Of a stretch of 40,102 bases of DNA, positions 1 to 40,102 are shown piece by piece (within the stretch, counting starts at the first letter, position 1; the number at the start of each line of letters is the position of its first letter). The DNA lies in IMG/VR virus record IMGVR_UViG_3300010400_000034, positions 1 to 40,102 of that record, one strand, 5' to 3'. The DNA is from a virus. Both the position numbers and the translations under genes were made by a program. The notes under the pieces were generated by a model. The model searched no databases and had not been told where the DNA came from. It saw only the letters and a list, made by a program, of their open reading frames with translations.

Positions 1-112
1 ATCCTCCGAACGGCAACAGCACCCAGGCCATGCCGATGTTGACGATTGCTGCGATTGCCAGCGCAGTAAGGACGATGGCAATCGTCAGTGCGTTTTCTGC
101 GGTGGAGTGCAT
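1..112 (-). CDS. Small single-pass membrane protein, leftward copy (runs off the window start)
   Basis: All 37 codons of this copy are identical to the rightward gene at 3960-4073; only the stop lies outside the window. The peptide begins MHSTAENAL and has one hydrophobic helix rich in Ala, Ile and Val, ending LLPFGG. Its ATG lies one base after the TGA of the upstream Ala-rich gene. If the window is circular, the frame would continue through the end of the window (40102 downwards) as GG-SPIT and stop at a TGA overlapping the ATG at 40092, which is a normal phage gene junction. Function is unknown. It is too short for the usual gene callers. Confidence 0.5.
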   Translation of the reverse strand, partial: MHSTAENALTIAIVLTALAIAAIVNIGMAWVLLPFGG

Positions 113-116
113 GTCA
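1..116. repeat. Inverted repeat copy A (pairs with 3956-4071)
   Basis: Positions 1-116 are the exact reverse complement of 3956-4071. Past 116 the match degrades: 117 differs, 118-123 still match, and then similarity ends. The repeat starts at a TGA stop codon and covers nearly all of a 37-codon gene. It may be a real gene duplication in opposite orientation or an assembly effect at the contig end. Confidence 0.9.
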
Positions 117-953
117 GGCCGCCAATTCTACGAGGTCTAGCCATTGGCAGCCGGGCGCATTCATCTCGATGAGGATTTGGACGACTGCCTCTGCAAATAT
201 TGATAGTTCCTCATCTCGCTTTTTGGCGGCGTAGGCGGCGGAGTCGGCGGTGGCGGCGGCGTAGGCGGCGGCGGAGTCGGCGGCGGCGGCGTAGGCGGCG
301 TAGGCGGCGGCGGCGGCGGCGGCGGCGGCGTAGGCGGCGGCGGCGGCGTAGTCGGCGGCGGAGTCGGCGGCGGCGTAGGCGGCGGCGGAGGCGGCGGAGT
401 CGGCGGTGGCGGCGGCGTAGGCGGCGGCGGAGTCGGCGGCGGCGGCGTAGGCGGCGGAGTCGGCGGAGTCGGCGTAGGCGTAGGCGGCGGCGGCCGTCTT
501 CGCGTCGATCGCCGACGCTCTGTCTCCATTCTTTTCGCACTTTGCAGCCGCAGCGATCATCGCCGCTTTGTGCTCTGCGTTTTTGGCGACGCTTGCGGCA
601 ATTCTCATTGCGCGTGGAACTGTCGTTCTGATTGTGTAGTCACCGACGCGTCGTACAAACTCCCTATCATTGAGTAGGCCGTCGCTGCCAAGCTGGGCCA
701 GAGCTAACCGGCGCAGACCGTTAGCCCGCGCCTGATTGGATGACCAATTCGCATCATTTAGCCGGATTTTCAGTGAGCGCAGCGATTGCGCAACGCACCC
801 CGGCTCATCGCCGTGAGGTAGGCCAAGAGCAAAACAAACAGCGGCCTCGACGCACATTTGCCCGGGTGTTGGCTTGCCGACGCCAGCACACAGGCCGGCG
901 TCGACAGTGTCGCGCACTTTGATAGCGATCTCTCTAGTGATTTGCATTTTCAT
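114..953 (-). CDS. Ala-rich low-complexity protein with conserved N-terminal domain
   Basis: About 279 residues if started at the ATG at 953, which has a GAGGGG Shine-Dalgarno and overlaps the TGA of the preceding gene (ATGA). The first roughly 150 residues form an ordinary folded domain (motifs GKPTPGQMCVEAAVCFALGLP, then WSSNQARANGLRRLALAQLG). The next roughly 95 residues are almost only Ala with spaced Tyr and Asp-Ser pairs, and a short normal C-terminus (AVVQILIEMNAPGCQWL) follows. From memory, phage and bacterial proteins with the same architecture of a conserved head and AAYAADAA-like tail exist, without known function. The Ala tract is probably one long helix. Type I antifreeze-like composition is a superficial resemblance only. 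Confidence 0.8.
   Translation of the reverse strand: MKMQITREIAIKVRDTVDAGLCAGVGKPTPGQMCVEAAVCFALGLPHGDEPGCVAQSLRSLKIRLNDANWSSNQARANGLRRLALAQLGSDGLLNDREFVRRVGDYTIRTTVPRAMRIAASVAKNAEHKAAMIAAAAKCEKNGDRASAIDAKTAAAAYAYADSADSAAYAAAADSAAAYAAATADSAASAAAYAAADSAADYAAAAAYAAAAAAAAAYAAYAAAADSAAAYAAATADSAAYAAKKRDEELSIFAEAVVQILIEMNAPGCQWLDLVELAA
227..492. repeat. GC-rich coding microsatellite (GCC/GCG-type triplet array)
   Basis: The + strand is a run of gcggcg units broken by gtaggc and gagtcgg, giving Ala codons with interspersed Tyr, Asp and Ser on the minus strand. The units vary in length, and a segment around 235-275 recurs near 395-450. Such triplet arrays expand and contract by slippage, and they make the other five frames open too, so the overlapping long Arg- or Pro-rich ORFs are artefacts. 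Confidence 0.85.
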
Positions 954-1087
954 TTCCCCTCGTTCATTTGCTCGTCGCGCCATTTCTCGTACAGTTCATC
1001 GGGGTCTGGTTCCGGGACCGATTCCTCGTAGTCGCGGGGGTCCGTGGTTTTCCAGTCGTCGTAATTGCGCGGGAGGAAGCGGCCCAT
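950..1087 (-). CDS. Small acidic hypothetical protein (45 aa)
   Basis: MGRFLPRNYDDW start, with a strongly acidic middle (ESVPEPDPDELYEKW). The ATG at 1087 lies one base after the TGA of the upstream gene (TGA-C-ATG), and its own TGA overlaps the next ATG, so it sits in a tightly coupled leftward operon. No family recognised. Confidence 0.6.
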   Translation of the reverse strand: MGRFLPRNYDDWKTTDPRDYEESVPEPDPDELYEKWRDEQMNEGK

Positions 1088-1088
1088 G

Positions 1089-1325
1089 TCAGGACACCGT
1101 GACTTGTGCGGGCGCCTTGGCCTCGGCCGGCGCAGTAATGGCAATCTCGGTTATGTCTTGCTCGGGAGGCGAAACAGTCACGAGCATCTTGACAATGCGA
1201 ATGGCCTCAAAGCCGTAGTTGTCTCGCAAATTGTCAGTTACGTCCGTGGCGGTCTCTGCGCTGATTTCGAAGTCCCCGCATTCGTTTACGGCAACAAAAA
1301 TCTCGATTGTGATCGGTTCGCTCAT
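1089..1325 (-). CDS. Hypothetical protein (78 aa)
   Basis: Starts MSEPITIEIFVAVNECGDFE. The ATG at 1325 is preceded by a GAGGGG Shine-Dalgarno. The composition suggests a small beta-alpha protein with an Ala/Pro-rich tail ending VTVS. It is the third gene of the leftward small-gene operon. No known family is recognised and no membrane segment is visible. Confidence 0.65.
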   Translation of the reverse strand: MSEPITIEIFVAVNECGDFEISAETATDVTDNLRDNYGFEAIRIVKMLVTVSPPEQDITEIAITAPAEAKAPAQVTVS

Positions 1326-1334
1326 TGTCGCCCC

Positions 1335-1502
1335 TCAGATTGCCAGCATCAACAGCGCCACGATCCCCGCGGCTGCGATGACGCACATGGCGATGATTGC
1401 GTTGCGGTCGTTCTCGTTGTGGAGGTCGCCGCGCATTTCTGCGGCTACCCGGTCCCAGGCTGCGGCGCGCTGTTCGTCGGTCATGGTGTGGCGTGTGTGC
1501 AT
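1335..1502 (-). CDS. Small C-terminally anchored membrane protein (55 aa)
   Basis: Read directly from the sequence. It starts MHTRHTMTDEQRAAAW at an ATG at 1502 with a GGGGGGAC Shine-Dalgarno. The N-terminal half is charged and amphipathic. The last roughly 20 residues (NAIIAMCVIAAAGIVALLML) are one hydrophobic helix, so a tail-anchored inner-membrane protein is likely. An internal ATG at residue 7 is a possible alternative start. Function unknown; comparable small membrane proteins in early phage operons often affect host physiology or superinfection, but nothing here shows which. Confidence 0.6.
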   Translation of the reverse strand: MHTRHTMTDEQRAAAWDRVAAEMRGDLHNENDRNAIIAMCVIAAAGIVALLMLAI

Positions 1503-1513
1503 GTTCTGTCCCC

Positions 1514-1720
1514 CTATTCGTGATAGGCCGCGACCACGTCGGCGCGGGTTTTGGCATTGACGATGAAATCGGAGTCAACGGACGAGCCGTCGGCGAAGGT
1601 CTTGCGGACAAATCCGGTGAGGTTGCCGTTGCCCTGCTTGCGGATCATTGGAACTGCCGACAGGAGCTTGGGCGCGCCGCCGAAGAAGTGGTTGATGTCT
1701 GCGGTGGTGAGGAAGTGCAT
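1514..1720 (-). CDS. Hypothetical protein (68 aa), first gene of the leftward operon
   Basis: Starts MHFLTTADINHFFGGAPKLL. The ATG at 1720 was chosen over an upstream in-frame ATG at 1783 because a GGGGAG Shine-Dalgarno lies 6-7 bases before it and the upstream part overlaps the operator palindrome. It lies directly downstream of that operator, so it is probably the first gene repressed in the lysogen-like state. Function unknown. Confidence 0.65.
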   Translation of the reverse strand: MHFLTTADINHFFGGAPKLLSAVPMIRKQGNGNLTGFVRKTFADGSSVDSDFIVNAKTRADVVAAYHE

Positions 1721-1752
1721 GTCCGTCTCCCCGTTTCGATGGAGACGTTGTA

Positions 1753-1767
1753 TCCACGTTTCGTGGA
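1753..1767. promoter_or_regulatory. Repressor operator of the leftward operon (perfect palindrome)
   Basis: TCCACG-TTT-CGTGGA, a perfect 6-bp inverted repeat with a 3-bp spacer, 33 bp upstream of the first leftward gene. A TTGACC -35-like hexamer (1783-1778, minus strand) lies just upstream. The same palindrome, with one mismatch, occurs in the rightward promoter at 2166-2182, which is what identifies it as an operator. Confidence 0.6.
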
Positions 1768-1781
1768 AACCGCAATAGGTC

Positions 1782-1800
1782 AATCCATAAAAAATGGATT
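1782..1800. repeat. AT-rich inverted repeat overlapping the repressor stop codon
   Basis: AATCCAT-AAAAA-ATGGATT: perfect 7-bp arms around a 5-base loop. It overlaps the end of the repressor stop codon. It is too AT-rich for a strong intrinsic terminator and may be a protein-binding site or weak terminator between the repressor and the leftward operon. Confidence 0.45.
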
Positions 1801-2171
1801 TATTTTTGGGCGACGATCTTTGGCTTGGTGGCCCGCTTGTGCTCTAATTGCTTGAATTTGGCGCTGAAATCGGCCGGGAGAAGGTGCGACAACCTGCCGC
1901 GGTATATCCAATCCAGGGTCAGGCCGAACTCGTCGCAGAGCTTGCTGGCCACTTCTGGCGGGATCATATTGTCGGATGAGTCATTGAGATAATTATTGAA
2001 TTTCGTGTAATTTTCGCCGGATTGCTCGCAAAATGCCTTTTGCGACACGCCCAGAGCTTCGAGCGCATCGCGGACCCGCTGCCTGACTTTCCCCCGGCTA
2101 TCCACCTCCAAATTATGAGGCGGAATATGGCCGTCTTCTACCAACGTTTCATGGGAACTTGACTTATCCAT
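1800..2171 (-). CDS. CI-like phage repressor, XRE-type helix-turn-helix
   Basis: 123 residues from MDKSSSHETL. A helix-turn-helix of the XRE/lambda-repressor type spans about residues 32-92 (RQRVRDALEALGVSQKAFCEQ, then YTKFNNYLN and LTLDWIYRGR). No S24 peptidase/LexA-like domain is present, so cleavage-based induction is not expected. The gene diverges from the Cro-like gene; an operator overlaps its start codon, implying autoregulation. An alternative start at 2195 adds MAGEYPRN. Neither start has a strong Shine-Dalgarno. Confidence 0.75.
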   Translation of the reverse strand: MDKSSSHETLVEDGHIPPHNLEVDSRGKVRQRVRDALEALGVSQKAFCEQSGENYTKFNNYLNDSSDNMIPPEVASKLCDEFGLTLDWIYRGRLSHLLPADFSAKFKQLEHKRATKPKIVAQK

Positions 2172-2187
2172 GTTGCGTGGATATTCT
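2159..2187 (+). promoter_or_regulatory. Rightward early promoter (PR-like)
   Basis: TTGACT at 2159-2164, a 17-bp spacer and TATTCT at 2182-2187. The predicted start of transcription is about 2194, which is the A of the Cro-like ATG, so that mRNA would be leaderless. The spacer is almost entirely filled by an operator palindrome. Confidence 0.65.
2166..2182. promoter_or_regulatory. Operator within the rightward promoter spacer
   Basis: ATCCATG-TTG-CGTGGAT: 7-bp arms with one mismatch, same consensus as the operator at 1753. It lies between the -35 and -10 of the rightward promoter and overlaps the repressor start codon, so one bound dimer could block both. A weaker half-matching site (CCAACG-TTT-CATGGG) lies at 2141-2155 inside the repressor gene. 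Confidence 0.6.
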
Positions 2188-2193
2188 CCGGCC

Positions 2194-2403
2194 ATGCTCA
2201 ATTCAGTCGAAAAAGTGATCTCGGAACTCGGCGGCACCTGCGCGGCGGCCAGGGTGGCTGGCATTTCGGCCCGCGCTGTCTCCAATTGGAAGGCGCGCGA
2301 CCGGATACCAGCCAAGTTTTCTTTGATTGTGTCGGAGGCTTTGGGGCGTCGCGTCGATCCTCGTGTCTTTGGCGTGCGCATACCTGAGACCAGACGCCGA
2401 TGA
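2194..2403 (+). CDS. Cro-like DNA-binding protein (69 aa)
   Basis: Starts MLNSVEKVISELGG. A YdaS/Cro-type helix-turn-helix is visible: TCAAARVAGISARAVSNWK followed by RIPAKFSLIV. The ATG at 2194 was chosen because the promoter predicts transcription starting there. An upstream in-frame ATG at 2170 would lie inside the promoter. Divergent from the repressor; together they form the lysis-lysogeny switch by family analogy. Confidence 0.8.
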   Translation: MLNSVEKVISELGGTCAAARVAGISARAVSNWKARDRIPAKFSLIVSEALGRRVDPRVFGVRIPETRRR

Positions 2404-2565
2404 CTACGCAACAGTACAACTTCACCCATTGTTCCCCCCGGAACTGTTCTGAACCGAACAGTAGCGGTGGTATTGTTGAGCCGTCAACTATGTTGTGTAT
2501 AACCGTTTCGAATACTTATCAGAACACCATTCGTCGGAACATTAACACGCACAACACCAGTACAA

Positions 2566-2706
2566 ATGCCGCGAAATACCAAGCGGCTGCTTTCTCTACA
2601 GTACGTATTCTCAAGTATCCCTCCATTCAACTCCGGGCGGCCCTACACCCCAGCCGCCGAGTTCGTGCGCCTGACCGTCGCGCCTCGGGGAAAGACGGTC
2701 ACCTAA
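2566..2706 (+). CDS. Candidate small protein (46 aa)
   Basis: Starts MPRNTKRLLSLQYVF and ends RLTVAPRGKTVT. Third codon positions are strongly GC-biased in its second half, like neighbouring genes. No clear Shine-Dalgarno is seen. The same frame continues after the TAA as a protein-like stretch (FGGAPATLSSAEVRWVHW) to 2769. The longer out-of-frame ORF over 2400-2906 is a competing reading. Confidence 0.35.
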   Translation: MPRNTKRLLSLQYVFSSIPPFNSGRPYTPAAEFVRLTVAPRGKTVT

Positions 2707-2771
2707 TTTCAATTCGGCGGCGCTCCTGCCACGCTCTCATCCGCAGAGGTGAGGTGGGTCCACTGGTGACA

Positions 2772-2906
2772 ATGGACTGGCCGCCGCCGAACCATATTCC
2801 AATTGCCGCTCGACTGCTTCCCTGTGGTCGGACCCAAGCGGCAGTGCGCGGGCTGGTCAGGCCGATCCATGGCGGAAGGCCAGCCCGTTACTCTTTCGTG
2901 AGGTAG
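2772..2906 (+). CDS. Candidate small basic protein (44 aa)
   Basis: Starts MDWPPPNHIPIAARLL, with Arg-rich segments AAVRGLVRPIHGGRPARYSF that could form a small DNA-binding helix pair. The frame is also the C-terminal part of a longer ORF opening at 2400. The ATG follows a TGA by two bases. No recognised family. Confidence 0.35.
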   Translation: MDWPPPNHIPIAARLLPCGRTQAAVRGLVRPIHGGRPARYSFVR

Positions 2907-2910
2907 CAGC

Positions 2911-2985
2911 ATGAGCGCGCTCCATTGGTCGATTTATCTGGTTCTCATCGGCGTCGCCATATTCAGCGACGAACTGATGTCATGA
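2911..2985 (+). CDS. Candidate very small membrane peptide (24 aa)
   Basis: Starts MSALHWSIYLVLIGVAIFSD with a good Shine-Dalgarno (TGAGGTAG) 5 bases upstream that also contains the stop of the preceding frame. One hydrophobic helix. Ends just before the hairpin at 3031. Function unknown. Confidence 0.4.
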   Translation: MSALHWSIYLVLIGVAIFSDELMS

Positions 2986-3030
2986 TTCATCCCGCCATGC
3001 GTCTTCGTGGTTGTCGTCGCATGGTGAACT

Positions 3031-3066
3031 CCGCGGGCATGTCCCGACAAGGCAACATGCCCGCGG
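3031..3066 (+). terminator. Strong hairpin, probable terminator or attenuator of the first early transcript
   Basis: A perfect 12-bp GC-rich stem (CCGCGGGCATGT / ACATGCCCGCGG) with a 12-base loop, followed by CCTTTCTTCG. The U-tract is imperfect. It lies between the Cro-proximal small genes and the next early gene at 3254, a place where lambdoid phages use an antitermination-controlled terminator. Confidence 0.55.
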
Positions 3067-3253
3067 CCTTTCTTCGTAATTGTTGCGTGATTGAAACTCC
3101 GTTGTTGTTGCGCTTGCCGCTGTAACGGTTTGCGCGAGTCTTTGTATCAGGGGTGCGGCGCAAATGCCGAGGGGCGTCCAAGTATCTGTTGCGTCTTCGT
3201 TTGTTTCCTCTGTGCCGTTGTCCATACCGGACAGTGACACAGGGGAGGTTGGA

Positions 3254-3493
3254 TTGATTGCTCAAAACCGATCAATCGTTGAGGAGGCGAGAAATGCAGC
3301 AAGAGCGCTTGTTGATCGCGAGTCAAAGCACGGCGGTAGGATGGTCGCCTATCTACGGGTTGCTGCAATGGTCGGGACATCTGAAGTCTGGATCAGGAGA
3401 TTTGTTAGCGGGTCGCCTGATGCTAGTCCCAACTTGGTCGTCGGCTTCAACATCCTTGAACAATATCGACGCATAGCAACTAAGCGAGAATAA
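3254..3493 (+). CDS. Hypothetical protein with possible helix-turn-helix (79 aa, TTG start)
   Basis: The ORF is open from an ATG at 3164, but residues 1-30 look unlike protein and that ATG has no Shine-Dalgarno. A TTG at 3254 follows GGGGAGG by 5 bases and is the better start. The core RMVAYLRVAAMVGTSEVWIRR looks like a small helix-turn-helix, so an early regulator is plausible. The region 3067-3253 is otherwise without a gene; TGTCC-ATACC-GGACA at about 3219-3233 is a small palindrome. Confidence 0.55.
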   Translation: MIAQNRSIVEEARNAARALVDRESKHGGRMVAYLRVAAMVGTSEVWIRRFVSGSPDASPNLVVGFNILEQYRRIATKRE

Positions 3494-3535
3494 AAAATTT
3501 TACCTCCAATCTAGGCCATCCCTCAGGACATCAAC

Positions 3536-3958
3536 ATGAAACTCGACGGACCAGTCTCAGACGCCAAGAAAAGCGTGTTCATCACCATATCGCCCCGCGA
3601 CTGCAAGCGTGGGAACACAAAAGATCCAACGTCTTGCGCCGCTGCTCTGGCCTGCAAGCGAGAACTGCACGCCACCGAAACCCATATTCACGTCGGCCGC
3701 AGTTATCTCAAGATCGATGGCAAGTGGCTACGCTACCGCACGTCTCCAGCTCTCCGTTCTGAAATTATCGCATTCGATCGAGGCGGCGAGTTCAAGCCCG
3801 GCAAATACCTACTCAAGACAATTCCGCGCAAGGATGAAGGCATCAAGCGCACGAAGCCAAAAGGCACGAAGGACAAGCGTGTCAAGCTACGAGGCAAAAA
3901 GCGGCCCTATCACATTGTAACGGGCGTTCGCGAAACCGGCCACCGCACGGCGGCATGA
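3536..3958 (+). CDS. Hypothetical early protein, basic C-terminus (140 aa)
   Basis: Starts MKLDGPVSDAKKSVFITISP. It contains four Cys-bearing segments (CKRGNTKDPTSCAAALACKREL) and a very basic tail (KRTKPKGTKDKRVKLRGKKRP), suggesting nucleic-acid contact. Its TGA is followed after one base by the ATG of the small membrane-protein gene, and the inverted repeat begins exactly at this stop. No known family recognised. Confidence 0.7.
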   Translation: MKLDGPVSDAKKSVFITISPRDCKRGNTKDPTSCAAALACKRELHATETHIHVGRSYLKIDGKWLRYRTSPALRSEIIAFDRGGEFKPGKYLLKTIPRKDEGIKRTKPKGTKDKRVKLRGKKRPYHIVTGVRETGHRTAA

Positions 3959-4071
3959 CATGCACTCCACCGCAGAAAACGCACTGACGATTGCCATCGT
4001 CCTTACTGCGCTGGCAATCGCAGCAATCGTCAACATCGGCATGGCCTGGGTGCTGTTGCCGTTCGGAGGAT
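3956..4071. repeat. Inverted repeat copy B (pairs with 1-116)
   Basis: Exact reverse complement of positions 1-116. It begins at the TGA of the 3536-3958 gene and ends inside the TAG of the small membrane-protein gene. The flanks differ between copies. Confidence 0.9.
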
Positions 4072-4073
4072 AG
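3960..4073 (+). CDS. Small single-pass membrane protein, rightward copy (37 aa)
   Basis: MHSTAENALTIAIVLTALAI begins the peptide; a single hydrophobic helix spans about residues 8-33 and the end is LLPFGG. The GGAGG that encodes the last two Gly codons also serves as the Shine-Dalgarno of the next gene at 4078. It is duplicated exactly at the window start in the opposite orientation, so the encoded peptide is maintained in both early operons. Function unknown. Confidence 0.6.
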   Translation: MHSTAENALTIAIVLTALAIAAIVNIGMAWVLLPFGG

Positions 4074-4077
4074 ACCG

Positions 4078-4245
4078 ATGGTCTCATTCGCAATTCACAA
4101 CGTCAAAGGCATCAAGGCTGATCCGTGCGGAAATTGGGTCACGATCGATGTCGACAACGGACCAATGCCTGCGGAAATCACGCTGTTTTTCACCGATATG
4201 CGAATGGCCCACGCAATCCGGCTGGCCCACGGTAGCGACGAGTAA
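4078..4245 (+). CDS. Hypothetical protein (55 aa)
   Basis: Starts MVSFAIHNVKGIKADPCGNW; the ATG at 4078 is 8 bases after GGAGG. The fold looks beta-rich (WVTIDVDNGPMPAEITLFF). The longer reading from 3991 is rejected because its N-terminus is the membrane-protein gene in another frame. No family recognised. Confidence 0.65.
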   Translation: MVSFAIHNVKGIKADPCGNWVTIDVDNGPMPAEITLFFTDMRMAHAIRLAHGSDE

Positions 4246-4283
4246 AAATGAAGTCTGGTCAATAGTGCACACGGGGTGAAAAA

Positions 4284-4838
4284 ATGTCGATGGCAACAGA
4301 AACGAGTCCAACGGCACGGCAGTTGATGGCGGACGCTATAGCGCGACGAAAGCGCATGATGCCGAGGCCATCGCCAAAACCCGCCATCATTGTGGCGGCA
4401 GCGCCGGAGCCAAAAGACATTCCCGCGGAAGTCCAACCTATCGAACCCGTTCCGGTTCCTGCAGTAGAGAAAGAAAGACCATACGCAAGATGGTCATTTG
4501 TCGTCGACCATTTGCACGGAGCCAACGAAACGTCGGAAGTCCCGCTTCCATCGCTCACGCATATCAAGACGATTGTCGCCAAACATTTCAATGTCAGCAT
4601 TCTCGACATGGAGTCAGCGCGGCGCACCAAGGAGGTCGTCTGGCCCCGACAGATAGCGACCTATCTCTGCGCGACCATGACACGCCGATCTCTCCCCGCA
4701 ATCGGCAGAGCGTTCGGCGGTCGAGACCACACGACTTCGCTGAGTTCGAAGCGAAAGATCACTAGGCTTGCAGCCGCAGATAATCGGCTTTGCGAAGAAC
4801 TAGAAGCATTGAAAAAGAAAATACTGGAGGCAGCATGA
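4284..4838 (+). CDS. DnaA domain IV-like DNA-binding protein (truncated DnaA)
   Basis: 184 residues. Residues 93-162 match the C-terminal DNA-binding domain of DnaA: HIKTIVAKHFNVSILDMES, then RRTKEVVWPRQIATYLC, RSLPAIGRAFGGRDHTT (the DnaA signature) and SKRKITRL. The N-terminal 90 residues are low complexity and Pro-rich, with no AAA+ domain. It therefore likely binds DnaA-box-type sites without ATPase activity, acting in phage replication or interfering with host initiation. The Shine-Dalgarno is GGGGTG. It overlaps the next gene by ATGA and heads the replication cluster. Confidence 0.85.
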   Translation: MSMATETSPTARQLMADAIARRKRMMPRPSPKPAIIVAAAPEPKDIPAEVQPIEPVPVPAVEKERPYARWSFVVDHLHGANETSEVPLPSLTHIKTIVAKHFNVSILDMESARRTKEVVWPRQIATYLCATMTRRSLPAIGRAFGGRDHTTSLSSKRKITRLAAADNRLCEELEALKKKILEAA

Positions 4839-5188
4839 AGCGCCCGCGCCGCCAACCCGAAGCCCAGATACAGACCGCGCTGTGCAACCATCTGCGCTGG
4901 CGGGCCCGGCGCGACTGCTTTTGGTTCCACGTCCCCAATGGTGGGAAACGAGACGCAATCGAGGCTCGCCACCTGAAAGACCAGGGCGTCCGTACGGGCG
5001 TCCCTGACGTGATTTTAATCTGCGGGGGGCGGACCTACGGCCTGGAGCTGAAAGCCGACCAGGGCCGTGTTTCTGTGGCGCAGAAGGCCACTCAAATCGA
5101 GATGGAAATGGCAGGGGCGGCAGTGGCTACGGCTTACGGGCTGGATGCCGCTCTGGCCCAGGTCGAAGCATGGGGACTGATGAGATGA
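4835..5188 (+). CDS. VRR-NUC domain nuclease
   Basis: 117 residues from MKRPRRQPEAQIQ, with GGAGG before the ATG. Motifs of the small PD-(D/E)XK VRR-NUC family are in order: EAQIQTALCNHLRW, FWFHVPNGGKRD, GVRTGVPDVILICGG and YGLELKADQGRVS, including the catalytic D-(x)n-E-x-K. Such stand-alone phage nucleases are thought to act on branched or junction DNA during replication or recombination. It lies between the DnaA-like and GapR genes. Confidence 0.88.
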   Translation: MKRPRRQPEAQIQTALCNHLRWRARRDCFWFHVPNGGKRDAIEARHLKDQGVRTGVPDVILICGGRTYGLELKADQGRVSVAQKATQIEMEMAGAAVATAYGLDAALAQVEAWGLMR

Positions 5189-5460
5189 AAAACAACGTCA
5201 TACCTGAATTTGTAGAGCGTATCGAGAATCTGGAGCAATCCAAGCGCGACCTCACTGCGGATATCAAGGATATCTACGCCGAGGCCAAGGGGAAAGACAT
5301 CGACGTGAAGGCGCTGCGCCGCGTCATTGCGCTGCGTCGGCAAGACCGAAATGAACGCGAGGCCCTACAGGAGACCGTCGAGCAATACATGCATGCGCTG
5401 GGCGACCTCGCAGGGACTCCGCTTGGGACTGCGGCAGTCGAGAGGCGGGCGCGCGCATAA
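5185..5460 (+). CDS. gapR: GapR-family (DUF2312) nucleoid protein
   Basis: 91 residues. The family pattern is clear: FVERIENLEQSKRDLTADIK, DIYAEAKGKDIDVKALRRVI and a coiled RRQDRNEREA helix. In Caulobacter GapR forms a tetramer that clamps overtwisted DNA ahead of the replication fork and stimulates type II topoisomerases. The phage copy is placed directly upstream of the origin-bearing replication gene, consistent with a role in fork progress or nucleoid takeover. The tail ATPLG-to-RRARA end is short and normal for the family. Start at 5185 chosen over 5170 because it overlaps the previous TGA (ATGA) and matches the family start. Confidence 0.9.
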   Translation: MKNNVIPEFVERIENLEQSKRDLTADIKDIYAEAKGKDIDVKALRRVIALRRQDRNEREALQETVEQYMHALGDLAGTPLGTAAVERRARA

Positions 5461-6143
5461 TGGCTATCAAGATTTCGGCGGTCCTTCGTGAGTTGATAGC
5501 CCTCGGTCTGGCGGGCGAAGCTCTCGTTGCTGCCGTCGAACGCATTGAAGGCGGATCATCCGCTCGATCGGCGGCGGCCGAACGCCAAGCCCGCTACCGT
5601 GCGCGCGTGGCGTCCCGTGATGCCGTCGACGTAACGAACGTTACGGGTGACGCCGTTACGTCACGTGACGTAACGCGTAACGACCCTTCTTCTTTCTTTT
5701 ATAAGAAAGAGTCTATCAATGAAGAAAAAAAAGAAGAAAGAGAGACTGAGAATACGCGCGCGCGAGGCGATTTCGACGAGTTTTGGGATGTTTTCCCGAA
5801 CAAGGTCGGAAAACAGGCCGCAAAGACGGCATTCGATAAGGTTCGCAAGACCCATAACGTAACGATCGACGTGATGATGTCGGCGTTACGCCGTTACGTC
5901 ACCAAAACCGACGATCGACCGTGGTGCAACCCGGCCACCTGGCTCAACCAGGGGCGCTGGGAAGATCAACCTGCCGAGGTGAAAAGTGGAAAATCAGCAA
6001 TTGCCGCCGCCGACCGACTCATCGACAAGCTCGGCGGAATGGAAGCCGCCAATGCCTACGTCCCCGGCTCCAGCGGCCCCGCACCGCTCCGCGTGGATTT
6101 CTGGGAGGGCTCGCCAAGTCCTAAGCTCATATCGTCGCGATGA
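5460..6143 (+). CDS. Phage replication initiator-like protein (lambda O-like position)
   Basis: 227 residues. The N-terminus (VLRELIALGLAGEALVAAVE, then AAERQARYRARV) is typical of phage replication proteins. The C-terminal part carries FDEFWDVFPNKVGKQAAKTAF and NPATWLNQGRWED, the conserved block of many phage replisome-organiser proteins. The low-complexity centre (about residues 57-100) is encoded by GTAACG repeats and an A-rich tract that look like an origin. Overlaps the GapR stop (TAATG). The exact biochemical role is inferred from context. Confidence 0.75.
   Translation: MAIKISAVLRELIALGLAGEALVAAVERIEGGSSARSAAAERQARYRARVASRDAVDVTNVTGDAVTSRDVTRNDPSSFFYKKESINEEKKEERETENTRARGDFDEFWDVFPNKVGKQAAKTAFDKVRKTHNVTIDVMMSALRRYVTKTDDRPWCNPATWLNQGRWEDQPAEVKSGKSAIAAADRLIDKLGGMEAANAYVPGSSGPAPLRVDFWEGSPSPKLISSR
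5631..5897. other. Putative replication origin: GTAACG iterons flanking an A-rich tract
   Basis: Five copies of GTAACG or its complement CGTTAC lie at 5631, 5639, 5654, 5670 and 5677, and three more at 5859, 5884 and 5892. Between them, 5684-5750 is the most AT-rich, purine-biased run in the area. Iterons next to an AT-rich region inside the initiator gene is the lambda ori arrangement. Confidence 0.6.
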
Positions 6144-6591
6144 TTTTGCCAATCCTGACGAGTTCCTGCTCCAGCTTGGGATGGTTCTGGAGCGCTATCC
6201 TGACAACATCATTGACTACGCTACCAATCCGATAAGCGGCATCCAACGCAAATCGGATTGGCCGCCGACGATCAAACAGATTGCCGACCATTGCGACGCC
6301 GAGGTCCAGCGGCTTGCTACCATCAAGAAATATCGGGAATTGGGTGCAGCACAGCATATGGCGCCGACGCCGCGCGAACCGATAACATTCGGGGAAATGG
6401 TCGCAAAGTACGGGCGGCCACTCGGCCCTTTCGAGCGCGGGACATCCTACGAGCAATACGCTGGCCGCCGAACCGAAATGCAGCGCGCGACGGAGTTCAA
6501 GCGAATGACGGCCGAGGACTTGCTTAAAATGTACCCAAAAAACAGTGACGCTGCACTAAATACGGGGGCCGAAGATGACAGAACTCGATGA
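6052..6591 (+). CDS. Putative helicase-loader-like replication partner
   Basis: About 179 residues if started at MPTSPAPAAP (6052), overlapping the previous gene by about 90 bases; an earlier start at 5986 is possible but overlaps more. Motifs FLLQLGMVLERYPDNIIDYA, then SDWPPTIKQIADHCD, are seen in phage proteins that sit after a replication initiator, a position equivalent to lambda P. No ATPase motif. Function is inferred from order only. Confidence 0.6.
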   Translation: MPTSPAPAAPHRSAWISGRARQVLSSYRRDDFANPDEFLLQLGMVLERYPDNIIDYATNPISGIQRKSDWPPTIKQIADHCDAEVQRLATIKKYRELGAAQHMAPTPREPITFGEMVAKYGRPLGPFERGTSYEQYAGRRTEMQRATEFKRMTAEDLLKMYPKNSDAALNTGAEDDRTR

Positions 6592-6769
6592 ACTGGACGA
6601 GATTAATCTCAATTACGAGTCGAATGCGACCAGGAAGCAACGGCGGGCCGGCCGCAACAGGGTTCTGGGCAGCACGGAGAAGGCTGGCAAGCGCCAGAGA
6701 TGGCGGCGGCAACTGAGCGCCGAGCGGGCAATTGACAACAGAAAACGGCAACAGCGGGTGTCCAAATGA
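6575..6769 (+). CDS. Small basic hypothetical protein (64 aa)
   Basis: Acidic start MTELDELDEINLNYES, then very basic (RKQRRAGRNRVLG, GKRQRWRRQL, NRKRQQRV). Overlaps both neighbours. Probably binds nucleic acid; family unknown. Confidence 0.65.
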   Translation: MTELDELDEINLNYESNATRKQRRAGRNRVLGSTEKAGKRQRWRRQLSAERAIDNRKRQQRVSK

Positions 6770-7272
6770 GCCGCGCCGGCCGCAAGCGCGCAGCAGCACT
6801 GCGCAAATCCCAAATCCCGATTGCCCACCCTACTGAGCCGGTCCGATCGCCAAACGAGGTGGCCAGGTCGCAGCCCCACCGCATGAGGCTGTACGAGGAC
6901 GCGTGTGACGATGCGCGGTGCGCCACGCCGTTCGGCCAGCTCAACTGGATGGGAGCTATCCCAGACGACCTATTTCGTGTCGGCCAGGATTTTGCCGCGG
7001 TCGTCCGTCGTTGGCGAGAATGCTATGGCCCGCGCATGGCACCATCCATTGCCGGCGTAGGCCAGCCGGGAGGCGGCACGGGAGCCGAAATCGGGGATGC
7101 CGCAGAGAGGCGGGCCGAATACGATAACGCGATGGGCGGCCTCGCCAAGGCCAGCAAACAGGCACGAGCGACAACGCTATGGGTCGTGGTCGAGGGCGGG
7201 CGGGTGCCAGCCAAGGGGTTCGCCGCGCTCATGGATGGGCTGCGGGCGCTGAAAGTGGAGGGAAGGCAATGA
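6766..7272 (+). CDS. Hypothetical protein, end of early operon (168 aa)
   Basis: Starts MSRAGRKRAAALRKSQIP. The middle RRWRECYGPRMAPSIAGVG and Gly-rich GGGTGAEIGDAAERRAEYDN are followed by a helical C-terminus. ATGA overlap with the gene before. As the penultimate gene before the late promoter it holds the place where lambdoid phages keep a late antiterminator, but no Q-type motif is visible, so this is position only. Confidence 0.65.
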   Translation: MSRAGRKRAAALRKSQIPIAHPTEPVRSPNEVARSQPHRMRLYEDACDDARCATPFGQLNWMGAIPDDLFRVGQDFAAVVRRWRECYGPRMAPSIAGVGQPGGGTGAEIGDAAERRAEYDNAMGGLAKASKQARATTLWVVVEGGRVPAKGFAALMDGLRALKVEGRQ

Positions 7273-7430
7273 AGCTCGGACCAACCGGAAAATTTCCGCG
7301 AGGAATGCTCGGCCCGTCAGACGATGGGGAACTGCGCATGCACTATGGCGAGCGTCCGCTGCGTCCAGCCCCGCTCATCCAAAAGGGCCTGGATAAATTG
7401 GCCGGGCGAGCGAAATGTCTTGGCGTCTAA
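7269..7430 (+). CDS. Hypothetical protein (53 aa)
   Basis: Starts MKLGPTGKFPRGMLGPSDDG. ATGA overlap with the previous gene and GGAGGGAA Shine-Dalgarno. Similar short phage proteins exist; function unknown. Confidence 0.6.
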   Translation: MKLGPTGKFPRGMLGPSDDGELRMHYGERPLRPAPLIQKGLDKLAGRAKCLGV

Positions 7431-7453
7431 GGTCATAGACTCAATATACCAGA

Positions 7454-7513
7454 TTTGCGTAAATATGCAAACTGACCTATTATGCTTGACTTAAGTTCAT
7501 TTGAGTGTATTTT
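7454..7513 (+). promoter_or_regulatory. Late-region promoter with upstream palindrome
   Basis: TTGACT at 7486-7491, 16-bp spacer, TATTTT at 7508-7513, in the longest AT-rich stretch of the rightward half. Just upstream, TTTGC-(8)-GCAAA at 7454-7471 is a small inverted repeat that could bind a regulator. It precedes the packaging and structural genes. Confidence 0.55.
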
Positions 7514-7523
7514 ACCGTTATAT

Positions 7524-7643
7524 ATGAACAAGCTGGACGCCAACGCCCGTGCCCAAATTATCCACCTTCTTTGTGAGGGTATGGCGATCCGCGCCATTAC
7601 CCGAACTACTGGCGCCATTAGAAATTATGAATGTTGGCGGTAG
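7524..7643 (+). pseudogene. Remnant of a transposase-type helix-turn-helix gene
   Basis: 39 codons starting MNKLDANARAQIIHLLCEGM and continuing AIRAITRTTGA. This is the usual N-terminus of small IS1-related or HTH proteins of Rhizobiales, which continue with a recognition helix and a long catalytic part. Here the frame becomes unrelated after residue 30 and stops at 7643. The interval 7644-7830 holds no confident gene; a short ATG frame ends in TAG at about 7809-7811. Confidence 0.45.
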
Positions 7644-7830
7644 CGGCGGCTGACCCTATTGACAAATCACGCAAATCGTCCGATACAACAATTTATGGGT
7701 GCGGTGTCGCGCCCGAACCAAGCCAAATCGAGAATGACCATGGCCCCCGATGACCCGACGAGATGTCCAGTAACGGATGAGGCCGTTCTTGGGGTGACTG
7801 CCGAAGCCTAGAAAGTACGAGAAAAGAAAC

Positions 7831-8196
7831 GTGACGGCCAAAAAGCGTAAGGTGTCACCCAAAAGCCTCGCCAACTTGAAGCCGTTCAAGGCCGGAAATC
7901 CAGGGCGCCCGAAGGGAAGCCGCAATCTTCTCGACACGTCATTTGTCGAGGCGCTCTACGCAGATTTCCAAAAGCATGGCCCGTCTGCGATCGTCGACTG
8001 CCGCGAGACAAATTCGGCGGCCTACCTCAAAACGATTGCATCCATCCTGCCCAAGGACGTGAACGTTTCCGTAAACGCGTCAGAGACCTTTGAGCGACTA
8101 CTGAGAGCGATATCTGATGGCACTGCCGCTACTGCGGGAGACGTGGGAGAAGGCATACCTTCGGAGCCGGGACAACCCGTTACTGTTCGTCACTGA
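7831..8196 (+). CDS. terS: Terminase small subunit-like protein (DUF5681 type)
   Basis: 121 residues from a GTG at 7831. The N-terminus PFKAGNPGRPKGSRNLLDTS is the DUF5681 signature, followed by FVEALYADFQKHGPSAIVDC and AAYLKTIASILPKDVNV. In phages this protein lies directly before TerL and is taken as the small terminase that recognises pac/cos. The 3' end overlaps terL by 80 bases, which is longer than usual. Confidence 0.75.
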   Translation: MTAKKRKVSPKSLANLKPFKAGNPGRPKGSRNLLDTSFVEALYADFQKHGPSAIVDCRETNSAAYLKTIASILPKDVNVSVNASETFERLLRAISDGTAATAGDVGEGIPSEPGQPVTVRH

Positions 8197-9523
8197 TGTC
8201 CTCGGTGTCCAGCCCGAGGTGTGGCAGCGTGATGCGTTGTTGGCTGTTGCGGCAAAGAGCCGGGTTTCGATTCGGTCGGGCCATGGTGTCGGCAAGACCA
8301 CGTTCTTCGCCTGGCTGGTACTGTGGTTTTTGCTGACGCGGGACGACACTAAAATCCCGGTGACGGCAAATAGTCAGGACCAGCTACGGGATACGGTCTG
8401 GCCGGAGATTGCCAAGTGGTGGCGGCATCTCCCGCCGTTGCTCAAGGACCAAATCGAGGTACAGGCTGAGCGTGTCGTCAGGGTGGCGAGCCCGGAAAGC
8501 AATTTCGCCGTCCAGCGCACGGCATCGCGCCATAATCCAGAGGCTCTACAAGGCTTCCATGCCAAGCACCTTCTGTTCTTGGTGGATGAGGCTTCGGGCA
8601 TTGAAGACGTGGTTTTCGAGGTAGGTGCCGGTGCATTGTCGACTGAGGGCGCCAAGGCCGTCTTGGCCGGCAACCCAACGCGATCGAGCGGATTCTTCTT
8701 CGACACGCACAATCGCTTGCGGGACCGCTGGCATACCATGCGGGTCAACAGCGAGGACGTGCAGCGCGCACGAGGCCACATTGACGATATCATCGCTCGA
8801 TACGGCAAGGACTCGAATGCCTACCGCGTCAGGGTTTTGGGGGAGTTTCCGACTGCTGACGACGAAGCCGTTATCCCTCTTGAGTCGATACTTTCGGCTG
8901 TCAATCGCGGTGTTCATCCTCTTGGCTATCTGCCTGTGTGGGGTCTTGATGTGGCCCGTTTCGGCGATGATCGGACTGCTCTGGCGAAGCGTGAGTCAAA
9001 TTGTCTCATCGAACCGATTATCTGGTGGCACGGCCTCGACCTGATGCAGACGGTTGGACGAGTGCAGCAAATATACGAGCGCACACCAATACCACGGCGG
9101 CCGGCAGAGATACTGATTGATTCGGTCGGTATGGGTTCAGGCGTGCTTGATAGGGCACTGGAGATTGGTTTGCCTGCCCGTGGCGTCAACGTGGGTGAAG
9201 GCGCGGCATCTGCGGCCCATTATCAACGATTGCGCGATGAGCTTTGGTTTCAGGGCCGGGAATGGTTCGCCAGCAAGGACGTGAGCATTCCGGCTGGGTG
9301 TGATGACCTGATCAGTGAGTTGTCAGCGCCGCTCTACACCTTTTCATCGACGGGCAAAATCGTGGTCGAATCCAAGGACGAGCTCAAAAAGCGAGGGCTG
9401 CGCAGCCCAGACTTAGCTGACGCCTTCCTACTGACCTTCGCGGCCGGCATTCCGTCACGCTTCGACGATGACTATGACGACGACAGCCGCAACTACGGCC
9501 GATCGTCCGTCACGGGGTACTGA
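8117..9523 (+). CDS. terL: Terminase large subunit
   Basis: 468 residues. Walker A SGHGVGKT (54-61), Walker B LLFLVDEAS (152-160, D157/E158), coupling motif AGNPTRSSG (184-192). The RNase H-like nuclease has GLDVARFGDDR (D278), ILIDSVGMGSGV (D335) and SPDLADAF (D432/D435). It drives ATP-dependent DNA packaging and cuts the concatemer. All residues expected for activity are present. The length is normal. Confidence 0.95.
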   Translation: MALPLLRETWEKAYLRSRDNPLLFVTDVLGVQPEVWQRDALLAVAAKSRVSIRSGHGVGKTTFFAWLVLWFLLTRDDTKIPVTANSQDQLRDTVWPEIAKWWRHLPPLLKDQIEVQAERVVRVASPESNFAVQRTASRHNPEALQGFHAKHLLFLVDEASGIEDVVFEVGAGALSTEGAKAVLAGNPTRSSGFFFDTHNRLRDRWHTMRVNSEDVQRARGHIDDIIARYGKDSNAYRVRVLGEFPTADDEAVIPLESILSAVNRGVHPLGYLPVWGLDVARFGDDRTALAKRESNCLIEPIIWWHGLDLMQTVGRVQQIYERTPIPRRPAEILIDSVGMGSGVLDRALEIGLPARGVNVGEGAASAAHYQRLRDELWFQGREWFASKDVSIPAGCDDLISELSAPLYTFSSTGKIVVESKDELKKRGLRSPDLADAFLLTFAAGIPSRFDDDYDDDSRNYGRSSVTGY

Positions 9524-9560
9524 TGTGGTTTGGGCCATCGCGATCGTATGCATATCCCTG

Positions 9561-9737
9561 TCATGCGAGCGCATACCGGACCTTGCCGGTTGGTTCGACG
9601 AACATGATGAATGCATAGAGCCGCGGGGCTTGCTCTGGGTCATATGTCCTGAGTTCTCCCGTCGCTGACGGGTTGCCGCGCAATGCGCAACGATCGCCTC
9701 TGTCCGGCAAGTTCGGCGGTGTCTTTTTGACTTTCAT
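9561..9737 (-). CDS. Candidate leftward small gene between terL and portal (58 aa)
   Basis: MKVKKTPPNLPDRGDRC begins a protein-like sequence containing CALRGNPSATGELRTYDP and ending VEPTGKVRYALA, on the strand opposite to the operon. A TTTGAGACC precedes the ATG. On the plus strand the same 228-base gap (9524-9751) holds only a 31-codon ATG frame at 9523. Either reading is uncertain; it could be a moron. Confidence 0.35.
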   Translation of the reverse strand: MKVKKTPPNLPDRGDRCALRGNPSATGELRTYDPEQAPRLYAFIMFVEPTGKVRYALA

Positions 9738-9751
9738 GGTCTCAAAATAAC

Positions 9752-11944
9752 ATGGCCTACGACGCCTCGTCCATCGCCAAGTCTGGCCGGCGGACGCCCC
9801 CTCTTGCCTCTGTCCTGACGAAGCTGACGAATTACGTCGCATCGCAGAACATTGCCAAGGGCTTGACGGCCGAGCAACTCGAGAAAATAGGATACGACGT
9901 CGAGCGCGAATACAAGATCGACAAACAATCGCGTGAGGATTGGGAAAAGTCCGCGCTGAAGGCTATGGACGTGGCCTTGCAGGTCCGTCAGCCGAAGAAT
10001 TACCCATTCGAAGGCGCAGCCAACGTCAAATATCCGCTGGTCACGGTTGCTGCGCTGCAGTTCGGCGCCCGCGCTTATCCGGCCATCATCGACGGAAACC
10101 GTGTCGTTAAGTGCCAGGTCATTGGATCTGACGAAGGCCAGCCGAAAATCGATCCACAGACCGGCCAGCCTACCATGCAGATGGACCCGCAGACGGGTCA
10201 ACCGGTGCAGGGTCCGAACGGTCAGCCCGTCATTCAGTGGCAAGTGCCACCTGGGGCCAAGCGTGAGCGTGCAGACCGCATCAGCGAGCACATGAGTTAC
10301 CAACTCCTCAACGAGATGGAGGAGTGGGAGGAAGACACCGACGTTCTGCTGCACCACATCCCGATCGTCGGGTGTGCATTCCGCAAGGTCTGGCGCAGCG
10401 AGGAATTGGGCCGCAACAAGGCCGAGATGGTGCCGGCGGTCGATCTGGTCGTGAACCAGAAGACCAAGGCTTTGGCAACCACGCCACGCGTCACCCACTG
10501 CCTGACGTTCTACCAGCAGGAGATCGACGAGAAAGTCCTGGCCGGTATTTGGCTGGACATCGATCTGCCGCAACCGACCGACGCGGGTGAGGATAATGAC
10601 GCGCCGCACAAATTCATCGAGCAGCATCGATATCTCGATCTCGACGAAGACGGCTATCGCGAGCCGTATATCGTTACTGTGCACGAGGAATCGTGTAAGG
10701 TAGTCCGCATCGTCGCGAACTATCGAATGGAGGATGTGAAGTACGATGATAAGCGGGTCACGCGTATTCCGAAGGCTCAATATTTCGTCAAGTACTCGTT
10801 TATTCCTGATCCGCGAGGTGGATTTTACGACATCGGGTTTGGAAGGCTTTTGGAAAGCCTATCGGAGACCATCGACACAACCCTCAATCAGATGCTCGAC
10901 GCCGGTCATCTATCCGTCGCCGGAGGGGGGTTTATTGGATCAGGTGTACGCTTCAAGAAGGGAAAAGTTCAAGTCAGCCCCGGCAAGTATGAAGTCGTAA
11001 GCGTCACTGGGTCAATCAAAGATCAAATCCACGCGCACCAATTCCCCGAGCCATCGCCCGTCCTGTTCAATCTGCTCGGCATGATGATTGAGGCCGCCAA
11101 GGACATCACGGCGGTCAAGGATATCCTCACCGGCGACAGCGGCACGAAGGGTGTGCAGACCGCGACGACGACGCTGGCGCTCATCGAGCAAGGGCTGAAG
11201 GTATTCACGGCCATTTACAAACGCATTTACCGCGCACTCAAGGCTGAGTTCAAACTGCTCTACATGCTCAATGCGCAGTTCTTGGACGAAAAATCCTATT
11301 ACATGGTCATGGATACGCAGAAGGCCGTGTCCAGAGCCGACTACAATTCGAAAGACCATGACGTTGTGCCAGTCAGTGACCCGAAAATGGTCACCGACAT
11401 GCAAAGGGGCGCAAAGGCCCAGGTGCTCATGTCGCTGTCCGAGCACCCCGCGATCGGCCCGGTATTCAATCCTCGTGAAGTGGCAAAGGACGTTTGCGCA
11501 GCGACAGGGATTGAGAATGCCGAACGACTGATGAAGCCAGAGGTCAACGGACCGAGCCCGCAAGAACAGATAGCCATGCAAAACGCCTTGGCCGAGGTCG
11601 ACGAGAAGAAATCGAAGGCCGAGCTGAACCGCGCCAGCGCCACGGCGGCCGAGGCAAACGCGGCCAAGTCTCTTGTCGACGCGCAATTGGCTCCTGTTGC
11701 TGCGGCGCACAAGATGGAGCACGACAATGCTACGCTCGTGCACGGTGCGCGCAAGGATCATCACGGCATGATCATGGCTGAGAACTCGGCGGCTACCGCT
11801 GCGGCTGGGCATGACTTGAGCCTTGCCGGTCATATGCATGATCGCGCTGTAGCGGCGGACGATAGTCAGCAGCGTCGTGAGGAATCGGCAATTGCAGCGG
11901 CAACGGCTGCCCAAGACGCCGAAACCAAGTCCGAGGTCGAGTAA
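9752..11944 (+). CDS. Portal protein (P22-like)
   Basis: 730 residues, close to the 725 of P22 gp1. Typical portal blocks: NYPFEGAANVKYPLVTVAAL, HMSYQLLNEMEEWEEDTD, IVGCAFRKVW, GGFYDIGFGRLLESLSE and a long helical C-terminus rich in Ala. Around residues 133-161 there is an insertion with repeated DPQTGQP units. The dodecameric portal forms the DNA entry/exit channel at one head vertex and is the scaffold for TerL and the tail. Follows terL after a 228-base gap. Confidence 0.92.
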   Translation: MAYDASSIAKSGRRTPPLASVLTKLTNYVASQNIAKGLTAEQLEKIGYDVEREYKIDKQSREDWEKSALKAMDVALQVRQPKNYPFEGAANVKYPLVTVAALQFGARAYPAIIDGNRVVKCQVIGSDEGQPKIDPQTGQPTMQMDPQTGQPVQGPNGQPVIQWQVPPGAKRERADRISEHMSYQLLNEMEEWEEDTDVLLHHIPIVGCAFRKVWRSEELGRNKAEMVPAVDLVVNQKTKALATTPRVTHCLTFYQQEIDEKVLAGIWLDIDLPQPTDAGEDNDAPHKFIEQHRYLDLDEDGYREPYIVTVHEESCKVVRIVANYRMEDVKYDDKRVTRIPKAQYFVKYSFIPDPRGGFYDIGFGRLLESLSETIDTTLNQMLDAGHLSVAGGGFIGSGVRFKKGKVQVSPGKYEVVSVTGSIKDQIHAHQFPEPSPVLFNLLGMMIEAAKDITAVKDILTGDSGTKGVQTATTTLALIEQGLKVFTAIYKRIYRALKAEFKLLYMLNAQFLDEKSYYMVMDTQKAVSRADYNSKDHDVVPVSDPKMVTDMQRGAKAQVLMSLSEHPAIGPVFNPREVAKDVCAATGIENAERLMKPEVNGPSPQEQIAMQNALAEVDEKKSKAELNRASATAAEANAAKSLVDAQLAPVAAAHKMEHDNATLVHGARKDHHGMIMAENSAATAAAGHDLSLAGHMHDRAVAADDSQQRREESAIAAATAAQDAETKSEVE

Positions 11945-13617
11945 TGGGGAACCTTGCCCAATCCGACGCTCTTGGCATGGCAAATGAGGCCATCGGCCAG
12001 GTGAATTGGGACGCGCTGCATGCGCGGTCGCAGGCTGCGTTTGATGCGGTGCATCGTGGATCTAGCCTAGCGCTGCAGTCTGGACTGTACGGGACACCTC
12101 CCGATCGGCCGGACATGACGCGGGCATTACCGAATTACGAACAGCGTGATCCGAACGAATTGGCCATGCTTCGCCACCGCGAAATGGTGCGGCCGAACGC
12201 AGGGCGCGGCGACTTCACGCCGGAGCACATTGCCAATATGGCGACTACGGCTACGATGTTTTCTCCTCTTGGGGCTAGTCGGGCTGTGGGGGCGGTGCTG
12301 GCTCCTGAATTCATGGCTGGGCGCGCTATAGCAGCGGGCACGCATATGGCCGCACAGGCAGCGCCGCGGGCGACTACGGCGGCATTGGCGACGGGGGCGG
12401 TGCTGGCGCCGTCCATGACAGAGGGGGCCGAGAACCAACAGGCCTCGCTGCCGAAAGACTCGCAGGGCATCAAGGAACTTCAGACCAAGCTGAAGGATGC
12501 TGGGCTTTATCGCGGAGAGATCGATGGCATTATGAGGCCGGGTGGACCGACAGAGCAGGCGCTGCAGAAGTTTAGGGAAATCGAGGCCACCAATCGCGCG
12601 GAAGAACTGAAGCGGCAAGAACTGCAGACACAGCAGGGCGCGAATGCTGCAGCCCTTGAGACGGCAAGAGCTAACCAATCGGCGGCCGCCGCTCAAATCG
12701 AAGCTGCCAGGCTCAGAGCCGAAAAGGACGCCGCGGACTTGGCTCGCAGGCAGGAAGCCGACCAACGTTTACGCGATATTGACAAGGACATGTCTCCGGC
12801 GAGCCGGATCATGCGCGATTATTCCGGTCCGGCTGGTATCGTTCTAGGCGCGGCGGCGGGTTCTGCTGGACGATGGCTGACTCAGTCGAAGGCGGACAAG
12901 GCAATAAAAGAAACAGCAAAGGCCGGAAACGCGATCATGGCCGAGGATGTGGCTGCCGGCAAGAAGGGAGCGGACGCCGCTCTCGCCCGCGCCACTCGTG
13001 CAAATGCGTTCTGGCAGCAGGGCGGCGCGAAGGAAGTGCCATTCCTGCTTGAGCCTGGGAAGGCTCCAGGTTTTGCAGTCAACCCGAAGGCAACGCCGCT
13101 CAACAATACTTACAGCCCGCAAATCCATCCCGCCGTTGAGGTAGCAGCGGCCGCGCCGGCGGCGCTCGAATGGGGGATTTCAAATCACTACAAGCAAAAG
13201 TGGGAAGCGGAACTATCTGACGCCATAAAGGCGTATGACGAGAATCCGAGCGAGGTCAATATCCAGCGCATCACGAAGGCAAAGGATAATGTTGGCCTAT
13301 TCACCGGGCTTGAACGGTTCGGCCAGACGGCGCTTGGCGTGCAGGCCGTTGGTGCGGTCGGCTCCAGATATATGAACAAAGGGCCAGACATGCGCCCCAG
13401 AATGCAGCCTGCAGAAGCGGAGCAAGGATCGCTGCAGAAAGTATTGCGTGACGCCCAAGCACGCATTGATGCGGCCGCCGAGAAGGTCGCGCGCAAAGCC
13501 GGCGGTAAGACGCCAACAGTCCTTGAGCAGAGGGCGGCTGAATTGGCTGCCGGTGTTGGCCCGCCGCCGCCCGCGATTGTTGGCTCTGCAGCATGGAAGG
13601 CGCGGCAGACCAAATGA
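11944..13617 (+). CDS. Virion-associated protein with peptidoglycan-binding motif
   Basis: 557 residues, start overlapping the portal stop (TAATG). Residues about 172-212 (GIKELQTKLKDAGLYRGEID, then GPTEQALQKF) match a PG_binding_1 repeat. A long charged coiled coil (about 213-272, EELKRQELQTQQGANAAALE) and Gly/Ala-rich segments that may insert in membrane follow. Probable internal or ejected virion protein that helps DNA cross the cell wall; no catalytic motif of a hydrolase is visible. Confidence 0.65.
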   Translation: MGNLAQSDALGMANEAIGQVNWDALHARSQAAFDAVHRGSSLALQSGLYGTPPDRPDMTRALPNYEQRDPNELAMLRHREMVRPNAGRGDFTPEHIANMATTATMFSPLGASRAVGAVLAPEFMAGRAIAAGTHMAAQAAPRATTAALATGAVLAPSMTEGAENQQASLPKDSQGIKELQTKLKDAGLYRGEIDGIMRPGGPTEQALQKFREIEATNRAEELKRQELQTQQGANAAALETARANQSAAAAQIEAARLRAEKDAADLARRQEADQRLRDIDKDMSPASRIMRDYSGPAGIVLGAAAGSAGRWLTQSKADKAIKETAKAGNAIMAEDVAAGKKGADAALARATRANAFWQQGGAKEVPFLLEPGKAPGFAVNPKATPLNNTYSPQIHPAVEVAAAAPAALEWGISNHYKQKWEAELSDAIKAYDENPSEVNIQRITKAKDNVGLFTGLERFGQTALGVQAVGAVGSRYMNKGPDMRPRMQPAEAEQGSLQKVLRDAQARIDAAAEKVARKAGGKTPTVLEQRAAELAAGVGPPPPAIVGSAAWKARQTK

Positions 13618-13871
13618 TTGAGCGCGAAGACTTCAACTCATGGCTGGACAATCCGATTACCGTCCATGTGTTCCGCGAGCTGAAAAAGGTAGCCGACAAA
13701 GCCAAAGAGAAATGGGTCACCGCGTCCTGGGATCAGGGCGAGACCGATCCTGTGTTGCTCGCCGATCTCCGAGCAAGAGCCGAGACAATAAACGATCTCA
13801 TCACAGTGAGTTACGAGGACATAGATGACAGCGGCAGTAGCGAAGCTAAAGACGCCACAAAAGGCGGCTGA
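13614..13871 (+). CDS. Hypothetical protein (85 aa)
   Basis: Starts MIEREDFNSWLDNPITVHVF; ATGA overlap with the gene before. Helical and acidic, similar in size and order to small proteins before the head genes in related podophages. Its last 47 bases overlap the GroES-like gene in another frame. Confidence 0.7.
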   Translation: MIEREDFNSWLDNPITVHVFRELKKVADKAKEKWVTASWDQGETDPVLLADLRARAETINDLITVSYEDIDDSGSSEAKDATKGG

Positions 13872-14181
13872 TAATCCAAGCGGCATTATGCCGACCGAGT
13901 ATAAAATATTGGTTGCGCCAAAGCTGACGGCCAACAAGACGGCCGGCGGGATCATCCTCCCCGACGACACCAAAGAACGCGACCAACACGCCCAGATGGA
14001 GGGCACGATTGTTGCCGTATCTCCGTTGGCGTTCTCTTATGACAACTGGAAAGACGCGAGTCCGCCGAAAGTAGGGGACCGCATCCTATTTGCCAAATAC
14101 AGCGGGGCCGTAGTCAAGGGCCGCGATGGTGTCGACTATCGTATTATCAACGACAAGGATTGCGCTGCGGTTCTCACATGA
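13825..14181 (+). CDS. groES: GroES-like co-chaperonin
   Basis: 118 residues. Family features in order: PTEYKILVAPKLTANKTAGG (start of the beta-barrel and base of the mobile loop), IILPDDTKERDQHAQMEGTI (mobile loop region and beginning of the next strand), VGDRILFAKYSGAVVKGRDG and DYRIINDKDCAAVL at the C-terminus. Compared with host GroES it has a roughly 20-residue N-terminal extension and an insertion (SPLAFSYDNWKDAS). By analogy with T4 gp31 it may replace the host lid on GroEL for capsid folding. It lies directly before scaffold and capsid. Confidence 0.9.
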   Translation: MTAAVAKLKTPQKAADNPSGIMPTEYKILVAPKLTANKTAGGIILPDDTKERDQHAQMEGTIVAVSPLAFSYDNWKDASPPKVGDRILFAKYSGAVVKGRDGVDYRIINDKDCAAVLT

Positions 14182-14372
14182 CCACGGCCGACAACATCCG
14201 CTGGGAAATAAAGCAGCGCACCGACCGCATAGCCGAAGCTACCAAGAGCATCGGCAACCTCACACGGCATGTCGCGCTGCTCAAGGATGAGCAGACGAGA
14301 CTGCAGCAGGAAGCGAAGACCTTGCGCGCCGACCTGCTGAAAATTGAGCCAACAAAGGAGATATCGCTATGA
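14178..14372 (+). CDS. Small coiled-coil protein (64 aa)
   Basis: Starts MTTADNIRWEIKQRTDRIAE; almost entirely one predicted coiled-coil helix ending LLKIEPTKEISL. ATGA overlap with the GroES-like gene and with the next gene. Function unknown. Confidence 0.7.
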   Translation: MTTADNIRWEIKQRTDRIAEATKSIGNLTRHVALLKDEQTRLQQEAKTLRADLLKIEPTKEISL

Positions 14373-14716
14373 TCACGCCGACAGTTGGAAGGATCGTCTG
14401 GTATCACCGCGAAGATACCGATCCAGGAACATCGACCGACGAAACGCCGAATGCGGCTATCGTCGCTCACGTACAATCCGACACATGCGTCAACTTGTTC
14501 GTCGTCGACTCAAGCGGCTGCGGGTTCTCACGGTCTGACGTGCCCCTCGTCCAGGACGGTGAAACACCGCCACAGGGCCGGTATTGCGAATGGATGCCAT
14601 ACCAGAAGGGCCAAGCCGCGAAGACCGAAGCGCTGGAGGCTGAAAAAGCAGCCAAGCACGAAGATGTCGCAGAGCCAGAGCCTAAACCTCACCACAAGAA
14701 ACACGGCCATAAGTAA
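14369..14716 (+). CDS. Hypothetical phage protein (115 aa)
   Basis: Starts MITPTVGRIVWYHREDTDPG. A beta-rich N-terminal domain (VAHVQSDTCVNLFVVDSSG) is followed by WMPYQKGQAAKTEALEAEKA and a His/Lys-rich tail (HHKKHGHK). Similar proteins are common in proteobacterial phages, where the first part appears to be a small SH3-like domain. Function unknown. Confidence 0.75.
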   Translation: MITPTVGRIVWYHREDTDPGTSTDETPNAAIVAHVQSDTCVNLFVVDSSGCGFSRSDVPLVQDGETPPQGRYCEWMPYQKGQAAKTEALEAEKAAKHEDVAEPEPKPHHKKHGHK

Positions 14717-14720
14717 AGGA

Positions 14721-14840
14721 CGGTGAAGGTGGATTTGAACCACTGCCCGGTAGCAGGAACAATGAGCCGGGCCGAGTTGATCTAGGGCTACTAACTCCCA
14801 TCTCGGTGGCTACCATAGCCACCACTCATCATCGCCAATC
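14721..14840. ncRNA. Structured RNA region with tRNA T-arm-like motif
   Basis: No gene between 14717 and 14917. The minus strand contains GTGGTTCAAATCCAC, an exact T-arm-like hairpin (14729-14743). Further hairpins follow: GCCCGG/CCGGGC (14745-14750 with 14767-14772), GAGTT/AACTC (14774-14778 with 14793-14797) and a perfect GGTGGCTA/TAGCCACC (14805-14812 with 14816-14823). The outer ends can pair (CGGTGA with TCATCG). A standard tRNA cloverleaf does not fit: total about 110 nt, no proper 7-base anticodon loop. Could be a decayed tRNA, a tRNA mimic or another RNA. Strand is unclear because the T-arm is on minus and the terminator downstream is on plus. Confidence 0.35.
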
Positions 14841-14875
14841 TAAAACTACGACAGAGCAAGCAGAACGTCAAACCG

Positions 14876-14898
14876 CCCAGCCATCGCGCTGGGTTTTT
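14876..14898 (+). terminator. Intrinsic terminator
   Basis: CCCAGC, 6-base loop, GCTGGG, then TTTTT. A classical rho-independent terminator on the plus strand that separates the 14.3-14.7 kb genes and the structured region from the scaffold-capsid genes. Confidence 0.75.
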
Positions 14899-14917
14899 AA
14901 TTGAGGAAAGAGCAAAA

Positions 14918-15082
14918 ATGAAGAACGATGTAGAGAAACCCAGTGATATTAACTTTCTTCGCGGCGTAGAGTTGCGCCGTTGGTGCGTCGAAAAGGCTAT
15001 TGGCTGGCCAACCGTAGCATGTCCAAAAGATGAAGATGTAATCGCCCGTGCCGAAAAACTCTATGAATGGGTGACGAAATGA
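14918..15082 (+). CDS. Small hypothetical protein (54 aa)
   Basis: Read directly: MKNDVEKPSDINFLRGVELR at the start, then RWCVEKAIGWP and a helical end EKLYEWVTK. Good GAGGAAAGAG Shine-Dalgarno and ATGA overlap with the scaffold gene. Function unknown. Confidence 0.7.
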   Translation: MKNDVEKPSDINFLRGVELRRWCVEKAIGWPTVACPKDEDVIARAEKLYEWVTK

Positions 15083-15993
15083 GTGGCACCGACGCAGAAG
15101 ACGAAGATGCAGGCGGTGCACCATCCGGTGAGGCTGATGCCGATACGATCGCACGCGCGACCGAGATGGGCTGGGTAAGCCCAGAGAATTGGAAGGGCAC
15201 ACCGCCCAAGGCTGGTTTTCTCGACCCGGCAGAGTTCGTTCGCCGGGGCGAAAAGGTCATGCCGCTCATCAATGCGAGGGCGCGTAAGGCCGAGGAACGG
15301 GTTGCTGCGCTTGAGACTGAGCTGGCCACAACGCGGTCAGAGCACCGCGCCAACCTTGACCGCATCGAGCGCATGTCGCGGGCAACGCTGGAAAACCAGC
15401 GCGCGCAACTTGAAGCCAGGTACGATGCTGCCAAGCAATATGCCGTCGAAACTGGCGACAAAGCGGCATATCAGGAGGCGGTAAAGCAAGAGAAGGAAGC
15501 CACCAAGGCATTCGACGAGCGTGCGGCTGAGGTCGAGAAGCCCAAGAATGGTGACGACAAGCCGACCGCACTGCCGAAGAACGTGCAGGAAACGATCGAC
15601 GCGTGGCTGACCGACAATACGTGGTTCAATTCCGACCCGGAGCTGAATGCACTTGCCAACGTGCATCATCAATATCTGATCAAGAACCAGCCTGGCCTGA
15701 CGTTGGCGCAGAACCTCGACAAGGTCCGCGACTACGTCAAGAAACGGTTCCCCGACAAGTTTGGCGACGGCGGAAAAGAGGACGACGAGGAGCCTGTGCG
15801 CGGGTCACGCGTGGAAGGTTCGGCGCGCGTCGGCGGCGGCCGGGGCTCGAAATGGTCCCAAGTGCCTGATGCTGATCGCAAGCTCGCCGAGAACGCAGGG
15901 CATCTGCCCTACTATCTCGAAAAGGGCGAGACCATGGAAAAGGACATCGGCAAGGCGCGCGAGCGCTGGGCCGCGAAGTATTTGGAGAGCTAG
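15079..15993 (+). CDS. Scaffolding-like protein
   Basis: 304 residues, strongly acidic and helical. MGWVSPENWKGTPPKAGFLD is a recurring phage block, followed by a long coiled coil (residues about 60-155, with ARARKAEERVAALETELA) and the domain TIDAWLTDNTWFNSDPELNA. Charged C-terminus. Composition and position immediately before the head genes fit a scaffold for procapsid assembly. No protease partner is apparent. Confidence 0.75.
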   Translation: MSGTDAEDEDAGGAPSGEADADTIARATEMGWVSPENWKGTPPKAGFLDPAEFVRRGEKVMPLINARARKAEERVAALETELATTRSEHRANLDRIERMSRATLENQRAQLEARYDAAKQYAVETGDKAAYQEAVKQEKEATKAFDERAAEVEKPKNGDDKPTALPKNVQETIDAWLTDNTWFNSDPELNALANVHHQYLIKNQPGLTLAQNLDKVRDYVKKRFPDKFGDGGKEDDEEPVRGSRVEGSARVGGGRGSKWSQVPDADRKLAENAGHLPYYLEKGETMEKDIGKARERWAAKYLES

Positions 15994-15999
15994 GAATAC

Positions 16000-16521
16000 A
16001 TGACCGACACAACAAACACAGACCGTCGCCGACCGGACAACCGACAACAGGCGGCGCTCGGCCCTATGCTGGGCCAAGCCGCACCAACTGCGCGCCAAGC
16101 CGAGACCCAACAGACGCGGCGGCGCCGCGAAGGGCTCGGGCCAGAGCGCAATCTGAAAATGCACGTCCCAGGCCACGACAGCGATCCCAACTGGGTCTAC
16201 CGCTACGCCAACGACAGGCCAGGACGTATCCATCAATTGACCGTCGATGATGACTGGGAGCCTGCGCCAAATCAGCGCGGCGCGGCAGGTCACGAGGCAG
16301 CTATCGGCACGGGCACAGAGCGCGTAGTCGATAAATACACGGGCGAGCGAGCAATCCTACTGAGGAAGCCGAGGAAGTATCACGAGGCCGATGAAGCGGC
16401 CAAGGAACAAGAGAGAAAGAAGGGTGACGCGACTTTGAGGCGCGGCCCGCTGCCATCCCCCAACGGGGCCGCCGAGCAAACCTATGTGCCAGGCGGACGG
16501 AACATCATCAACGGGCAGTAG
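16000..16521 (+). CDS. Hypothetical protein, head-gene cluster (173 aa)
   Basis: Starts MTDTTNTDRRRPDNRQQAAL. Contains HVPGHDSDPNWVYRYANDRP and AAGHEAAIGTGTERVVDKYT, with a charged, disordered rest. This block recurs next to scaffold genes in similar podophages. Function unknown; possibly a minor head protein. Confidence 0.7.
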   Translation: MTDTTNTDRRRPDNRQQAALGPMLGQAAPTARQAETQQTRRRREGLGPERNLKMHVPGHDSDPNWVYRYANDRPGRIHQLTVDDDWEPAPNQRGAAGHEAAIGTGTERVVDKYTGERAILLRKPRKYHEADEAAKEQERKKGDATLRRGPLPSPNGAAEQTYVPGGRNIINGQ

Positions 16522-16550
16522 CCCGCCCCATTCACAATTAGGAGGCCAAA

Positions 16551-17165
16551 TTGGCAAATTCCAACGCGCCTTTCGGGCTGCGCCCTGTTCGAACTCTGAA
16601 CGGTGCCCCATGGAACGGTGCTGTCAATCTCTACTTCGCGACCGGCGCGACCGGTGTCATCGCGCCGGGTGACCCGGTCGTAAATCGCGGCACTTGCAAC
16701 ACCGTCAGCTTCGGCGGGTTTGAACCTGGCATGTTGCCGGAATGCGGCATCGCTTCGGCTGGCGCGTCGAACGTCATCACGGGTGTTTGCGTGTCGGTTC
16801 TGCCGGTCACGCGCGACAGTCTGCCGTATCGAGAAACGTCAACCGATCGCATCATCGCGGTTGCCGACGATCCACAGTTGATTTTCCACTGTCAGGAAAA
16901 TTCGGGCGGTGCGGCATTCGCGGCCGTCGATCAGGGCCGCTTTGCGGTTCTCGCTGCGGGCACGGCCTCGACCGTCACCGGCCGTTCGGCGTGGGTCATC
17001 GACACTGGTACGGCGACAAACACGACCGTCACGTTCCAGGTTCTGTTGATGAGGTACGCCAACGTGCCGAGCAATGCGATCGGCACCAACGCCGTCTGGG
17101 AAGTCATGCTTCTCAATCACCAGTATGCCGCGCTGTCCAATGCCGGCCGCTTCACCCCGGTCTAA
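16551..17165 (+). CDS. Beta-rich head-associated protein with TTG start (204 aa)
   Basis: No ATG is available near the 5' end. A TTG at 16551 follows TAGGAGG by about 6 bases and the protein begins ANSNAPFGLRPVRTLNGAPW. Thr/Gly/Val-rich beta structure throughout. It lies directly before the major capsid gene, so a capsid decoration or stabilising protein is plausible; this is inferred. Confidence 0.75.
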   Translation: MANSNAPFGLRPVRTLNGAPWNGAVNLYFATGATGVIAPGDPVVNRGTCNTVSFGGFEPGMLPECGIASAGASNVITGVCVSVLPVTRDSLPYRETSTDRIIAVADDPQLIFHCQENSGGAAFAAVDQGRFAVLAAGTASTVTGRSAWVIDTGTATNTTVTFQVLLMRYANVPSNAIGTNAVWEVMLLNHQYAALSNAGRFTPV

Positions 17166-17202
17166 CCGGCTCACACACACTCAACATTAAAGGAGCCATC
17201 AC

Positions 17203-18946
17203 ATGGCTGGAGTTATTGGTACCGGGAATCATCCCAAAGCCTTATGGCCTTTGCATTAAGGGCCTCGTTGTAGTAATATAACGAGATAACGCATTTAACT
17301 GCTGGAAACTCCCGCCGGGACAATCAGCAGCCAAGGCAGCAATGACCAAACTGATCATCTACTCAATCCTGAATCTGAAAAACGGCAAACGGTACATTGG
17401 CCAGACGTGCCAAGGTCTCGCCCGCCGCAAGGGTGAGCATATGCATCGGTTTAACCTTGGTGAAAGGGACCACAAGTTATATCAGGCGATGCGCAAACAC
17501 GGCGTGAAGAATTTCAAGTTTGAGGTTCTGTGCAGCGTCCTGAAGCCGGAATATCTTGATCAGATGGAAGTGCACTTCATTGAGGAGTACAATTCTTTCC
17601 ATCGCGGCTACAATATGACTTGTGGTGGTGAGACTGCATCGCAGGAGACTAGGCAAAAAATCAGCGCGGCCCTTACCGGCCGCAAAATTTTATGGGCTGA
17701 CAAATTGTGGCTTACTCGCCGCAACAACCCGGATGCCAAGCAGCCAAAGGACTACGTTGCGAAGGGTGCTAACAACACCCAAGCAAAGTCTTATTTGGTC
17801 CGTCTTCCCGACGGCGAAGAACGCCGCGTGAAGGGACTCAATCAGTTCTGCAAAGAGAACGGGTTGAGTTTTCCGCTCATGCTGGCGACGCTCAAGGGCG
17901 TGCAGACTCATCACAAGGGACACTTATTGCTCGCAAGGTTCAACGACTAGAGCTTCGGCTCGTACACCCAAGCGGGTGGAAATGGTGCGGGTCCTGTTTT
18001 CCCGACAGGATCAAGATATAGCCTAATCTGCATGGCAACATGCAGCGGCCGGAAACGGCGGGCGCGGAGTAGCGAACCGCGTTGAATATAAATGGGAATG
18101 CATGCCTTCTTCGGGGCTACCTACAAGGAGCACCCGGAGGAATACTCGGACATCTTCGACGTGGATACATCGTCGAAGAATTACGAGGAAGACACCAAGA
18201 TCACAGGCTTTGGCCTGGCACCAATGAAGACCGAGGGCGGTTCGGTTGAGTACGATACCGAATCCCAGGGCTTCACCAAGCGCTACACGCACAACGTCTA
18301 TGGCCTTGGTTATCAGGTCACCGAGGAAGAACAGGAAGACGGTCAATACGAGATCGTTAGCAAGCGTCGCATCAAGCGCCTAGCGTTCTCTATGCGTCAG
18401 ACCGTCGAGACCGTCGCGGCGAACGTGCTCAACCGCGGCTACACCTCCGGCTATACTGGCGGCGACGGGTCGATCCTGTTCGCCACCACGCATTCGTCGA
18501 TCAATGGCAACTATGCCAACATGATCACGGCTGCGGACTTCAGCGAGGCTGCCCTTGAAGACATGTGCGTTCTGATCGGGCAGGCCAAGAACGATCGCGG
18601 CCTGCCCATCGGACTGCGCCCAATGAAGCTGATTTACCCGGTCAATATCCAGTTCGATGTTGCTCGGGTACTCAAGAGCGAACTAACCCCAGGCACGACC
18701 AACAATGCCGTGAATGCGGTGCGCCTCGTCGGCGTCAAGCCGGTCATGAACCACTACCTGAGCGACACTGATGCATGGTTCGTCAAGACCGACTGCCCGA
18801 ACGGGCTGACCTTCTTCAATCGTCGTGAGATGAAATTCGCTCAAGACAATGATCACGATACTGGGAACGCCAAGGCCAAGGTCACGCGGCGCTTCTCGGT
18901 CGGTTGGACAGACCCGTTAGGTTGCTTCGGCAGCGCGGGGGCTTAG
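17203..18946 (+). CDS. Major capsid protein, split by a group I intron: exons 17203-17250 and 18095-18946
   Basis: Exon 1 has AAAGGAG before the ATG and encodes MAGVIGTGNHPKALWP; without splicing the frame stops after Leu-His. Exon 2 starts with GGA (Gly) and continues MHAFFGATYKEHPEEYSDIF. The joined product is 299 residues. The joint KALWP-G reproduces the KALWPG sequence that I recall from uninterrupted homologues in podophage capsids, where it is followed by an aromatic-Gly motif, like the FFG here. Further family blocks: DTESQGFTKRYTHNVYGLGY, RRIKRLAFSMRQTVETVAAN, NDRGLPIGLRPMKLIYPVNI, VMNHYLSDTDAWFVKTD. An internal ATG at 18092 belongs to the intron end and is not the true start. Confidence 0.88.
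17251..18094 (+). ncRNA. Group I self-splicing intron
   Basis: 844 nt. P1: exon end GGCCU pairs with the internal guide GGGCC (17260-17264) with the required U-G pair at the 5' splice site. P10: UGCAUU (17252-17257) can pair with AAUGCA of exon 2 (18097-18102). Core: P-like AACTGCTGGAAACTC (17297-17311) and Q-like AATCAGCAGCC (17322-17332) share the GCTG/CAGC pairing; R-like GTTCAACGACTAGA (17938-17951); S-like AAGATATAGCC (18013-18023). Last base G (18094). P7 pairing between R and S has one A-C mismatch. The endonuclease lies between Q and R. Confidence 0.85.
17342..17950 (+). CDS. GIY-YIG homing endonuclease, intron-encoded
   Basis: 202 residues. GIY-YIG domain about residues 5-95: IIYSILNLKNGKRYIGQTCQ (the GIY motif is IYS here), catalytic Arg in LARRKGEHM (R28 or R29), the conserved Glu in YLDQMEVHFIEEYNS (E76) and RGYNMTCGGE. 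Residues 101-114 (ETRQKISAALTGRK) match a NUMOD3 DNA-binding module. The C-terminus binds the homing site by analogy. Its stop codon TAG lies inside the intron R element, so coding and ribozyme sequence overlap, as in T4 introns. It would cleave intronless capsid alleles and spread the intron. Confidence 0.9.
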   Translation: MTKLIIYSILNLKNGKRYIGQTCQGLARRKGEHMHRFNLGERDHKLYQAMRKHGVKNFKFEVLCSVLKPEYLDQMEVHFIEEYNSFHRGYNMTCGGETASQETRQKISAALTGRKILWADKLWLTRRNNPDAKQPKDYVAKGANNTQAKSYLVRLPDGEERRVKGLNQFCKENGLSFPLMLATLKGVQTHHKGHLLLARFND

Positions 18947-18997
18947 TAACAGAGTTTCAGTCGGCGGCGTGGAAAGCAGACACGCAATCTAAATGGC

Positions 18998-19113
18998 GGC
19001 GCTGTGGTGGCGCCCAAGTGGCGACGATGGTCCCCGTGACTAGGCCACGGCCTGCCAACCTCACCAGGGTTGGCTTGCAGAAGGGGGCCAGCCGGAGTAG
19101 CGACCGGCCCGAC
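18998..19113 (+). ncRNA. Structured leader after the capsid gene
   Basis: 18947-19184 has no convincing gene. It contains GCCAACC-(7)-GGTTGGC (19054-19074) and GCCGG-AGTAGCGA-CCGGC (19091-19108). The second loop is the same as in a hairpin near the intron 3' end (CGCGG-AGTAGCGAA-CCGCG, 18063-18081), although the stems differ. It lacks a U-tract, so it is not an obvious terminator. Confidence 0.4.
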
Positions 19114-19184
19114 TGAATTCATCCATCACCTCACCTTCGGAAATCCACAACTGGCCCTCACGGGTCGAAGCGGAGGCTTCACAA

Positions 19185-20123
19185 ATGGCTCTAAATGCAC
19201 TCTCAAGCTACCCGGAAGGATTCGCCGGCGGCGTTGTCATCACTGGCCGGCCGCTCGTCGCGGACTTCGGCGGTAATGTCTTCTGGGTCAATTCGGCAAC
19301 AGGTTCCGATGGCGGCAAGGGAACGCGCGAGCGTCCATTCGCTACCATCGCATACGCGATCAGCCGTTGCACGGCCAATCAGGGCGACACAATCCTGTGC
19401 GCGCCAGGACACGCTGAAACGATCACATCGTCAGCCCTTGCATGCAGCACTGCCGGGGTGAATATCGTTGGAATCGGAGTTGGTGCAGCAAAGCCTACTC
19501 TTACCTTCACGGCTACCAGCTCGCGCATCAATGTCACTGCAGCGAACTGCATGTGGAAAAACTTCCGCTGGACGGCGGGCGTTGGCGACGTTGTAACGGC
19601 GGTTTTGCATGCTACTGCGGCGCAAAACACGCAATATCTTGATATCGAGTTCTTCGCGACTTCGACGTTCAACTTCATCAATTGTTACACCCTTGGGGCG
19701 GCCAATATTTCGGACGGTTGCCGATGGGAGCGTAACTATCTGAGGACGGCGGATGCCGGGCAGCTCGCGCTTGTTATTACCGCAGCGGCACATAATGATT
19801 TGAAGTTCTATGGCAACTATGTGTCGCATGCGGCGACAGCGGCCGGCCTATTGACCGCTGGCGCTGCGGATTTATTGGGATTGGACGTTCGCGGCAACTT
19901 TGTCCAAACAGGTCAGACTGACGGCGCTGTTGGTGTCCTGGTTATCACAACGTCAACAGCATCAAGCGGAATGCTTGTTGATAACGATATGAAAACGGCA
20001 GATGCCGCCGCCAACGTGGCGATCCCGATTGCGTCGAAAGTCTACGCAGCCCGCAACTACATCGCCGGTGCTGATGAGGTCGGAACTGTCGTTGCCGTTG
20101 GCACACTGTTCGACAACACCTAA
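19185..20123 (+). CDS. Beta-helix-like virion protein (312 aa)
   Basis: Starts MALNALSSYPEGFAGGVVIT. The block FWVNSATGSDGGKGTRERPF-ATIAYAISRC and GDTILCAPGHAETI is the start of a parallel right-handed beta-helix of the pectate-lyase type. Repeating beta-strand turns with stacked Asn follow. No polysaccharide-cleaving catalytic site can be read. Located directly downstream of the capsid, so a head fibre or decoration is likely rather than a tail-spike. Confidence 0.7.
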   Translation: MALNALSSYPEGFAGGVVITGRPLVADFGGNVFWVNSATGSDGGKGTRERPFATIAYAISRCTANQGDTILCAPGHAETITSSALACSTAGVNIVGIGVGAAKPTLTFTATSSRINVTAANCMWKNFRWTAGVGDVVTAVLHATAAQNTQYLDIEFFATSTFNFINCYTLGAANISDGCRWERNYLRTADAGQLALVITAAAHNDLKFYGNYVSHAATAAGLLTAGAADLLGLDVRGNFVQTGQTDGAVGVLVITTSTASSGMLVDNDMKTADAAANVAIPIASKVYAARNYIAGADEVGTVVAVGTLFDNT

Positions 20124-20164
20124 TCCATCTCAATCCTTCATCATCACTTTCAGGAGGCCATACA

Positions 20165-20716
20165 ATGGCTATCTCAGGCGGAAAATATGCAACGGAAGTG
20201 GCCCTGGGCAGGGTCTTCATCGGCAACACGGCGGCGGCAGGCGTTGCGGTCCCAGTCGAGACCGGAACGGCGGTGACGTTCGGGCTCTGGAATACCAGCA
20301 CGACAAAATACGCAATCCCGCTCTGGCTCTCGATGGCCTATGTATCGGGTACGATCACGATCGGCGGGTTTGTGATCGTCAACCAGTATTGCGGGTTTGC
20401 GCTAGCAACCGCGGCGCCACTCTCGGCATGGACCGATGCGACGCCAAAGAATGCCCTACTCGGCAATGGCACCGCATCGGCAATGCGGTTCACCGGGTCG
20501 ACAGCAACGCTCACCGCCGGCGGCACGCGCGCTTATAGCCTTGGCTTCGGCCAGCAGATCGCTACCGCTGGACCTGGCTTTGGTCAGTCATCCCACGACT
20601 TTGAGGGCCGTTTGATTGTTCCGCCGGGACAGATGATATTCCTCGGCGAGACCATCGTCACCACAGCGCTGTACAACGTTTGTATGGCATGGGCTGAAGT
20701 GGACATCCCGCGGTAA
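20165..20716 (+). CDS. Structural beta-rich protein (183 aa)
   Basis: Starts MAISGGKYATEVALGRVFIG, strong AGGAGG Shine-Dalgarno. Gly/Thr/Ala-rich beta sandwich pattern with VIVPPGQMIFLGE-like segment near the C-terminus (LIVPPGQMIFLGETIVTTAL). Probably a virion surface or decoration protein; no family recognised. Confidence 0.65.
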   Translation: MAISGGKYATEVALGRVFIGNTAAAGVAVPVETGTAVTFGLWNTSTTKYAIPLWLSMAYVSGTITIGGFVIVNQYCGFALATAAPLSAWTDATPKNALLGNGTASAMRFTGSTATLTAGGTRAYSLGFGQQIATAGPGFGQSSHDFEGRLIVPPGQMIFLGETIVTTALYNVCMAWAEVDIPR

Positions 20717-20738
20717 GGCCCAACAGGAGGGCCGCACC

Positions 20739-21131
20739 ATGGCTGTGGTTATCACTTCGCAGGTCTTGTATGACGGGGTTCGCAATCTCGTCATGCAGGT
20801 CCAAGGCGTCAGCGACGGCACCAATGATACGGTGCCGATCGTGCATCTGGCTGACCTCAATCCAGTTCCGCAGGGCGTCAAGGTGATGTGCATCACCTAT
20901 GATGTGCCTTTCGGCATCGTGCGATTGACATACGAAGGCGACGAGCCGGTGCAGATCGCTGATTGCGACGGCTGGAATAGCCTCGACTTCACGAAATTCG
21001 GCGGGGTCGTCAACACGATCGGCGCCCCCGCCGACAACAACTCCAATGGCGATATTCTGGCTACGACAATGGGGTTTGAGGCTGGCTGCACCTTTAATAT
21101 CAAACTCGAAATGATCAAGAAATATCCATGA
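20739..21131 (+). CDS. Virion-associated protein (130 aa)
   Basis: Starts MAVVITSQVLYDGVRNLVMQ and contains VQGVSDGTNDTVPIVHLADL; beta-rich. The motif VLYDGVRNLVMQ is seen in similar phage structural proteins. GGAGG Shine-Dalgarno, and ATGA overlap with the next gene. Exact role unknown. Confidence 0.7.
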   Translation: MAVVITSQVLYDGVRNLVMQVQGVSDGTNDTVPIVHLADLNPVPQGVKVMCITYDVPFGIVRLTYEGDEPVQIADCDGWNSLDFTKFGGVVNTIGAPADNNSNGDILATTMGFEAGCTFNIKLEMIKKYP

Positions 21132-21565
21132 TCATCAGCGCAACAGGCCTTGGAAATGTGGCATCAATACTCAGCCGCGCTGGGTTGTCGTCTCCTGGGG
21201 GTGGGGCTGGCGATAATCGTGTCCAGCTCGTCACCAACGGCACATTCAGCGCGGACGCCAACTGGACCAAGACGACTTGGACCATAGCGGCCGGCGTTGC
21301 TGATATCGCCGGCGCCGCAACCGATACCATGACTCAAGCCATCGCGATCACGCCGGGCGTCAACTACCTTGTCACGTTCACGGTCACAGCATTCACTGGT
21401 GGCACCGTGACCGCAATCCTCGGCGGGACTTCTGGGACGGCACGAGGTTCCGCAGCGACATTCTCGGAAATCATCAAGGCTGGAAGCACTAACAGTCTCA
21501 TCAGCTTCTCTGCCGCAGGAGCTACGCTGACAATCGATAACGTATCAGTAGTGCAAACTGGGTAA
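21128..21565 (+). CDS. Beta-sandwich protein resembling a carbohydrate-binding module
   Basis: 145 residues. LVTNGTFSADANWTKTTWTI followed by beta strands and LTIDNVSVVQTG is the typical start and end of a CBM-like jelly-roll domain used in phage adhesins. The N-terminal 30 residues probably attach it to the virion. Binding to a surface sugar is inferred. Confidence 0.65.
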   Translation: MIISATGLGNVASILSRAGLSSPGGGAGDNRVQLVTNGTFSADANWTKTTWTIAAGVADIAGAATDTMTQAIAITPGVNYLVTFTVTAFTGGTVTAILGGTSGTARGSAATFSEIIKAGSTNSLISFSAAGATLTIDNVSVVQTG

Positions 21566-21570
21566 GAACG

Positions 21571-22005
21571 ATGGCAACGTATACGCACTACAACACATTC
21601 GTCGAAAATTTAGCGAACAAGCTGATTGATTGGTTCGGCGCTACTGACACGTACAAAGCAGTTATCCATACTGATGCGCCGGTAGTTGCAACAGACAATG
21701 TGCTCGGCGATCTTACGCAAATCGGCGGATCGAACGGCTACACCACAGGCGGCACCGACATCACGTTCAACTCGACACGTACAACCACAGTAGTAACAGC
21801 GACATCAGTTGACGTTGTGTGGACTGCATCCGGTGGAAATCTAGGATCAAGCACTACTGGCCGCTATGTAAGCATCTATGATGATACGTCGGCATTGGAC
21901 AATCTTATGGCTTCATATGATTACGGGTCTACGTTCACGGTTGCTTCAGGCGAGACATTTACTTTGGATTTCGGGGCTTCGCTGGCAACTTTAAGTGCGA
22001 CATAA
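21571..22005 (+). CDS. Structural protein (144 aa)
   Basis: Starts MATYTHYNTFVENLANKLID; then beta-rich with TTTGRYVSIYDD and LDFGASLATL at the end. Similar short proteins with FVENLANK recur in phage structural cassettes. Probably a virion part; no activity visible. Confidence 0.65.
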   Translation: MATYTHYNTFVENLANKLIDWFGATDTYKAVIHTDAPVVATDNVLGDLTQIGGSNGYTTGGTDITFNSTRTTTVVTATSVDVVWTASGGNLGSSTTGRYVSIYDDTSALDNLMASYDYGSTFTVASGETFTLDFGASLATLSAT

Positions 22006-22007
22006 TC

Positions 22008-22400
22008 ATGCAACCGCATTCACTCGGAAGCTATTCTATCACTGATATCAAGACGCCGGCGCAGAAGGCCAAAGAAGGCGGATGGGCATCACGCCATGGT
22101 ACAAACTGGCCCAAGGGCACAGTCCTGCCAGAAACTCAGGTGCAAACCTGCCCGCGTGTGAAGGTGGCGGACCTTCCCGAAGGCCATCTCAAGCAAAAAC
22201 ATATTGATCACCTCGAGCAGAACCAGCTTATCGCATCATGTTGCCGCCACCCTGAAAACCACGAGGTTGAGGCGCGCAAGAGCCATCCCGACGAGCCGGC
22301 GCCTGACATTTATGTGTTCCACTGCATATGTGGGCGCAAGCATAGATTCTTTTGTGTCGGGCGGACTGATCCGCACCGGCCGGTATGGAGTGCATCGTAA
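22008..22400 (+). CDS. Cys/His-rich hypothetical protein (130 aa)
   Basis: Starts MQPHSLGSYSITDIKTPAQK. C-terminal SCCRHPENHEVEARKSH and YVFHCICGRKHRFFCVG look like a zinc ribbon. TAATG overlap with the next gene. It lies in the structural cassette, though a zinc ribbon is unusual there. Function unknown. Confidence 0.65.
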   Translation: MQPHSLGSYSITDIKTPAQKAKEGGWASRHGTNWPKGTVLPETQVQTCPRVKVADLPEGHLKQKHIDHLEQNQLIASCCRHPENHEVEARKSHPDEPAPDIYVFHCICGRKHRFFCVGRTDPHRPVWSAS

Positions 22401-22759
22401 TGGCTCGACTTCACGTCATGACCGGCAACGGCAGCAACACGTTTACCGTGGTTTGCCATTCACCGACGCCAGCCGGCAACAACTCCGCTGGCGTATCTTG
22501 GGCTACGGCAATCAAGAACGCTTTCAACCCAGTCACGAACATGTCAATCGGCAATGGCTCGGGTCAGATTTCCACGAATGAATCGAATGATGTCGCCGCT
22601 GGAAATGTCATTGAGACGACGTTTCAGTTCGACGATAATCCGTCATGGGATTCGGCGACGCGAACAGCGCAATTGAATTTGATCGCAGGGGATGCTGTGA
22701 CGCGCGTTCAGAATGACTACGCCGCAAGGCTGAAATGGTTCGGGGCGGTAGTGGCATGA
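22400..22759 (+). CDS. Hypothetical structural protein (119 aa)
   Basis: Starts MARLHVMTGNGSNTFTVVCH and continues TPAGNNSAGVSWATAIKNAF; the fold looks like a small alpha-beta virion protein with a helical C-terminus. Overlaps both neighbours. Family not recognised. Confidence 0.65.
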   Translation: MARLHVMTGNGSNTFTVVCHSPTPAGNNSAGVSWATAIKNAFNPVTNMSIGNGSGQISTNESNDVAAGNVIETTFQFDDNPSWDSATRTAQLNLIAGDAVTRVQNDYAARLKWFGAVVA

Positions 22760-23040
22760 CAGAAGATCGTATTGCTGGGCTCGTCGCAAAGTTCAATGGC
22801 GCGATCAAATACGCGCCGATGCTCACTGACCATCCAGATTGGTCTGATGACGAATGCTTGGCTTTTGCACGCAAGTGGCATCCGGTGGCCATAGCGCAAC
22901 TGAAGGCGGCCATGGATCGGGATGCCGCTGGAAATGGCCACTGGCACAACCCGCCAAAGGGCGAGCGTGCATGGAATGACCGCATTCCGTATTGCCGCAA
23001 TCAGCCGACCGGTCCCATGCTGCGGGAGGCGATGAAGTGA
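22756..23040 (+). CDS. Hypothetical protein (94 aa)
   Basis: Starts MTEDRIAGLVAKFNGAIKYA; contains HPDWSDDECLAFARKWHPVA. Overlaps the neighbours by ATGA and GTGA. Helical; function unknown. Confidence 0.65.
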   Translation: MTEDRIAGLVAKFNGAIKYAPMLTDHPDWSDDECLAFARKWHPVAIAQLKAAMDRDAAGNGHWHNPPKGERAWNDRIPYCRNQPTGPMLREAMK

Positions 23041-23528
23041 CCACTGCCTCGGTTGCCTACGGCTCGTCAACGGCTATGACGATCACGCTGACAAGCCTTG
23101 CCTCGTCGTCGACATTGCTTGCCGGTCGCGAAAGCACAGTCGTAGACAATACCGGAACGCTCGCGCTCGATTACCTTGTCGGCGGCAAGATCAGGGCAGG
23201 CGCTGGAACGCCAATAGCCGGGCAGATCGAGGTGTGGGCGGCGGGCTCTTATGACGGTACGACATTCGCGGGTATTGTCGGAACGGGCGATGCTGCGCTA
23301 ACGTTGACAAACGAAAAGCCGCGCATGTCGCTGCTCGATATCATCGCAGTGGACACGACCGCATCGCACACTTACGAATTCGGGCCAAAAAGCATCGCCC
23401 AAGCATTCGGCGGTGTGGTGCCGAAGAAATGGGGTATCTTTGTTGTGCACAATTCAAGTGCCACGTTGAGCGCGACAGCCGCTGATCACGAAATAAAATA
23501 CACGGCCATCAACTACACGAGCGCGTGA
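23037..23528 (+). CDS. Structural protein with GTG start (163 aa)
   Basis: GTG at 23037 overlaps the previous TGA (GTGA) and begins TTASVAYGSSTAMTITLTSL. Contains AGQIEVWAAGSYDGTTFAGI and WGIFVVHNSSATLSATAADH; beta-rich. Such proteins recur beside LamG-like proteins in phage structural cassettes and look like virion decoration proteins. Confidence 0.7.
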   Translation: MTTASVAYGSSTAMTITLTSLASSSTLLAGRESTVVDNTGTLALDYLVGGKIRAGAGTPIAGQIEVWAAGSYDGTTFAGIVGTGDAALTLTNEKPRMSLLDIIAVDTTASHTYEFGPKSIAQAFGGVVPKKWGIFVVHNSSATLSATAADHEIKYTAINYTSA

Positions 23529-24286
23529 TGGCTGGAAAGTTTGTAAGAGCTTCATCGCAGTATCTCATAAACTCGGCACCTGCACTTCCTTCGACCGGAT
23601 ACCCACTGACAATAGGAGCGTGGTTCACACAAGATGCCATAGCTGCGATTGAGGCAATAGTTACTTACAGTAACTCAGCCGCTGGCAAATTCGGTATTAT
23701 GACGCTGCAAGTGTCCGCAACAGGACAGATTACGGCAGGAAATGCGCCTGATGCTGGGGGCACAAATGGGGCTACTACAACAGGGACTATATCGACAGGT
23801 ACGTGGAACTTTGCAGTTGCGCGGCTTATCACAGCAACGAACCGAAAGTTGGCTGCATTGTTTTCGACGGGAGTGTCAGAACACGCTTCAAACGTAACCG
23901 GAACAGCGCCGACTGGATTAAACAATATCACCATCGGATGCAGAAATGTAAACGCGTCTCCGGCGAATTTTCACGGCGGGATGATAGGAGAGGTCTGGTA
24001 CACCAATACGGACATCCAGGCCGATGGGCTCGCGCTCCAGGATGAGACGTTGCGCCAACTGGCCTACGGCGGGCCGTTTTCATTGCCGCACATCGCTAAA
24101 GATATCATTGAGTACCGCAGTCTGCGTAAGCATCCATCAAGCGATGGCGATGATCCAAATGAAATATTCAGCAACGCTGGGCCTCAAACGTGGGTGAACA
24201 CGAACGGCGCAACGATAGGCGAGCACCCGCCGCTACCATATTGGTTTGTGAGGCCAGGACAGACAATGCGTAACCTGATCATCTGA
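23528..24286 (+). CDS. LamG/concanavalin-like lectin-fold virion protein
   Basis: 252 residues. MAGKFVRASSQYLINSAPAL, YPLTIGAWFTQDAI, TGTWNFAVARL and FHGGMIGEVWYTNTDI are the strands of a LamG-type jelly roll. The C-terminus (LPYWFVRPGQTMRNLII) is typical of phage proteins of this kind. A GTG three bases upstream is an alternative start. Probably binds surface glycans. Confidence 0.75.
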   Translation: MAGKFVRASSQYLINSAPALPSTGYPLTIGAWFTQDAIAAIEAIVTYSNSAAGKFGIMTLQVSATGQITAGNAPDAGGTNGATTTGTISTGTWNFAVARLITATNRKLAALFSTGVSEHASNVTGTAPTGLNNITIGCRNVNASPANFHGGMIGEVWYTNTDIQADGLALQDETLRQLAYGGPFSLPHIAKDIIEYRSLRKHPSSDGDDPNEIFSNAGPQTWVNTNGATIGEHPPLPYWFVRPGQTMRNLII

Positions 24287-24287
24287 C

Positions 24288-24944
24288 ATGGCTATAGGAT
24301 TTCGACCGCTTCCGCTTGCTGGATTACTCAACAACAAGACACTTGCGGCCGGTGCTGGTTCCTACGCTCTCACTGGCTCGGCCGCATCTGTCCTTGTCAA
24401 GAGGATAGTGGTTGCCGCTGTCGGTAGTTATGTTCTTACGGGTGCCACAGCCGCACTGCTGCATCAGTGGAAGGTTGTAGCCGGGGTTGGATCGTATACG
24501 CTGACAGGCGCAACAGCCTCGTTGCTGCATAAGTGGAAAGTTGCGGCTGGAGCTGGCGCGTATACACTATCTGGATCTACGGCTTCGCTGTTCCACGGCT
24601 GGAAAGTTGCGGCTGGTTCTGGTTCTTACGTCCTCACTGGCGCCACTGTTGCATTCAGAAGAACTTACGTCCTCGGTGCTGGCGCTGGAGCGTATGCGTT
24701 GGCTGGCAGTACGGCTTCGTTGCTGCATAAATGGAAGATCGCGGCTGGGGCTGGAGCCTACACGCTAACAGGAACTGCAGCCTCTCTGTTGCACGGATGG
24801 AAAGTTGCGGCCGGAATTGGGACGTACGTTCTTACGGGCGTCGGCGTGACGTTCTCGGTGACCTCAGAAGATCGGACTTCTGCGCGGTCTCCGCTATTCC
24901 GACGCAGTGCGAATACCTATTGGCGAGGGAGGTCTGCGTCATGA
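24288..24944 (+). CDS. Virion protein with eight 22-residue tandem repeats
   Basis: 218 residues. From residue 17 eight units of 22 residues follow, pattern AGxGxYxLTGxxAxLLHxWKVA; unit 5 has RRTYVLG instead of LHxWKVA. A 30-residue basic tail follows. The repeats are clear at protein level and partially at DNA level. Each unit probably gives two beta strands in a solenoid or sheet. Comparable repeats occur in phage tail and head fibres. Start is 1 base after the previous stop. Confidence 0.75.
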   Translation: MAIGFRPLPLAGLLNNKTLAAGAGSYALTGSAASVLVKRIVVAAVGSYVLTGATAALLHQWKVVAGVGSYTLTGATASLLHKWKVAAGAGAYTLSGSTASLFHGWKVAAGSGSYVLTGATVAFRRTYVLGAGAGAYALAGSTASLLHKWKIAAGAGAYTLTGTAASLLHGWKVAAGIGTYVLTGVGVTFSVTSEDRTSARSPLFRRSANTYWRGRSAS

Positions 24945-25408
24945 TGCGGACGACCTATCGTCCCGGCGATTTCCTCCGCGACTGTGATCGGTGCGGATTT
25001 ACTGTCTATGCCTCAGAAACCCGCAAGCAATGGGATGGGCTCATTGTGTGCGCGATCGGATGCTTCGAGGAGAGGCACCCACAGGACTTCGTGCGTGGGC
25101 GTGTGGACCGGCAGAACGTGCCTGATCCTCGCCCCGTGCCGACTGCGCGCTTTGTCGGGACACTCAACACGGTGACCACAGCGGCGGCGGTGTCTGGCCA
25201 AACATTTCTATTGGTGGAATCGACCGCGCGCATGCTGGCAGGCGACAGGCTCAACATTGCGCTCAGCGATGGGAATATGGCGGCGAAATCCATCCTGACC
25301 GTGACGAGTTCGGTCCGGTTGGACTTCGCCACGGGCATGCCTGGCGCGGTGCCGAATGGCGCGATCGTGGTTGACCTTACGGCCGTATCAACGGCGGATA
25401 TCGGGTAA
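24941..25408 (+). CDS. Phage protein with N-terminal zinc-binding motif (155 aa)
   Basis: Starts MMRTTYRPGDFLRDCDRCGF and continues WDGLIVCAIGCFEERHPQDF; CxxC and CxxxC fit a zinc ribbon. This domain recurs before gp4-like genes in podophages. The C-terminal half is a beta domain (FLLVESTARMLAGDRLNIAL). GGAGG before the start. Probably a minor head or tail assembly protein. Confidence 0.7.
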   Translation: MMRTTYRPGDFLRDCDRCGFTVYASETRKQWDGLIVCAIGCFEERHPQDFVRGRVDRQNVPDPRPVPTARFVGTLNTVTTAAAVSGQTFLLVESTARMLAGDRLNIALSDGNMAAKSILTVTSSVRLDFATGMPGAVPNGAIVVDLTAVSTADIG

Positions 25409-26358
25409 TGACAACTAGCGGCGTCTACACGTTCAACCGAACGCGAAACGAAATCATCCACCAAGCCGGGCGCAAAGTTGGAGCGTGGGCGGCGGGGGAG
25501 ACTGTCGGCGCGCAGGCAATCACGGATTTCGCCGAAACGCTCAACATCATGGTGAAGCATTGGCAAGGTCAAGGCATCCATATCTGGAGAACAACCGAGG
25601 CGGTACTGTTCCTGCAACTTGATCAAGTGCGCTATTCGCTGGGGTCGGCATCAACTGACCACGCAACGGAATCGTTTGTCGAAACCAGCATAAGCGCAGA
25701 TGAGGCATTGGGGCAGACTGTCATTTCCCTGACCAGCACAAGCGGCATGACGGCCAATGACGCGATCGGCATTCAATTGGACGACGGAACGTTGCAATGG
25801 ACGACGATTAGCGTCGTGGGAGCGTCCACGGTAACGGTCAACGCCGCGCTGACCGACTCGGCATCGGCCGGCAATCTAGTGGTGACATACACGACGGCGC
25901 TGGTACGTCCGCTCAAGGTGCTCTCAGCGAGGCGGTTCAATTTCAACAGTGACATCGATACCCCGATGTTCGAGATGGACCGCATCGAATATCAGGAACT
26001 GCCGAACAAGACTGCGACCGGAAACGTCAACGGCTATTATTATGACCGGCGCGGTGGTGCCAATACGCTTGGCCTGCTGTACGTCTGGCCGCAGCCGTCA
26101 TCGATCGACGAATGCGTGAAAATGACGATTGCGCGGCCCATTCAGGATTTCAACGCTGCCGGCGACAATGCGGACGTGCCGACAGAATGGCTGCAAGCGC
26201 TCATCTGGAATTTGGCCGAACAAATGGCGCCTGAGTTCGATGTTCCGCCGAACAAGTTCAGCATGATCCAGGTGATGGCTACGAAATATCTAGCCGAAGT
26301 TACTTGGTCCGAGGAAGAAAACACGTCTTTGACTTTTGAGCCGGCGAGGCGGCGTTAA
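25408..26358 (+). CDS. Head completion/connector protein, P22 gp4-like
   Basis: 316 residues. Starts MTTSGVYTFNRTRNEIIHQA and continues with GRKVGAWAAGETVGAQAITD, FAETLNIMVKHWQGQG; C-terminal VPTEWLQALIWNLAEQMAPE, VMATKYLAEVTWSEEENTSL. This matches the family of adaptor proteins attached below the portal. The beta insertion around residues 95-170 is a typical variable region. TAATG overlap with the previous gene. Confidence 0.75.
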   Translation: MTTSGVYTFNRTRNEIIHQAGRKVGAWAAGETVGAQAITDFAETLNIMVKHWQGQGIHIWRTTEAVLFLQLDQVRYSLGSASTDHATESFVETSISADEALGQTVISLTSTSGMTANDAIGIQLDDGTLQWTTISVVGASTVTVNAALTDSASAGNLVVTYTTALVRPLKVLSARRFNFNSDIDTPMFEMDRIEYQELPNKTATGNVNGYYYDRRGGANTLGLLYVWPQPSSIDECVKMTIARPIQDFNAAGDNADVPTEWLQALIWNLAEQMAPEFDVPPNKFSMIQVMATKYLAEVTWSEEENTSLTFEPARRR

Positions 26359-27770
26359 TGGGCCAAGTCCAATTCGCCACGCAGACATTTACCGATACGG
26401 CCCTTCCGGTATCGTCGCAGCGGCTGGTAAATCTGTATGCCGAGCGATGTCCGCCCGATGCAAAGACCCAAGTGGCGGTCAAGGGAAGCCCTGGGGTGGT
26501 GTCATTCGGCTCATGCGGCTCTGGCCCGATCCGCGGATTCGACTACATGGGAGGCGTTCTCTACGTCGTCTCAGGTGGGTATCTCTACAGCATGTCGTCG
26601 ACGGGCTCGGCCACCTTGTTGGGGGGCGTGATATCAGGTTCCGGTCCGGTGTCGCTGGACAACAACGGAACACAGCTTGTCATCGTCAACGGTGTGCATG
26701 GCTATGTCTATTCGGTATCGGCGGGGTTCACTGTCATCAACGATGCGGATTTCAACGCAGCGAAGACGGTGCGCTTTCTTGATCAAAGGTTTGTGTTCGA
26801 TTGGTACGGGACCAACAAGTTCTTCATCTCTGATACGCTGGATGCCACGTCATACGACGCGCTGGCCTTCGCATCGGCGGAATCTCGGCCTGACAATGTT
26901 CTGGCCGTCGAGGTGCACCAAGAAATCCTGCTGGTCTTCGGCGACAAGACTATTGAACCGCACCAAAATGTGGGGGCAGCAAACTTTCCGTTCGAACGGG
27001 TGCCAGGCGGCGTCATCGAGCGCGGGCTCGGCGCTGTGTATGCCATCACGCAAGAGGATAACACGGTCTTCTTCCTCGGCGAGGATCGGATATTCTACAA
27101 GTTGTCAGGGTCGAGTATCAGCCGCATATCCACGCATCCGCTGGAGCATGAATGGGCGCGGTACGATGTCATTTCCGATGCTGTGTGTTTCTCCTATACC
27201 TTCGCCGGCCACAAATTCATCGGGATCACGTTCCCTACGCAAAGCCGCACGTTCCAGTATGACATTGCCTCCGGGTGGCTCTGGCACGAGCGGCAATCAT
27301 GGGACCTCAACGGAAACCCGATGGGGCTCTGGCGGTTCTTCTGCGTGATTGATGCCTACGGCAAGACACTTGTTGGCGATGCGTTCTCTGGTGCTGTGGG
27401 ATATCTGTCCGATACGACATACACCGAGCTTGGCAACACGATGCAGGGCCTGGCCGTTTCGCCGCCGATCCATCATGATCGCAAGCGCCTGTTTCATGCC
27501 GGCTTTGAACTCGATGTAGAATCCGGAGTCGGCATTGCGACGGGGCAGGGCTCTGACCCGCAAATCATGTTGGACTGGTCGGACGACAAAGGCCACACAT
27601 ACACCGATCAACAGATATGGTCGTCGATGGGTGCCGGCGGGGCATACAATACGCGACTGCGCTGGACCAGGCTCGGTCAGTCCCGAGATCGGCGCTACCG
27701 TATCACGATTTCAGATCCAGTGCCGCGGACCATCATGGCCGCGCACGCCGACCTGATGCTTGGCGCATGA
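26358..27770 (+). CDS. Packaged-DNA stabilization protein, P22 gp10-like tail hub
   Basis: 470 residues. Repeated beta-propeller-like strands and blocks SQRLVNLYAERCPPDAKTQ, KGSPGVVSFGSCGSGPIRGF, RFLDQRFVFDWYGTNKFFIS, GGVIERGLGAVYAITQEDNT and WARYDVISDAVCFSYTFAGH match gp10-type proteins. In P22 gp10 plugs the portal-gp4 channel and carries the needle and tailspikes. No needle gene is recognised after it. Confidence 0.85.
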   Translation: MGQVQFATQTFTDTALPVSSQRLVNLYAERCPPDAKTQVAVKGSPGVVSFGSCGSGPIRGFDYMGGVLYVVSGGYLYSMSSTGSATLLGGVISGSGPVSLDNNGTQLVIVNGVHGYVYSVSAGFTVINDADFNAAKTVRFLDQRFVFDWYGTNKFFISDTLDATSYDALAFASAESRPDNVLAVEVHQEILLVFGDKTIEPHQNVGAANFPFERVPGGVIERGLGAVYAITQEDNTVFFLGEDRIFYKLSGSSISRISTHPLEHEWARYDVISDAVCFSYTFAGHKFIGITFPTQSRTFQYDIASGWLWHERQSWDLNGNPMGLWRFFCVIDAYGKTLVGDAFSGAVGYLSDTTYTELGNTMQGLAVSPPIHHDRKRLFHAGFELDVESGVGIATGQGSDPQIMLDWSDDKGHTYTDQQIWSSMGAGGAYNTRLRWTRLGQSRDRRYRITISDPVPRTIMAAHADLMLGA

Positions 27771-27970
27771 GTGAATACGGTCTCTGCCGCGATGCAGTCA
27801 AATGCCGTCGCAAGCGCTGCGGATTACAGACAAGCATTACAGAAACCGCAGATGGGCATCCACTCGGGCTGCGATATCTCGGAGCTGCCTGCTGCAGAGT
27901 GTGCGGCAAAAGTTGGACTTACGCGCGGACAGAAGGAACTGCGGCTGAAGTGAGAAAAGAGAAATCATGA
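27767..27970 (+). CDS. Cys-rich hypothetical protein (67 aa), one of two overlapping readings
   Basis: MSEYGLCRDAVKCRRKRCGL start, CCRVCGKSWTY near the end. Overlaps gp10 and the next gene by ATGA on both sides, which favours it. Third-position GC is only about 48 percent. See the competing frame at 27771. Confidence 0.5.
   Translation: MSEYGLCRDAVKCRRKRCGLQTSITETADGHPLGLRYLGAACCRVCGKSWTYARTEGTAAEVRKEKS
27771..27953 (+). CDS. Alternative reading: Ala-rich 60-aa protein with GTG start
   Basis: Begins directly after the gp10 TGA with GTG (NTVSAAMQSNAVASAADYRQ) and contains MGIHSGCDISELPAAECAAK. Third-position GC is about 60 percent, more like neighbouring genes. The two frames cannot easily both be right by chance, so one or a true overlap is real. 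Confidence 0.5.
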   Translation: MNTVSAAMQSNAVASAADYRQALQKPQMGIHSGCDISELPAAECAAKVGLTRGQKELRLK

Positions 27971-28161
27971 ACAGTCAATGTAGTTCCTGCCGATTCTATC
28001 GCGTCGATCCGCGCAATCTCAAGCAGGGAACATGCCGTTTCAATCCGCCAATGCCGGCCATGATTAGCAGCCCGACCGGGCAGCCAATCAGCATAGGCAT
28101 GTTTTCGCCCGTGCAGGAAAACGAGTGGTGGGGAAGTTCGAAACTAATCAGCGCGGGATGA
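27967..28161 (+). CDS. Cys-motif protein (64 aa)
   Basis: MNSQCSSCRFYRVDPRNLKQ with CxxC, then GTCRFNPP. This CxxCxFY...CRFNPP pattern recurs in small phage proteins thought to bind metal. Ends ENEWWGSSKLISAG. Function unknown. Confidence 0.7.
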   Translation: MNSQCSSCRFYRVDPRNLKQGTCRFNPPMPAMISSPTGQPISIGMFSPVQENEWWGSSKLISAG

Positions 28162-28165
28162 ACTC

Positions 28166-28615
28166 GTGACGGGCGCAATATCTGCCGCTGCCAAAGCCAC
28201 GCCGCTGCCGCATGCGAACGTGGGGCGGCCGATGGTCGACACAGAGACGGGCCAGCTCACAAGGCACGGAACGCAGGTTCTGTCTGCGTATCGAGAGCAT
28301 GTCGTTGGTTCGAACCGGATCACGCCATGCTCGGCAAGTGGAACAAACGTCATAAGTTTGACGCCGAACGATTCGGCGCCGGTCATCGAGAAATACGTCG
28401 ACTATGAGTTCTTCCCATTCGTTGCCGCCAACAACTCGACAGGCGCCGTCACCATGACCGTAGTGCCGCGCACGGGGGCGCTGGCCACGCTCAAGGCATA
28501 CAAAACGAATGGATCTGCACAAGCCGGGGCGGGCGATATCACGGCTGGTCTGCTCTACATTGCTGTGTATGTCGACAGTCTCGACAGCGGCGCTGGTGGA
28601 TTTGTGCTGAAATGA
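28166..28615 (+). CDS. Hypothetical structural protein (149 aa, GTG start)
   Basis: Starts VTGAISAAAKATPLPHANVG and contains GQLTRHGTQVLSAYREHV, then beta-rich sequence (VDYEFFPFVAANNSTGAVTM). Overlaps the next gene by ATGA. Likely virion related, no clear family. Confidence 0.65.
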   Translation: MTGAISAAAKATPLPHANVGRPMVDTETGQLTRHGTQVLSAYREHVVGSNRITPCSASGTNVISLTPNDSAPVIEKYVDYEFFPFVAANNSTGAVTMTVVPRTGALATLKAYKTNGSAQAGAGDITAGLLYIAVYVDSLDSGAGGFVLK

Positions 28616-29103
28616 ACTACACGCTTACGGTCAAGCCGGAGCCGATCAGTCTTAAGGTTTTGTGCGACGACGTTGCTGCGCTGCCAATGCGTAAGCGGGT
28701 TCATGCTCTGGAGGCTGAATTACTCAAGTTGCCGCAGTTGGAAATCCCTCCGAAGCATTATTTCTCCGAAGGAGCCTACGCTCGGGAAATCACCATTCCG
28801 GCCGGAGCGGTAGTCACAGGCAAAATACACAAGCATTCGCAAATCAATATCCTGTCAAAGGGCGAGATCAGCGTGTTGACCGAGAATGGGATTGAGCGGG
28901 TAAAAGCGCCGTTCACGGTCGTATCTCCGCCTGGCACGAAGCGCGTGGCGTTTGCCCATACGGAATGCGTGTGGACGACGATCTTGGGGACCGATGAAAA
29001 AGACCCGGAATTGATTGAACAGACGTTCACGACCAACAGCGAAGCCGAATATCTCGAATACGTCGCGCAACTTCAACTTGAGGCACCATCATGTCATTCC
29101 TAG
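28612..29103 (+). CDS. Cupin-fold protein
   Basis: 163 residues. The second half reads EITIPAGAVVTGKIHKHSQI-NILSKGEISVLTENG, with the cupin PGxxxTGKxHKH metal-site pattern; APFTVVSPPGTKRVAFAHTE is the second cupin motif. A helical N-terminal region of about 50 residues precedes. Seen in podophages before the ejection genes. No known reaction; may be a small structural or assembly protein. Confidence 0.8.
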   Translation: MNYTLTVKPEPISLKVLCDDVAALPMRKRVHALEAELLKLPQLEIPPKHYFSEGAYAREITIPAGAVVTGKIHKHSQINILSKGEISVLTENGIERVKAPFTVVSPPGTKRVAFAHTECVWTTILGTDEKDPELIEQTFTTNSEAEYLEYVAQLQLEAPSCHS

Positions 29104-29741
29104 CGGCGGCAGTTGGCGGCGGCGCTCTTATTGGAGCGGGCGCAAGTCTATATGCATCGAACCAGCAATCTGACGCTGCAGGGCAGGCGCTCGCGTTCCA
29201 AAAGCAGCAATACGCCGACAGCCAAAAGCACATCGCCCCGTACCTTCAACAAGGCCAGTCAGCGCTCGGCTATCTCGGTCGTCTCAATCACGGTGATATG
29301 AGCCAGTTCTACGCATCGCCGGATTATCAATTCCGTCTCGGCCAAGGGCTGAACACGCTGCAAAACTCGGCGGCAGCCAAGGGCGGGCTGCTTTCAGGCA
29401 ACGCCATGCGCGCGATTAGCGATTACGGGCAGAACACGGCGGCGAGCGAGTTTGGCAATTACTGGAACAGGATGTTTCAGCAATCTCAACTCGGCCAGTC
29501 AGCAGCGCTCGGTCAGGGGCAACTCGGCGCAACGCAGGCGGGCCAGATCGGCGGCACGATGATGGGCCAAGGACAGGCCAATGCATCGGGCGCGGTCGGG
29601 GCGGCCAATTCGATCAACGGCGGCATCAGCAACTATGGCTATCTCAATTATTTGAACAACAAGGGCGGCGGTGCAGGGAGCGCATACGCGCCAAGCGGCG
29701 GCTCTGGTCCCGCCTACGATCCATATATGAACGCAACGTAA
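29091..29741 (+). CDS. DNA-transfer (ejection) protein, P22 gp7-like
   Basis: 216 residues. Starts MSFLAAAVGGGALIGAGASL, a Gly/Ala hydrophobic segment, then SDAAGQALAFQKQQYADSQK and YLQQGQSALGYLGRL, DYQFRLGQGLNTLQNSAAAK-GGLLSG. These blocks define the gp7/p33-type family carried in the head and ejected before the DNA. Gly-rich C-terminus. Overlaps the cupin gene by 13 bases. Confidence 0.88.
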   Translation: MSFLAAAVGGGALIGAGASLYASNQQSDAAGQALAFQKQQYADSQKHIAPYLQQGQSALGYLGRLNHGDMSQFYASPDYQFRLGQGLNTLQNSAAAKGGLLSGNAMRAISDYGQNTAASEFGNYWNRMFQQSQLGQSAALGQGQLGATQAGQIGGTMMGQGQANASGAVGAANSINGGISNYGYLNYLNNKGGGAGSAYAPSGGSGPAYDPYMNAT

Positions 29742-29751
29742 GGCGCTCGCC

Positions 29752-30987
29752 ATGGTCGACAACGCAATTGCCCTGCAGGTCCGCCCGCTAGACATTTCCA
29801 CGCCGCTCATGCAGGCGGCGAAGATGCGGCAGATGGAATCCGAGCAGCAGATGCAAAAGCAGGCCAACGACCGCGAGGAAACGGCGTCGGCAATGCGCGG
29901 GCTTGCACCCTATGCTGACTCGCCGGAGTTCGGCGCACGATGGGCGCAGACGTTCGACGACCTCGCGCAGCGTGGCGTAATCCGGCCCGACATCGCGGCC
30001 AACATGCGCAACAACCCGAGCCAGTTGCAGTTGCGGAGTGTGCTGGCGCAGTCGGAAAAGCCGGAACTACAGCTGCAGCGTGAACAATTCACCGAGATCC
30101 AGAAACAACACGCCATCGCGCAAACCAACACGGACCGATCGTTCAATGAGGGCGTGCGTCAATTCAACGTCGGACAGGAGACAAAAAACCTTGCCCCCGG
30201 CTTTGTGCGCACCCCGGAAGGAGGGCAGGCATTCGTCCCAGGCGGCCCGGCCGACCCGAAGTATATTGCTGACACAAAGGGCGAGAAGTCGCTCCCCGAG
30301 CAGGTTGCAGAGCGGCAGAGGGCCGTTGTCTCCCGCAACATGGACCCGAACGACCCACACATCCGTTCCTATATTCTGACCGGACGTTTCCCGAAGGAAG
30401 ACCAGCAGCCTCTTACGGCGACCGACAAGAAGGCTATTCTTGAGGCTGACCAGCATGTCATGGCGCATGATCAGACACTTGAACTACTGAATGAAGCCAA
30501 ACAACTTTCGCCAAAGGCCATGGGGTTCAAAGGAGCCGGAACGATTGGAGTTCTCGGCGCGCCATTTAGCCAGACGGCGGCCGATACCGCGCAACTTGAT
30601 ACCCTTGTAACCACAAAGGCGGTCGGCGAACTGAAGGCGATATTCGGAGGTAACCCGACCGAAGGAGAGCGTGCGATTCTTCTTGATATCGCGGGGTCGT
30701 CGAAATTGCCGGATTCTGAGAGGCAGAGAATATACAATCGCGCAATTAATCTTGTCGAGAAGCGTCGCGAGTTTGCGCAGCGGCAAGCCGATGAGTTGCG
30801 GGGCGGCACGTACTTTAAGACGAATGGCGGGCAGTCCCGAAACAGCGTAGAGGCGCCGGCTGGAACCGATCCGGCGAAATGGGACGCCGCTATCAAGCTC
30901 CTCAAGTCAAATCCGAAACTGGCTGAGCAATTCGACGAGGTGTTCGGTGTAGGCCGGGCGGCGCGCATTCTTGGGGTCATAAAATAA
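29752..30987 (+). CDS. Ejection protein, internal virion (411 aa)
   Basis: Starts MVDNAIALQVRPLDISTPLM. Long helical segments (MQAAKMRQMESEQQMQKQAN, EREQF) and GELKAIFGGNPTEGERAILL plus RRIYNRAINLV-like end are typical of phage internal proteins in this place. Not enzymatic. Directly followed by the larger ejection protein. Confidence 0.75.
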   Translation: MVDNAIALQVRPLDISTPLMQAAKMRQMESEQQMQKQANDREETASAMRGLAPYADSPEFGARWAQTFDDLAQRGVIRPDIAANMRNNPSQLQLRSVLAQSEKPELQLQREQFTEIQKQHAIAQTNTDRSFNEGVRQFNVGQETKNLAPGFVRTPEGGQAFVPGGPADPKYIADTKGEKSLPEQVAERQRAVVSRNMDPNDPHIRSYILTGRFPKEDQQPLTATDKKAILEADQHVMAHDQTLELLNEAKQLSPKAMGFKGAGTIGVLGAPFSQTAADTAQLDTLVTTKAVGELKAIFGGNPTEGERAILLDIAGSSKLPDSERQRIYNRAINLVEKRREFAQRQADELRGGTYFKTNGGQSRNSVEAPAGTDPAKWDAAIKLLKSNPKLAEQFDEVFGVGRAARILGVIK

Positions 30988-33243
30988 ATGGCCAATCCGT
31001 TCGAACAATACGCGCCCGCTCCAGCAAATCCATTCGAGCAGTTCAAGCCGACTGGCGGCCAAGAATTTCCAGAGCAGGAAATTGGCGGCAATGGTCGGCC
31101 GACCAGGATTACCGTCCGCCCTCGCACTGATTTGCCTGTGCTGCAGAACAATTCCATGCGGCCCGAAATGGGGACTACGAAGGCGCTTGGCGTTGGTGCG
31201 GTCAACGGCGCGACGGCCAACTTTGCCGATGAGTTCTACGGTCTTCTGAGGGCTGGCGGCGGCGGTCTTCCAGACGTGGCGACGATGGGCGTCAATCCAG
31301 CCGGAACGGCCGCGAAGGGTATGGTGGGCCTGGCTCGGCTCGGCTACGAGCATTTGACCGGCCAAGCAGGCGAGGCGACCAAGGCATACGAGGAAGCGCG
31401 CGTCGCATGGCGACGGCAAACCGCTCAAGCCGAGGAAGATCACCCGGTCGCGAATATAGTTGGTAACGTGGCTGGCGGGGCGGCCCTTCCTGGCCTTGCG
31501 GCGGCCCGTGGTGCACCTTTGGCGATCCGCGCTGTAAGGGGCTCCATCACTGGAGCGGGTGTGGGCGGCGTTTCTGGCGTCGGTGCGGGGGAAGATTTAG
31601 GCGATCGGGCAACGCAGGGCGCGGCCGGCGCAGTTATAGGCGGGGCGGCTGGGGCTGCTGCTGTCCCTCTCGGTGAACTCCTTACGCGTGGGGCGGGCGC
31701 GGCGACAAATTATGTGCGGCAGCTCTACCGCGGCATTACCAGCCCGGCACAAGAGGCTGAGCGGCGGGTTGCGCAAACCGTCATCGATGCCCAAGCACGC
31801 GGCGGACAGGATGTTGTGCCCATCCAGAACATGCGTGCGCTGCAAGCCGAAGGGCAGCCCGTCACGGTGCTTGATGTTGCCGGCCAGGGCGGGCGCAACA
31901 TGGCGCGATCCGTTCGAAACACGCCTGGCGCCGATGAGGGTACGCAGGCGCTGCAAGGAATGGTCCAAGACCGATTCAGAGGGCAGGCTGAACGCACCGC
32001 GGCCTGGCTCGATCGGCACACCCCATTTAAAAACGGAGTGGCATTCGATCGTATCCTTGAGGCCAATCGTTCCGCCAATGCGCCAGCCTATGCGCGGGCG
32101 TATGCGGAGGGGCGGCAGGCCATTGCTGCTTGGGAACGAGCTAATCCGGGCAGAGATGTCAACCAAGCATTCTTGACGCCGGAATTGAAGCGGCTTGCTA
32201 GCGCCCCCGATGTTGTTGATGCATTTGGGCAGGTTGAACGCAAGCTGGGCAATCAAAGCATTATCGAAGGTTTCCAATCGCCACGACAAACACCATTCGC
32301 TCGCAATCAGCGCGGCCGGCTTGATGCAAGAGAACTTCCGAGCGGCAACAGGGATATTCCCGACCTTGAGGCGTGGGACCAAGTGCAGCGCGTTTTGGGT
32401 GCGCGGGCGCGCGCGGCATCCACCACGCCGGGCGGGGCTGATGAAGCGCGGCAACTCGGTCTCTTGCGCGATCGGCTCAACGCGGAACTTGACAGAATAG
32501 CCCCATCGTTCCAGCGGGCGCGCGGCACGGCTTGGCGCGGATTCAGGGCCGATAATGCCTACGATGCCGGCATCAACTACGTTTCATCGACGGCTACAGG
32601 GCGCGAGGCCGAGGCGCTGCAGCGTCAAATCGCTGGCATGACAGCCCAAGAAAGGCACCTTTTCGCTGCTGGGTTCGCGCAATCTCTTATGGCGCGGGTT
32701 CGTGAGACTGGAGACGGCGTTGATGTTGTGCGCCGCATATACAATTCACCGGCGGCGCGGGCGCGCATCGTCGACTCGCTTGGCCCTCGACTTGCTCACG
32801 AGATGGAAGCCTATCTGCATGTTGAGGCTGTGATGAATTACGGACGCAATGCAGTATCGGGAAATTCAACAACACCACTGCAACTATTGACGGCGGGCAT
32901 GGCAGGATCGCTTGGCTATGGTGCCATCACCGGGAATTGGGATGTATCAAGCCTTATCGCCGGCGGGGCGGCTGCCAGTGGGCGGCATGTCATGCGGGGA
33001 GCCCAGGCGCGATTGGCCAATCATGTTGGGCAAATGCTTTCCTCCAATGACCCGCAAGTCTTCGCTGGAGGGGTGCAAGTTCTCGCACGATCTCGACAGC
33101 TCCTCGATAATCTCCGCCTCGCGGTCGACCGTATCGCCTCCCGAGGGCCATCCCAACAAGCCGGCGGGGTAGCGGGTGAAACTGCCCGCAGCATAGTGCG
33201 CGCCGATAACAACGAAGAACCAGTTCCAGGGCCAGCTAACTAA
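30988..33243 (+). CDS. Large internal virion/ejection protein (751 aa)
   Basis: Starts MANPFEQYAPAPANPFEQFK, repeat of NPFEQ that recurs in phage ejection proteins. Ala/Gly-rich segments with possible membrane interaction (AAGAVIGGAAGAAAVPLGEL) are followed by NYVRQLYRGITSPAQEAERR. No lytic transglycosylase Glu motif found. Forms part of the trans-envelope DNA channel by analogy with P22 gp16/gp20. The 3' end is overlapped by an opposite-strand gene. Confidence 0.75.
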   Translation: MANPFEQYAPAPANPFEQFKPTGGQEFPEQEIGGNGRPTRITVRPRTDLPVLQNNSMRPEMGTTKALGVGAVNGATANFADEFYGLLRAGGGGLPDVATMGVNPAGTAAKGMVGLARLGYEHLTGQAGEATKAYEEARVAWRRQTAQAEEDHPVANIVGNVAGGAALPGLAAARGAPLAIRAVRGSITGAGVGGVSGVGAGEDLGDRATQGAAGAVIGGAAGAAAVPLGELLTRGAGAATNYVRQLYRGITSPAQEAERRVAQTVIDAQARGGQDVVPIQNMRALQAEGQPVTVLDVAGQGGRNMARSVRNTPGADEGTQALQGMVQDRFRGQAERTAAWLDRHTPFKNGVAFDRILEANRSANAPAYARAYAEGRQAIAAWERANPGRDVNQAFLTPELKRLASAPDVVDAFGQVERKLGNQSIIEGFQSPRQTPFARNQRGRLDARELPSGNRDIPDLEAWDQVQRVLGARARAASTTPGGADEARQLGLLRDRLNAELDRIAPSFQRARGTAWRGFRADNAYDAGINYVSSTATGREAEALQRQIAGMTAQERHLFAAGFAQSLMARVRETGDGVDVVRRIYNSPAARARIVDSLGPRLAHEMEAYLHVEAVMNYGRNAVSGNSTTPLQLLTAGMAGSLGYGAITGNWDVSSLIAGGAAASGRHVMRGAQARLANHVGQMLSSNDPQVFAGGVQVLARSRQLLDNLRLAVDRIASRGPSQQAGGVAGETARSIVRADNNEEPVPGPAN

Positions 33244-33351
33244 CGTAACCCAGATCACGATGGCGGATATCCATCCCCATCGCCTCAACAAGGTGGCTCT
33301 CTTAGCTGCCTTTTTCTCGTTTGAGATCAAATCCAAAACTTCGAAACTCAT
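32947..33351 (-). CDS. Leftward membrane protein within the late region (moron candidate)
   Basis: 134 residues. MSFEVLDLISNEKKAAKRAT, basic stretch, then a hydrophobic Trp-rich segment (WGWISAIVIWVTLVSWPWNW-FFVV). AGGAG lies 9 bases before its ATG, while the tail-fibre gene on the other strand at 33369 has no Shine-Dalgarno. The C-terminal two thirds is antisense to the end of the ejection gene; real extent could be shorter only if a stop was lost. Function unknown. Confidence 0.55.
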   Translation of the reverse strand: MSFEVLDLISNEKKAAKRATLLRRWGWISAIVIWVTLVSWPWNWFFVVIGAHYAAGSFTRYPAGLLGWPSGGDTVDREAEIIEELSRSCENLHPSSEDLRVIGGKHLPNMIGQSRLGSPHDMPPTGSRPAGDKA

Positions 33352-33368
33352 GATTTGGGGCTCCTAAA

Positions 33369-34589
33369 ATGGTCAATCGTCTGACGAATCCGCGCCCACA
33401 GTTCTCCAATTCTGCTGGTTTGCCCTATTCCGGTGGCATCCTGCGGTTTTACGCTTCTGGCACTTCGACGCCACTAAGCGTCTATTCAAACTCCGATGGC
33501 GTGACAGGTGCGTCAACAACGATTACCCTAAATTCGGCCGGAAGGCCATCGCAAGACATATTCCTTTCATCGTCCCTCTACAAAATGACGCTGGAGGACT
33601 CGTTAGGGAATATTATTTTCACCGCAGACCCCGTTTTCACTTCTGATTATTCAACAACGGCCAAGGTTCAGGGGTATTCCGGCAATCCCAATACGCATGT
33701 GGCAGGTACAGCATCGGCTGGGGCTGTTCCTGCCGATATGGTGTGGGATCGGTCCAATAATGCCCTCTACATCTGCACCACGACGGGCAACGCTGCTGCG
33801 GCGGTGTGGACTGTTGCCAATGTTACGGCTTTGAAAAATTGGACTACCGCAGGGCGCAACGTTTCTCCGACTGCTGGAACGGACTTCGGATACAACACGT
33901 CTATCAACGCCTTGGAGTTTTGGAACGGCACAATCTGGTTATTGCTCGGATATCCTCCTGGGGCGCAGCGACTTACATCTGGCACGGCCGCAACCTTTAC
34001 ACCAAGCGGGGGTGCGGTGCGCTGGCGTGTCCGCATGTGGGGAGCTGGCGGCGGCGGCGGTGCAAGAACGACCAATGCAGGCGCGAATGGAACTGCCAGT
34101 TCATTTCAGGTCAACAGCACAGGAACGGCTTGGACGGCAGCGCTTGGCGCCGGCGGGGCAATAGCAGGCGCAGGCGGCGCGGGTGGGTCAGGCGGTACTG
34201 ATGGGTCAACCGGAACTCTGATTGATCGCGCCGCCGGTGCCGATGGCGGCGTATCGACAATGCAGACTGATGCGACCGGTGACGGGCAGGCAGTGTTTAC
34301 CGGCGGGGCTGGCGGTTCGTCGTCACGAGGCGGCGCTGGAATGCCGGCCGCAACTACGGGCGGGTCAGCAAAGACGAATAGCGGTTCCGGTGGTGCGGGC
34401 GGCAATAGCTCCATCACGACGAAAGGTGGCGGCGGTGGCGGTGCTGGAGAATATGTAGAGTTCTGGGTCACTGGAATGACGACGGCAACTTACACTGTGG
34501 GCGCGAAAGGAACTGGTGGAGCGGCAGGCGGCAGCGCAGGCGGTGATGGTGGGGCGGGCCTCATAATTGTTGAGGAATATTACAACTAG
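33369..34589 (+). CDS. Tail fibre/receptor-binding protein with glycine-rich tip
   Basis: 406 residues. N-terminal virion-attachment part (TNPRPQFSNSAGLPYSGGIL, RFYASGTSTPLSVY, TLNSAGRPSQDIFL) is widespread in podophage tail proteins. The middle is beta-rich. From about residue 225 it is Gly-rich (MWGAGGGGGARTTNAGANGT, later GGGGGGAGEYVEFWVTGM) and ends GGDGGAGLIIVEEYYN, the Gly-rich adhesin-tip domain. Receptor contact at the outer membrane is inferred. No Shine-Dalgarno is seen before the ATG. Confidence 0.85.
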   Translation: MVNRLTNPRPQFSNSAGLPYSGGILRFYASGTSTPLSVYSNSDGVTGASTTITLNSAGRPSQDIFLSSSLYKMTLEDSLGNIIFTADPVFTSDYSTTAKVQGYSGNPNTHVAGTASAGAVPADMVWDRSNNALYICTTTGNAAAAVWTVANVTALKNWTTAGRNVSPTAGTDFGYNTSINALEFWNGTIWLLLGYPPGAQRLTSGTAATFTPSGGAVRWRVRMWGAGGGGGARTTNAGANGTASSFQVNSTGTAWTAALGAGGAIAGAGGAGGSGGTDGSTGTLIDRAAGADGGVSTMQTDATGDGQAVFTGGAGGSSSRGGAGMPAATTGGSAKTNSGSGGAGGNSSITTKGGGGGGAGEYVEFWVTGMTTATYTVGAKGTGGAAGGSAGGDGGAGLIIVEEYYN

Positions 34590-34774
34590 CTCGGGATCAT
34601 GCGCTTGCAGAGTTGTTCAATTGCTTTTTTCACGTCTCTTGCGTTGGCTTTTGTAATTTCGTTTGTCTGCCAGACTTCGAATGCGATCTGTCCAGCATCC
34701 CATGTTTGCGTTTTAAATTTACTAACAAGTCTGTCTCCAGCGATCGATACGAGAGCTTCTATCTGACGGTTCAT
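34586..34774 (-). CDS. Small leftward hypothetical protein (62 aa)
   Basis: Starts MNRQIEALVSIAGDRLVSKF and ends KANARDVKKAIEQLCKRMIP. Convergent with the tail fibre: both use the shared palindromic CTAG as stop. AT-richer than its neighbours. Could be a moron. GGGGCG is a weak Shine-Dalgarno. Confidence 0.55.
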   Translation of the reverse strand: MNRQIEALVSIAGDRLVSKFKTQTWDAGQIAFEVWQTNEITKANARDVKKAIEQLCKRMIPS

Positions 34775-34785
34775 CGGAGCGCCCC

Positions 34786-35145
34786 ATGAAAATCCTCGCC
34801 TATCTGGCGACCATATCCCTATTGTCCCTGTCTGTCATGCCCCTCATGGGGCAAGAGCGACATAGCCACGATGGGGAGGTTGGCCAGTTCTACATGCGCT
34901 GGATGCAGCCTGGCACCCGCACGGTCTCCTGCTGCAATAACCAGGACTGCGAGGTCGTCGAGCAGGTGCGCCGGTTCAACGGCCAAATCCAGATGCTGCG
35001 CAAGAGCGACGGCCAATGGCTGACAATCCCGCCCGACCGGCTGGAGAGCAACCACGACGATGCGCGGGACAGCCCGGACGGCCGCAGTCACATGTGCAGC
35101 AGATTCGACAACGTGTTTTGCGCGGTGCTCGGCAGCGGAATTTGA
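34786..35145 (+). CDS. Exported Cys-containing protein (119 aa)
   Basis: Signal peptide MKILAYLATISLLSLSVMPL, cut near MGQ-ERHSHDGE. Mature part contains GEVGQFYMRWMQPGTRTVSC-CNNQDC and MCSRFDNVFCAVLG; four to five Cys may form disulfides. Proteins of this type are common in Rhizobiales genomes and their phages, function unknown. It lies just upstream of the endolysin so a lysis or envelope role is possible. Confidence 0.75.
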   Translation: MKILAYLATISLLSLSVMPLMGQERHSHDGEVGQFYMRWMQPGTRTVSCCNNQDCEVVEQVRRFNGQIQMLRKSDGQWLTIPPDRLESNHDDARDSPDGRSHMCSRFDNVFCAVLGSGI

Positions 35146-35178
35146 ACCTTTAAGCAATCCTTAATAGTTGGAGGATGG

Positions 35179-36690
35179 ATGGCCGATTGGAGACTGGCCC
35201 GCTGCTTGGAAACGCTGCGCTCGCAGGTCAATGCGCAATGGCCAAACCGTGACAAATCATGGGATGGCACGTTGGGTGACGCCGCGCACGCCGCTCGCAA
35301 GAGTGAGCATAACCCGGATGATCATGGGGTAGTCCGGGCAATGGACATCACGCACGACCCGACGCACGGGTTCGATTCATATGCCTTTGCTGACTTCCTC
35401 CGCGAGAATTGGGATGATCGCGTCCAATACATCATATCCAATCGACGGATCGCGAATATCGATGTCGGTGCCAAGGCCTGGCGCGTCTACAGCGGAGAGA
35501 ACCCGCACGACCATCACATCCACATTACGGTAAGGGCGGACGATCGCGGCGATGACCCGCGGCCATGGAATATCGAGGGCGCGGGTGCGCCTCCCCCGCC
35601 GAAGGAGGGGCATGTGTTGCTCAAGGTTGGCGACCATGGGCCCGCCGTGGTCGAGCTGCAAACGCTGCTCGGCGGAATCGATGCGGATGGAATATTCGGA
35701 CCAGCCACGACTGCGGCGGTGCAGGCGTATCAATTCGCGCATGGTCTTGATCCTGACGGGGAGGTTGGGCCCCTGACGTGGGCCGCGTTGCTTGGCGGCG
35801 CGCCGGCTGAGCCGCTGCCGATGAATACCCAGACCAGCAAGGGGAGCTGGTACAGCCAATACCGCGGTAAATATGATTGGCATGACGGCGAGGACAAGCC
35901 GAACTCCGCAGCGCTTGGGGTGCCCGACGACGCGCAAGGCATCGCCAGGCCGCAGAGGTTTGGGACCATCGGGACGTGGTTTATGGTCCGGGCCCCCAAC
36001 GGCAAGGTATCGATCGAGCAACAGACGGACCACGGGCCCGGCGCATCGACCGGCCGAACGATAGACATCAGCGCCGCGGCCGCGGAACGGTTCGGCTACA
36101 GCCCGCAGAACTTCCCAACCGACAGCATTTTCACTTTCTGGCCTGTTGACCCACCGAAGGAAGTCGCAGGCCTCACGCCACAGCAGCAGGCCGTCAAATA
36201 CCGTGACATCCGCAAAGGACTTCCGCCCGTGACCGTACCAGATCCAATCACGCCCCCGGCCAAGCCGCCCGTCTTGCCGCCTATTCCGGCCGTGCCAGGC
36301 GGGGGCGATCTGCAATTGTACGCCAGCCGCGCGCTGCAATTCCTCGTCGACCACGAGGGGAACCTGCACCAATTGCTGACGTTCGCGGTTGCCCTCAACA
36401 ACTCCACGTCGCCCTACAAAGTCTCACCCCCAACCGGGGCGCCGGCTGGCCAGCCGACTGACCCAGTAACGCAGCGCCCGTCTGTGCAGGTCGGGGTGCT
36501 CGGCGCAATTGCGGCAGCGCTCGGCTGGCAGACCGGAATGATAACGCCAGACACCGGGGGGCTGATTGGCATAGCGGCAGGTGGCATCGCAGCCCTCGGC
36601 GCCACGGGGATGTTCGGGCCGCTCGGCAAGTTTGCGTCAAGTGCGTACCAAATGTGGCAAAACGCCCAGATAAAACCACCAACCAAATAG
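35179..36690 (+). CDS. Multidomain endolysin: M15-like peptidase, PG-binding, RlpA-like domain, membrane segment
   Basis: 503 residues. Residues 1-125 resemble a VanY/M15-like zinc peptidase (SEHNPDDHGVVRAMDITHD, later HDHHIHITV for the metal His). About 145-205 is a PG_binding_1 domain (VVELQTLLGGIDADGIFGPA). About 220-322 is a double-psi beta-barrel as in RlpA (GSWYSQYRGKYDWHDGEDKP, QQTDHGPGASTGRTIDIS with Asp/His). A Pro-rich linker (350-375) is followed by a hydrophobic end (437-480, VGVLGAIAAALGW and GLIGIAAGGIAALGATGMF). Cleaves or binds cell-wall peptide crosslinks by family; the membrane end is unusual. Confidence 0.85.
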   Translation: MADWRLARCLETLRSQVNAQWPNRDKSWDGTLGDAAHAARKSEHNPDDHGVVRAMDITHDPTHGFDSYAFADFLRENWDDRVQYIISNRRIANIDVGAKAWRVYSGENPHDHHIHITVRADDRGDDPRPWNIEGAGAPPPPKEGHVLLKVGDHGPAVVELQTLLGGIDADGIFGPATTAAVQAYQFAHGLDPDGEVGPLTWAALLGGAPAEPLPMNTQTSKGSWYSQYRGKYDWHDGEDKPNSAALGVPDDAQGIARPQRFGTIGTWFMVRAPNGKVSIEQQTDHGPGASTGRTIDISAAAAERFGYSPQNFPTDSIFTFWPVDPPKEVAGLTPQQQAVKYRDIRKGLPPVTVPDPITPPAKPPVLPPIPAVPGGGDLQLYASRALQFLVDHEGNLHQLLTFAVALNNSTSPYKVSPPTGAPAGQPTDPVTQRPSVQVGVLGAIAAALGWQTGMITPDTGGLIGIAAGGIAALGATGMFGPLGKFASSAYQMWQNAQIKPPTK

Positions 36691-36698
36691 GAGATATC

Positions 36699-36893
36699 AT
36701 GTTCGGAATTGTGAACTACAAGACCACGTTTACCGGCCTCGCTGCCATCTTCGCTGCTGCCGCGCACCTTCTCAACTCGTTTGTGAGTGGAGACTTCAAC
36801 ATGGTCGTGGCGGACGCCGGCCTGATCTTTGCCGGCATGCAGGGACTGTTCGCCAAGGACAACAACGTCACTGGCGGCACCGTGCGGCAGTAA
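36699..36893 (+). CDS. Holin-like small membrane protein (64 aa)
   Basis: Starts MFGIVNYKTTFTGLAAIFAA with one or two hydrophobic helices (GLAAIFAAAAHLLNSF and VVADAGLIFAGMQGLFA). TAGGAG Shine-Dalgarno, directly after the endolysin. Position and topology fit a holin of the short two-helix kind. Ends in a polar GGTVRQ tail. Confidence 0.7.
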   Translation: MFGIVNYKTTFTGLAAIFAAAAHLLNSFVSGDFNMVVADAGLIFAGMQGLFAKDNNVTGGTVRQ

Positions 36894-37201
36894 TGGGAAT
36901 AACTCCAGTGGAACCCTATCTTGGTCAAATCGTTACCATTGGAGTGTTCCTTGCCGCTCAATGGCTATCCCACATGAAAACAACGTCGGCCATCGAGGCG
37001 GACGGCAAAGTTTTGAAGGCGCACATGGAAAACATGCAGAAGGAAATGTCGGGCATGCAAACTGTGCTGAGTCGCCTCGCCGACGTGCACGGACGAATTG
37101 ACACCATGCAGCAGGTCAATCTGCTGCAGGGCAAGCGCGTCGATGATCTGCAGACGCGCATTAATCAGCTGATGGATCGGGAGCAGGAGCGGCAGAACTA
37201 G
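36893..37201 (+). CDS. Spanin-like protein: N-terminal membrane helix plus coiled coil (102 aa)
   Basis: Starts MGITPVEPYLGQIVTIGVFL, one membrane helix, then a long coiled coil (AHMENMQKEMSGMQTVLSRL, ADVHGRIDTMQQVN). This resembles Rz-type inner-membrane spanins, though no outer-membrane partner is seen inside it. TAATG overlap with the holin. Last gene of the late operon; it overlaps the convergent leftward gene by 41 bases. Confidence 0.6.
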   Translation: MGITPVEPYLGQIVTIGVFLAAQWLSHMKTTSAIEADGKVLKAHMENMQKEMSGMQTVLSRLADVHGRIDTMQQVNLLQGKRVDDLQTRINQLMDREQERQN

Positions 37202-37490
37202 CCGCACCTTGCCCATCAGCGTGCAGGTCGAATGGTTCAATCTCGTTGGTTTCGAGATTGAAACGGTCAAACGAAATACCGAGCATTTTGCAAACCGTCA
37301 CGGGGATAGGCCCGTCGAATATCCCGGCATGCTTCGGGATAAAGTCGATCTGGCATTTATCGCACCACAGGTGTTTGGCGTATTCTGACCATTGCGTGTC
37401 GTGGTTGCCACAAGCACACGGCGCCATCTCGTAAGTGGCGGGCGGTTGGACGTAACACCAAGTGCGTTTTTCAAGCGTCATATCACTCAT
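37161..37490 (-). CDS. Zinc-ribbon-like hypothetical protein (109 aa)
   Basis: Starts MSDMTLEKRTWCYVQPPATY; CACGNHDTQWSEYAKHLWCD-KCQIDFIP gives two CxC/CxxC knuckles. C-terminus Ala/Pro/Asp-rich. Preceded by the conserved GGTAAGCGATGAG junction. Last gene of the leftward operon; convergent with the spanin. Confidence 0.7.
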   Translation of the reverse strand: MSDMTLEKRTWCYVQPPATYEMAPCACGNHDTQWSEYAKHLWCDKCQIDFIPKHAGIFDGPIPVTVCKMLGISFDRFNLETNEIEPFDLHADGQGAASSAAPAPDPSAD

Positions 37491-37493
37491 CGC

Positions 37494-37691
37494 TTACCTG
37501 TGCCGACCCCGGCGCTTTGGTTTTTCATACTTGATCCTCCCTGTGACTGTCATCCAGTCCAAAACAGCGCCGCTCCACAGGTCCCATACTTCCTGCTTTG
37601 GGTTTGCGCCAGCCGTTATGAGATAGCGCGACGCCTGGGCTACGACTTCAGCGCGGCGGTAGCTTTCCAGCTTGCGCTTTGAAAGCTTCAT
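37494..37691 (-). CDS. Small basic hypothetical protein (65 aa)
   Basis: Starts MKLSKRKLESYRRAEVVAQA with AGGTGAG upstream; a GTG at 37700 is an alternative. Contains NPKQEVWDLWSGAVLDWMTV; ends in basic KPKRRGRHR. Family unknown. Confidence 0.6.
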   Translation of the reverse strand: MKLSKRKLESYRRAEVVAQASRYLITAGANPKQEVWDLWSGAVLDWMTVTGRIKYEKPKRRGRHR

Positions 37692-37713
37692 GACACTCAC
37701 CTGTTTAGGTGTG

Positions 37714-38286
37714 TCAAAACGGCAGCGCTTCGCGGCGCTTTTGCTCGGCCCTGAGTTCGTCCATTCTTTCTGCCATCCACTCGCCTGGAGACCCTGACAT
37801 GCCGTCCAGATTGGCGCGCATGTCGTCCCAGTTCTTTTCGAGGCGCGCGAGTTCTGAGGCTAGTTGATGAATCGAAAGCTCTCGTGCGGGCGTGCTATCG
37901 ATGCTGTACGTCTGAGGAACGGTCGCCACACCCTGCTCAACTCTATCGTCGTATCCGTATCTGGTGCCACCCACGACTTGATCGGTCGGCACTCCCTGCT
38001 CATGTGCGCGCAAGACATGATAGGCGCGCACAAAATCGTCGTGGTCGACAGTGCTCCGGTCTATCGTCATGTCGCCATTGTCGTTGTAGACGCAGTCGGC
38101 AAACGGCTTGAGCGCCGCCCGCAGCCCGACATTCTCAATTGACTTCTGATCGGCGATGGCCATGGCCGCCCGCTTGGCTTCCTGCAGGCGCGCGTTCTCG
38201 GTCTCAAGCTCGGCAATTCGCTTCTGTGCTTTCTCGTTTATGAGGCTGATAAACGCATCCGGGATTTGTGGGATTGGCGTGTCCAT
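37714..38286 (-). CDS. Coiled-coil hypothetical protein (190 aa)
   Basis: Starts MDTPIPQIPDAFISLINEKA (ATG at 38286, GAGGAG upstream). A coiled coil (RIAELETENARLQEAKRAAM) is followed by AALKPFADCVYNDNGDMTID-RSTVDHDDFVRAYHVL, a block typical of many phage 'early' proteins. Role unknown. Confidence 0.7.
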   Translation of the reverse strand: MDTPIPQIPDAFISLINEKAQKRIAELETENARLQEAKRAAMAIADQKSIENVGLRAALKPFADCVYNDNGDMTIDRSTVDHDDFVRAYHVLRAHEQGVPTDQVVGGTRYGYDDRVEQGVATVPQTYSIDSTPARELSIHQLASELARLEKNWDDMRANLDGMSGSPGEWMAERMDELRAEQKRREALPF

Positions 38287-38314
38287 TGGGTGGACTCTCC
38301 TCAGGTATGTGTGT

Positions 38315-38407
38315 TCAGTCTTCAATTAGTTTTCCGTAGTGACATTTGGAGCACGTTCTCCAATACGAATGATAGATCGGTCTATATTCGTGGTATTTTC
38401 CGTGCAT
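38315..38407 (-). CDS. Candidate very small Cys protein (30 aa)
   Basis: MHGKYHEYRPIYHSYWRTCS then KCHYGKLIED, with one CxxC. TTAGGTG about 9 bases upstream. Occupies a gap between two leftward genes. Too short for certainty. The bases 38408-38460 next to it are AT-rich with no gene. Confidence 0.4.
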   Translation of the reverse strand: MHGKYHEYRPIYHSYWRTCSKCHYGKLIED

Positions 38408-38460
38408 CCAAAAGCACCTAATTCGCACGAATAGAAATTTCAAACAAAAAAGATGTCGGC

Positions 38461-38697
38461 TCATTTGGCGTCCTCCTTGCTCACACTCTCACCGTGTGCT
38501 GCGTGGCCAAACTTACGCCTAACTTGCCAGTGCCCCCGACACTGAATATCGCTCGTTGCGTAATTATAGCCGGCGATTGTGTGGCATGGAAAGCCTTCAG
38601 GCTCTATTCGAGCGAGTTCAATACGCTCTGCCTTCGAAATCTTGAGCCGAAAAGGACAATCCTCGCACATCTTGGCTGCTCTGCGCATGGTGCTCAT
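38461..38697 (-). CDS. Cys-rich protein resembling DUF6283 (78 aa)
   Basis: Starts MSTMRRAAKMCEDCPFRLKI; pattern CEDCPFR, then GFPCHTIAGYN and CRGHW is the CxxCPF...CHxT...CxG series of that family. Start behind the GGTAAGCG junction. Function unknown; an alternative start is residue 10. Confidence 0.65.
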   Translation of the reverse strand: MSTMRRAAKMCEDCPFRLKISKAERIELARIEPEGFPCHTIAGYNYATSDIQCRGHWQVRRKFGHAAHGESVSKEDAK

Positions 38698-38700
38698 CGC

Positions 38701-38898
38701 TTACCTTGTTCCGTGTGCTGCGGTCTGAATAATTCTCAAGATTCCGATCTTGTTGTCCCACAGAAGTTGTTCGAGCGAGACGTATTCTTTGCTTCCGAGT
38801 ATCATGTCGCTGGATAGCCAATCGCGAATGCGGCGATCAAGCTCCGGGGCCAAGTCTGAGGCCATGAGTTTGATGTTCTCGTTCACGGTGTGCCTCAT
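38701..38898 (-). CDS. Hypothetical protein (65 aa)
   Basis: Starts MRHTVNENIKLMASDLAPEL and contains RIRDWLSSDMILGSKEYVS. Helical. Start uses an ATAAGCGATGAG junction. Family unknown. Confidence 0.6.
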   Translation of the reverse strand: MRHTVNENIKLMASDLAPELDRRIRDWLSSDMILGSKEYVSLEQLLWDNKIGILRIIQTAAHGTR

Positions 38899-39056
38899 CG
38901 CTTATGTTCGTCGGGTTTCTTTGGATCGCGGTGTCGCGGTAGCCCGTCAAGCTCATCAATAATTGGCTTAGAAACTTCCTCCGGGCAATGGCGGGCCATG
39001 TGCCGAATGAGGCCACGCAAGCGCGCGTTCTCCTGCCGTAGAATGGTGTCATCACC
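38895..39056 (-). CDS. In-frame continuation after a TGA: helical protein without an obvious ATG
   Basis: The frame of the gene at 39057-39236 continues beyond its TGA as GDDTILRQENARLRGLIRHM, ARHCPEEVSKPIIDELDGLP and ends RDPKKPDEHKR at a TGA overlapping the next ATG. It reads as genuine coiled-coil protein, but no ATG/GTG/TTG lies at its beginning; ATT (39044-39042) after GAGGTG is the best candidate start. Confidence 0.45.
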   Translation of the reverse strand, partial: GDDTILRQENARLRGLIRHMARHCPEEVSKPIIDELDGLPRHRDPKKPDEHKR

Positions 39057-39236
39057 TCAGGTAAGAGTGTCACGGTGCGGGCACTCAAAGTCACATTCCT
39101 CGCTACCCGCCTTCGTGCATGATCTGGAAAGTCGGCCGTTTATCCATCGGCCGCATTCTTCACCTGGTTCCGGGCCGTCTTCATGCCACTCGTCCGCCAA
39201 CATCTCAGCGTCGATGGCGTCTTGTGTCCAGGGCAT
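39057..39236 (-). CDS. Acidic hypothetical protein (59 aa)
   Basis: Read directly: MPWTQDAIDAEMLADEWHED start, CGRWINGRLSRSCTKAGSEE-CDFECPHRDTLT end. GAAGGAG Shine-Dalgarno; ATG right after the TAA of the upstream gene. Four Cys near the end could bind metal. Confidence 0.6.
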   Translation of the reverse strand: MPWTQDAIDAEMLADEWHEDGPEPGEECGRWINGRLSRSCTKAGSEECDFECPHRDTLT

Positions 39237-39425
39237 TTACTTCTCCTTCGTCCCACCCTCACCGAGAGTGCCGGCCGCTATGTGATATCCGCACATCGCG
39301 CAATAACTCCACCATTCTTCGGTCGGATCGCCGCAGGAGGCACATGGCGGACAGCCTAGCCCGCGATCCTGGGACCATTGCATGCGCATCTGGTTATGCT
39401 TGCGGAGTAGTGTTTCCACCGTCAT
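39237..39425 (-). CDS. Zinc-ribbon small protein (62 aa)
   Basis: Starts MTVETLLRKHNQMRMQWSQD; CPPCASCGDPTEEWWSYCAM-CGYH gives two CxxC knuckles. Probably a structural zinc ribbon. Function unknown. Confidence 0.65.
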   Translation of the reverse strand: MTVETLLRKHNQMRMQWSQDRGLGCPPCASCGDPTEEWWSYCAMCGYHIAAGTLGEGGTKEK

Positions 39426-39434
39426 CGTGAGTGC

Positions 39435-39734
39435 CTATGCGTTCGCGATTTCTAACAGGAAGTCGGCGTGGCACGGTTGATCTAGCGCGCACCAACAAGC
39501 GAGGTCTTTTCCGCGCAAGTTTTCCTGCACCCATGCGTGATGGTGCGGCTCTGGCCACATCAGCGCCCTGTAGCAATCAACGGCTTCCTGTTGCGTTTCG
39601 ACGTTACGCCCCAGTCTGTTGGATCGTTCGCCGATCTTCCAGCGATTGCCCCACATCGTCGGCCTGCCGACATAGACGGCGTTCTCTGGCATGCGCCAGC
39701 CTTTCGCTCGTTTTCGCTGTATGCGCTTCGGCAT
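39435..39734 (-). CDS. DUF4326-domain protein (99 aa)
   Basis: MPKRIQRKRAKGWRMPENAV-YVGRPTMWGNRW, later NLRGKDLACWCALDQPCHAD-FLLEIAN are the DUF4326 signature. ATG at 39734 chosen: AAAGGGGTG upstream and family-typical start, whereas the open frame to 39839 adds an untypical part. Biochemical role of the family is unknown. Confidence 0.85.
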   Translation of the reverse strand: MPKRIQRKRAKGWRMPENAVYVGRPTMWGNRWKIGERSNRLGRNVETQQEAVDCYRALMWPEPHHHAWVQENLRGKDLACWCALDQPCHADFLLEIANA

Positions 39735-39762
39735 TGCTATGTCACCCCTTTGAGATGAGTGG

Positions 39763-40092
39763 CTAGGTGAGAGTAGCAAATCGGCCGTCGTGGAACTCGG
39801 CCTGTGGCCGAACCCAAAGCGTCCCATCCTGCCCCTCATAGATAACGGCTGGCGTCATGGTCGCTTCGATGGTTGCGGCGTGATGCACCAAGCGATAGAG
39901 ATGGCCAGTCTTGCCGTGCCGATGCGTAGGCTTCCAGTCCTGGTAGGCGCAATCCGCACACGACAGCGCACGCTTATCTCCAATAAATTCCGCACTGCAT
40001 GTTGTGCAGGTGCATGTGTATCCGCCCGGCGCCCAAGCTCTGCGGTGCGGCCTGTCGTCTTGCTTGAAATCTTTTATCATGTTGTCTCTCAT
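39763..40092 (-). CDS. Zinc ribbon plus DUF1653-like protein (109 aa)
   Basis: N-terminal CTCTTCSAEFIGDKRALSCA-DC zinc ribbon; C-terminal GHLYRLVHHAATIEATMTPA-VIYEGQDGTLWVRPQAEFHD matches DUF1653. ATG at 40092 would overlap the stop of the small membrane gene if the window is circular; MIKDFKQDD at 40080 is an alternative. First gene after the junction. Confidence 0.75.
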   Translation of the reverse strand: MRDNMIKDFKQDDRPHRRAWAPGGYTCTCTTCSAEFIGDKRALSCADCAYQDWKPTHRHGKTGHLYRLVHHAATIEATMTPAVIYEGQDGTLWVRPQAEFHDGRFATLT

Positions 40093-40102
40093 GTGATGGG
40101 TG

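Follow-up and report, generated by a model that had tools for sequence, protein, structure and literature searches.

Organization of the locus

The window analysed here is the whole 40,102-base metagenomic virus contig IMGVR_UViG_3300010400_000034 of IMG/VR, and all positions refer to it. Pfam and PHROG family searches place a terminase gene, a portal gene, and a major capsid gene in this order (Table 1). Between the portal gene and the capsid gene is a gene for a Cpn10 (GroES-like) co-chaperonin (positions 13825 to 14181, plus strand; PF00166, 7.1e-15). The capsid gene is divided into two exons, the first preceded by a Shine-Dalgarno-like AAAGGAG. An earlier reading made from the letters of the window (the sequence-only reading) had placed the capsid start and first 16 codons 844 nt upstream of the remainder, and all of its coordinates hold. 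Joining of CCT (ending at 17250) to GGA (from 18095) yields a protein of 299 amino acids that matches the PHROG 371 major head protein (8.2e-14), and exon 2 matches Phage_capsid_4 (PF25209, 2.9e-10) and Mu-like_gpT (PF10124, 1.5e-06); both the sequence family and the place after the terminase and portal genes identify a gpT-like major capsid protein. Without splicing, the sole long capsid ORF is 18092 to 18946, opening with ATG at 18092 and encoding 284 amino acids, which is the truncated call that had been predicted for annotation pipelines.

Table 1. Genes, exons, and RNA elements of the capsid region in the window
Feature	Positions	Strand	Basis or remark
Terminase gene	8117-9523		PHROG 2; upstream of capsid gene
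Portal gene	9752-11944		PHROG 1216; upstream of capsid gene
Major capsid gene exon 1, codons 1-16 (MAGVIGTGNHPKALWP)	17203-17250	+	Aligns with codons 1-16 of uninterrupted L003-L020
P1, GGCCU/GGGCC with U-G splice pair	17246-17264 (17246-17250/17260-17264)	+	
Group I intron, IA type, 844 nt, phase 0, last base G	17251-18094	+	RF00028, covariation, R1, empty site
P10 guide strand UGCAUU	17252-17257	+	Pairs with exon 2 AAUGCA, 18097-18102 (6 bp)
P2 hairpin	17265-17284	+	8/8 pairs changed on both sides in family; absent in L036
P3 5' strand; P6 5' strand	17290-17295; 17330-17332	+	Six-core alignment
P4; P5	17300-17305/17324-17329; 17310-17313/17317-17320	+	Six-core alignment
GIY-YIG homing endonuclease ORF, 202 aa, in P6 loop	17342-17950	+	PF01541, 2.2e-07
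P6 3' strand	17937-17939	+	Six-core alignment
P7 5' strand GACUA (R element)	17945-17949	+	Six-core alignment
P7.1	17950-17961	+	4/4 pairs with double-sided changes
P7.2	17965-17978	+	3/5 pairs with double-sided changes
P3 3' strand; P8	17984-17989; 17990-18012	+	Six-core alignment
P7 3' strand UAGCC (S element)	18019-18023	+	Holds A17946-C18022 mismatch
P9; P9.1	18028-18045; 18048-18059	+	Six-core alignment
P9.2 with GUAGCGA loop	18061-18083	+	Six-core alignment
Major capsid gene exon 2, codons 17-299 and stop	18095-18946	+	Phage_capsid_4 and Mu-like_gpT matches

The empty site is preserved in 18 viral contigs (L003 to L020) whose capsid genes are uninterrupted and whose products are 60 to 71% identical to the joined protein. 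In an alignment that had been proposed as a check, all 18 of these homologues, which come from uncultured viruses, are continuous over the junction as (K)ALWPGMHAFF, encoded for instance by TGGCCT/GGGATGCATGC (the slash marks the junction). Removal of the insert from the window restores KALWP/GMHAFFG, that is, KALWPG followed by the aromatic-Gly motif, as had been expected of splicing.

Overall structure of the group I intron

The insert, which splits the gpT-like capsid gene after codon 16, belongs to the IA type of group I introns. Five homologous introns were found through their endonucleases in other viral contigs (L021, L022, L024, L032, and L036), with L023 as a near copy of L022; a sixth relative, L158, is damaged at its 5' end, where P1 has been lost or misassembled. 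The alignment of the six cores comprises 73 pairs in 13 helices (P1 to P9.2, with P3 and P7 forming the pseudoknot), and 95.3% of the pair cells are formed, compared with 77.6% in shuffled alignments and 36 to 41% when the partners are slid by 1 to 3 columns. Double-sided changes among the six introns occur in 40 of the 73 pairs and in 81 cells (shuffled means, 21 and 28), counts that none of 500 shuffles reached. P7.1 and P7.2, paired in 100% of their cells in the six introns, lie between P7 and the 3' strand of P3 and are a hallmark of subgroup IA, to which the intron is therefore assigned. The group I interpretation and the P/Q/R/S-like core put forward from the sequence are thus supported by a full fold, by covariation, and by alignment to RF00028.

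The RF00028 search that had been suggested aligned the model end to end over 17241 to 18045 (39.8 bits, E value of 4e-8 in a 2.4-kb search), but the score, which required a permissive search, is below the gathering score of 50 bits. We attribute this to the long inserted ORF; as a consequence, the intron is missed at the default threshold of Rfam, which at its gathering cutoff gave no match in the window. R1, a covariance model for the 3' core built from six intron sequences including that of the window, scores 169.6 bits against the window, one of its own sources. Group II introns and inteins were also considered and rejected; the former would have a domain V with RT and the latter a splicing protein frame running through the insert, but Rfam and Pfam gave no such match, and the insert contains stops in the capsid frame.

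P1 with its U-G splice pair, the 6-bp P10, and the terminal G were each found where they had been claimed, the P10 partner beginning two bases into exon 2. In all six intact introns, P1 places a U-G pair at the 5' splice site and the last intron base is G. Since P10 measures only 3 to 5 bp in the other introns, it carries little weight outside the window. In each of the six, an in-frame stop falls between 1 base before and 6 bases after the 5' splice site; that of the window is a UAA in the P1 loop (17257 to 17259), six bases past the splice site. A stop near this site keeps ribosomes off the ribozyme in other group I introns (PMC3073962).

The endonuclease in the P6 loop

The ORF in the P6 loop had been read as a GIY-YIG endonuclease, and this identity is borne out by its Pfam match (PF01541, 2.2e-07) together with a match of the endonuclease family profile to the homologous I-TevI structures 1MK0 and 1LN0 (2.5e-09). 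It also matches the PHROG 314 homing endonuclease (1.6e-27), and residues Y7, Y18, R29, E76, and N91 are invariant across the family. The C-terminal part resembles the C-terminal DNA-binding region of I-HmuI (1U3E), and two family members yield a Pfam I-HmuI_NUMOD-like match. A Shine-Dalgarno-like AAGG is located just upstream of the ORF, beside P6, while its 3' end overlaps P6', J6/7, and P7; the last sense codon GAC and the stop UAG share bases with the P7 5' strand, which confirms that the stop codon lies in the R element. The window, L021, L022, L032, and L158 have an intact ORF; the ORF is broken by an internal deletion in L024 and by a frameshift in L036, both of which have intact ribozyme cores. 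These breaks represent either decay of the kind usual in homing genes or errors of assembly. A search of genome contigs found no relatives of the endonuclease.

Related introns and their insertion points

All introns of the family reside within one short stretch of divergent capsid genes (43 to 65% pairwise protein identity), and removing each of the five homologous introns gives an in-frame capsid of 298 to 305 amino acids. Relative to the window, the insertion point, as read from the codons on either side, is at 0 in L021, L024, and L032, at +5 in L022 (GGCGT/AAAT), and at +13 in L036 (AAAGCGT/GGTT), and P1 is re-matched at each point. The 3' end of L158 is that of the +13 site, where this intron is probably inserted. 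The endonuclease tree unites L022 with L032 (95/95), indicating that the two shifted introns are not sisters. We somewhat favor a single lineage, specialized on the KALWPG codons, that would have slid to +5 (L022 and L023) and to +13 (L036 and probably L158), at least twice in all, re-matching P1 and P10 each time while the related endonuclease kept its target in that stretch, a case of intron sliding with guide retargeting; the alternative is that the +5 and +13 positions record separate invasions by related introns.

Several searches delimit the family. A search with the window's exact P4-P5 core pattern matched no other viral contig, and a P1-based pattern search returned only the already known L032 contig. 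Other GIY-YIG relatives (L025 to L030 and L037 to L039) were not accepted as intron members, as they have no R1 match; L025, L027 to L030, and L037 to L039 also have no RF00028 match.

Proposed spread by homing

The locus is explained best by a mobile self-splicing group IA intron in a gpT-like capsid gene, a reading in which we have high confidence. In the proposed mechanism, the guide in the pre-mRNA would form P1 with the exon 1 sequence GGCCU and P10 with the exon 2 sequence AAUGCA, guanosine bound in P7 would attack after U17250, and the exons would be joined as CCU/GGA so that the 299-residue capsid protein is made. Ribosomes on exon 1 would halt at the UAA six bases past the splice site, which is proposed to keep the ribozyme free of them. 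The I-TevI-like endonuclease would cleave, around the conserved KALWPG codons, those capsid alleles of co-infecting phages that lack the intron, and repair of the cut allele would copy the intron in. We infer from sequence that the window copy splices, that its endonuclease cuts at the site, and that homing lies behind the scattered distribution.

On a tree of 85 capsids, the presence of the intron is scattered and requires at least four changes, although with only six to seven introns the phylogenetic resolution is low and gains are indistinguishable from losses. The nearest relatives of the window on this tree are intronless (L012 is the closest), and the two components of the element disagree in their affinities, the window capsid being nearer to those of L024 and L036 and the endonuclease nearest to that of L032. 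In all six introns examined, G+C is 4.8 to 13 points below that of exon 2. The tree and the G+C pattern fit homing between phages, and the scatter, the discordance, and the lower G+C of the introns all speak against an intron that was inherited vertically and lost in many lineages without active homing. We regard such a history as unlikely; it would agree with the location of all introns in the same gene region, with the inability of the tree to separate gains from losses, and with the two degenerate endonuclease genes (the L024 deletion and the L036 frameshift).

Whether the window copy splices

The sequence-only reading was right that the core elements are readable, but it missed an A17946-C18022 mismatch in P7, at a pair that is A-U in the six other introns. 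The mismatched pair adjoins the guanosine-binding pair of group I introns, and a protonated A-C pair can mimic G-U. The A-C may be tolerated as a wobble-like pair, may make splicing weaker, or may stem from an error in the sequence, since in a metagenomic contig both a single-base error and a weakened allele are possible. Because P7 carries this A-C, we infer, rather than assert, that the window copy splices. It is improbable that the element, though a group I intron in ancestry, no longer splices in the window, the capsid, if made, coming from the internal start at 18092. The position of the A-C, unique to the window among seven introns, and the 284-residue ORF opened by the ATG at 18092 agree with a nonsplicing copy, yet all remaining helices and the endonuclease ORF are intact, exon 1 retains its conserved codons and ribosome site, and no Shine-Dalgarno-like sequence precedes 18092. 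In addition, the capsid is encoded by an essential gene, the N-terminal KALWPG segment is present in all homologues read, and the A-C, when protonated, can stand in for G-U. We give almost no credence to a free-standing homing endonuclease gene without a ribozyme, with two capsid fragments that assemble or a phage that is dead, for although GIY-YIG genes often stand free beside structural genes (PMC10448857, on phage endonucleases generally), a full, covarying group IA fold flanks the ORF on both sides and P1 and P10 fit every host site, shifted sites included.

Comparison with known introns

The self-splicing, mobile intron that we favor has counterparts in characterized phages. The capsid gene had been singled out as a notable host; it is unusual but not unprecedented, as shown by the capsid introns of mycobacteriophage LittleE, where splicing was established by RT-PCR and N-terminal protein sequencing (PMC3706429), and of Tuc2009, as cited in the LittleE paper (PMC3706429). 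Like the window intron, that of LittleE (group I-like, about 820 bp) interrupts the major capsid gene of a phage and contains an endonuclease ORF, whereas its endonuclease is LAGLIDADG related and encoded on the opposite strand, its capsid is HK97-like, and its insertion site is another one (PMC3706429). I-TevI of the T4 td intron has a homologous GIY-YIG domain, and its ORF also occupies the P6 loop with the 3' end in P7 (PMC3073962); the window endonuclease differs in its I-HmuI-like C-terminal DNA-binding part and in its capsid gene target.

In the 3' core, R1 matches the RNA polymerase beta intron of Pseudomonas phage 201phi2-1 (122.8 bits) and the nrdB intron of the T4-like phage HY03 (119.1 bits), and the P9-P9.2 region is also present in the 201phi2-1 and T4-like nrdB introns. 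The HY03 intron shares the 3' core, P7.1/P7.2, and the P9.2 GUAGCGA hairpin with the window but is hosted by a ribonucleotide reductase gene and carries a different (I-TevIII-type) endonuclease ORF. The 201phi2-1 intron, by contrast, interrupts a transcription gene and has no capsid target; by annotation, its host protein is the joined product, with identification by mass spectrometry.

Phage capsid genes are thus already known to harbor group I introns, and the gpT-like capsid family is new as a host. Also new is an intron family that recurs in the KALWPG codons, inserting at 0, +5, or +13 nt with its guides re-matched. With its empty site, three insertion points, and intact and decayed endonucleases, it provides a natural series for homing-site change. 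Few phage genes are expressed as strongly as this one, in which a homing element is tolerated and splicing must be efficient. Annotation pipelines record a truncated capsid and overlook the intron, so that viral marker-gene surveys mishandle such capsid genes.

A structured RNA downstream of the capsid gene

A structured RNA element that is unrelated to the intron and absent from Rfam occupies positions 18952 to 19121 (plus strand), just 3' of the capsid stop. It consists of an outer stem (TCAGTCGG/CCGACTGA) and, within it, a hairpin (GCGUGGAAAGCAGACACGC), a variable middle, and a second hairpin (GCCGGAGUAGCGACCGGC). The design is shared by Pseudomonas phages PotUPM1 and Persinger and Ochrobactrum phage POI1126, in part by Orimi01, and by 33 IMG/VR contigs; the copies are mostly intergenic with varied neighboring genes. 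The outer stem is paired in 239 of 256 cells across 32 distinct copies (shuffled mean, 133; maximum, 162). Rfam 15 gave no match at these sites, and a literature search for the sequence found no paper carrying it; judged from sequence comparison, the element looks like an undescribed covarying phage RNA family.

The repeat CGGAGTAGCGA at 18065 and 19093 had suggested a second, decayed intron 3' of the capsid gene, a candidate that was rejected because R1 matches only a short hairpin there (3.3 bits) and Rfam gives no match. A stem-GUAGCGA-stem motif is common to P9.2 of the intron and the downstream RNA (19091 to 19108), possibly as a common RNA building block or by coincidence. In two capsid relatives, L010 and L011, the capsid stop is followed by a different sequence, with an ORF that by eye resembles a zinc-ribbon/HNH-type endonuclease.
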